DNA from: Acidimicrobiales bacterium
Lineage (GTDB): Bacteria; Actinomycetota; Acidimicrobiia; Acidimicrobiales; SZUA-35
Reading direction: 5' to 3'
Length of the DNA: 35,023 nt
NCBI GenBank assembly: GCA_024644005.1
Contig: JAHELU010000019.1
Coordinates: 1 to 35,023, forward strand
Shown here in pieces: positions 1 to 35,023 of the stretch. Numbering within the stretch: position 1 is the first letter of the stretch; each line of letters begins with the position of its first letter. The translations under genes were made by a program, and so were the position numbers. The notes below the pieces were generated by a model that was not told where the DNA came from, ran no database searches, and saw only the letters and a list, made by a program, of their open reading frames with translations.

Positions 1-138
1 CTGGCCATGCAACGGGCGTGGGTCGACGAGAACGCGGAGCTGCTGATCGAGGAGGACAACGTCCGTCCTCTGCTGTCCAAGACCTACGAGGACGGCGAGA
101 CCGCACCGGAGCCGAACCTGGAGTCGCCACCAGCCTGA
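1..138 (+). CDS. C-terminal end of an unidentified protein (partial)
   Basis: An open frame runs in from the left edge and stops with TGA at 136-138, giving the last 45 residues of a protein. The tail is acidic and then proline-rich (ends NLESPPA), with no recognisable domain. G/C-rich third positions and lack of stops support real coding. The next gene on the same strand starts 108 bases later, so the two could share a transcript, although a possible promoter lies between them. The function cannot be judged from this fragment. Confidence 0.6.
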   Translation: MAMQRAWVDENAELLIEEDNVRPLLSKTYEDGETAPEPNLESPPA

Positions 139-177
139 CCGCCCCGGTACCGGTCGCCGTGCGGCCGGGCCACTCGA

Positions 178-207
178 TCGACTCTACGTTCGACAAGGCG
201 ATAGGTT
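178..207 (+). promoter_or_regulatory. Possible promoter of the SpoIIE-type phosphatase gene
   Basis: TCGACT (178-183) and TAGGTT (202-207) are 18 bases apart, resembling an actinobacterial housekeeping promoter with a TANNNT -10 box. It lies 39 bases before the GTG start at 247. The -35 match is weak, so this is only a candidate. Confidence 0.25.
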
Positions 208-246
208 GGGGGTGAATCATCGTCGAGACGCCGGGAGTGAGGGCTG

Positions 247-1029
247 GTGGCCGACCACGACACGACCCCAGAACGCAACGAGCTGCTGCGTCTCCAGCGG
301 CTGCTGCTGCCGGCTTCCCTCCCCGCCATCGGCTGTACGCAAGCGGCTGCGGGCTACGTCGCCCACAACCATGCTTTCGAGCTAGGCGGCGACTGGTACG
401 ACCTGATCGACCGCCCGGACGACAAGGTGGTGGCGGTCATCGGCGACGTCGTCGGACATGGCGCCGAGCAGATCAGCGTCATGGGCCAGCTTCGTGCCGC
501 AGCCAACGCCTTCGCCAGAGTCTGCTCGACACCGGCCGAGATCCTGTCGATGCTGGAGGAGTTCGCTGCCGAGCTCCCCGACGCCGACATGACCACCGCC
601 CAGGTGCTCATGCTCGACGGGAGCAGGCGGATCGGGCTCGCATCGGCCGGCCATCCCCCACCACTGGTCGTGAACGGCGACGGCGACGTCACGGCGGTCG
701 ACTCCGGCCACCGGGCACCGCTCAGCCTGTTCGGGGATGGGGCGGATCAGTCCTTCGAGGCTGGAGTGGGTGACCTCGTCGTCCTCTACACCGACGGGGT
801 GGTGGAGCGGCCCGGACAGGTCATCGACAAGGGCATCGACGAGTTGGGAGCGTTCATATCCGAGCACCGGTCGAAGTCCGTGTCGGAGATCGTCGATGCC
901 ACCCTGGAGCACTTCGCCGGCGCCGCAACGGACGACATGGCCCTGCTGGTCCTCCGCCCGGTTCACGAGCGCAGCGACCGGTACCGGCTCCAGCGCAAGC
1001 AGACGGTCGCCGTCCGGATCGCCGACTGA
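247..1029 (+). CDS. SpoIIE/RsbU-type PP2C protein serine phosphatase
   Basis: This is a 260-residue stand-alone phosphatase of the SpoIIE/RsbU (PP2C-like) family, which dephosphorylates STAS-domain anti-sigma antagonists and so releases a partner-switched sigma factor. Metal-binding signatures are visible in order: GGDWYD (about residues 47-52), GDVVGHG (about 66-72), AGHPPPL (about 134-140), YTDGVVE (about 180-186) and DDMALLV near the C-terminus. No PAS, GAF or HAMP sensor precedes the catalytic domain, so the input signal is unknown. The GTG at 247 is chosen because a GGGAGTGAGGG purine tract lies just upstream and the homology begins soon after. A plausible substrate is the STAS protein at 5017-5331, which keeps its phosphorylatable Ser; that pairing is inferred from proximity. 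The deaminase gene downstream is convergent, 11 bases away. Confidence 0.9.
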   Translation: MADHDTTPERNELLRLQRLLLPASLPAIGCTQAAAGYVAHNHAFELGGDWYDLIDRPDDKVVAVIGDVVGHGAEQISVMGQLRAAANAFARVCSTPAEILSMLEEFAAELPDADMTTAQVLMLDGSRRIGLASAGHPPPLVVNGDGDVTAVDSGHRAPLSLFGDGADQSFEAGVGDLVVLYTDGVVERPGQVIDKGIDELGAFISEHRSKSVSEIVDATLEHFAGAATDDMALLVLRPVHERSDRYRLQRKQTVAVRIAD

Positions 1030-1040
1030 TCACCGGGCGC

Positions 1041-1475
1041 TCAGGTCTTCTTCGGCCCCCTGGGTAGCAGGTCGCCGAGGACGGCGATGTCAGCATCACC
1101 CTCGGGAGTCGTGGCGGCCACCACCAGGTCGGCGTCGCCGAGCTCGAGGGCGACCTGCAGGCAGGCGCCACAGGGGAACGTGATGGAGCCGTCGGTTCGA
1201 GGCGACGCCAACACGAGCGCCACCGGTTCCTCGCCTGCTGCGATGGTGGCGAACAGGGCCACCCGTTCGGCGCACATCGCCAGACCGAGTGACACGTTCT
1301 CGACGAGCGATCCCGTGATGATCGATCCGCTGCGGGTACGAACGGCCGCACCCATGCGAAACCCCGAATAGGGGGCATAGGCCCGGTCTCGGGCACTGAC
1401 GGCGGCCTGGAGGAGATCGGAGCCGACGACGTCGACGGGGTCGGCGGCGGCGCTGGACTCGCTGCGTTCGCTCAT
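1041..1475 (-). CDS. cdd: Cytidine deaminase
   Basis: A 144-residue zinc-dependent cytidine deaminase of the small homotetrameric type, which converts cytidine and deoxycytidine to uridines in pyrimidine salvage. The zinc and catalytic signature is visible as CAERVAL (Cys ligand plus the proton-shuttling Glu) and PCGACLQ (two further Cys ligands). YAPYSGFRMGAA and VENVSLG are the usual substrate-binding stretches. The start at 1475 is preferred over an in-frame upstream codon because the upstream gene on this strand stops at 1477 (TGA-C-ATG). The two genes are thus separated by one base and probably translated together. Length is as expected for the family. Confidence 0.9.
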   Translation of the reverse strand: MSERSESSAAADPVDVVGSDLLQAAVSARDRAYAPYSGFRMGAAVRTRSGSIITGSLVENVSLGLAMCAERVALFATIAAGEEPVALVLASPRTDGSITFPCGACLQVALELGDADLVVAATTPEGDADIAVLGDLLPRGPKKT

Positions 1476-1476
1476 G

Positions 1477-1755
1477 TCAGGTGGCCAACCGGATCGTCTG
1501 CCAGGCGATGACGGCGGCACCGAGCAGGCGGCGCCAGGGGTTCACGCCCCGCAGCAGCTCGCCGGCGCCCCAGTACAGCCACAGGACCGTCAGGATGCCA
1601 CCGGCGACGTCGTACACCGTCGACCCGTTGCCGGCCAGAGCTCGCACCAACCACCCGAACGCAATGACGAACAGGGGCCAGTTGGGGAACTGGGCGATCG
1701 TCACCTCGCCAGTCTCACGATTCTCGAACCACCAACGAGGCGAGCCGACCCTCAT
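1477..1755 (-). CDS. Small conserved membrane protein, two transmembrane segments
   Basis: A 92-residue protein beginning MRVGSPRWWFENRETGEV, followed by a hydrophobic segment (about residues 24-40), a loop, a second segment (about 48-62) and a conserved-looking RGVNPWRRLLGAAV helix. I recognise the general pattern (a WW/F-x-R-x-TG-E/R start, then NPWRRLLGA) from small actinobacterial membrane proteins of unknown function. The frame extends upstream, but the early portion is low-complexity and lacks this pattern, so the ATG at 1755 is chosen. It is coupled to the cytidine deaminase gene with one base between them. The function is unknown. Confidence 0.7.
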   Translation of the reverse strand: MRVGSPRWWFENRETGEVTIAQFPNWPLFVIAFGWLVRALAGNGSTVYDVAGGILTVLWLYWGAGELLRGVNPWRRLLGAAVIAWQTIRLAT

Positions 1756-1991
1756 GCCGACCCCACTGCGCTCATCACATCGATCGGAGATCTCGAGGCC
1801 AGGGTTGTCGGTTGCATGGTCGTCCTTCGTCGAACCGGTGGAGCGCACGGTAGCGCGACCGCCGGAGCCGGTAAACATCTCAGCGACGCGAGGGCGACGA
1901 ATCCGACCCGCCGTGGTGGTCGGATCCCGAGCCAAACTGGGACGGTGAATCTCGCTGCTCCCCGACCGACCACGTCCAGGACAGGTTGGCG

Positions 1992-2357
1992 ATGACGGCG
2001 GTCGGCCGGCTCATGCGCCACGATGGAACCGGCTGGTCCCCGGTGGGCGAACCGCTCCCCCCGTTCGCCCACGCCCCGCCGTCGCCGAGCCTGCTCATCG
2101 CCCCATGGATCCTGCCCAAGGAGCTCGCCCCGAGGCCCTACGACGTGATCGTGGTCGGTGAGCTGGCCCACCAGCTGATGGCCCGGTGCCCGGAGGACGA
2201 CCAGGCCTACCTGGACCTTGCCCAGCAGACCATGCTGTTCCAGGACCCGGATGTGGTCATGGCGTGGCTGGCCGAGATCGAGCTCTGGATCGGACGCCGA
2301 CTCGACCAGCAGCGACCGTGGCCTGAGCCGCCTGCCGAGCAGGACGACCGGCAATGA
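1992..2357 (+). CDS. Hypothetical protein, 121 residues
   Basis: A soluble protein beginning MTAVGRLMRHDGTGW, with PYDVIVVGELAHQLMARCPEDD in the middle and an acidic/Trp-containing helix (VVMAWLAEIELWIGRRL) near the end. I recognise no domain. The ATG at 1992 follows a purine-rich AGGACAGG; a TTG two codons earlier is a less likely start. The gene is divergent from the small membrane protein gene and ends three bases before a long hairpin that probably terminates it. Codon use matches the neighbours. Confidence 0.6.
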   Translation: MTAVGRLMRHDGTGWSPVGEPLPPFAHAPPSPSLLIAPWILPKELAPRPYDVIVVGELAHQLMARCPEDDQAYLDLAQQTMLFQDPDVVMAWLAEIELWIGRRLDQQRPWPEPPAEQDDRQ

Positions 2358-2682
2358 CAAACGGCCCGTCCGGATGCTGCGGAGGGGGGGCGGTCGCATC
2401 CAGGACGGGCCGTTCAGATGAGCCGCAACGATGCGGCTGTGAGGCGACCGAACAGGGGGATTCGGTTGCTGAGAGAGATGTACCCGGTCGACCACCGTTG
2501 AAACTAGATTGCCCGAGAATTCTTCGAACCGGCTCGAAAGGGTCGCCAACCGCCTCGGCGGCTGCCCAGCGGCTGCTGTCGTCCCAACGCCGAGCCGGTA
2601 CGGTGACCGGGAGCCGACAGCACCGATGACGTGGGCACAGCCAGTCGTCGGGCGGTAGTTCATCCGGAGGAACGACGTATCG
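2358..2682. other. Gene-free stretch between hypothetical gene and MFS/spermidine-synthase gene
   Basis: This 325-base interval holds the long terminator hairpin and, directly after it, a second perfect 7-bp stem with a 4-base loop (2421-2438). A TAGATT hexamer at 2505-2510 could be a -10 box. A GGAGG ribosome-binding site (2666-2670) lies near the next start. I see no convincing RNA gene or coding region in the rest. Confidence 0.5.
2360..2414 (+). terminator. Long stem-loop, probable terminator
   Basis: The sequence 2360-2377 is the inverse complement of 2396-2414, apart from a single bulged A at 2402. This gives an 18-bp stem around an 18-base G-rich loop and starts three bases after the stop codon. 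There is no U-tract, as is common for actinobacterial intrinsic terminators. Confidence 0.65.
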
Positions 2683-4128
2683 GTGGTGAAGACAACGAGC
2701 ATGTCCCGGCGCTACGCACAGGTGCTGGTCTTCGTCACCTCGGGCGCCGTACTGGTGCTGGAGATCCTCGCCGGTCGACTCATGGCCCCCTATGTCGGGG
2801 TGTCGCTCGAGACCTTCACGGGGATCATCGGCACCGTCCTGGCCGGGATCGCCCTCGGTGCGGCCGTCGGTGGCCGCCTCGCCGACCGTTACGATCCCCA
2901 GCGCCTGATCGGTCCGGCGTTGATGCTCGGTGGCGTGGCGAGCTGGCTCTAGATCCCGATCGTCGGCTTCCTCGGCCCCGGGGTCGGCCGGGCCGTTCCG
3001 GCGATCGTGACCCTGTCGTTCTTCGGGTTCTTCGCTCCTGCCATGCTCCTCACCGCGGTGAGCCCGATGGTGGCCAAGCTCCTGTTGCAGAACCTGAGAG
3101 AGACCGGGGAAGTGGTGGGAGGGCTGTCGGCGGCGGGAACGGTGGGTGCGCTGTTCGGCACCTTCTTCACAGGTTTCGTGCTCGTCTCGGCGGCACCGAC
3201 TCGTCCGGTCATCATCGCCCTCGGCGGCCTCCTCGTGGTCTGGGGGCTCGTACACGCACTCACCCGTGGCGCCGGGCAGCTCCCATCGGCCGGGGCCGGT
3301 CTCGGGGCGATCGCGGTGCTCGTCCTCGCCGCAGCTGCGGCCGATCCCTGCGATTTCGAGTCCGCATACGCCTGTGGGCGGATCACGGTCGATGACGGCG
3401 ACGACTCGCTGCGATTCCTCGTCCTCGACACGCTCCGCCACGGCGCCGTCGACCTCGACGACCCCACCCACCTGGAGTTCCGCTACATCAACGTCATCGG
3501 CGACGCGATCGACGCCATGCCGCCGGGCCGGCTCGACGCCCTCCATCTCGGCGGCGGCGCCTTCAACGTTCCCCGGTACGTCACTGCCACTCGACCGGGC
3601 TCGACCCACCTGGTGCTGGAGATCGACCCCCTGCTGGTCGATGTGGCCCGGGACGAGCTGGGTCTCGTGACCGGACCGGACCTGCGGGTCGTCACCGGTG
3701 ACGCCAGGCTGGCCCTGGCCGATCTGCCCACCGACTCGTACGACCTGATCGTGGGCGATGCCTTCGGCGGGCTGAGCGTTCCCTGGCACCTGACGACGTC
3801 CGAGTTCATCGCAGAGCTCGACCGCGTGCTGCGACCGGACGGCCTGTACGTGATGAACGTGATCGACGGTGGCGAGAACCGGTTCGTCGAAGCGGAGCTC
3901 GCAACCCTGGCGGAGCACTTCGACCATCGTGGTGCGGTGGTCCCGAACGACTGGCCGCAACCCGCGCCGGCCAACCAGATCCTGATCGCCTCGGACGCAC
4001 CCCTTCCGGAGCTGGACGTCGAGCTCGCGCACGGGGTGGTCGTCGGCGACATCGACCTCTTCGCCGGCGACGGGCAGATCCTGACCGACGACTTCGCCCC
4101 GGTGGAGCAGCTCGCAGCGAATCCCTGA
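2683..4128 (+). pseudogene. Fused MFS-like/spermidine synthase-like gene interrupted by in-frame TAG
   Basis: One frame of 482 codons encodes a polytopic membrane half followed by a spermidine-synthase-like methyltransferase-fold domain. A TAG at 2950-2952 interrupts it at codon 90, within the membrane half (GGVASWL-stop-IPIVGF). Both sides match the same family: LEILAGRLMAPYVGVSLETFTGIIG before the stop, then helices, HLGGGAFNVPRYV, an EIDP nucleotide-binding acidic motif, GDARLAL and YDLIVGDAFGG after it. A second piece could restart at GTG 3007, giving 373 residues that keep the synthase-like domain. No frameshift is needed. It is either a recent nonsense mutation, a sequencing error or an amber readthrough. 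Family members are thought to be polyamine-like aminopropyl transferases or membrane sensors; the exact substrate is unknown. Confidence 0.75.
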
Positions 4129-4153
4129 CGTGACCGGTCGACGATCGGACCGA

Positions 4154-4876
4154 TCAGGCGGAGAAGTCGCTGCTCGGCAGGTCCTGCGCCCCGCTCTCCA
4201 GCGCGTCGCAGATCGCCGTGGCCACCGCGGCCGGCTGCAGCCCCTGAGGCATCTTGGGGGCGTCGCCCTCGATGGGGCGGTCGGCCAGCCCCGTCTCGGT
4301 GTGGGGCGGCCGGGCGTCGAGGATGCGGATCTTGGCTCGCCTGGCCTCTCTCGCCGCCGCCTCGTCGAACGAGCGGACCGCCGCCTTCGACGCGCCGTAG
4401 GCCGCCATACCGGGCAGGTTCTGCTCGGCGATCACGCCCGAGATGTTCACGATCGCCCCTCCCGGTCGGAGCTGGCCGAGCGCCACCCTGGTCAACATGA
4501 TCGACACGAAGGTGTTGGTGAGGAACAGCTCCTCCATCGCGTCGATCGACAGATCGGTGACCGGCCCGAACGCCACGACACCGACCGCGTTGATCACGAC
4601 GTCGAGCCCTCCCCCCGCTCTGGCGGCTTCGGTCACCGCCTGCCGGCAGGCGTCCGCTGTGCGGAGGTCGATGGCCAGCCGGGTGCCCGGAACGGTGAGC
4701 CGGTCGAGCGGTTCCTGGCGGCGGGCCACGAGGGTCGACTTGGCCCCCCGACGGTGCAGCTCGTCGGCCAAGGCAGAGCCGAGTCCGCCGCTGGCGCCCG
4801 TCAGGAGCACCGACGCTCCCCGCAGCGGATGAGCTGGCTGCGTCGTGTCGTTCGACTCGGTTGGGGTCTGGGTCAT
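4154..4876 (-). CDS. Short-chain dehydrogenase/reductase
   Basis: A 240-residue classical SDR. The Rossmann nucleotide-binding motif TGASGGLGSALA is near residue 26, the NNAG-equivalent reads NAVG, and the catalytic triad region has Ser (NISGV) and YGASK. The Arg in LVARRQEPL after the second strand is compatible with NADP(H) preference. The ATG at 4876 is chosen because GAGGT sits six bases upstream and the further upstream extension is low-complexity (repeated Pro-Asp). The substrate cannot be predicted. It converges on the interrupted MFS/synthase gene (25 bases apart) and is divergent from the STAS gene. Confidence 0.85.
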   Translation of the reverse strand: MTQTPTESNDTTQPAHPLRGASVLLTGASGGLGSALADELHRRGAKSTLVARRQEPLDRLTVPGTRLAIDLRTADACRQAVTEAARAGGGLDVVINAVGVVAFGPVTDLSIDAMEELFLTNTFVSIMLTRVALGQLRPGGAIVNISGVIAEQNLPGMAAYGASKAAVRSFDEAAAREARRAKIRILDARPPHTETGLADRPIEGDAPKMPQGLQPAAVATAICDALESGAQDLPSSDFSA

Positions 4877-5004
4877 CGCTACCTCGTCGATCGGTTCGGG
4901 GCGCCGATGGTATCGCCCACCGCGATCCGGTGTCGGGTCCGGGTCCGGGGCCGGGGCCGGGTCGGCCAATCGGGATCTGAGCAGGCCTGCACCCGCCGCA
5001 CCGG

Positions 5005-5010
5005 TATCCT
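5005..5010 (+). promoter_or_regulatory. Leaderless-type -10 box of the STAS-RsbW-sigma operon
   Basis: TATCCT lies exactly six bases before the GTG at 5017, and no convincing Shine-Dalgarno sequence is present. This is the geometry of leaderless actinobacterial genes, where transcription starts at or next to the start codon. Confidence 0.45.
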
Positions 5011-5016
5011 ACGGGC

Positions 5017-5331
5017 GTGGCTTCAGACGACAATCTGACCGTGACCGTTTCCGAGGACGACCCGACGGTCGTCGTGGCCGAAGGTCAGATCGACTCCCAC
5101 ACGTCCACCAAGCTCGACGAGGCGCTGGCCGGCTACGCCGCCACCGAGTCGATCTCGGTCGATCTCTCCGAGGTGAGCTTCGTCGACTCGTCCGGTCTCC
5201 GGGTGATCGTCCGGGCCCACAAGCGCCACAACGAGGGCGGCGGCGGCTTGACCGTCGTCCGGCCGAGCCAATCGGTGACACGGCTGCTCGACATGACCGG
5301 CCTCACCTCAGAGCTGACGATCAGGGCCTGA
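5017..5331 (+). CDS. STAS-domain anti-sigma factor antagonist (RsbV/SpoIIAA-like)
   Basis: A 104-residue single STAS domain. In this family the unphosphorylated protein binds an RsbW-type anti-sigma factor and frees the sigma factor; phosphorylation by RsbW inactivates it and a SpoIIE/RsbU phosphatase restores it. The phosphorylation motif FVDSSGLRVI is intact (about residues 53-62), so switching by phosphorylation is possible. The GTG start at 5017 is supported by a TATCCT box six bases upstream. The gene is followed 76 bases later by an RsbW-like gene, then the sigma factor gene, the normal order of a partner-switching operon. The phosphatase at 247-1029 is a likely activator. Confidence 0.9.
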   Translation: MASDDNLTVTVSEDDPTVVVAEGQIDSHTSTKLDEALAGYAATESISVDLSEVSFVDSSGLRVIVRAHKRHNEGGGGLTVVRPSQSVTRLLDMTGLTSELTIRA

Positions 5332-5407
5332 GGGCCGATCACCGCTCGCCCGCCCAGCGATGGCAGAGAGATCTCACGGTGCCGACAGCGGCAAACGAGA
5401 GGAAGTG

Positions 5408-5785
5408 ATGAGTTCGAACATCGAGTGGAGCGTCAACCTCGACCTCCCCGCCGCCAACCGCTACCTCCATATCGTCCGGTTGACCACCGCCGGGGCGGCG
5501 GCCGAAGCCGGGCTCGACGCAGAGGAGGTGGACGACGTCAAGATCGCGATCGACGAGCTCTGCTCGATCGTGATCGACGCCGCCGGCGACGACGATCGGA
5601 TCTCGCTCCGCTTCCTGGCCGGCGACGGGCGATTGATGGTCGAGGGCTCGGCCCCGCCCGGCGCGGAGCTCGAGGTCGACGAGTTGGCGCGGGCCATCCT
5701 CGACGCGACGCTCGACGGGCTGGAGCTCGGCCCGGATCGCCCAGACGGCGGTTTCCGTCTGACCAAGATCCGCAGTGGCCTCTGA
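5408..5785 (+). CDS. RsbW-like anti-sigma regulatory protein, degenerate ATP site
   Basis: A 125-residue GHKL/HATPase-fold protein in the anti-sigma position between the STAS and sigma genes. The region DDVKIAIDELCSIVIDA aligns with the N box of RsbW-type kinases, but the Mg-ATP-coordinating Asn (normally ExxxN) is Ile here. The C-terminal GGFRLTKIR resembles the last glycine box only loosely. It may therefore bind the sigma factor without efficient kinase activity; this is inference from the missing residue. ATG 5408 is chosen over ATG 5360 because GAGAGGAAG stands just before it. The stop overlaps the sigma factor start by 11 bases, implying translational coupling. Confidence 0.8.
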   Translation: MSSNIEWSVNLDLPAANRYLHIVRLTTAGAAAEAGLDAEEVDDVKIAIDELCSIVIDAAGDDDRISLRFLAGDGRLMVEGSAPPGAELEVDELARAILDATLDGLELGPDRPDGGFRLTKIRSGL

Positions 5786-6545
5786 CGGCCCGGCGGCCGC
5801 CGATCTCGGCCGGTTCGAGGAATACCGGCGAACGGGCAGCATCGACCTTCGCAACGAGCTGGTCGAGGAGCACCTGAACCTGGCCCGGGCGTTCGCCAGG
5901 CGCTACTCCAACCGGGGGGTGGCGCTCGAGGATCTCGAGCAGGTGGCCCGGATGAGCCTGATCGGTGCGGTCGAGCGGTTCGATCCGGAGGTCGGCGTGC
6001 GGTTCTCGACCTTCGCAGGACGGACGGTCGATGGCGAGCTGAAGCGCTACTTCCGCGACAAGGCGTGGTCGGTCCGGGTTCCCCGCCGCTATCAGGATCT
6101 CGGCCTGGCGATACGGGCCGCCCTGGACACCCTGACGAAGGAGTTGGAGCGACCGCCGACGATCCCGGAGCTCGCCGAGGCAGTGGGGGCCGAGATAGAC
6201 GAGGTGGTGGCCTCGATGGAGGCGTCTCAGGCCTTCCGGGCTGACTCGATCGATGCGCCATCCGGGGCAGACGGCGACGCCCCTACGATCGCAGACGAGC
6301 TCGGGGCATCGGACATCGGGCCCAGCGCTTTCGAGAATCGGGAGCTCGTCGGCGATCTGCTGCGGCGGCTACCCGAGCGCGAGCGGCGCATCGTCGAGCT
6401 CCGGTTCTTCGGCGAGCGCAGCCAGCGGGACATCGCCAAGGAGGTCGGGATCAGTCAGATGCACGTGTCCCGGCTGCTTCGCAAGGCCCTGGCGACGCTC
6501 CGGTCGTCGATCGAGGTCGACGGGCAGGGTGGCGAGCTGTCCTGA
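5775..6545 (+). CDS. SigB/SigF/SigG-type alternative RNA polymerase sigma factor
   Basis: A 256-residue group 3 sigma-70 factor. Region 2 runs from LVEEHLNLARAFARRY through DLEQVARMSLIGAVERFDP to GVRFSTFAGRTVDGELKRYFRDKAWSVRVPRR. Region 3 holds PTIPELAEAVG, and region 4 has LPERERRIVELRFFGERSQRDIAKEVGISQMHVSRLLRKAL, a complete helix-turn-helix. This architecture with an upstream STAS and RsbW gene matches general-stress sigma factors such as B. subtilis SigB and mycobacterial SigF. The GTG at 5775 lies inside the end of the RsbW-like gene. Such factors usually recognise GTTT-N14-17-GGGTAT promoters, and four matching elements occur 0.9-2 kb downstream (7453-8532), suggesting local targets. 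Confidence 0.92.
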   Translation: MASDGPAAADLGRFEEYRRTGSIDLRNELVEEHLNLARAFARRYSNRGVALEDLEQVARMSLIGAVERFDPEVGVRFSTFAGRTVDGELKRYFRDKAWSVRVPRRYQDLGLAIRAALDTLTKELERPPTIPELAEAVGAEIDEVVASMEASQAFRADSIDAPSGADGDAPTIADELGASDIGPSAFENRELVGDLLRRLPERERRIVELRFFGERSQRDIAKEVGISQMHVSRLLRKALATLRSSIEVDGQGGELS

Positions 6546-6555
6546 GGCGACGACC

Positions 6556-7443
6556 CTACGCGGCGGCGACGGGCTGGCGAGCGCTGGCCCTCGCCACGGC
6601 CCGCTGCCAGCTCGGCGAGGTGCCGAGCGCCCATCGGAGGAAGCCGACGGCGGTCCTGCCGCCGAGCATTGCCGAGGGTGGGGCGGTCAGGTCGAGGACG
6701 GCAGCGAGACCCGGCGGTAGCGTGGCAACGGCGGCCCAGAACATCGGCCGGTAGCCGAGCATCACGGGCGCCGGGAGTGGCGGGCGCTCGAGGAACGCCA
6801 CCGCCGACCGCGATGCATCCGACGGCTCGATATCGGGATGATCGACCAGCCAGGCGGTCAGCTCCGCCGCGGTGAGCGGGAGCGGGTCGACGTCGAGCAG
6901 CCGTCCGATGACGGCCTGCTCCGCCACGAAGCGGTCGGCCTCGGCGTCGCTGAGCGATCGAGGCCCGAACTGCCGGTAGGCGGTGAGGAACGAATCGGTG
7001 AGCGCGTTGTGGACCCAGGCACCGAGCGACGGGCTGAAGGCGCTGTATGGCCGACCTCGTTCCGACCGACCACGAATCGGTCGATGGGCGTGCTTCACCG
7101 CCGAGACCACGGCCTCGACCTCGGGCTCCGCCCCGAAGGTGGTTGCGGTCACCCAGGCCGATGTCCTCGACAGCCGTCCGAGCGTGTCGTCCCGGAAGGA
7201 CGAGTGGTCCATCACGCCGGCCACAACCTCGGGATGTGCGGCCTGGACGAGCAGCGCTCGTATGCCGGCGACGAATGCGGCCACGTCGCCGATGACCGGC
7301 CACGAAACCGAGTCGGGGCCGAGCAGGCCGGGGTCGCCGGGGAATGACTCGGTGTCGGCGAGTGGGTCCGGGGCTTGGGAGAAGAGCTCCGTTGTGGACC
7401 TCGTGATCCGGGAACGGACGCCGTCGACTGCAGCACTCAACAT
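6556..7443 (-). CDS. DUF2236 / MpaB-family putative oxygenase
   Basis: A 295-residue protein of the DUF2236 family (mpaB/latex-clearing-protein-related), proposed to use a heme-like cofactor. Recognisable stretches are PVIGDVAAFVAGIRALLVQAAHPEVVAGV, with the family's HP motif, then HSSFRDDTLGRLSRTSAWVTATTFG and AFSPSLGAWVHNALTDSFLTAY with its conserved His. The substrate is unknown. AGGAG lies ten bases before the ATG. A GTTT-N17-GGGTAG element ends nine bases before the start codon, so the gene may be read directly by the nearby general-stress sigma factor. It converges on the sigma gene with a 10-base gap. Confidence 0.88.
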   Translation of the reverse strand: MLSAAVDGVRSRITRSTTELFSQAPDPLADTESFPGDPGLLGPDSVSWPVIGDVAAFVAGIRALLVQAAHPEVVAGVMDHSSFRDDTLGRLSRTSAWVTATTFGAEPEVEAVVSAVKHAHRPIRGRSERGRPYSAFSPSLGAWVHNALTDSFLTAYRQFGPRSLSDAEADRFVAEQAVIGRLLDVDPLPLTAAELTAWLVDHPDIEPSDASRSAVAFLERPPLPAPVMLGYRPMFWAAVATLPPGLAAVLDLTAPPSAMLGGRTAVGFLRWALGTSPSWQRAVARASARQPVAAA

Positions 7444-7452
7444 GATGGTCTC

Positions 7453-7479
7453 CTACCCTCGGCTCATCGGGGCCGAAAC
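7453..7479 (-). promoter_or_regulatory. SigB/SigF-type promoter candidate for the DUF2236 gene
   Basis: On the minus strand GTTT (7479-7476), a 17-base spacer and GGGTAG (7458-7453) match the GTTT-N15-17-GGGTAN pattern known for SigF/SigB-class sigma factors. The -10 box ends nine bases before the ATG at 7443, predicting a very short or absent leader. Confidence 0.55.
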
Positions 7480-7493
7480 GTCGTGCAGCATCA

Positions 7494-7910
7494 TCAGGTC
7501 TGCGGCTCGATCATGCAGCTGACAGAGGTGCAGCCCTGATCGCCGTGAACCCACATCCCGGAGACGAGCGCATCGACGATGGCCAATCCTCGGCCCCGGT
7601 CCGCCAGCGGATCGGCATCGGAACGAGCCGGCAGCACGATCGGCTCATCGGAATGCCGGGCGTTGGTCACCGTGAGGAATACGTCCGGTCCTGACAACAG
7701 CACCTCGAGCTCGATGAGACCGCCGGCGCCGTGTTCCACTGCGTTCGCTGCGAGCTCCGCCACGACGAGCTCGACATCGGCCGTCAACCGTGACGGTACG
7801 CGGGAGGCTTCGAGGAAGCTGCGAACCTGCTTGCGGGCTTGCGCCGCAGCGACATGGTCCGGTTCGAACCGGAGGTCCAACCTGTCCTCCAGAACTCGGT
7901 CGGCGATCAT
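7494..7910 (-). CDS. Anti-sigma regulatory factor, RsbW-like serine kinase (HATPase_c_2)
   Basis: A 138-residue GHKL-fold protein. The N box ELVVAELAANAVEHG keeps the Glu and Asn needed for Mg-ATP binding, and the C-terminal glycine box DRGRGLAIVDALVSG is present, while the G1 position reads VTNA instead of VxDxG. It is therefore a better conserved kinase than the RsbW-like protein encoded in the sigma operon. Known relatives bind a sigma factor or phosphorylate a STAS protein; its partner here is inferred to be the nearby SigB/SigF-type sigma or its STAS antagonist. It has a close match to a SigF-type promoter about 78 bases upstream, so it could form a negative feedback loop. The DUF2236 gene follows 50 bases later. 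Confidence 0.85.
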   Translation of the reverse strand: MIADRVLEDRLDLRFEPDHVAAAQARKQVRSFLEASRVPSRLTADVELVVAELAANAVEHGAGGLIELEVLLSGPDVFLTVTNARHSDEPIVLPARSDADPLADRGRGLAIVDALVSGMWVHGDQGCTSVSCMIEPQT

Positions 7911-7987
7911 GACACAGTAGCTCTCCGGGCCGATCCGAAGCGTCGGCCTGGGGCGCCGGTCGAGCGATAGGTGATCATGTCTGGCAC

Positions 7988-8014
7988 GTACCCTGACCCG
8001 TAACTCGCGAAACC
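7988..8014 (-). promoter_or_regulatory. SigB/SigF-type promoter candidate for the anti-sigma gene
   Basis: Read on the minus strand, GGTTT (8014-8010), a 16-base spacer and GGGTAC (7993-7988) form the best match in the window to the SigF-type consensus (GGTTT-N15-17-GGGTA). It predicts an untranslated leader of about 70 bases before the ATG at 7910. Confidence 0.65.
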
Positions 8015-8044
8015 CGGAGCCTGGGCGTTGCCTGCGTCACATCG

Positions 8045-8071
8045 GGTTTACCGCTCGGGCCGCACGGGAAC
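8045..8071 (+). promoter_or_regulatory. SigB/SigF-type promoter candidate for the small unknown gene at 8081
   Basis: GGTTT (8045-8049), 16 bases, then GGGAAC (8066-8071). The -10 box ends nine bases before the ATG at 8081. It is back-to-back with the minus-strand element at 7988-8014 in the same intergenic region. Confidence 0.5.
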
Positions 8072-8080
8072 ACAGCTCAC

Positions 8081-8383
8081 ATGAGTCTTGATCAGATTCG
8101 ACAGCACATCTCGACGCTGCGGGCCGACATCAGCGGCGAATACGCCTCGGTGAGCCGGGTCGTCGATGGCCTGTTGGACCTCCGGCTGCTGGCCACCGGT
8201 CGAGACGATCTCGTCCACCTCGTCGACGAGACGATGGCCACCATCCCAGGCCGCACCGTTGCGCCGAACGAGTGGTGGAGGGGCGAGCTCGACCACATCG
8301 AGCTGGAGGCCCTGTCGTTCGGGACCGATGACGAGACATCCTCTGGCCAGCCCCCGGCCGGTGTCGGCGCGCCGACTTTCTGA
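8081..8383 (+). CDS. Hypothetical protein, 100 residues, possibly stress-induced
   Basis: A soluble protein starting MSLDQIRQHISTLRADISGEY, with a predicted helical N-terminal half and a Trp-Trp motif (NEWWRGELDHIELEAL) before a Pro/Gly-rich tail. I recognise no domain. There is no good Shine-Dalgarno sequence, but a GGTTT-N16-GGGAAC element ends nine bases before the ATG, which would give an almost leaderless message. It is divergent from the anti-sigma gene and 159 bases upstream of an SDR gene with a similar promoter, so it may belong to the same stress-sigma regulon. Confidence 0.6.
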   Translation: MSLDQIRQHISTLRADISGEYASVSRVVDGLLDLRLLATGRDDLVHLVDETMATIPGRTVAPNEWWRGELDHIELEALSFGTDDETSSGQPPAGVGAPTF

Positions 8384-8506
8384 GTCCCCTCGTCGACCGG
8401 CGCAACGATTCCAGGGGTCTGACATGAGGGTAGACACGAAGACCTACGCCACCTGCGGCCGGGCGGTCGACCCGGACGGTTGGCGGGATGCGACACCGCT
8501 GACGGC

Positions 8507-8532
8507 GGTTCAATCGTCGCTGGATGGGGTAG
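8507..8532 (+). promoter_or_regulatory. SigB/SigF-type promoter candidate for the DHRS12-like SDR gene
   Basis: GGTTC (8507-8511), 15 bases, then GGGTAG (8527-8532), ten bases before the ATG at 8543. If used, transcripts would begin after the in-frame ATG at 8480, which supports the ATG at 8543 as start. Confidence 0.5.
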
Positions 8533-8542
8533 AAAGAATGCT

Positions 8543-9493
8543 ATGTGCGCCCAGATAGTCGATACCGTCCTCGAAGCCACGATCGTGGGGAGCTTCACCA
8601 AGATCGGCCCCGCCGTACGATCCAGGCTGGACGACTGGGAGCCGGTCACCACCGACCTGTCCGGATCGGTGATCGTCGTGACCGGCGGGTCGGCCGGGAT
8701 CGGCAGAGAGACCGCGGCGCAGCTCGTCGGCCTGGGGGCCGACGTCTGGATCACCTCGCGCGCACTCGACCGGGCCGAAGAAGCCGCGAACGAGATCAAC
8801 CGATCGAACCCCCAGGGCGAGGCCATCGGTGCCGAGGTAGACACCGGTGACTTCGATTCGGTGAACCAGCTCGCCGATCGGATAATCGCCGAGACCCCTG
8901 CCGTCGATGTGCTGATCCACAATGCCGGGGCCCTCAGCGACACGTACGAGACGAGCCCGAGCGGCATCGAGGCGACGCTCGCCTCCCACCTGGTCGGACC
9001 CTACCTCCTCACGAAGCGGCTCAAGCCCCATCTGAGCTCGGGCGGCCGAGTGCTGTGGATGTCGAGTGGCGGGATGTACACCCAGGGCCTCGACGTCGAC
9101 GAGCTCGAGATGAGCGAGAGCAACTACAAGGGAACCACGGCCTACGCGAGGGCCAAGCGGGCCCAGGTGGAACTGGTGTCCCATCTCGGACGGGCTTGGG
9201 CTCCCGACGTCCGGATGCAGGCCATGCACCCGGGCTGGGTCGCCACCTCCGGAGTCTCCGATGCCCTTCCCGGCTTCAACAAGGTGGTCGGGCCGCTACT
9301 GCGAGACGCCAGCCAGGGCGCAGACACCATGGTGTGGCTGGCCGCCGGTGGAGCCGATGACGCAGCGCCCGGCCAGTTCTGGCTCGATCGCCGCCCCCGC
9401 GCCACCTCGTACCTTCCCGGAACCAACACCACCGAGGCCGAGCGCCAACGTCTCGTCGACTGGCTCGACGGGGTCCTGATCTCGCTGGACTGA
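8543..9493 (+). CDS. SDR-family oxidoreductase, DHRS12-like
   Basis: A 316-residue short-chain dehydrogenase. After an N-terminal stretch of about 40 residues (FTKIGPAVRSRLDDW) comes the nucleotide-binding motif TGGSAGIGRETA, then HNAG (HNAGAL) and the catalytic region WMSSGGMYTQGL with YARAK. The N-terminal extension and the SSGGMYTQ motif are typical of the DHRS12 (SDR40C) group, whose substrates are poorly known. The ATG at 8543 is chosen because homology begins just after it and a SigF-type promoter element lies between it and the upstream in-frame ATG. A perfect 8-bp hairpin at 9528-9550 follows the stop. Confidence 0.85.
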   Translation: MCAQIVDTVLEATIVGSFTKIGPAVRSRLDDWEPVTTDLSGSVIVVTGGSAGIGRETAAQLVGLGADVWITSRALDRAEEAANEINRSNPQGEAIGAEVDTGDFDSVNQLADRIIAETPAVDVLIHNAGALSDTYETSPSGIEATLASHLVGPYLLTKRLKPHLSSGGRVLWMSSGGMYTQGLDVDELEMSESNYKGTTAYARAKRAQVELVSHLGRAWAPDVRMQAMHPGWVATSGVSDALPGFNKVVGPLLRDASQGADTMVWLAAGGADDAAPGQFWLDRRPRATSYLPGTNTTEAERQRLVDWLDGVLISLD

Positions 9494-9527
9494 TCAGCCG
9501 CCCCCTCCCCGACCAAACCGATCGAAT

Positions 9528-9550
9528 CGGGTCGTTCGACTCACGACCCG
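9528..9550 (+). terminator. Short hairpin after SDR gene
   Basis: CGGGTCGT (9528-9535) and ACGACCCG (9543-9550) form a perfect 8-bp stem with a 7-base loop, 34 bases after the SDR stop. No U-run follows. It could be a terminator or an operator for the downstream operon. Confidence 0.4.
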
Positions 9551-9575
9551 GCGAGAGCGGCCGAACGGGAGGGGG

Positions 9576-10391
9576 ATGTCCCGCAACGTCACCCCCCGCC
9601 CTGTGGAGATGGCTCGCGCCGCGCTCGTTGCGGTCGCCGTCGCGACTGCGCTGCTGCTGTCCGCCGTCGTGTCAGCGACGCCCGCCGGTGCGGCGGTCCG
9701 AGAGGACGGGGCCGCCCCGTCCACCGGAGCCGCTGGCTTCACCGGAGCGGCCAGCTCGGCCAACGCACGCTTCGTCGTCGACGGGTACCGCCAGCTGCTG
9801 GGTCGGACCGCCGACGAGGCAGGCGTCGACTTCCACCTCGACAGGCTCATCGCAGGAGGCGACCGCACCCGCCACGCCTTCACCTACGCCATGCTGTTCG
9901 GGACCGAGGGATCACGTCAGGAGGTCAGGCGGGCCTACGACGATCTGCTCGGCCGGCCGGTGGACGCCGCCGGGGATGCCTACTGGACCGCCCACCTCCA
10001 GGGTCGTGGTGTGCTCGACCTGCGGGTCCTGCTGATGGCCAGCGACGAGTATCGCAACCGAGCCGGGGGCACCGACAGCACCTGGTTGGAGGCGCTGTAC
10101 CACGACATCCTCGGCCGCCCCTCTGACGAAGCGGGGCGCCGGTACTGGCTTGCGCTGACCGAGGCCGGCGTGGCCCGACCCCTGATCGTGGCGGGGATCT
10201 ACCTCAGCGACGAGGCGCTCGGTCGCCGGGCCGACACCTATTATCTGGAAGCGCTCGGTCGTCACCCGGGCGAAGCCGAACGTCGAGGGGCCGTCGAGAT
10301 CATCCGACGGACAGGGGAACGGGGTCTGCGGGCCAGGATCTGGGCCTCCGACGAGGTCTTCGAGCGGTACCTGCAGGCGGCCCTCTCGTGA
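9576..10391 (+). CDS. Exported DUF4214-domain protein
   Basis: A 271-residue protein with an N-terminal signal sequence (hydrophobic ARAALVAVAVATALLLSAVV, cleavage likely near ATPAGA) and then four copies of the DUF4214-type repeat. The copies begin at YRQLLGR, YDDLLGR, YHDILGR and YLEALGR, and the first three continue with a D-E/A-x-G-x-x-x(Y/F)-W/H pattern. DUF4214 occurs in large secreted or S-layer-associated proteins, and its precise role is unknown. A GGGAGGGGG run directly abuts the ATG; a second in-frame ATG at 9609 is possible. The stop overlaps the next gene's GTG (GTGA), so this is probably the first gene of the MauE/MauD-like operon. Confidence 0.85.
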   Translation: MSRNVTPRPVEMARAALVAVAVATALLLSAVVSATPAGAAVREDGAAPSTGAAGFTGAASSANARFVVDGYRQLLGRTADEAGVDFHLDRLIAGGDRTRHAFTYAMLFGTEGSRQEVRRAYDDLLGRPVDAAGDAYWTAHLQGRGVLDLRVLLMASDEYRNRAGGTDSTWLEALYHDILGRPSDEAGRRYWLALTEAGVARPLIVAGIYLSDEALGRRADTYYLEALGRHPGEAERRGAVEIIRRTGERGLRARIWASDEVFERYLQAALS

Positions 10392-11026
10392 GTGGGTCAG
10401 CGCTCGCCACGACGGTTCTGTCGGCCGGCATCGAGCCGAGGACGATCGGCGGCGCCGGGATGGCCACGATGGCGGCCGTGCTGCTGGCCGCCGTGTTCGC
10501 CGTCGCGGCGGTGACCAAGGCGATCGCTCCGGCCGCCACCGCTGCGGAGCTCGCCGACCTCGGCCTGCCGGCCCCTGGGCTGCTGGCCCGGGTCGTGCCC
10601 CCGAGCGAGCTGGCCATCGCTGTTGGCCTGCTGATCGCGCCACGGGTCGGCGCGATGGCGGCCGGGCTGGCCCTGTCCGCCTTCACCGCGGTCCTGATCG
10701 CCACGATCCGCTCCGGTCGAGTCGTGTCCTGCGGGTGCCTCGGCTCGTTGAGCCGGCAACCGGTGTCGTCGGCCACGGTGGTCCGCAATCTCTGCCTGCT
10801 CGCCATGGCCGGTGCCGTCGCCACGACCACGAGCCTCTCGGTCCCCGACGTCGAGTCGGTCGTGGTCGCGACGCTGCTGGTCCTGGTGGCCCTGATCGCC
10901 TCGCAGCTGCTCGCCATGTTCAAGGCCACCGGCCGGATCTGGTCGGTGGAGCTGGCGGGCGAGACCGGGCCGACGGCTCACCGCAATCCGGCTACACGCT
11001 TCTCGGACGAAGGGATGATGACATGA
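10388..11026 (+). CDS. MauE/DoxX-like redox-associated membrane protein
   Basis: A 212-residue integral membrane protein with about four or five hydrophobic helices. It carries AAVFAVAAVTKAIAPAA and ADLGLPAP stretches typical of the MauE/DoxX family, and a cytoplasm/membrane-boundary Cys pair in VSCGCLGSL followed by RNLCLLAMA. MauE is needed with MauD for disulfide formation in the methylamine dehydrogenase light chain. Here the neighbours are a MauD-like thioredoxin (ATGA overlap downstream) and a Cys-rich exported protein, so a role in disulfide chemistry of that protein is likely. The GTG start overlaps the stop of the DUF4214 gene. Confidence 0.8.
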   Translation: MSGSALATTVLSAGIEPRTIGGAGMATMAAVLLAAVFAVAAVTKAIAPAATAAELADLGLPAPGLLARVVPPSELAIAVGLLIAPRVGAMAAGLALSAFTAVLIATIRSGRVVSCGCLGSLSRQPVSSATVVRNLCLLAMAGAVATTTSLSVPDVESVVVATLLVLVALIASQLLAMFKATGRIWSVELAGETGPTAHRNPATRFSDEGMMT

Positions 11027-11520
11027 CCGGCCTCTGGATGGTCTCGTACCTGCTGCTGTGGCTCACCGTGCTGCTGCTCGGCTTCGCAGTGGTGGCACTG
11101 CTTCGCCAGATCGGCGTGCTGCACACCAGGATCGCCCCGATGGGCATCCACTTCGCGGGCGAGGGCCCGGAGCTCGACTCGCCGGCCCCGGCCGTCGAGT
11201 CGGTCGACTACACCGCATCGCCGTTCACGCTGCTGGCGTTCACGTCGCCGACCTGTGAGATCTGTGCCAAGCTCGCACCGGCCCTCGAGCGGTTGAGCCG
11301 GAGCTATGACGAGATCGAACTCCGGATCCTCGACCACCGGACAGAGGCTCGGTCGTTCTCGGACTTCCGGGTCCGCTCGACCCCCTACCTCATCGCCGTC
11401 GATGCCGACGGCCTCGTCCGGAGCCGGGGGGTGGCCAACACCCTCGATCAGGTCGAGGAGATGCTGGCCGAGATCCTGGTCGACGGCACCGCGGATGCTC
11501 CGGAGCTCGCGCGCCGATGA
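11023..11520 (+). CDS. MauD-like membrane-anchored thioredoxin
   Basis: A 165-residue protein with one N-terminal transmembrane anchor (SYLLLWLTVLLLGFAVVALLRQIG) followed by an extracytoplasmic thioredoxin-like domain. The active-site motif is CEIC in SPTCEICAKLAPAL (CxxC), and a cis-Pro region reads RSTPYLIAVDADG. The architecture equals MauD, which acts with MauE in making the disulfides of the methylamine dehydrogenase light chain. Start at ATG 11023 is fixed by a four-base ATGA overlap with the upstream MauE-like gene; the stop overlaps the ATG of the next gene in the same way. The likely partner is the 12-cysteine protein encoded next. Confidence 0.88.
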   Translation: MTGLWMVSYLLLWLTVLLLGFAVVALLRQIGVLHTRIAPMGIHFAGEGPELDSPAPAVESVDYTASPFTLLAFTSPTCEICAKLAPALERLSRSYDEIELRILDHRTEARSFSDFRVRSTPYLIAVDADGLVRSRGVANTLDQVEEMLAEILVDGTADAPELARR

Positions 11521-12935
11521 CCGCAGCAACCGATACCGGCCTCGACGCCGCGATGGAGCGGCTGGGACGGTGGACCGCAGCCAGGACCACCCGCCGGTCC
11601 TTCCTCCACCGCATCGGACAGCTCGCGGTCTTCGTGGCCGCTGGGCCGACCATCGCCAGCCTGTTGATCCGGGATGCCGAGGCCAGGGTCTGCGGTCAGA
11701 GCGGCGTGACCCCGAAGTGCGACACGTTCGACTGCACCGGACCCGGCGACGTCTGGGGCTGGTGCTGGTACGCCAGCGACGGCTGCTGCCGGAACGACGG
11801 GCTGAAGAAGATCTGCGACTGCTGCACCGTCGACTACCCGAACGTCCACGGCTACTGCCCGAGCGGCACGAACGTGCGGTGCATCGTGGAGAGCTGTGGC
11901 AACGATCCCCGGGTCCTCAACGTGGCGCTCACCCCGGTGCTTTGGGCCGGGGCCACCGGCTACCATCACGCAGCGATCGGGGCCGGGCACGCCATCGCCA
12001 ATCGGGCGGTGGTGGCCGATGACCACGATCGCTGGCTGCAGTACGTGGCGGCCCCGCTGGCCGGTGCCCTCGGGGTCCCGCTGCTCGGCATCGGTGCAAA
12101 CGGACCGACCGGCACCGACCTGGAGCTGCTGGAGGAGCTCGGCGTGTCCGAGGTCATGGCCGTCGGTCCGGTCAACGGCACCGCGACCCTGACCGCGGCC
12201 GGGATCACCGTGGACCAGGTGACCTCCGGGACCGACCTCGCGGCGATCAGCCAGCAGGTAGCGGCCCGGATCACGACCGTGAACGACATCAACCGCACGG
12301 TCACGGTCGAGCCGGCCGGCCTCTCCGCCGAAGCGGCGCCGGCAGCTGCGGCGTTCGCTGCGCTCGGCGGGTTCCCACTGGTGATCGGCTCTGCGGCGGC
12401 AGCCGCGGTCGGCTATCCGACGCTCTACGTCGGGCCGGAGCCAACCGATGTGTCACTGATCAGCGACCGGACGTCGGCCGGTTCGCTGGTCGAGCTGTCG
12501 ATCGAGCTGGCAGACCTGGCGGCGGCCCTCCCCCATGTCTCACCCCATCGGATCGCCATCGTGCCGGCCGGCAGCTCCGATGCGGTCGGGCTGGTGAACC
12601 TCGGGGTCCCGATCGTGCTCCACCCACTCGACCGGCTCGGTCCGCTGGAGGGGTGGATCCAGGATCACTCGGTCCGTTACGGGGAGCTGAGCGAGATCTA
12701 CTACACCCGGGGCCCGGGCCAGCTCCTGACCGAGGAGTACTGGAAGCTCCAGGCGGCGGCCAACGGCTTCCGGGTCGATCAGCTGCAGGGGGTGGCGGGG
12801 CAGGGTCTGCCGGTGATCCGCCAACCGCTGGCCGAGCGGCCGGTCGGCAAGGCCCGCACGGACGGCGCCCTCGACTGGGGCAGTCAGAGCCCACCGAACT
12901 ACTGGACCACCCAGGGCCAGGCATTCCGGCGATGA
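11517..12935 (+). CDS. Tat-exported 12-Cys protein: MADH light-chain-like domain plus CWB2-like domain
   Basis: A 472-residue protein. A twin-arginine signal (RTTRRSFLHRIG, Arg 26-27, then a hydrophobic stretch) leads into a cysteine-rich domain with 12 Cys between residues 59 and 127, including WGWCWYASDGCC, ICDCC and YCPSGTN. The number of cysteines, the W-x-C-x-x-x-DG spacing and the CPxGT motif resemble the methylamine dehydrogenase light chain, though the domain is much shorter and a tryptophan tryptophylquinone cofactor is not supported. From about residue 137 a region with AAPLAG, LLEELGVSEVMAVGPV and QQVAARI resembles cell-wall-binding repeat 2 domains. The gene overlaps both neighbours by ATGA. 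The upstream MauE/MauD-like proteins probably handle its disulfides. Its function is unknown. Confidence 0.7.
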   Translation: MTAATDTGLDAAMERLGRWTAARTTRRSFLHRIGQLAVFVAAGPTIASLLIRDAEARVCGQSGVTPKCDTFDCTGPGDVWGWCWYASDGCCRNDGLKKICDCCTVDYPNVHGYCPSGTNVRCIVESCGNDPRVLNVALTPVLWAGATGYHHAAIGAGHAIANRAVVADDHDRWLQYVAAPLAGALGVPLLGIGANGPTGTDLELLEELGVSEVMAVGPVNGTATLTAAGITVDQVTSGTDLAAISQQVAARITTVNDINRTVTVEPAGLSAEAAPAAAAFAALGGFPLVIGSAAAAAVGYPTLYVGPEPTDVSLISDRTSAGSLVELSIELADLAAALPHVSPHRIAIVPAGSSDAVGLVNLGVPIVLHPLDRLGPLEGWIQDHSVRYGELSEIYYTRGPGQLLTEEYWKLQAAANGFRVDQLQGVAGQGLPVIRQPLAERPVGKARTDGALDWGSQSPPNYWTTQGQAFRR

Positions 12936-14368
12936 GCTCGTCGCTCGTGCTGCTGCTCGGCGTGGCCAGCCTTGCCGCGGTCCACACCCTCTGGTCGCCC
13001 TGAGGTCTCTCGGTCGCCGAGACCCTCGTGCCCTCGGTCCGGGGGCGAGCACAGCTGACGGTCGCTTCCTGCCTCGTCGGGGCTGGAACGGCCTCCGGCG
13101 GGCTGGCCGGCCTGGCCGGTGCGGTGGTACTGGCGCCGCTCCGGCCCGTGCCGAGCCCGCTGGCGGTGGTACTGGTGGCGGTGGTGATCGGCGCCTCCCT
13201 CGATCGTCTGCACCTGCTGGTCGGCCGTCCCCATCCGCTGACATCGGGTCACCAGGTCCCTCGGGAGTGGGGGCGGCTGTTCGGTCCCCACACCGTGGCC
13301 CTGCTGTACGGGGCCAGGCTCGGCGTCGGCCCGCTGACCATCCTGTCGACCTGGACGTGGTGGTCGGTCACCCTGGCATCGGCCCTCGTCGGCCCGATCA
13401 CCGCCGTCACGGTCGGGGCCGTGTTCGGCTTCGTCCGGCTGCTGGTGACGGTGGCAGTCTCGGCCGTCGTCTCGGTCGGCCGGGCCGGCCGACGCCGTGA
13501 CCACGCGGCGTGGTTCCGATGGGTCCGGGCCCGGCAGCGGTCGAACTGGCGGGTACTGAACGGCATCGGCGTGGCAATGGCCGTAGCCGTCTTCGCCGCC
13601 GGCTGCGGTGCCGGCCCCGGCGCCGACGATCGAGGGCTCGACGTGACGACAGCGTCGAGCTCGACCATACCGTCGACCACTCCTCCGACGTCGCATTCGA
13701 CATCGCCTTCGACATCGCCCCAGCCGAGGGCAACGACGCCGGCCACGCCAGCTCAAACCGGCAACGAATCGATCATCCCCGTGAGACTGGAGGACGTTGT
13801 GCGAACAGCCACCACCGAAGCGACCGAGCGCCCCCGGGCCAGGACCTGGAGCAGCGAGCCCGAGGCCCTGGCGGCCGCGCTGACCGCCAGCATCGACGGT
13901 TACGAGCCCATCGGCGAACCGGGTGCCGACCGCCACCTCGACCTGCAGGCTGCGGCCGAGCTCCAGCCCGATCCGACCGAGGAGGTGGCGCTGCTGGAGA
14001 CCAGGGGCTTCGAGGGCGGCTGGACCCGGGCGTTCCGCAACGAGCACAACGACGTGGCGGTGGTCTCGGTGTACCAGTTCGACGACCCGGCCGAGGCCGA
14101 GTTCTACCTCGAGGACGGGCTGATCACGATCGGCGGCTACGGGGGTAAGTTCTTCGACATCGCCGACTTGCCGGGGGTGCGAGGGTTCGTGCAGTACTTC
14201 AGCGAGACCGACGAGGGCGGCACCGAGGACCTCGTCTCTCTTGGCGCGGCATTCCAGACCGGTCCCCGTTGGTACCTGGTCTATTTCGTCGGCTCCACCG
14301 AGACGGTCACCCCGGAAGTGCTCGTGCCCACTGTCGCCGCCCAGCGCCAAGCGGCCGGGGACTACTGA
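12932..14368 (+). CDS. CcdA/MauF-like membrane protein with in-frame TGA at a conserved Cys position (candidate selenoprotein)
   Basis: The ATG at 12932 overlaps the previous stop (ATGA). The frame runs 23 codons as a hydrophobic helix (LVLLLGVASLAAVHTLWSP), meets TGA at 13001-13003 and continues in frame as GLSVAETLVPS to a stop at 14366-14368, 478 residues in all. Related actinobacterial proteins carry Cys here (LWSPCGLS), corresponding to the redox Cys of the first helix in CcdA/MauF-type thiol-disulfide transporters. TGA therefore probably encodes selenocysteine; two hairpins follow it at once. The rest has about five more helices with QVPREWGR and ALLYGARLG. A lipobox-like VFAAGC (Cys about residue 225), a Ser/Thr/Pro linker and an extracytoplasmic domain then follow. 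Without recoding only a 23-residue peptide, or a version restarted at GTG 13028, would be made. Confidence 0.7.
13004..13049 (+). promoter_or_regulatory. Candidate bacterial SECIS: two consecutive stem-loops after the TGA
   Basis: Immediately after the TGA, 13004-13024 folds with GGTCTC/GAGACC ends; an alternative inner 5-bp CTCGG/CCGAG stem is possible. Directly following, CTCGTGCCC (13025-13033) pairs with GGGGGCGAG (13041-13049) with one G-G mismatch and one G-U pair. The 7-base loop TCGGTCC contains GGTC, as does the apical loop of the E. coli fdhF SECIS. The second loop lies 30 bases from the TGA, within the usual bacterial range. Function is inferred. Confidence 0.5.
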
Positions 14369-14378
14369 TCGAATCCCA

Positions 14379-14516
14379 TCACTCCGGTTCGGTCCCCTCC
14401 GCCAGTAGGCCGAGCTCGCGGAACAGCGCCGAGGTCTCGGTCGCCGCCGCTTCGTCGATCCGGGAGATCGCGAACCCGACGCGGACGATGGAACCGTAGG
14501 CGGACGACCGCGCCAC
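14379..14516 (-). pseudogene. hypC: HypC C-terminal remnant
   Basis: On the minus strand a 45-codon frame (GTG at 14516) ends in VRVGFAISRIDEAAATETSALFRELGLL. This matches the C-terminal half of the hydrogenase-maturation chaperone HypC (VHVGFAI-x-x-IDE, then a helix). The essential N-terminus (MCLxIPG with the catalytic Cys2) is absent, and the frame is closed upstream by a stop near 14606, under the start of hypA. It is therefore a truncated copy, lying between two plus-strand genes and opposite in direction to hypA-hypB. A complete hypC would be expected elsewhere in the genome if a [NiFe] hydrogenase is made. Confidence 0.6.
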
Positions 14517-14614
14517 CCCACAGTCGGCGGGTCGCCGCCGGGCCTGGTCGCCGATTCCGGTGACTGGTACGCTGCGCCGCAGACGACCTCCGAGCCACTG
14601 GAGGAACGAGGGTC

Positions 14615-14971
14615 ATGCACGAGCTGTCGCTGTGCGGCGCGATCGCCGAAACCGCCCTCGAACACGCCGCGGGCCGGCCGATCGAGCGCATCCGGCTGCG
14701 GATCGGCCACTTTCGCCAGGTGGTGCCGGAGACGCTGCAGTTCTGCTGGGAGGTCCGGGTCGACGGCACCGCCCTCGAAGGTTGCGCGCTCGATGTCGAC
14801 TATGTCGCCGCCCAGGTGTCGTGCAACGGCTGCCGCTCGACCACGACGCTGGAGCACCCGCTGCTGCTGTGCGGCTCCTGCGGCGGCGCCGATGTGACGA
14901 TGACCAGCGGTGACGAGTTCCTGATCGAGTCGATCGAGGTCGGATCGGCGCGTGCGAAGCAGGTCCGCTGA
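14615..14971 (+). CDS. hypA: Hydrogenase maturation nickel metallochaperone HypA
   Basis: A 118-residue HypA. It starts MHELSLC, where the N-terminal Met-His-Glu forms the nickel site, and has the structural zinc site as two CxxC motifs (Cys 70/73 in SCNGC and Cys 86/89 in LLCGSC). HypA works with HypB to insert nickel into [NiFe] hydrogenase large subunits and, in some organisms, urease. GGAGG and GAGGG lie upstream of the ATG. The stop is one base from the HypB start. No hydrogenase structural gene is in this window, so the client enzyme is unseen. Confidence 0.95.
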   Translation: MHELSLCGAIAETALEHAAGRPIERIRLRIGHFRQVVPETLQFCWEVRVDGTALEGCALDVDYVAAQVSCNGCRSTTTLEHPLLLCGSCGGADVTMTSGDEFLIESIEVGSARAKQVR

Positions 14972-14972
14972 C

Positions 14973-15761
14973 ATGGGCCGATTCCATCATCACACCGACG
15001 GCGACGGCCACCAGGATCACGGCCACCACGATCACGGCCACCACGATCGGACCGACGGCGAGCACGATCACCATGGCCTCGGTGACCACAGCGGCTACGA
15101 GACCGGCACCGAGCGGATCATGGTGCTGGAGCAGATCCTCGGCGAGAACGACCGGATCGCCGCCGCCAACAGGGCCGAGCTGGCGGCGAGCGGGATCCGC
15201 TCGGTCAACCTGATGTCGTCCCCGGGTGCGGGCAAGACCACGCTGCTCGCCAAGACGATCCCGGCGCTGGCCGGACGGCTCCGGGTGGGTGTGCTGGAGG
15301 GCGATATCGCCACCAGCCTCGACGCCGACGAGCTGGCCGGGCTCGGGGCCCAGGTGGCGCTGGTGAACACGAGCGCCGGATTCGGTGGCGAGTGCCATCT
15401 CGATGCGGTGATGGTCCGGGCCGGCCTCGACCGACTGGTCCTGGCCGACATCGACCTGCTGCTGATCGAGAACGTCGGCAACCTCGTCTGCCCTGCCGAG
15501 TTCGACGTCGGCCAGGACCGGCGGGCCATGGTCTACGCCATCACCGAGGGCGAGGACAAGCCGCTCAAGTATCCGGTGATGTTCCGGGCCGCCGACGTGG
15601 TCGTTGTGAACAAGCTCGACCTCCTCCCCCATCTCCGGTTCGATCTCGACGAGTTCCATCGCAACCTGACCGAGGTCAACCCCGAGGCCACCGTGGTCGA
15701 GCTCAGCGCCGAGACCGGCGAGGGCCTCGACCGGTGGCTCCACTGGCTGCAGTCGGTCTAG
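14973..15761 (+). CDS. hypB: Hydrogenase maturation GTPase HypB with His-rich N-terminus
   Basis: A 262-residue SIMIBI-class GTPase. Residues 5-39 are a histidine/aspartate-rich nickel-storage stretch (HHH, GHHDHGHHD, HDHH). The G domain has the P-loop SSPGAGKTT (about 82-90), the GECHLDA metal site at the dimer interface, ENVGNLVCPAEFD and NKLDLL for guanine recognition. It delivers nickel with HypA, spending GTP. The ATG at 14973 follows the hypA stop by one base; an upstream in-frame ATG lies inside hypA and lacks the family start. HypB with a His-rich tail can also store nickel or zinc. Confidence 0.95.
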   Translation: MGRFHHHTDGDGHQDHGHHDHGHHDRTDGEHDHHGLGDHSGYETGTERIMVLEQILGENDRIAAANRAELAASGIRSVNLMSSPGAGKTTLLAKTIPALAGRLRVGVLEGDIATSLDADELAGLGAQVALVNTSAGFGGECHLDAVMVRAGLDRLVLADIDLLLIENVGNLVCPAEFDVGQDRRAMVYAITEGEDKPLKYPVMFRAADVVVVNKLDLLPHLRFDLDEFHRNLTEVNPEATVVELSAETGEGLDRWLHWLQSV

Positions 15762-15889
15762 CGCGCTCCTGGATCGCCACCCCGGCACCGATGCGCCGAT
15801 CCGGTCGGTCGGCCCGAAGACCGAGCGAAGCTTCTACGCTTGGCGTCCCGAGCGGATCCGGGGCCAGGATGAGAGGATAGGAGGTCTGC

Positions 15890-16168
15890 ATGCTGTCCCG
15901 GGGAGGAGAACCACGTCAATCGGCAACGGTGACGATCATCCTGGCCATCATCGCCACCCTGTTCTTCGGCACCCTGCTGTTCGTCTTCGGTCGGGATGCG
16001 CTGTGGATCCTGATCATCATCCTGCCCCCGATCTGGATCCCGGCCGTGATGCCATTCGTCTCCGACCCGGATGACGATCAGCGCCAGACCCGGTTCCTCA
16101 TCGGCTCGGTGGTGATCGGTGCGCTGGTGGTCCTCGTGTTCGCCGTGCTGGTCTTCCTGGCCAGCTGA
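15890..16168 (+). CDS. Small membrane protein with three transmembrane segments
   Basis: A 92-residue protein with hydrophobic helices at about 13-33 (TIILAIIATLFFGTLLFVFG), 37-55 (ALWILIIILPPIWIPAVMPFV) and 71-91 (LIGSVVIGALVVLVFAVLVFL), joined by an acidic DPDDDQRQ loop. The ATG at 15890 has an ideal GGAGG six bases upstream. I recognise no family. It is 128 bases downstream of hypB and convergent with the chagasin-like lipoprotein gene, with a tandem repeat in between. The function is unknown. Confidence 0.75.
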   Translation: MLSRGGEPRQSATVTIILAIIATLFFGTLLFVFGRDALWILIIILPPIWIPAVMPFVSDPDDDQRQTRFLIGSVVIGALVVLVFAVLVFLAS

Positions 16169-16182
16169 CCGTCACCAGCTCA

Positions 16183-16295
16183 CCGAGCCGAAGCTGTCTA
16201 CCGGAGCTGCAGCTGTTCACCGGAGCCGAAGCTGTTCACCGGAGCTGAAGCTGTTCACCGGAGCTGAAGCTGTCTACCGGAGCCGAAGCTGTCTC
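16183..16295. repeat. 19-bp tandem repeat, about six copies
   Basis: Units aligned on CCGGAGCYGAAGCTGTTCA begin at 16183, 16201, 16220, 16239, 16258 and 16277; the first unit is one base short. Variants are C/T at the eighth base and TTCA versus TCTA or TCTC at the end. The array lies between two convergent genes, and its last copies encode the C-terminus and stop of the chagasin-like gene. The unit is not a multiple of three. Confidence 0.9.
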
Positions 16296-17056
16296 CCGTC
16301 GTAGTCCACCGCCAGCTCGACGGGTTGCGGCGTCCAGCGGATGCCCTGGTGCTCGTCGAGGGCCAGCGTCAGCCGATCCGGGTTGGCGATCGGGATCGAG
16401 TCGCCGCCGCACTGCGGCGGATAGGACTCCATGAGCACCGCGCACAGCCGGGCCTCGTCACCGTCCCACAGCACCGAGCCCCGCACCGTGACGTCGGTGG
16501 CCTCGTCGCCGGCCAGCAGGTCGGCGATCTGCAGAACGGGGCCGGCGACGGCGGTGGCGGTGGCCGGGACCTCCTGGTCTGCCCGATCGGGCGGCCACGG
16601 GACACCGTCGACCGAGACGATGTACTCCACGATCCGCTCGGGGATCGGGGGGTCGTCGAACAGTCGCAGGTACTCCAGGCGGACGATGCCGGCTCCCGGG
16701 CCAGACGCCACGAACTCGAACACCTCGACGCCGGGCCGGCCGACCACGTCATCGTCGTCCGGTGGGGGCTCGTAGCGAGTGGCCAGCAGGTCGACGGCGT
16801 CCGGCATCGACCGCCGATCGAGCGCCCACTGGTAGCCGGTGCTGGGGTTCGACTCGAGTCGGAGCTGGAACCGGTCCCCGGTGGCCAGCGCCAGCTGGGT
16901 GCCGCTGTCGGCATCGGTCAGCACCGGAAGCTCGGCTGCAGCGTCGCCTCCGTCGTCGCCGCAACCGGCGAGCAACAGGGCGCCGCCGGCGACGATCGAC
17001 AACAGGAGCTGGGAGGTGGACCGTCCAGCGATCGGCGACCGACGCCGACCACTCAC
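16274..17056 (-). CDS. Chagasin-like (I42) protease-inhibitor lipoprotein
   Basis: A 260-residue lipoprotein. The signal peptide ends in lipobox LLLAGC (Cys near residue 31). The following domain has the chagasin/I42 features: GDRFQLRLESNPSTGYQW (the NPxTGYxW inhibitory loop), GRPGVEVFEFVASGPGAGIVRLEYLR and a final IVEYIVSVDG strand. Chagasin-type proteins inhibit papain-like cysteine proteases. A second C-terminal segment, VRGSVLWDGDEARLCAVLMESYPPQCGG, looks like a separate conserved actinobacterial region of unknown role. The GTG start at 17056 overlaps the TGA of the upstream USP gene. The last residues (RQLRLR) and stop are encoded by the 19-bp tandem repeat, so the original C-terminus may have been replaced. 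Confidence 0.82.
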   Translation of the reverse strand: MSGRRRSPIAGRSTSQLLLSIVAGGALLLAGCGDDGGDAAAELPVLTDADSGTQLALATGDRFQLRLESNPSTGYQWALDRRSMPDAVDLLATRYEPPPDDDDVVGRPGVEVFEFVASGPGAGIVRLEYLRLFDDPPIPERIVEYIVSVDGVPWPPDRADQEVPATATAVAGPVLQIADLLAGDEATDVTVRGSVLWDGDEARLCAVLMESYPPQCGGDSIPIANPDRLTLALDEHQGIRWTPQPVELAVDYDGRQLRLR

Positions 17057-17844
17057 GGGTGGTGGAAGACGACCACGGGACGATCGCTCTTCCGCAGGAG
17101 CGACGCCGCCGTTCGGCCCAGGACCCGGCCACCGAGGTTCTGGTCCCGCCGTTGGCCGACCACGATCATCGACGCCTCGAGCTCGGCGGCCCTCGCCAGC
17201 AGTTCCGCACCGGGGTCGCCATCTCGAACGTGGAGCGGCGGCACGGGTCCCACGTCGGCGTCGAGCTCGGCGAACACATCTTCCTCGACCGGCTCCCGGA
17301 GACGACCGACACATACCGCCTCCAGGTCGACATCGAGCCGTCCGGCGAGTGCCGACGACCACGCCACGATGTCCAGGTGGGGGTTGGCCGCATCGAAACC
17401 GACCACGATCGGCGCCGTGGCCACCGGTCCTCCTCCTGCGTGCACGACCGCCACCGGGCAGGGTGAGCGGAAGGTCACGTGCTGGGTGATGCGGCCGACA
17501 GCCGCCACCGGGACGAGGCCGTGGTGGGCACCGAGCACGACCAGCCCGGCCCCGGTCGTCTCGGCCGCCTCGACAACGGCGGGCCCGACCGGACCCGAGA
17601 GAACCACGTTGCCGAGTCGATCGGCCGGTAGCCCTGCCGATTCGGCGCCGATGGCCCATTCCTTCACCCGTAGCTCGGCCGCAGCCGCTGCACTGTCGGG
17701 CCCACCCGGTTGGTCGCCGACCGAATAGGCGTGCGCGACGACGAGCGAGCCGCCGAGGCCGCTGGCCAACGATCCGGCCCAGAGCAGGGCGCGCTCGGCC
17801 TCCGCAGACCCATTGTGTCCGATCAGTATCGGATCGAGGTGCAT
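17053..17844 (-). CDS. Universal stress protein with two USP domains
   Basis: A 263-residue tandem USP protein. The first domain starts DPILIGHNGSAEAERALLWA and contains VVLGAHHGLVPVAAVGRITQHV. The second starts PIVVGFDAANPHLDIVAW and ends MIVVGQRRDQNLGGRVLGRTAASLLRKSDRPVVVF. The glycine pattern after V-x-G resembles the ATP-binding loop but with GR instead of GS. The ATG at 17844 has GGGAGGA upstream. A perfect 16-bp inverted repeat made of two DosR-like boxes lies 69-117 bases upstream; in mycobacteria many USP genes belong to the DosR hypoxia regulon. Its stop overlaps the start of the chagasin-like gene (GTGA), so both may be co-induced. Confidence 0.9.
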   Translation of the reverse strand: MHLDPILIGHNGSAEAERALLWAGSLASGLGGSLVVAHAYSVGDQPGGPDSAAAAAELRVKEWAIGAESAGLPADRLGNVVLSGPVGPAVVEAAETTGAGLVVLGAHHGLVPVAAVGRITQHVTFRSPCPVAVVHAGGGPVATAPIVVGFDAANPHLDIVAWSSALAGRLDVDLEAVCVGRLREPVEEDVFAELDADVGPVPPLHVRDGDPGAELLARAAELEASMIVVGQRRDQNLGGRVLGRTAASLLRKSDRPVVVFHHP

Positions 17845-18221
17845 CGACTGTCCTCCCGACGGGCGGACGGGCGCCGTCGATCCACAACCTAACGGGGACC
17901 GACCGGCGGTGGCAGGGGCCAAGGTCCCGGGTCGGGTCCGACAGCGGGACCTTGGCCCCTGGGAACGCTCGTCGAAGGCGACCACGATGACAGCATGACC
18001 CTTCCCAGAAGACTTCGGGCCGTCGTCGATGTCGGGCGGGCCATCACGCGAAAGGCCCGGAGATACCCAGCGGACGACAAGATCCACGCTCCCGGCCATC
18101 GCCATCGGGGACCGGCTCCGGTCGAGGACCAGCCGAAGCAGATCGACGCCGAGCCCCGGAGGCACCAAGGCTGGATCAGGACCAGCCACTCCGACAGCCA
18201 GACCCGCCGGTTCCGCCGCTG
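17845..18221. other. Divergent gene-free stretch between USP and isoaspartate methyltransferase genes
   Basis: The interval holds the double DosR-like box and otherwise no clear gene. A 75-codon plus-strand frame (17995-18222) is listed separately as doubtful. The GACTTCGGGCC near 18010 resembles a further box only partly. Confidence 0.5.
17913..17961. promoter_or_regulatory. Two inverted DosR/DevR-like boxes upstream of the USP gene
   Basis: CAGGGGCCAAGGTCCC (17913-17928) and GGGACCTTGGCCCCTG (17946-17961) are perfect inverse complements separated by 17 bases. Each arm read outward is GGGACCTTGGCCCC, 11 of 14 positions of the DosR core GGGACTWWAGTCCC, with the three differences being transitions. 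The arrangement suits cooperative binding of a NarL-type response regulator. A terminator role is less likely, because it stands upstream of genes on both sides. Confidence 0.6.
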
Positions 18222-18222
18222 A
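17995..18222 (+). CDS. Doubtful small ORF preceding the isoaspartate methyltransferase gene
   Basis: A 75-residue Arg-rich frame starting MTLPRRLRAVVDVGRAITRK. Its ATG is 34 bases downstream of the plus-strand DosR-like box, and its stop overlaps the next start (TGATG). These two positional facts favour a real leader gene, but there is no Shine-Dalgarno sequence, no recognisable domain, and the composition could be that of a non-coding frame. Treat as a low-confidence candidate. Confidence 0.2.
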   Translation: MTLPRRLRAVVDVGRAITRKARRYPADDKIHAPGHRHRGPAPVEDQPKQIDAEPRRHQGWIRTSHSDSQTRRFRR

Positions 18223-18926
18223 TGACGGACCGAGCCGCTCCGGTCGGCGACGGGGACCCCTACGAGCGGCGACGACGGGCGATGGTGCAGCACCACGTCG
18301 CCGGGCGGGGCATCACCGACCGCCGAGTGGTGGCGGCGATGAAGCGGGTCCGTCGAGACCGCTTCGTCGCGCCGGCCATGGCCGAGTTCGCCTACGAGGA
18401 CCGGCCGCTGCCCATAGACGCCGAGCAGACGATCAGCCAGCCCTACATCGTTGCCGTGATGGCCGCAGCGGCCGAGATCGAGCCGAAGGATCGGGTGCTC
18501 GAGATCGGCACCGGGTCCGGCTACGGCGCTGCGGTGCTCGGCTGCCTCGCTGAGGAGGTATGGACCGTCGAGCGCCATCACGTGCTGGTGGTGAAGGCCA
18601 GGATTCGCCTCGCTGCAGAGGGATTCTCGAACGTGCACGTCGTCGAGGGTGACGGCTCGCTCGGCTGGCCGGACGCCGCGCCGTTCGACGCCATCGTGGT
18701 CACGGCCAACGCGCCATCGGTCCCGCCGGCCCTGTGCGACCAGTTGGCGGACGGTGGGCGACTGGTGCTCCCCATCGGCCCGCAGCGCGCAAGCCAGGAG
18801 CTGGCCAGGATCCGCCGATCGGGCGATCGGATCACGACCGAGGACCTCGGGTCGGTCCGCTTCGTCCCCCTCGTCGGCGAGGAGGGCTGGCCCCTCGATC
18901 CCCTGCTCATCGCCGAGTCCCCCTGA
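18222..18926 (+). CDS. pcm: Protein-L-isoaspartate O-methyltransferase
   Basis: A 234-residue class I methyltransferase of the Pcm family, which methylates isoaspartyl residues in aged proteins using S-adenosylmethionine and so starts their repair. Typical segments are MKRVRRDRFVAP, YEDRPLPIDAEQTISQPYIVAVM (the QTISQPxxVA signature), the SAM-binding VLEIGTGSGYGAAVLG, and VEGDGSLGWPDAAPFDAIVVTA. The C-terminal FVPLVGEEGW is also usual. No strong Shine-Dalgarno sequence precedes ATG 18222, but family homology begins within about 20 residues. Protein repair fits with the neighbouring USP and DosR-like boxes as a survival function, though control by those boxes is not established because they lie 260 bases away. 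Confidence 0.9.
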   Translation: MTDRAAPVGDGDPYERRRRAMVQHHVAGRGITDRRVVAAMKRVRRDRFVAPAMAEFAYEDRPLPIDAEQTISQPYIVAVMAAAAEIEPKDRVLEIGTGSGYGAAVLGCLAEEVWTVERHHVLVVKARIRLAAEGFSNVHVVEGDGSLGWPDAAPFDAIVVTANAPSVPPALCDQLADGGRLVLPIGPQRASQELARIRRSGDRITTEDLGSVRFVPLVGEEGWPLDPLLIAESP

Positions 18927-18990
18927 GCCCCTTGTCAGCATCCCTTGTCAGCAGGGCCCGGCACAGGGGAGCCCAGCACAGAGCGGGGGA

Positions 18991-19677
18991 CTAACCAGCG
19001 ACCGCCGGGGGCTGGCCGACGACCTCCATCTCGTCGTGGACGCGGCTGATGCCGGGGGCGTGGCTGACCGCACCGAGGATCGCCCGCTTCTCCTGCGCCG
19101 ACTGGGTCGTCCCGGCCAGCGTGACCGAGTCGCCGTCGACGACGACATCGATGTGCGTCGCCTGGTGGGCCGCTCGCCGGCCGAGGGCCTCGGCAATGGC
19201 CCGGCGGACGTCGCCGGTCGACACGTCGGGCTCGACGATCTCGATCCGGTTGAGCACCCCGCGGACGCCGCCGATGTGGCTGACCGCCCGCTCCGCCTCA
19301 CGAGCCTGGGGGGCGGCCACCACCGTGCCGGTCAGGGCCACGAGGCCATCGCTGACCGTGACCGTCAGGTCCTGCTCCGGTACCAGCGCGTCCCAGTTCA
19401 GCACCTGTTCCACGATGCGCTGCAGCTCCTCGTCAGACGGGTGCATCGCCTCGCTCGGCTTCACCGTCACGGCATTGACCAGGTCGTGGACCCCCTCCAC
19501 CGCCCGAGCGGTGTTCTGGGCGACGACCTTCTCGGCGTAACTGCCGACCGTCCCCATCAGGGTGACGACGTGGTCCACCACTTCGACCTCGATCAGCGAC
19601 TCGTCGATCAGGAAGTCGTTGGCCAGCTCGTACTCGACATCGGCCTGCAGTTTCTGGTCATCGGTGAGTCGACGCAT
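18991..19677 (-). CDS. Triple BON-domain protein
   Basis: A 228-residue soluble protein of three BON domains: residues about 7-72 (VEYELANDFLIDESLIEVEVVDHVVTLMGTVGSYAEK), 80-147 (VEQVLNWDALVPEQDLTVTVSDGLVALTGTV) and 152-220 (IAEALGRRAAHQATHIDVVVDGDSVTLAGTT). Each has the V-x-L-x-G-x-V core and a V-x-x-V-x-N/H-like end. No signal peptide is seen, unlike periplasmic OsmY. BON proteins are thought to bind membranes, ligands or partner proteins under stress. The ATG at 19677 is chosen because the first domain begins at once. A DosR-like box lies 35 bases upstream, linking it to the same hypoxia-type control as the USP gene. Confidence 0.88.
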   Translation of the reverse strand: MRRLTDDQKLQADVEYELANDFLIDESLIEVEVVDHVVTLMGTVGSYAEKVVAQNTARAVEGVHDLVNAVTVKPSEAMHPSDEELQRIVEQVLNWDALVPEQDLTVTVSDGLVALTGTVVAAPQAREAERAVSHIGGVRGVLNRIEIVEPDVSTGDVRRAIAEALGRRAAHQATHIDVVVDGDSVTLAGTTQSAQEKRAILGAVSHAPGISRVHDEMEVVGQPPAVAG

Positions 19678-19711
19678 GGCCTGATCGTGCAGGACCGACC
19701 GGCCGGTGGCT

Positions 19712-19726
19712 AGGGCCTTTGGTCCG
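19712..19726 (-). promoter_or_regulatory. DosR/DevR-like box upstream of the BON gene
   Basis: Read on the minus strand the site is CGGACCAAAGGCCCT. Its first 14 bases match 11 positions of the DosR core GGGACTWWAGTCCC. It ends 35 bases before the ATG at 19677, a normal distance for an activator site. Confidence 0.45.
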
Positions 19727-19765
19727 TGCTGCCGGCTCCCCGGTCCCGAGCGAGGCTCGTCGGCG

Positions 19766-20557
19766 TCAAGCCCTGGTGCCGTGGCGGCCGGCCCCCGCCG
19801 CGAACCGGCTGGCCCCCTCCCGGGTCTCCCCCGACCGGATGGTCTCCAGGCCGAGCTCGGTTTCCCGGGCAAGCGCCCGATCGAGAGGGAGCGACCACTG
19901 CTCGTAGCTGGAACGGCGGTCGGACCGCAGGCAGCGGGGTGGCAGTGCGGCCAGTTCGGCCGCCAGGGCAACTGCGGCCTCGAGGGCCGTTCCCGGCGCG
20001 ACGAGTCGGTTGGCCAGTCCCATTCGCTGCGCCTCCTCCCCGGAGACGCCCCGCCCGGTGAGGATCATGTCCAGGGCGTGGGAGTGGCCGATCAGCCGGG
20101 GGAGGCGTATCGTCCCGCCGTCGACCAGCGGCACGCCCCAGCGACGGCAGTAGACCCCGAAGGTCGCGTCGGTGGCCGCCACCCGGAGGTCGCACCACAG
20201 CGCCAGCTCCAGCCCGCCCGCCACTGCGAAGCCCTCGACCGCAGCGATCACCGGCTTGTCGAGCAGCATCCGGCTGACCCCCAAGGGGCCGTCCTCGGTC
20301 ATGTCGTCGTCGACCCGGTTGCCATGACCCTCGGCGATGGCCTTCAGGTCGGCCCCGGCGCAGAAGGTGCCGCTGGCTCCGGTCAGCACCGCCACGGACA
20401 GCTGCTCGTCCTGGTCGAACGCCCGGAACGCCTCGGCCAGCTCCGCTGCTGTCGGTCCGTCGATCGCATTGCGTCGATCCGGCCGATCGATGGTGACGAC
20501 GAGGATGTCGCCGCCGTGGGCCCCCGCCCCGGTCCGGATCTCCCGGTGGACGGTCAC
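19766..20557 (-). CDS. Crotonase-fold protein (enoyl-CoA hydratase/isomerase family)
   Basis: A 263-residue crotonase-family protein. Family motifs are IDRPDRRNAIDG, GTFCAGADLKAIAEG (CoA-binding and oxyanion hole), AAVEGFAVAGGLELALWCDLRVA (second oxyanion Gly and the first catalytic Glu) and GGTIRLPRLIG. At the place of the second catalytic Glu (mitochondrial hydratase Glu164) this protein has Cys in VYCRRWGVPL, a feature of a subgroup whose reaction may not be simple hydration. The GTG start at 20557 overlaps the stop of the acyl-CoA synthetase gene (GTGA), so the pair is an operon for CoA-thioester catabolism. Confidence 0.85.
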   Translation of the reverse strand: MTVHREIRTGAGAHGGDILVVTIDRPDRRNAIDGPTAAELAEAFRAFDQDEQLSVAVLTGASGTFCAGADLKAIAEGHGNRVDDDMTEDGPLGVSRMLLDKPVIAAVEGFAVAGGLELALWCDLRVAATDATFGVYCRRWGVPLVDGGTIRLPRLIGHSHALDMILTGRGVSGEEAQRMGLANRLVAPGTALEAAVALAAELAALPPRCLRSDRRSSYEQWSLPLDRALARETELGLETIRSGETREGASRFAAGAGRHGTRA

Positions 20558-22188
20558 GATCCCCCGTCGGCGTCGGCCAGGAAGAGCTCTCTGGCCGTCG
20601 GATAGTCGGCCTTGCCGTTGGGGGCCCGAGGTATCTCGTCGACGATCACCACCGATTTCGGCAGCTTGAACGACGCCAGGTGCTGCCGGGCCGTGTCCCT
20701 GAGCTCGGCCTCGTCGGCCGTCGCTCCCGGCTCGAGGGAGGCGACCCCGACGACCCGCTCGCCGAACCGCTCGTCCGGCACGCCGAACACCAGGCAGTCC
20801 GCCACCCCGCCGTGGGCCTTGATCGCCTCCTCGACCTCCTCGGGGAAGATCTTCTCCCCGCCGGAGTTGATGCAGTGGGAGCCGCGGCCGAGCAGGGTCA
20901 TCGTGCCGTCGGCCTCGATGGTTGCCCAGTCGCCGGGGAACGACCAGCGGACCCCGTCGATCGTGCGGAACGTCCGCTCCGACTTCTCGGGATCCTTGTA
21001 GTAGCCGATCGGCACGATGCCGCTCGTTGCCACCATCCCGATCTCTCCCGATCCCGGCTCGATCTCCTGGTCGGCCTCGTTGAACACCTTGGTGGTCGGC
21101 TGGGCGGTGAACTTGGCGGTGTCGGTCGACGCACCGGCGGTCGTGATGTTGATCGCCATGCCGCCCTCGGTCGAGCCGAGCACGTCGATCAACATGGCCT
21201 GGGGCAGGTGTTCGAGCAGCGCCTGCTTGACCTCCGTCGACCACATCGCCCCGGACGAGACCAGGATGACCAGGCTGCTGAGGTCGATCTCGGTGCCCTC
21301 TGCGGCGAGCTCCTCCAACCGGCGGACCATGGGCCGGGCGAAGGCGTCGCCGACGATGATCAGCTGGTTGACGCCCTCCCGGGCCACGGTCTGGAGGATG
21401 TCGTCCGCGTCGAAGCTCCGCTCGGCCGACAGCACCGCAGTGGCGCCGAACAGGTGGGGCGCCATCTGCCCGAGCCAGCAGCCCGTCCCGTGCATCAGCG
21501 GCGGACCGGACATCGCCACCATGGCCCTGCCCTCGTCGACCAGCTTCCTGGCCGCCGGGGCCGCCCCCTCGGCGCCCTCGATCGGGTCGAGGCCGAGGAA
21601 CATCGGCATCTGGGCGATGAACTGCTCGGTGAAGTGGCCGACCTCGTACATGACACCCTTCGGCATGCCGGTGGTGCCGCCGGTGTAGAACATGTACGTG
21701 TCCTCCCAGGCCCGTTCGATCCTGGCCGCCGGCTCGTTGGCTGCGAGCACGTCCGGATAGAGCGGGCAGTCGTCGAGCAGCTCGCCGCCGTCGTCGACCT
21801 GGATGGCCAATTTCAGCATCGGTAGCCGGTCCTTGATGCGGGCCAGCCGCTCGCCGAGGCTGGAGTGGAAGACGATCGCCTCGGCGTCGGCGTTCTCCAG
21901 CAGGTAATGGAGCTCCTGGTCGAGGTACCGGTAGTTGACGTTGACCGGCACGCCACGGATCTTCAGCGCCGCGAACTGCGTCTCGACGTACTCGGGACAG
22001 TTGTAGAGGTACATCGCGACCTTGGAGTCCTTGGTCAGGCCGGCATCGAGGAACGCCTGGGCCAGCCGGGCCGATCGGTCCTCGTAGTCCCGCCACGAGA
22101 TCCGGCGGTCACCCTGGACCACTGCGTCGTGGTCGGGCACCGCATCGGCGATCGACTCCCAGATGGTGGCGAAGTGCATCTCCATCAC
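20554..22188 (-). CDS. Acyl-CoA synthetase, FadD19-like
   Basis: A 544-residue ANL-superfamily ligase that activates a carboxylic acid via acyl-AMP to an acyl-CoA. The ATP-binding P-loop is YTGGTTGMPKGVM, followed by GPPLMHGTGCW, the LGSTEGG acceptor region, GDW (FPGDWATIEADGT), LGRGSHCINSGGEKIFPEEVEEAI and a C-terminal PNGKADY with the catalytic Lys. The overall pattern (VNVNYRYLDQEL, FRTIDGVRWSFPGDW) resembles mycobacterial FadD19, which activates steroid side-chain acids, so a steroid or branched substrate is possible but not shown. Codons GTG 22188, ATG 22185 and ATG 22179 are all possible starts. The crotonase gene overlaps its stop. Confidence 0.88.
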   Translation of the reverse strand: MMEMHFATIWESIADAVPDHDAVVQGDRRISWRDYEDRSARLAQAFLDAGLTKDSKVAMYLYNCPEYVETQFAALKIRGVPVNVNYRYLDQELHYLLENADAEAIVFHSSLGERLARIKDRLPMLKLAIQVDDGGELLDDCPLYPDVLAANEPAARIERAWEDTYMFYTGGTTGMPKGVMYEVGHFTEQFIAQMPMFLGLDPIEGAEGAAPAARKLVDEGRAMVAMSGPPLMHGTGCWLGQMAPHLFGATAVLSAERSFDADDILQTVAREGVNQLIIVGDAFARPMVRRLEELAAEGTEIDLSSLVILVSSGAMWSTEVKQALLEHLPQAMLIDVLGSTEGGMAINITTAGASTDTAKFTAQPTTKVFNEADQEIEPGSGEIGMVATSGIVPIGYYKDPEKSERTFRTIDGVRWSFPGDWATIEADGTMTLLGRGSHCINSGGEKIFPEEVEEAIKAHGGVADCLVFGVPDERFGERVVGVASLEPGATADEAELRDTARQHLASFKLPKSVVIVDEIPRAPNGKADYPTARELFLADADGGS

Positions 22189-22252
22189 CGTTTGATATCA
22201 CACCGGACCCGACCCGGCTATCGCCGGGCGGGCCGAGCTCGCTGGTTCGGCG

Positions 22253-23959
22253 TCAAGTTGCCAGTGGGCCTCGGAGCAGCCGGCCGGGGGTGGCGCCGGT
22301 CGGTTCGCCGTCCTCGACGAGCACCTCGCCGTTGACCAGGGTGGCTCTGAACCCGGACGCCGTCTGCCGGAGTCGGCGAGCCCCGCCCGGCAGGTCGTAC
22401 ACGAGCTCCGGCAGATCGGGGGTGACGGTGTCGAGGTCGAAGATGTTGAGGTCGGCCGCCATGCCCTCGGCCACCAGTCCCCGGTCGGCGAAGCCCCAGG
22501 CTGTGGCCGGGACCTGGGTCATGGCGTGGACCGCGGCCTCGACCGTGAACTCGTGACGGTCCCTGACCCAGTGGCCGAGCATGTGGGTCTGGAGCGAGGA
22601 GTCCATGATCTGGCTGACGTGGGCTCCGGAGTCGCTGAAGGTGGGGATGGCGTAGGGCTGGCGCAGCAGCTCGAGCACGATGTCCTGATCCTGGTTGGCC
22701 GCAGCCTGGATGAAGAACCGCTCGAGGTCCGACTCGATCGCCAGGTCGAGGAACACGCTCATCGGAGGGGCACCCCGCTCGTCCGCCAGCTCGCGGATCG
22801 ACCGGTACGGGGGCAGGCCGGCGGTCAGGGGGTAGATCCACTGCCACTCAGGCTTGCGGGCCTCGGCACCGATGGCCCGGCCGTAGTCGCCGTGCTCGGC
22901 TTCGGTGATCAGCTTCTCCCTGGTCGACGGATCGGCCAGGGCCCGGCGCTGCTCGTCCAGGGGCTGGCGACGCAGGTCACGCCACAGCGGCAGGGCGTCG
23001 AAGGGCAGCCTGGTCTGGAACGAGAGCAGCACGCCGAACTGGCGGGTGTGGACCTGGCCCCATGATCGACCGCCAGAGGCGTTGATGCGATCGAGCAGCT
23101 CGACCACCGGTCGCCAGAGGTGGTCCTGGGACCCGAAGGCCAGCATGCCGTAGGTGATGGGAATCCCGGTGGAGGCGGCCAGCTCGACCAGCCACGAGAT
23201 GTAGCTCTCCCGCTTCTCGGGATCTCTGGAGCGGAGGTCGGGGTGGTGGGCCAGCTCGAAGATCCCACCGCCGAGCCGCCCCATGGCGCCGACCAGGGCG
23301 TCGATCTCGGCCCTCGTCGACAGCCGGCTGGCCACCGGGCGATCGTCGGACGTCTCGTGGTTGCCCGAGATCGAGGTGGTGAAGCCGACGGCCCCGGCCC
23401 GCATCGAGTCCTCGACCTGGCCGACCATCAGGGCGATGTCGTCGGCGGTGGCCTCCTCCTCGAAGGCCCGCTCCCCCATGGCCCAGGTCCGCAGTGCCGA
23501 GTGGCCGACGTAGCCCGCGTAGTTGATGCCCTTCGGTGTCCGGTCGACGAACTCGAGGTACTCGGGGTAGGTCTCCCAGCTCCAGTCGATCCCCGCGGCC
23601 ATGGCCTCGGCCGCGATGTCCTCGGCCCGCTCCAGGTTGCGGACCACCAGCTGGCGGGCGTCGGCCCGAACCGGGGCCAGGGTGAACCCGCAGTTGCCCA
23701 TCACCGCCGTGGTCACCCCGTGGAAGCACGAGCACTCGCCGAGCGGATCCCAGGCCAGCTGGGCGTCCATGTGGGTGTGGACGTCGACGAATCCGGGGCT
23801 GACGATGTGGCCCTCGGCGTCGATCGTGCGGCGGGCCGAGCGGCTGTCGAGCTCGCCGACCTCGGTGATCACACCGTCGTCGACCGCCACGTCGGCCACC
23901 GTGGCTTCCGCACCGGAGCCGTCGACCACCGTTCCGTTCGCGATCACGAGATCGTGCAT
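22253..23959 (-). CDS. N-acyl-D-amino-acid deacylase-type amidohydrolase
   Basis: A 568-residue amidohydrolase of the D-aminoacylase group. It has the N-terminal beta-sandwich start (LVIANGTVVDGSGAEATVADVAV), the metal motif FVDVHTHMDAQLAWDP, the GNCGF Cys of D-aminoacylases, and FSDSGAHVSQIMD carrying the catalytic Asp near residue 440. A C-terminal GMAADLNIFDLDTV and final LVNGEVLVEDGE also fit. Members hydrolyse N-acyl-D-amino acids or related amides with zinc; the exact substrate is unknown. The ATG at 23959 has AGGAGG eight bases upstream. It is 64 bases upstream of the acyl-CoA synthetase gene on the same strand and may be co-transcribed. Confidence 0.88.
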   Translation of the reverse strand: MHDLVIANGTVVDGSGAEATVADVAVDDGVITEVGELDSRSARRTIDAEGHIVSPGFVDVHTHMDAQLAWDPLGECSCFHGVTTAVMGNCGFTLAPVRADARQLVVRNLERAEDIAAEAMAAGIDWSWETYPEYLEFVDRTPKGINYAGYVGHSALRTWAMGERAFEEEATADDIALMVGQVEDSMRAGAVGFTTSISGNHETSDDRPVASRLSTRAEIDALVGAMGRLGGGIFELAHHPDLRSRDPEKRESYISWLVELAASTGIPITYGMLAFGSQDHLWRPVVELLDRINASGGRSWGQVHTRQFGVLLSFQTRLPFDALPLWRDLRRQPLDEQRRALADPSTREKLITEAEHGDYGRAIGAEARKPEWQWIYPLTAGLPPYRSIRELADERGAPPMSVFLDLAIESDLERFFIQAAANQDQDIVLELLRQPYAIPTFSDSGAHVSQIMDSSLQTHMLGHWVRDRHEFTVEAAVHAMTQVPATAWGFADRGLVAEGMAADLNIFDLDTVTPDLPELVYDLPGGARRLRQTASGFRATLVNGEVLVEDGEPTGATPGRLLRGPLAT

Positions 23960-24192
23960 GACAGCACCTCCTGGTTCCATCTGTGAACCTAGGGCACCGG
24001 CGTCGGCGAGAACAGTTGGCCGGGGGTTGCGCGGCGGCCACTGGCGCCCCGGGCGAGCTCTCGATGTCGCCATCATCGTTCACCGAGGCGAGGTCTCAGC
24101 CGATCGCTCGGACTGAAACCGGGACTTGGTGCTCTTGTTGCCGCCCACTCCAATCGATACGTTCGACGAGTCCACTGCGACCTGGGGTTGGC

Positions 24193-25128
24193 ATGACGAG
24201 CCACACGGAACTCACATCGGATGGAGAGCATGTGGTCAGGCCGGATCGCCCCGCCGGTACGCGGCTCGGGAATCACGTGTTCGTCAGTTCGACCCTGATC
24301 ACGATCCTGACCGGCCTGCTGTTGCAGCTGACCCACATCATCGACTTCGTCGAACGCATCGACTCGTGGCCCTGGTCCGTGACCGTGCGACTGCTCGACG
24401 TGGGTTTCCGGATGACGATGGGCGCCCTGCTGATCTTTCTGCTCGTGCCGCTCCTGTTCGGCTATTGGCGTCAGGCTCCCTGGTTGAAGCGATATCTGAG
24501 ATACCTTCGAGTCTCGCTCGGCACGTCGCCTCGGAAGACCGTCTCGGCCACCATCCTGTCATTGATCGCCCTCGTGCTGATCATGATCGGCTTCTCGCTG
24601 GAAAGTGGGGTCTTCAACCCAGATCTGGGGGTGCTTGTCGCTGACGACCAGTGGATCATCTTGTTCCTCGCACTGGTGCCGGGTATCTGGGAAGAACTGG
24701 CCTTCCGTGGCGTCATTCTCAGCAACCTCCAGCAGCGCTTCTCCCCGTGGGCAGCCGTCGTGATCAGCTCGGTCTTCTTCGGTCTGTTCCATTTCAGCAA
24801 CCTCGGCGTCTGGGACGACGCCCCCAGCGTGGTGGCCGGCGTCATCCTGGCCACGATCATCGGGATCGGATGGGGTTACCTGGTGGTTCGGACCGACAGC
24901 ATCCTGCCAACGGTCTTCCTTCACTACATGATCGATGTGCTGCTGGCAGCCGACACCTTTCGGGACCCGTTCGCTGACGACGCCTCGTTCGAGCGCATGG
25001 CCCTCGGTATCCTCGCCCTCTGGCCGACAGCCATGGTTCTCATCACGAGAATCATGTTCGGGAAGGGGAGCGATCGACGATCAGGTGCACCTCGGACGAT
25101 GGAGCTCGAGCAGCCAGCCAGGTCGTGA
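24193..25128 (+). CDS. CPBP-family intramembrane metalloprotease (CAAX-protease-like)
   Basis: A 311-residue polytopic membrane protein with about seven or eight hydrophobic helices. The CPBP (Abi) motifs are present: EELAFRG in WEELAFRGVIL, FGLFHFSN and LHYMIDV, supplying the Glu and His active-site residues. Bacterial members act as intramembrane endopeptidases in peptide export, immunity or membrane-protein processing; the substrate is unknown here. Codon use is slightly less extreme than in its neighbours. The ATG at 24193 is preceded by GGGGTTGG; homology does not extend into the upstream frame. The gene stands alone between divergent and same-strand neighbours. Confidence 0.85.
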   Translation: MTSHTELTSDGEHVVRPDRPAGTRLGNHVFVSSTLITILTGLLLQLTHIIDFVERIDSWPWSVTVRLLDVGFRMTMGALLIFLLVPLLFGYWRQAPWLKRYLRYLRVSLGTSPRKTVSATILSLIALVLIMIGFSLESGVFNPDLGVLVADDQWIILFLALVPGIWEELAFRGVILSNLQQRFSPWAAVVISSVFFGLFHFSNLGVWDDAPSVVAGVILATIIGIGWGYLVVRTDSILPTVFLHYMIDVLLAADTFRDPFADDASFERMALGILALWPTAMVLITRIMFGKGSDRRSGAPRTMELEQPARS

Positions 25129-25234
25129 GCGGGTTCGACCGCAGCACGGTCGGGGCTCGCTGCCGTCACGACCGACCCGCCGGGCGGCGCACGACTCGAA
25201 GCCGCGACAACCGGTTCCCCTCGTCGGTGGCGAG

Positions 25235-25240
25235 TAGGTT
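25235..25240 (+). promoter_or_regulatory. Leaderless-type -10 box of the SMP-30 gene
   Basis: TAGGTT is exactly six bases before the ATG at 25247, and there is no Shine-Dalgarno sequence. The same geometry occurs at 5005, 33413 and 33492. Confidence 0.45.
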
Positions 25241-25246
25241 GCACCC

Positions 25247-26092
25247 ATGGAGCTGACGCCGATTCTCGACGGGCTCTCGTTCGGGGAGGGACCACGGTGG
25301 CGCAACGACCGGTTGTGGTTCTCCGACTTCTACCGCCACGAGGTTGTCACCGTGACCCCCGACGGGCAGCGGGAGACGGTCTTCGAGGTGGCAGAGCAGC
25401 CGTCCGGTCTCGGTTGGCTGCCCAACGGGGACCTGCTGGTGGTGTCGATGCTCGACCGGAGACTGCTGCGGTGGGACGGGCGGTCGCCGTCGACCCACGC
25501 CGACCTCTCCGAGCTGGTGGCCAGCCCGTGCAACGACATGGTGGTCGACGCCGATGGCCGGGCCTACGTCGGCAACTTCGGCTTCGACCGTCATGCCGGC
25601 GAGCCGTTCGCCGAGACGACGATGATCGTGGTCGAGCCGGACGGCCGGCCGTCGGTGGGGGCAGAGAACCTGGCGTTCCCCAACGGGGCGGTCATCACCG
25701 GAGACGGCAACACGCTGATCGTCGGCGAGACGATGGCCAACCGGTTGACGGCGTTCGACCGGGATCCGGGTACCGGCCAGCTCGGCAACCGCCGGGTCTG
25801 GGCCGACCTGGGTCACAATTTGCCCGACGGGATCTGTCTCGACGCAGAGGGGGCGATCTGGGTGGCCGATCCCCGCAACGGTCAGGTATTCCGCGTCCTG
25901 GAGGGGGGTGAGGTGACGGATCGGATCGGTTGTGGTCCGGGCCGGCACGCCTTCGCCTGCATGCTCGGTGGCAGCGACCGCCGCACCCTGTTCGTGGTGA
26001 CGAACGAGACGTCGGGCCCGCCGGCCGCTGCCACCAGGAACGGGCGGATCGAATCGGTCACGGTGGCGGTGCCCGGAGACGGGTGGCCGTGA
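25247..26092 (+). CDS. SMP-30/gluconolactonase-family hydrolase
   Basis: A 281-residue six-bladed beta-propeller of the SMP-30/gluconolaconase/LRE family. The divalent-metal ligands are recognisable as Glu in LSFGEGPRW, Asn in SPCNDMVVD and Asp in LPDGICLD. Repeated DxxGxxxV blade motifs (VDADGRAYVGN, DAEGAIWVAD) run through the protein. Members hydrolyse sugar lactones or organophosphates, and the substrate cannot be told from sequence. The ATG at 25247 is supported by the TAGGTT box six bases before it. The downstream gene is convergent; a short perfect 5-bp hairpin (26097-26110) lies between. Confidence 0.88.
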   Translation: MELTPILDGLSFGEGPRWRNDRLWFSDFYRHEVVTVTPDGQRETVFEVAEQPSGLGWLPNGDLLVVSMLDRRLLRWDGRSPSTHADLSELVASPCNDMVVDADGRAYVGNFGFDRHAGEPFAETTMIVVEPDGRPSVGAENLAFPNGAVITGDGNTLIVGETMANRLTAFDRDPGTGQLGNRRVWADLGHNLPDGICLDAEGAIWVADPRNGQVFRVLEGGEVTDRIGCGPGRHAFACMLGGSDRRTLFVVTNETSGPPAAATRNGRIESVTVAVPGDGWP

Positions 26093-26096
26093 TCGG

Positions 26097-26110
26097 GTCC
26101 CAAACGGGAC
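26097..26110. terminator. Short hairpin between convergent genes
   Basis: GTCCC (26097-26101), loop AAAC, GGGAC (26106-26110). It could end transcription from both sides, but it is short and has no U-tract. Confidence 0.3.
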
Positions 26111-26532
26111 TAGCCGGTGCCGTGGATCTTGGCGTCGGTGGCGTAGAGCCGCTCGGCGAGCTCGGTGACGATGCCCCGGACCATGGCCGGATTCTCGTCC
26201 AGGATCTGCCCGAACCGGTTGTAGGGAATGACCAGCACCGTCGACTCGCTGTTCGTGATCACGGTCGCGCTGGCAGGCGCCCTGACGAAGTAGCCGAGCT
26301 CGCCGACGACCTCACCGGCCGGGACCTCCGCCACCTTCTTCCCGTCGATCAGGACGTCGGCCCCGCCGGACTCGATCACGAACATCTCATTGCGGCTGTG
26401 GCCCTCGCTGATGATCGTGTGACCGGCTGCGACCGTCACCTCGTCGGCTGCCGAGGCGAGGTGCCTGATCGCGTTCTTGTCCGCTGCCTTGAACAAGGCG
26501 AGGCCCTTGAGTCGCTCTTCTTTTGGATCCAT
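26110..26532 (-). CDS. Stand-alone cyclic-nucleotide-binding-type domain protein
   Basis: A 140-residue cNMP-binding-fold domain without a helix-turn-helix: KGLALFKAADKNAIRHLA, GHTIISEGHSRNEMFVIESGGADVLIDGKKV, then the phosphate-binding-cassette position GEVVGELGYFVRAPASATV. The Arg of the usual PRxA is kept in RAPASATV, but the Glu-loop differs from classical cAMP binders, so ligand binding is uncertain. It lacks DNA-binding or catalytic parts and may act as a partner subunit. GGGAG lies upstream of the ATG. It follows the shortened WYL-type regulator gene on the same strand, 59 bases apart with a hairpin between. Confidence 0.82.
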   Translation of the reverse strand: MDPKEERLKGLALFKAADKNAIRHLASAADEVTVAAGHTIISEGHSRNEMFVIESGGADVLIDGKKVAEVPAGEVVGELGYFVRAPASATVITNSESTVLVIPYNRFGQILDENPAMVRGIVTELAERLYATDAKIHGTG

Positions 26533-26571
26533 GACAATCGGTCTCCCTTACACCCTGGAATCAGCCCGTTG

Positions 26572-26592
26572 GCCTGGGCGCACGTGCCAGGC
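26572..26592 (-). terminator. Hairpin at the end of the WYL-type regulator gene
   Basis: GCCTGG (26572-26577) and CCAGGC (26587-26592) form a perfect 6-bp stem with a 9-base loop, touching the stop codon of the upstream gene on the minus strand. Confidence 0.35.
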
Positions 26593-27119
26593 TAGACCTC
26601 ACCGCCGGCAAAATAGAAGCTTGCGGCCTCCCGGAGTCGCCGGCCGACCTCGCGCCGGAGCTCCGGCGGCTCGATGACCTCGATCTGCGGGCCGAGTGAG
26701 AGCACGTCGGTGACCGCTCCGTCCATCGTCCGCAACCGGAAGGTCGCCTCCATCCAACCGTCTTCGTCGGCAGGGACGGCCCGACGGACCCGCAATGGTT
26801 GCAGGCGGCCGAGCAGGGCCGCCAGCCGCCGACCCTCGGGCGAGATGCGAACCGCGGCCCGCCGCGGCCGGCCGGGACGACGGTTGCTGGGCTGCCACGC
26901 CGCCGGCTCGGACAGCTCCGGTTGATACCCGTCGAGCAGCTGGAACCCGCCGCCCGGTCCCCGGGTGGCGTAGATCGGCACCCCGGCGCCAGAGAGCGCC
27001 TCGATGTCCCGCAGCACCGTTCGCTGGCTCACCTCCAGCTCCCGGGCCAGCTCGGCCGCGGTGACCCGGCCTCGCCGCTGGAGCAACAGCATGAGGGTGA
27101 CAAGGCGACCGGCTCGCAC
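26592..27119 (-). CDS. Short DeoR/WYL-type transcriptional regulator lacking the WYL core
   Basis: A 175-residue protein. Residues about 5-60 are a winged helix-turn-helix (LMLLLQRRGRVTAAELARELEVSQRTVLRDIEALSGAGVPIYATRGPGGGFQLL) identical in pattern to WYL/DeoR-type regulators. The remainder, from RRAAVRISPEGRRLAALL to GPQIEVIEPPELRREVGRRLREAASFY, matches the C-terminal extension (WCX) that normally follows a WYL domain. The WYL core between them is missing, so the protein is about half the usual length, with both ends intact and no frame disruption. The GTG at 27119 is directly before the first helix. It is divergent from the conserved DUF gene. Confidence 0.75.
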   Translation of the reverse strand: MRAGRLVTLMLLLQRRGRVTAAELARELEVSQRTVLRDIEALSGAGVPIYATRGPGGGFQLLDGYQPELSEPAAWQPSNRRPGRPRRAAVRISPEGRRLAALLGRLQPLRVRRAVPADEDGWMEATFRLRTMDGAVTDVLSLGPQIEVIEPPELRREVGRRLREAASFYFAGGEV

Positions 27120-27216
27120 GGGACAAGTCTGGCAAGGACATCGAATTCATGCCACGAGATGTCAGTTATCGGGGTCTACTGTCTCACGAGTACCGGAAGC
27201 AGGTCGACGCAAGAGA

Positions 27217-27645
27217 ATGGAGCTGAGCGTGAGTGATGTGGAGGGGACAGGCACCCCAGAGGATCCCTGGATCCTCACGACCCCGCCGGGTAAGTCGGAG
27301 TTCGAGGCCTACCGGGATCCAGACGCCGATCCACCGGCGCTGGTGGTCCAGGTCGGCGCCACCGAGCTGCGCTACCACCTGAGCTGCATCGACGACCTGC
27401 ACGCCATGCTCGTCGAGCGGGGTGACTGGATGGCCCTCGGCAACGCGGACGAGCAGAAGGAGGCGAAGCCCGACACCGTCGAGGCGTGGGGCCGCTCGGA
27501 GGACAATCCGGTCGGCGGCTGGTACGGGCTCAAGAAGGGCCTACGGGGTCGCTTCGGGAACTACGTGCCGCCGGTCATGGAGGCGCTCGGCCTGGTCGAG
27601 CTGGAGCACAACGCCCGGAACAACAGGATGCGAGCCAGCTCGTGA
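27217..27645 (+). CDS. Conserved protein of unknown function (GTPEDPW...NNRMRA family)
   Basis: A 142-residue soluble protein. It has strongly patterned segments EGTGTPEDPWILTTPPGKSEFEAYRD, DPPALVVQVGATELRYHLSCIDDLHAMLVERGDWMALGNADE and VEAWGRSEDNPVGGWYGLKKGLRGRFGNYVPPVMEALGLVELEHNARNNRMRA. I recognise this as a widespread bacterial domain of unknown function (I believe DUF6855, from memory). The ATG at 27217 is given, but GTG at 27229 is a strong alternative because GGAGCTGAG precedes it. It is divergent from the short WYL-type regulator with 97 bases between, which could regulate it. The role is unknown. Confidence 0.75.
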   Translation: MELSVSDVEGTGTPEDPWILTTPPGKSEFEAYRDPDADPPALVVQVGATELRYHLSCIDDLHAMLVERGDWMALGNADEQKEAKPDTVEAWGRSEDNPVGGWYGLKKGLRGRFGNYVPPVMEALGLVELEHNARNNRMRASS

Positions 27646-27788
27646 CGCGCTACCACGTCTGAGCCGAACCGGCCCCTCAGTCGAGGCCCCGAGACCGCCG
27701 CCCGACAGGGCCAGCTCGAGCTTCTCGGAGAACCCGGCTGACGGCGCGACGCTCGGCTGGCTTCGCGAGCCCTCGCTCACCGCTGGAC

Positions 27789-28475
27789 TCACGACGTGCC
27801 CGCCACGATGAGCCCGATGAGGTTGGGGATGACCAACAGCGCACCCCCGACTCCGACCAGGACGAGGCCGATCACGATCCATCTCGGCAGGGCCCGACCG
27901 GTCCTGGTGGAGTTGTCGATCAGCGCGACGACGGGCAGCGCCATCAGGGTGGTCGCGTGCAGGAGCCCGACGATGAGCAGGAGTCCACCCACACGGGCGA
28001 AGGCCTCCTGGATCTGCCCGGCGAGGAGGTCGGAGGTTCCCGGGGCGCCGAACTCGAGCTCGGTGGTCAGCAGGACGTAGCCGGAGAGCACGAGGTAGTA
28101 CGCCAGATCGAGCAGTCGGAGGAGCGCCGCTGGGGTGTGGCTCGCCGGCGGCCAGAGGTCGGCGGCGTACCCCCGCCCGAAGCGGCGGATCGCAGGACCG
28201 AGCACGACTGCGAGCCCGACGAGCGTCCCGGCCTCCAACAGCTCCAAGGTCGGTCGGTGGACGAATCGGCCGAGAGGACCGTCGCGCATCGAGAGCGCTG
28301 CGATGGCCACCAGGACGAGCGCGGTCCCGGCAACGGCGGCGACCGCCGACCGGACCCGTCGGCGATGCTGGCGATCCTCGTCGATCGAGTGGACGACACG
28401 CGACCACAGATCAGGACTCGGCTCCAGCTGCTCGGCTTGGCGGAGCGCAGCCACCACACGCTGCTCGACACTCAT
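27789..28475 (-). CDS. Membrane anti-sigma-like protein with IRRFG-YAAD sensor domain
   Basis: A 228-residue membrane protein. Residues 1-42 are a soluble, charged N-terminus (MSVEQRVVAALRQAEQLEPSPDLWSRVVHSI) of the kind found on membrane anti-sigma factors. About five transmembrane segments follow. From residue about 90 the protein is clearly paralogous to the separate protein at 29107-29505, sharing IRRFG-x2-YAAD, L-x-LxDxAYY, YVL, RxGG-x-LL-x-GLLH and ALP. Its ATG overlaps the stop of the ECF sigma gene (ATGA), the standard position of an anti-sigma factor. A role as its membrane-bound sensor and inhibitor is inferred from position and topology. No zinc anti-sigma motif is seen. Confidence 0.7.
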   Translation of the reverse strand: MSVEQRVVAALRQAEQLEPSPDLWSRVVHSIDEDRQHRRRVRSAVAAVAGTALVLVAIAALSMRDGPLGRFVHRPTLELLEAGTLVGLAVVLGPAIRRFGRGYAADLWPPASHTPAALLRLLDLAYYLVLSGYVLLTTELEFGAPGTSDLLAGQIQEAFARVGGLLLIVGLLHATTLMALPVVALIDNSTRTGRALPRWIVIGLVLVGVGGALLVIPNLIGLIVAGTS

Positions 28476-29014
28476 CGTCGCTCCTCCAGCGTCGATTCCA
28501 GCGCGGTCAGGGCCCGCCGGCAGTGGGTCTTGACCGAGCTCTTCGAGATCCCGAGGGTCGCGGCGGTCTCCGATTCGGAGAGCTCCATGTAGTAGTGGAG
28601 CACCAGGCAGGCCCGCTGACGGTCGGGGAGCAGGCGCACCGCGGCGAGGACCGCTCGGTCCTCGCCGCTCGCGATCGCCGCATCCTCGAACCCGGGGGCG
28701 ACCTGCGGCTCCCCCATCGTCGAGCGGTGACGGAGCGACACCAGACCGCGCCTGTTGTGGTCCCGGGCCAGGTTCATGAGAATCGAGCGCAGGTAGGCCG
28801 GCGCCTTCGCCGGGTCCTTGATCGTGTGGGCGCTGCGATGCAACCGTATGAACGCCTCCTGGACCAGGTCCTCGGCGGCGTTGCGGTCATCGCAGAACAG
28901 GCCGGCCAACCGGACGAGCGACGGGGCGTGCTCGGCGAACAGCGCTGCGACGAGGGCGTCGGGATCGACGGTCTCGGACTGCACAGTGCCTGTCAGGAGA
29001 CCGTCGGTGCTCAC
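28472..29014 (-). CDS. ECF RNA polymerase sigma factor
   Basis: A 180-residue ECF (group 4) sigma factor. Region 2 reads ALFAEHAPSLVRLAGLFCDDRNAAEDLVQEAFIRLHRSAHTIKDPAKAPAYLRSILMNLARDHNRR. Region 4 reads LLPDRQRACLVLHYYMELSESETAATLGISKSSVKTHCRRALTALES with the helix-turn-helix. It resembles the SigE-family ECFs of actinobacteria. No SnoaL-type C-terminal extension is present. Translation is coupled to the downstream anti-sigma-like gene. The upstream gene on the same strand (29107-29505) encodes a single copy of the partner's membrane domain. A TGTCACC-N17-CGTC element ahead of that gene may be its autoregulated promoter. Confidence 0.92.
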   Translation of the reverse strand: MSTDGLLTGTVQSETVDPDALVAALFAEHAPSLVRLAGLFCDDRNAAEDLVQEAFIRLHRSAHTIKDPAKAPAYLRSILMNLARDHNRRGLVSLRHRSTMGEPQVAPGFEDAAIASGEDRAVLAAVRLLPDRQRACLVLHYYMELSESETAATLGISKSSVKTHCRRALTALESTLEERR

Positions 29015-29040
29015 CGCTCACCCGCCCGTCGATCGCCCGG

Positions 29041-29056
29041 CCCACCGGTCGGTGGG
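29041..29056 (-). terminator. Hairpin between membrane-domain gene and ECF gene
   Basis: CCCACC (29041-29046) and GGTGGG (29051-29056) form a 6-bp stem with a 4-base loop in the 92-base gap. It could attenuate read-through into the sigma gene or be an operator. Confidence 0.3.
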
Positions 29057-29106
29057 TCCTGGGCTCGTCGGCGCCGGCTCGGCCATGCGACTCACAGCAC
29101 GCCCGC

Positions 29107-29505
29107 TCAGGCCGCCCGCGGCCCGCTGACCTCGTCGTCGAGGCGTCGATTGAGCGTGAAGACCCGGCCGATGATGGGGAGGCTGAGCACGTTCAGGCCG
29201 TGGAGCAGGCCCATCAGCAGGATCATGCCGCCCAGGCGCACCACCGAGGCCTGGAGCTGCTCGGCGTTCACCTGCTGCTCCCAGCCGGTGTCCGGCTCCC
29301 ACTTGATCACGAACAGCACGTAGGCCCCGAAGATCATGTAGTAGGCGAAGTCCATCAGCACGAGATAGCTCTTCCCGGTCCTCGGGTTGGCCAGGAACAC
29401 GTCCGCAGCGTAGGCCTTGCCGAACCGTCTGATCAGCGGACCGAGGGTGCCGAGCACTGCGAGCAGCACGGCGACGAATATGAGCTCAAGGATCCACCAG
29501 TCCAT
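29107..29505 (-). CDS. Membrane protein, paralogue of the anti-sigma-like sensor domain
   Basis: A 132-residue protein with about four transmembrane segments: WWILELIFVAVLLAVLGTLGPL, then LVLMDFAYYMIFGAYVLFVI and LGGMILLMGLLHGLNVLSLPIIG. LIRRFGKAYAADVF, DFAYY, YVLF, RLGGMILLMGLLHG and LSLPIIGRVF align collinearly with the C-terminal part of the protein at 27789-28475. It has no cytoplasmic anti-sigma N-terminus. The ATG at 29505 is chosen because an AGGGGGACC tract precedes it and homology begins right after. It is first in the order membrane domain, sigma, anti-sigma on this strand. It may pair with, or compete against, the sensor domain. Confidence 0.75.
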   Translation of the reverse strand: MDWWILELIFVAVLLAVLGTLGPLIRRFGKAYAADVFLANPRTGKSYLVLMDFAYYMIFGAYVLFVIKWEPDTGWEQQVNAEQLQASVVRLGGMILLMGLLHGLNVLSLPIIGRVFTLNRRLDDEVSGPRAA

Positions 29506-29548
29506 GGTGAGGTCCCCCTTCCCTTCTCGATGACTCCATGTTCCTACA

Positions 29549-29576
29549 GACGAACAACCCGCCGCTCCGGGTGACA
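29549..29576 (-). promoter_or_regulatory. Candidate ECF-type promoter of the membrane-domain/ECF operon
   Basis: On the minus strand TGTCACC (29576-29570), 17 bases, then CGTC (29552-29549), the layout described for some actinobacterial ECF promoters (TGTCACA-N16/17-CGTC). It predicts a leader of about 40 bases before the ATG at 29505. Confidence 0.4.
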
Positions 29577-29687
29577 CGAGTCGCAGGAAATCGCCCCTGC
29601 TCGCCTCGGTTTCGATGTATCTCCCGGCCAGCGACCCGGTCTTACCGGTCAAGGGTCTAATGACCACGAGCCAGTGAGGGACCACCA

Positions 29688-31430
29688 ATGCCAAACGGAA
29701 ACAACAACCAGGAGTACGGACCGGAGTCGGCGATCGGCCTCTACCCACCCCAGCACGAGATGCTGGAGGGGCTGATGGCCGACCTCGACGCAACCACCGA
29801 GGCCGCCTACGAGTCGATCATCGAGACCATATGCGGCATCGTCGACGACTCGCAGCCGGTCGAGCAGTACGACGGGAGCCTCGGCGTCTCGACCGCCTTC
29901 GTCGACGAGAAGCAGCGGCCGGTCGGGCAGCTGCAGTGGGACAGCAATCTCGCCGACCTCTACGACGACCCGGGGAACGTGTCCGGCGTGCGCTGGTGCA
30001 CCGGCACGCTGCTCAGTCACAACCTCTTCCTGAGCGCCGGCCACTGCTTCGACAGCAACCCGCCGATGCCATGGCGAGTGCCGAGGATCGACGGCACCAA
30101 CACCCCGATCTCCCCCGACGAGATCCGGACCGTCATGCACGTGAACTTCGACTACCAGGTCGACGAGAACGGCAACCAACGACCCGAGGTCGAATTCGAG
30201 ATCGACGAGCTCGTCGAGTACCGCCTCGGTGGGCTCGACATCGCCATCGTCCGGCTGGCTGGCCACCCCGGCTCCCTGTTCGGCATGGGCCAGGCCGCAC
30301 CGGCCGACGCGACGGTCGGCGACATGATGGCCATCATCGGCCACCCGGCGGGTGTGCCGAAGCGGGTCGAGGCCGGCCCGGTCACCCAGTTCCAGGGCGA
30401 CCGGATCCGCTACAACGACATCGACACCCTCGGCGGCAACTCGGGCTCCGCCATCTGGCACGAGAAGTCGGGCAAGATCGTCGGCGTCCACACCAACGGC
30501 GGCTGCAACTCCCAGGGCACCGGCTCCAACTTCGGGGTCAGGATCGAGCGGATCAGAGCGGAGTCACCGACGATCAACCGGCTCGACCATGCACCGTTCC
30601 CGCTGGCCGGCGGCGTCTACACCGTGCGCCAGGAGAGCTCCGGGCGGTTCCTCGACGCCCACCAGTCGTCCGGCAACGACTTCTCGGTGGTCACCCGGAC
30701 CGCCCAGAACAACAACACACAGAAGTGGCGGTTCACCCCGGTGGGCCTGGTCTGCACCATCCGCCAGCTCAGCTCGAACCGCTACGTCGACGCCCACGAG
30801 AACCAGGCAAACGACTTCTCGGCCGTGACCAGGACCGCCCAGGCCAACGACACCCAGAAGTGGGTGGCGATGCCGGTCCCCGGTCAGCTGTCGACCTACA
30901 CCCTGCAACAGCTGCGGAACGGCCGGTTCCTCGACGCCCATGTGACCTCGGGGGCGGACTTCTCGGTGGTGACCAGGACCGCCCAGAACAACGACACTCA
31001 GCAGTGGCGCTTGGCCAGGTTGCCGAACGGCTCGTTCACGGTGACCCAGGTCGTCAACGGCCGGTTCATGGACGCCCACCAGAATCAGGCCAACGACTTC
31101 TCGGTGGTGACCAGGACCGCCCAGAACAACGACACCCAGCGCTGGGACTTCACCACGGTCGGCACGGTCTACGAGATCGAGCAGGTCAGTTCCGGTCGCC
31201 ACGTCGACGCCCATGAGAACCAGGCCAACGACTTCTCGGTGGTGACCAGGCCGACCCAGAACAACGACACCCAGCGCTGGATCGCCACCTACCTCGGCGG
31301 CCAGTCCTACACGCTGCAGCAGCTCAGCTCCGGTCGGTTCCTCGACGCCCACCAATCGTCCGCCGAGGACTTCTCGGTGGTGACCAGGACCGCCCAGAAC
31401 AACGACACCCAGCGCTGGCTCATCGGCTAG
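29688..31430 (+). CDS. Trypsin-like serine protease with six C-terminal beta-trefoil-like repeats
   Basis: A 580-residue protein. The protease domain (about 60-300) has the triad His119 (LSAGHC), Asp184 (GGLDIAIVRL) and Ser252 (LGGNSGSAIW), plus the Cys104-Cys120 spacing of chymotrypsin-type enzymes. From about residue 309, six tandem repeats of about 45 residues follow, each reading roughly Y-T-x-x-Q-x-x-x-G-R-F-x-DAH, DFSVVTRTAQ and NDTQ-x-W, like a QxW-bearing ricin-type lectin fold. Repeats are near identical in protein and DNA, implying recent duplication. No signal peptide is seen: the N-terminus is polar (MPNGNNNQEYGPES) and may be a propeptide. A GAGGGACCACCA tract precedes the ATG. 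Substrate and location are unknown. Confidence 0.85.
   Translation: MPNGNNNQEYGPESAIGLYPPQHEMLEGLMADLDATTEAAYESIIETICGIVDDSQPVEQYDGSLGVSTAFVDEKQRPVGQLQWDSNLADLYDDPGNVSGVRWCTGTLLSHNLFLSAGHCFDSNPPMPWRVPRIDGTNTPISPDEIRTVMHVNFDYQVDENGNQRPEVEFEIDELVEYRLGGLDIAIVRLAGHPGSLFGMGQAAPADATVGDMMAIIGHPAGVPKRVEAGPVTQFQGDRIRYNDIDTLGGNSGSAIWHEKSGKIVGVHTNGGCNSQGTGSNFGVRIERIRAESPTINRLDHAPFPLAGGVYTVRQESSGRFLDAHQSSGNDFSVVTRTAQNNNTQKWRFTPVGLVCTIRQLSSNRYVDAHENQANDFSAVTRTAQANDTQKWVAMPVPGQLSTYTLQQLRNGRFLDAHVTSGADFSVVTRTAQNNDTQQWRLARLPNGSFTVTQVVNGRFMDAHQNQANDFSVVTRTAQNNDTQRWDFTTVGTVYEIEQVSSGRHVDAHENQANDFSVVTRPTQNNDTQRWIATYLGGQSYTLQQLSSGRFLDAHQSSAEDFSVVTRTAQNNDTQRWLIG
30612..31424 (+). repeat. Six tandem about 135-bp coding repeats in the protease gene
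   Basis: The segment encodes six about 45-residue repeats. The stretch for DFSVVTRTAQNNDTQ is almost unchanged at DNA level in copies 1 and 3-6; copy 2 has SAVT and QAND, and copy 5 has RPTQ. Six copies could form two three-lobed trefoils. Confidence 0.85.
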
Positions 31431-31470
31431 TCGGGCCAGCACCGGAGCTCACCGGCCAGCAGGCTCCTGA

Positions 31471-32157
31471 CTAGTCGACGACGACCGGAGGGGTCGTCTC
31501 GCTGGCGGTGTCCCACATCTCCTGATCGCTCATGCCCATGATGGCGTCGAGGACCTTGCGCGGGTAGTGCATGTTCGGCTTCGTCTCGTCGTACGGGGGC
31601 TGGGGCACCGGCTCGGTGGGACGATCGAAGTCGGCCGGCCGCTTCAACGCCTCGAGCTCGTCCTCCGAGATCCCGCACAGGTCCCGAACCTCGGGGTCGA
31701 TCCAGGCCCGCTCGTCGATGCCGGACCCGGTCGCCACCTCCAGGCTGAGCCCTTCGGGGCCTGCGAAGTAGATCGACTTGATCATGCCGTGATCGATCGG
31801 GCCCATGACCTGGATCCCCCGGTCCCGGATCCGGTCCCGCATGGCCAAGACGTCGTCGAGCGAGTCGACGTGGAAGGCCACGTGTTGCATCGTGCCGGCG
31901 GTCACCGGCGCGCCCGGATTGCCGGCGTGGGTCACCCCGTACTCGATGTCCTTGGCGTTGTCCGGGTGCTGGACGAAGGCGACGTAGCTGTCCTCCGCCA
32001 GCTCGACGAACCCGTGGAAGGTGTTCTCGACGCCGTGCATCCAGTAGAGCGCCTTCAGGGGGCAACCGAGGACGTCGCACCAGAACTCGAGCTGACCCTT
32101 CATGTCCCGGGTCGAGAGGGCGAGGTGGTTGACCCCTCTGGGGTGGAGTGCCGGCAT
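31471..32157 (-). CDS. VOC-superfamily (glyoxalase/extradiol dioxygenase-like) protein
   Basis: A 228-residue protein with a vicinal-oxygen-chelate fold: GVNHLALSTRDMKGQLEFWCDVLG at the start, MQHVAFHVDSLDDVLAMRDRIRDRG in the middle and YFAGPEGLSLEVATG at the end of the second module. These supply His, His and Glu as likely metal ligands. The C-terminal 70 residues (PQPPYDETKPNMHYPRKVLDAIMGMSDQEMWDT) lie outside the core and are conserved-looking. An AAGGAGG lies seven bases before the ATG at 32157, making the start secure. It sits 88 bases downstream of an epoxide hydrolase gene on the same strand, hinting at catabolism of a lipophilic or aromatic compound; the reaction is not known. Confidence 0.85.
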   Translation of the reverse strand: MPALHPRGVNHLALSTRDMKGQLEFWCDVLGCPLKALYWMHGVENTFHGFVELAEDSYVAFVQHPDNAKDIEYGVTHAGNPGAPVTAGTMQHVAFHVDSLDDVLAMRDRIRDRGIQVMGPIDHGMIKSIYFAGPEGLSLEVATGSGIDERAWIDPEVRDLCGISEDELEALKRPADFDRPTEPVPQPPYDETKPNMHYPRKVLDAIMGMSDQEMWDTASETTPPVVVD

Positions 32158-32245
32158 GACGATGCCTCCTTCGTGGCGGCCGCGTCGGACCGCCGTTCGG
32201 TCCAACCATAGTTCGAACCGGTCGAACGCCCTCAGTCCGATGGCC

Positions 32246-33406
32246 CTACCTGACCGTCGCGAAGAAGGCCCGCACGTCGTCGACGAAGGCCTCCGGCTGC
32301 TCGAAGGCGGCGAAGTGGCCACCGCGATCCATACTGGTCCAGCGGGTGATGTTGTAGCCGGCCTCGCACCAGCCTCTCGGGGAGCGGACGATCTCCTTCG
32401 GGAACGACGCCACCCCGGTCGGGACCTCGACCCGACCCCGACCGGCCATGCTGGCGAAGCTCTCCCAGTACAGCCGAGCCGACGAGCCACCGGCGGCGTT
32501 CAGCCAGTACAGCATCACGTTGTCGAGCAGCTCGTCCCTGGTCAGCGCATTCTCTGGATGGCCGTCGCAGTCGGTCCAGGCCCAGAACTTCTCGACGATC
32601 CAGCCCATCTGGCCGACCGGCGAGTCGACGAGGCCGTAGGCCAGGGTCTGGGGCCGGGTGCTCTGCTGCTTGGAGTAGCCCGAGTCCCAGTCCCGATAGT
32701 GCTCGGCCCCGGCGAAGGCGGCCAGGTCCTCCTCGCTCGGGTTCTCCTTGGCCGACGGGGTCGGGCGCCCGAGCGGCATGTTGGTGTGGATGGCGGCGCA
32801 CCGTCCGCCGTTGCGGCCGAGCTGGGTGGTGACCGCCGCCCCCCAGTCGCCACCCTGGGCCCCGTAGCGCTGGTAGCCGAGCCGATCCATCAGCTCGTCC
32901 CACGCCTCGGCGATGCGCTCGACCCCCCATCCGGTCTCGGTCGGCTTGGCGGAGAAGCCGTAGCCGGGCAGCGACGGGCAGACGACGTGGAAGGCGTCCT
33001 CGGCCCGGCCGCCATGGGCCACCGGATCGACCAGCGGTCCGATGACCTTGGTGAACTCGACGACCGAGCCCGGCCAGCCGTGGGTGATCAGCAGCGGGAG
33101 CGCATCGTCGTGGGGCGACCGCTGATGGATGAAGTGGATGTCGAGCCCCTGGATCCCGGTCAGGAAGTGGTCGAACCGGTTGAGCTCGGCCTCCCGGACC
33201 CGCCAGTCGTAGGCGTCGAGCCAGTACCCGGCCAGCTCCTGGGCGTAGGCCAGTGGCATGCCCTGGCTCCAGTCGTCGACCGGTTCGGGTTCCGGCCAGC
33301 GGGTGGCCCGGAGCCGGGCGGCCAGATCGTCGAGGTCGGCCTGGTCGATGTCGATGGTGAACGGCCGGACATCCTCGAGCAGCGGCTCCGGCGCTTCTGC
33401 GGTCAT
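32246..33406 (-). CDS. Epoxide hydrolase, microsomal (EPHX1)-type alpha/beta-hydrolase
   Basis: A 386-residue alpha/beta-hydrolase with the N-terminal epoxide-hydrolase segment (PFTIDIDQADLDDLAARLRATRWPEPEPVDDWSQGMPLAY). The oxyanion motif HGWPGS, nucleophile Asp in AQGGDWGAAV and the C-terminal catalytic His in GGHFAAFEQPE are all present. Such enzymes hydrate epoxides to diols through an alkyl-enzyme ester. There is no Shine-Dalgarno sequence; TACCGT lies exactly six bases before the ATG, indicating a leaderless transcript. It is divergent from the PEP-utilising-enzyme-like gene, which shows the same arrangement. Confidence 0.9.
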   Translation of the reverse strand: MTAEAPEPLLEDVRPFTIDIDQADLDDLAARLRATRWPEPEPVDDWSQGMPLAYAQELAGYWLDAYDWRVREAELNRFDHFLTGIQGLDIHFIHQRSPHDDALPLLITHGWPGSVVEFTKVIGPLVDPVAHGGRAEDAFHVVCPSLPGYGFSAKPTETGWGVERIAEAWDELMDRLGYQRYGAQGGDWGAAVTTQLGRNGGRCAAIHTNMPLGRPTPSAKENPSEEDLAAFAGAEHYRDWDSGYSKQQSTRPQTLAYGLVDSPVGQMGWIVEKFWAWTDCDGHPENALTRDELLDNVMLYWLNAAGGSSARLYWESFASMAGRGRVEVPTGVASFPKEIVRSPRGWCEAGYNITRWTSMDRGGHFAAFEQPEAFVDDVRAFFATVR

Positions 33407-33412
33407 GGAGGA

Positions 33413-33418
33413 ACGGTA
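33413..33418 (-). promoter_or_regulatory. Leaderless-type -10 box of the epoxide hydrolase gene
   Basis: On the minus strand TACCGT is followed by six bases and the ATG at 33406. No ribosome-binding site is present. Confidence 0.4.
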
Positions 33419-33491
33419 GCGTCGAGCGGGCCAGTTTCGCCTCCCGGCGAAACTCGCAGCTGGCCGCCCCTGGCGGTGCGGCTACTACCAC

Positions 33492-33497
33492 TAGGCT
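33492..33497 (+). promoter_or_regulatory. Leaderless-type -10 box of the PEP-utilising-enzyme-like gene
   Basis: TAGGCT is followed by CCGCCC and the ATG at 33504, the same TANNNT-N6-start layout as at 5005, 25235 and 33413. Confidence 0.45.
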
Positions 33498-33503
33498 CCG
33501 CCC

Positions 33504-35023
33504 ATGACGGGAATCAGCTGGCCGGCGGACCGCGGACCGTCGCAACGGTGGCCGATCTACACCAGGGGCAACATCGGCGAGGTCTATCCGGAGGTGGTGC
33601 TGCCGCTGGAGTGGGACCTGGCCGGTCTGGCCAGCGAGCGGGGGTGGCGGCGAGGAGCCGAGGCGATCGGCTTCGCCGGCGCCGAGGACTATGGGCCGGG
33701 CGACTTCGTGGTGATCGGGGTCTTCGGTGGCTACGCCTACTTCAACGTCAGCCTGATGCGACTGTTGGGGGTCAGGGCCCCCGGGATGGGTCCCGACCTG
33801 ATCGATCGGCAGTTCCTCGGCGATGCCGACGTTGCCGAGTACCGGGCCAGGCCGGGCGACCGGAACCTGGCCGCCACCGGGCGGGTCGTCAGGACCGCCA
33901 TCCGGACCCTGCGAGCCCGATCGGTGCCCCTGGTCGACGAGATGCAGCGCCGGGTCGACCGCTACCGGGCCGCTGCTCCGCCGCTCGACGCCGACGACGG
34001 TGCGCTGTGGGCCTACATCAAGAACGGGTCCGTCGAGCTGTGGGAGTACCTGATCGCCAGCCACGTCACGAACACGATGCAGGCCACGATCGCCGCCGGT
34101 GGGCTCACCGATCTGTGCGAGAAGCGGCTGGGGGACCCGAACCTGGCGGTCACCCTGACCACGGGGATCGGCGATGTCGTGTCGGCCGAACCGGCCAGGG
34201 AGATGTGGAAGCTGGCGAACGAGACGCCAGCCGCCGAGTACGACCAGGCGTTCGATCGGTTCATCGAGCGGTACGGCCACCGCGGTCCCAACGAGTTCTC
34301 GCTGATGGGCCGGGACTGGGCCGCCTACCCGGAGCTGGCCACCGCAGCGATCGAGACCATGCGGGGAGCGGAGCCGGCGCGCTCGCCGATCGCCCAGGAG
34401 CAGCGGATGGCGGCCGAGCGACGGCAGGCTGTGGCGCTGGCCAAGTCCCGGCTGGGATGGCGGAGCTGGCGGCTGGATCGGGCCATCGAGACCACTGCGC
34501 TGTGGTCCAGGGCTCGGGAGGCGTCGAAGAACCAGGTGATCCGGGGCAACCAGCTGAGCCGGCATGCCTTCCTCGAGCTGTTGCGTCGGGCTGCGACCAG
34601 GGGCGGGGTCGAGGATCGGATCGGTCCGTCGCTGCTCGGCGAGGAGGAGTTCCTGACCTACCTGGCCGACCCGCCGTCGATGGTGGACACCATCGAGGGT
34701 CGACGGTCGGACTACGAGCACCTGCGGGGTCTGGAGCCGCCGTTCGCGTTCGACACGTCGCTCCACGGCGGCGGCCCGCCGCCGATCTCGACCTGGTCGG
34801 CCCGTCGGACGGCCGGCGAGACGGCGACCCCCGGAACGGTGCTGCAGGGGGCGGCCGGGGCGCCGGGGCTGGCCGGCGGTCCGGCCAGGATCGTCCTGGA
34901 TCCGAGCGACCCGAGCGCACTGGAGCCGGGGGACGTGCTGGTGGCGCCGATCACCGACCCGTCGTGGACGCCGCTGTTCGTGCCGGCGAGTGCGGTGGTG
35001 GTCGAGGTCGGGGCGGCGATGAG
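33504..35023 (+). CDS. PEP-utilising-enzyme mobile-domain protein (3' end missing)
   Basis: The frame is open from ATG 33504 to the window edge (506 codons). The N-terminal part (WPIYTRGNIGEVYPEVVLPLEWDL) and middle helical part (FIERYGHRGPNEFSL) resemble the central region of rifampin-phosphotransferase-like and other PEP-synthase-related proteins. Near the edge, LAGGPARIVLDPSDPSALEPGDVLVAPITDPSWTPLFVPASAVVVEVGAAM is the start of the swivelling phosphohistidine domain; the catalytic His of the GG-x-x-SH motif should lie just beyond the last base. No N-terminal ATP-grasp domain is seen in this frame, so it may need a partner or be a non-canonical member. TAGGCT six bases before the ATG supports a leaderless start. 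Confidence 0.82.
   Translation, partial: MTGISWPADRGPSQRWPIYTRGNIGEVYPEVVLPLEWDLAGLASERGWRRGAEAIGFAGAEDYGPGDFVVIGVFGGYAYFNVSLMRLLGVRAPGMGPDLIDRQFLGDADVAEYRARPGDRNLAATGRVVRTAIRTLRARSVPLVDEMQRRVDRYRAAAPPLDADDGALWAYIKNGSVELWEYLIASHVTNTMQATIAAGGLTDLCEKRLGDPNLAVTLTTGIGDVVSAEPAREMWKLANETPAAEYDQAFDRFIERYGHRGPNEFSLMGRDWAAYPELATAAIETMRGAEPARSPIAQEQRMAAERRQAVALAKSRLGWRSWRLDRAIETTALWSRAREASKNQVIRGNQLSRHAFLELLRRAATRGGVEDRIGPSLLGEEEFLTYLADPPSMVDTIEGRRSDYEHLRGLEPPFAFDTSLHGGGPPPISTWSARRTAGETATPGTVLQGAAGAPGLAGGPARIVLDPSDPSALEPGDVLVAPITDPSWTPLFVPASAVVVEVGAAM

Follow-up and report, generated by a model that had tools for sequence, protein, structure and literature searches.

The window analysed here, a 35,023-nucleotide stretch of DNA from an Acidimicrobiales bacterium, carries four adjoining genes in the order mauE–mauD–mauA-like–mauF (Table 1), the last of which contains an in-frame TGA at codon 24 and is a candidate selenoprotein gene, termed Sec-MauF below. 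As the preliminary description had stated, the frame from ATG 12932 is open to 14368 save for this single internal stop (codon 24, 13001–13003), and the start is set by an ATGA overlap (12932–12935) with the stop of the upstream gene. The frame reads MSSSLVLLLGVASLAAVHTLWSP-TGA-GLSVAETLVPSVRGR around codon 24 and remains open from there to the terminal TGA (14366–14368). In peptide form the context is LWSP-U-GLSVAETLVPSVR. The putative selenocysteine (Sec) is placed where the first hydrophobic stretch ends (WSP-U-G). A regular expression for the FAAGC-type lipobox matches in 19 of 24 first-group rows of the family, and the C-terminal extension is missing or encoded separately in some relatives.

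Table 1. Genes and sequence features of the mau-like locus (nucleotide positions refer to the window)
Feature	Position	Strand	Basis or remark
mauE (MauE/DoxX membrane protein, CGC motif)	10388..11026	+	PF07291, 76.7 bits
mauD-like (N-terminal hydrophobic stretch, thioredoxin domain with CEIC)	11023..11520	+	PF00085, 29.8 bits
mauA-like (Tat-type leader, Cys-rich domain, extra C-terminal ~340 aa)	11517..12935	+	TIGR02659
Candidate Sec-MauF gene	12932..14368	+	Family HMM matches P. denitrificans MauF, 129.4 bits
MauF-type membrane domain	residues ~1–200 of Sec-MauF		Family domain confined to here
Lipoprotein-like extension	residues ~225–478 of Sec-MauF		Separate from MauF domain
Putative Sec codon 24 (LWSP-U-GLS)	13001..13003	+	TGA or Cys codon in 163/163 distinct family sequences
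Predicted bacterial SECIS hairpin	13029..13047	+	8-bp stem, fits published model
Apical loop GUC	13037–13039	+	33 nt past TGA
Lipobox-like FAAGC Cys, between MauF domain and C-terminal extension	13604..13606	+	Window residue 225

The neighbours bear out the earlier proposal of a MauE/MauD-like operon, since mauE, mauD-like and mauA-like genes adjoin mauF, and the mauE and mauD neighbours by which a MauF can be recognised are thus present in the window. The mauD-like gene, scanned as 10735–11517, scores 69.7 bits against TIGR02661, below the cut-off of 188.6. The mauA-like product scores 23.5 bits against TIGR02659 (E 4.2e-5; cut-off 196.85), and its leader aligns with that of P. denitrificans MauA (hhalign probability 95 over 40 columns); it does not match PF02975, and a profile search of the PDB gave nothing. 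The three genes occur together in 11 of the 12 first-group loci with long flanks, the exception (L061) being without mauE.

The codon-24 column was compared across 163 distinct 63-mers, obtained from 184 fetched loci with a residue at that column; three further loci (L036, L038, and L046) match the family and are without the column. The codon is TGA in 123 sequences, TGC in 28, TGT in 12, and nothing else in any, so that an in-frame UGA is aligned to the Cys of homologues. The 123 distinct TGA-form sequences come from matches in samples of relatives, the class and the phylum. Among 13 partial matches that were initially unfetched, 10 do not span the column by their reported ranges, and the three that seemed to, which stand outside the 163-sequence counts, agree with the pattern (L217 and L218, TGC; L219, TGA). 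Both forms occur within two distant groups, defined by regular expressions (76 Sec and 35 Cys; 19 Sec and 5 Cys), and a FastTree tree has 5 Sec/Cys changes compared with 36 when the labels are shuffled, with at least two changes forced by well-supported branches. Codon 24 is the single conserved Cys/Sec column of the domain, no second one being conserved among the 163 sequences, whose alignment rows end 190 residues after the Sec. Many separate assemblies carry the TGA form, including three that consist of a single contig (G597, G695, and G536), and a sequencing error is therefore very unlikely and was rejected.

It is extremely improbable that the TGA is a true stop or a nonsense mutation, leaving either a protein that starts at GTG 13028 and lacks the first helix or a pseudogene: a GTG-initiated ORF of 446 aa is indeed present from 13028, but the protein sequence ahead of the TGA is conserved, the Pro directly before it being invariant in the 163 sequences, the TGA alternates with Cys codons only, and the downstream frames are intact in relatives.

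The same genome encodes the complete set of factors by which selenoprotein synthesis can be recognised, namely a tRNA-Sec with a UCA (tca) anticodon (66.4 bits), selB (274.9 bits) and selA (408.1 bits) on the same contig, and selD (364.7 bits), which has its own in-frame TGA in the context GAG-U-ACK, followed by a hairpin whose loop also lies 33 nt past the TGA. Across the 91 of 95 genomes that were counted, selA is present in 53 of 58 with the TGA form vs 11 of 33 with the Cys form (Fisher 9.5e-9, relatedness ignored; G473, which has both forms, was placed under TGA). Four of the five TGA-form genomes without selA carry a tRNA-Sec above the cut-off, and in G443, a TGA-form genome that is 68% complete, neither selA nor tRNA-Sec was found above the cut-off; among 14 control genomes, the tRNA-Sec family model likewise exceeded its cut-off in 5.

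The bacterial SECIS model set out in PMC13188914 specifies a loop of 3–9 nt, a stem of 4–16 bp, a G in the first two loop positions, a range of 16–37 nt, and a minimum free energy of at most −7.5 kcal/mol. In our own implementation of this model, the predicted hairpin of the window conforms, at −11.5 kcal/mol, and the model is satisfied by 112 of 123 TGA forms vs 6 of 40 Cys forms (Fisher 1.7e-19). The remaining 11 TGA forms miss the energy threshold, among them L040 and L045, the two weak members of the group to which the window belongs. TGA forms have a mean energy of −11.2 kcal/mol as native sequences vs −5.2 kcal/mol when synonymously recoded, and Cys forms −3.7 vs −3.5 kcal/mol; the per-sequence recoding p-values are modest, with 45 of 123 TGA forms at or below 0.05 and a median of 0.069. 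Among Sec cells the hairpin pairs form in 85.5%, against 53.9% among Cys cells and 42–58% when slid, and compensatory changes are seen at three hairpin pairs, where G-C and C-G are both common. RNAalifold on the first 24 loci, which are close to one another, gave a weak consensus of only 7 pairs with little covariation, because the protein hardly varies there; the wider set was needed.

These data also bear on the reading of the TGA as Cys or Trp, by ordinary suppression or an altered code, which is barely more probable than a true stop. Cys occupies the site in 40 of the 163 sequences, which speaks for such decoding, but the Sec machinery is present, TGA forms are associated with selA, and the SECIS-type hairpin accompanies TGA far more often than Cys. 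TGA moreover terminates neighbouring genes as well as the Sec-MauF gene itself, and a global code change was rejected. The TGA at codon 24 is thus best read as selenocysteine, and MauF of this uncultured actinobacterium, as of many related bacteria, appears to be made with Sec in place of the single conserved Cys. The suggestion that the gene encodes a selenoprotein held up on those of the proposed checks that the analysis covered: homologues alternate between Cys and TGA at precisely codon 24, the genome has the Sec machinery, the predicted SECIS hairpin is suitably placed, and the downstream frames of relatives show no decay.

MauF has a role in the biogenesis of methylamine dehydrogenase, and its biochemistry is, to our knowledge, still undescribed; CcdA and DsbD carry a pair of conserved redox cysteines in the membrane. 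The family profile aligns with Paracoccus MauF (hhalign 98.4%, E 4.9e-15), and MauF of P. denitrificans PD1222 (WP_011750949.1) matches the 163-row HMM over residues 59–262, so the homology by which MauF membership was judged extends across the membrane domain. The window protein matches neither PF02683 nor PF13386. Among 18 members scanned at E ≤ 1, three match PF13386 and two PF02683; L207 (PF13386, E 1.4e-10, 41.8 bits) is the only one above a curated cut-off, and L108 (PF02683, E 3.8e-6; PF13386, E 4e-5) falls slightly below both. Against the PDB, the family profile gave only a weak alignment, with the solved CcdA 5vkv (E 0.76), and an AlphaFold2 model made from the window protein and L049 alone was unusable (mean pLDDT 47). 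The CcdA/DsbD membrane domains (PF02683 and PF13386) are probably distant relatives of the family. Of the earlier label CcdA/MauF-like, the MauF part therefore stands, the gene being mauF itself and not a generic ccdA, and the CcdA/DsbD part is weaker, since no second member of the Cys pair is conserved over the domain.

That Sec is inserted into a two-residue electron transporter of the CcdA/DsbD type, rather than into a one-selenol MauF relay, is an unlikely alternative. The Pfam matches of Sec members L207 and L108 and the alignment with 5vkv are in its favour, as is a further Cys of first-group proteins at window residue 225, just past the domain, and a partner (MauE or MauD) could supply the second residue for electron transfer; the lack of a second conserved Cys or Sec over the domain speaks against it. 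On sequence comparison, which establishes codon identity, hairpin, machinery, MauF homology and operon, the gene is very probably a Sec-form MauF with SECIS-guided UGA decoding, most likely acting as a single-selenol membrane relay.

The biochemistry of this Sec-form MauF, like the insertion of Sec itself, we infer. We propose that SelB and Sec-tRNA(UCA) decode UGA 13001–13003 as Sec because the mRNA folds into the SECIS hairpin, whose apical loop lies 33 nt past the codon. The selenol would then most likely serve as a single-residue thiol/selenol relay within the membrane. Its exchange partners would be the CxxC in the thioredoxin-like MauD and the CxC in MauE, and the outcome would be the formation or rearrangement of disulfides in the operon's own MauA-like product, which is Cys-rich and has a Tat-type leader. 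The Sec could instead serve another substrate, such as peroxide or a metal, which we consider improbable, if somewhat less so than a two-residue transporter. In the second group, the largest at 111 rows, the fetched, short flanks hold no mauA-like gene, 13 mauD-like genes and 3 mauE genes, mostly weak matches, which would suit such a role, but a mauA-like gene precedes mauF in 23 of 26 rows of the first group and in 19 of 24 of the third, mauD is present in 21 of 24 third-group rows, and one locus (L186) encodes a MauF–MauE fusion. Searching plasmids with one protein of the second group gave no match, and the Curtobacterium plasmid region around a mauE match contains no gene named mauF; a Streptomyces plasmid region around a mauE match is without annotation.

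Returning to the single-selenol relay, we give about even chances to the joint reading that MauF constitutes a large selenoprotein family of the window's phylum, so far missing from catalogues, and that a lone selenol inside the membrane, with no resolving Cys in the same protein, acts with MauE and MauD to drive the formation or exchange of disulfides. If so, selenium-dependent maturation by the Mau apparatus would serve exported Cys-rich proteins in general, methylamine dehydrogenase being one client among them. The bacterial selenoproteome would gain a widespread candidate family, whose genes probably appear in annotations as fragments or pseudogenes, UGA being taken for a stop, and one catalytic residue in MauF would be pinpointed. 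The natural Sec/Cys alternation offers a direct test of the contribution of selenium to membrane thiol chemistry, and the co-varying SECIS hairpin a search motif for more selenoproteins in these genomes. The expectation that such a protein is undescribed agrees with the sources searched: the family is absent from the accessible part of a 119-family selenoprotein catalogue of 2026, no NCBIfam model matched it, and no Sec form of MauF or CcdA appears in the literature searched, including the accessible parts of PMC13188914, PMC9312934, PMC2398784, PMC1794560, PMC8211752, and PMC7794033.

Among known systems, the Sec family differs from CcdA in that its domain retains no conserved equivalent of the second redox Cys of CcdA. 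SelD of the same genome likewise has an in-frame TGA and a loop 33 nt downstream, but is an unrelated enzyme. TsoB, listed in Table 1 of PMC13188914 as a rhodanese/DsbD fusion-like selenoprotein (NF045694), resembles Sec-MauF in placing Sec in a DsbD-like context, judging by its name in that table, but has two Sec residues (UxxxxU) and a rhodanese part; NF045694 was not among the matches listed in the NCBIfam scan of 18 family members (E ≤ 1). A search for mauB gave no match in 10 genomes and was uninformative because its controls were silent. The closest comparison is with MauF of the Paracoccus mau operon (WP_011750949.1), which shares the WSP-C-G, QVP, and YGxxLG positions and has mauE, mauD, and mauA in its operon. 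The Paracoccus protein differs in having Cys at the site and no C-terminal extension, and Paracoccus has a mauB gene, whereas the locus described here combines Sec at that site with a MauA-like protein that lacks PF02975.

The reading frame of the window's mauF gene contains a single internal stop, the TGA at codon 24 flanked by the residues HTLWSP and GLSVAET, and its ATG overlaps the preceding gene's stop codon; both points agree with the preliminary description, which had read the gene as a candidate selenoprotein. TGA is used as an ordinary stop at the ends of the mauF gene, the preceding gene and hypA behind mauF. The full window protein was matched in 45 of 148 genomes, its own included, and TGA occupies the site in all 25 alignable loci (24 distinct, the window among them), while distant relatives at 23–25% identity carry TGC or TGT at four loci (L050–L053) and TGA at one (L054). 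Broader samples were searched with a 29-row alignment, and family members turned up in 95 genomes of the class sample (395 genomes) and in 63 of the phylum sample (396 genomes). Hits covering the site were fetched, and the 184 loci with a residue in the column represent 163 distinct 63-mers, in which the aligned codon is TGA in 123, TGC in 28, TGT in 12 and nothing else, so that the proposed alternation of TGA with Cys codons (40) is present among homologues; three loci fetched later, outside this set, have TGA, TGC and TGC. The preceding proline and following glycine are invariant (163/163). With groups assigned by downstream motif, Sec and Cys forms number 26 and 0 in the first group, to which the window belongs, 76 and 35 in the second and 19 and 5 in the third, with two ungrouped Sec forms. 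A FastTree phylogeny with the Sec/Cys column masked implies five changes between Sec and Cys, at least two of them forced by well-supported branches, against 36 for shuffled labels. TGA forms also occur in three single-contig assemblies (G597, G695, and G536). Two genomes have two family members each, both TGA forms in G183 (L140, L179), and one TGA and one Cys form in G473 (L157, L176).

The published bacterial SECIS model specifies a loop of 3–9 nt, a stem of 4–16 bp, a position 16–37 nt past the UGA, a G as first or second loop nucleotide and an energy of at most −7.5 kcal/mol (PMC13188914). The window hairpin fits this model, with an 8-bp stem, a GUC loop at 33 nt and −11.5 kcal/mol. Ungapped hairpins satisfying it are found in 112 of 123 TGA forms, against 6 of the 40 with Cys (Fisher 1.7e-19), and the best loop starts at 33 nt in 86 of the 123. 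Random synonymous recoding shifts the mean energy of TGA forms from −11.2 to −5.2 and hardly alters that of Cys forms (−3.7 to −3.5); single-sequence recoding p-values are modest (45/123 TGA forms at or below 0.05, median 0.069). In the gapless set, the seven pairs from 30-46 to 36-40 are formed in 85.5% of TGA cells versus 53.9% of Cys cells, and in 42–58% when slid by 1–4. Pair 33-43 is split between G-C (59) and C-G (43), pair 34-42 is C-G in 58, G-C in 18, T-A or T-G in 25 and unpaired G-G in 19, and pair 36-40 is C-G in 74 and G-C in 28. Counting two alternative registers, the hairpin is kept in 116 of 123 TGA versus 3 of 40 Cys forms, and it is encoded through different amino acids in each group (e.g., VPSVRGR, HPLGERA, SPVGEAS, and TPVVHGG). 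RNAalifold limited to 24 close loci gave little signal.

The source assembly (4.46 Mb, 314 contigs, 83% complete; the window lies in contig 122) contains the complete set of Sec genes sought. Its tRNA-Sec scores 66.4 bits (cut-off 47), with a model that also exceeds the cut-off in 5 of 14 control genomes, and ARAGORN calls the same tRNA tRNA-SeC with anticodon tca. Contig 286 carries adjacent selA (408.1 bits) and selB (274.9 bits). The selD gene (364.7 bits) itself has one in-frame TGA, reading GAG-U-ACK (L014:1531-1533), and its hairpin presents a GUU loop at 33 nt, the same distance as in mauF. Across the class sample, selA was found in 260 of 395 genomes, and in 53 of 58 TGA-form versus 11 of 33 Cys-only genomes (Fisher 9.5e-9, relatedness ignored). 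Among the five TGA genomes lacking selA, G055, G087, and G310 carry tRNA-Sec at 66–68 bits and G432 at 47.4 bits, just above the cut-off; G443 (68% complete) has none above it.

The window protein has no Pfam match, and its sole NCBIfam match is a chance one far under the cut-off. By sequence comparison, the family is MauF, because the true MauF of Paracoccus denitrificans PD1222 matches both the 163-row family HMM (129.4 bits, MauF residues 59-262) and the family profile A3 (98.4% probability). Distant kinship with CcdA/DsbD is supported by two family members, L207, which matches DsbD_2 above the cut-off (41.8 bits, E 1.4e-10), and L108, which falls just under the cut-offs of DsbD_TM and DsbD_2. 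CcdA has a second membrane Cys. This residue has no conserved counterpart in the family, whose rows reach 190 residues past Sec and show Cys in at most 11 of 162 in any other column. Of the description as CcdA/MauF-like, the MauF part is right, and the CcdA/DsbD analogy, which suggests a redox Cys pair, is weaker. First-group proteins keep a further Cys, residue 225 of the window protein; the lipobox-like motif that contains it, [LVIAFTMG][AGST][GA]C, is present in 19 of 24 rows, and cleavage may separate the fusion into a membrane protein and a lipoprotein. At L058, a first-group locus, the C-terminal domain has an ORF of its own.

Features in and around the window's mauF gene
Feature	Position	Remark
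Protein with three DUF4214 matches	9576-10391	just upstream of mauE
mauE		upstream of mauF; PF07291
mauD-like gene		upstream of mauF; TIGR02661 69.7 bits, under cut-off
mauA-like gene	11517-12935	directly before mauF
mauF, candidate Sec form	12932-14368 (+)	
In-frame TGA	13001-13003	codon 24
Lipobox-like motif	13604-13606	borders MauF domain and C-terminal domain
C-terminal half of window protein	13604-14365	
hypA and hypB	14615-15761	directly 3' of mauF

The gene neighborhood is the MauE/MauD-like operon originally suggested. All three of mauE, mauD and the mauA-like gene lie upstream in 11 of 12 long-flank first-group loci (L049, L055-L065), L061 being the one without a mauE match, and of the 26 first-group rows that have some flank, 23 carry a mauA-like match before mauF. 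In the third group mauD stands ahead of mauF in 21 of 24 rows, and 19 of the 24 have a short mauA-like gene there. At L186:1477-2712 MauF and MauE form a single Sec-type protein (PF07291, 80.4 bits). From the second group (111 rows, mostly with 1.5-kb flanks) came 13 mauD-like and three mauE matches, most of them weak, and no mauA-like match. The MauA-like window protein consists of a Tat-type leader, a Cys-rich domain and about 340 further residues, and as a whole matches no Pfam family; nine Cys are invariant in mauA-like proteins (16 rows). A tryptophan-derived cofactor needs two Trp. Such a cofactor is unlikely in these proteins, since the window one lacks PF02975 and the seven third-group rows share a single Trp outside the leader (GGGW).

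The conserved Sec or Cys lies where the first hydrophobic stretch ends. Sec-MauF would exchange with MauD (CxxC) and MauE (CxC), and this exchange could form or reshuffle the disulfides of the MauA-like protein, whichever way the electrons flow. MauE has been speculated to aid disulfide formation in the methylamine dehydrogenase beta subunit (PMC7794033).

A Sec transporter of this kind had been thought undescribed, and the sources consulted agree. Table 1 of PMC13188914 (119 selenoprotein families, May 2026) lists no family of MauF or CcdA type, and TsoB, a rhodanese/DsbD-like fusion, comes closest; no selenoprotein or MauF model of NCBIfam (June 2026) matched 18 family members at E ≤ 1; and searches of an open-access paper library, which covers few subscription papers and no preprints, gave no report of a Sec-form MauF or CcdA. 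The selenocysteine version would be new, within a protein family that was already known. The annotated mau operon of P. denitrificans PD1222 runs mauF-mauB-mauE-mauD-mauA, its MauA shares the Tat-type leader of the mauA-like proteins, and its MauF aligns STWSPCGYS with the Sec site, placing Cys where the window protein would have Sec.
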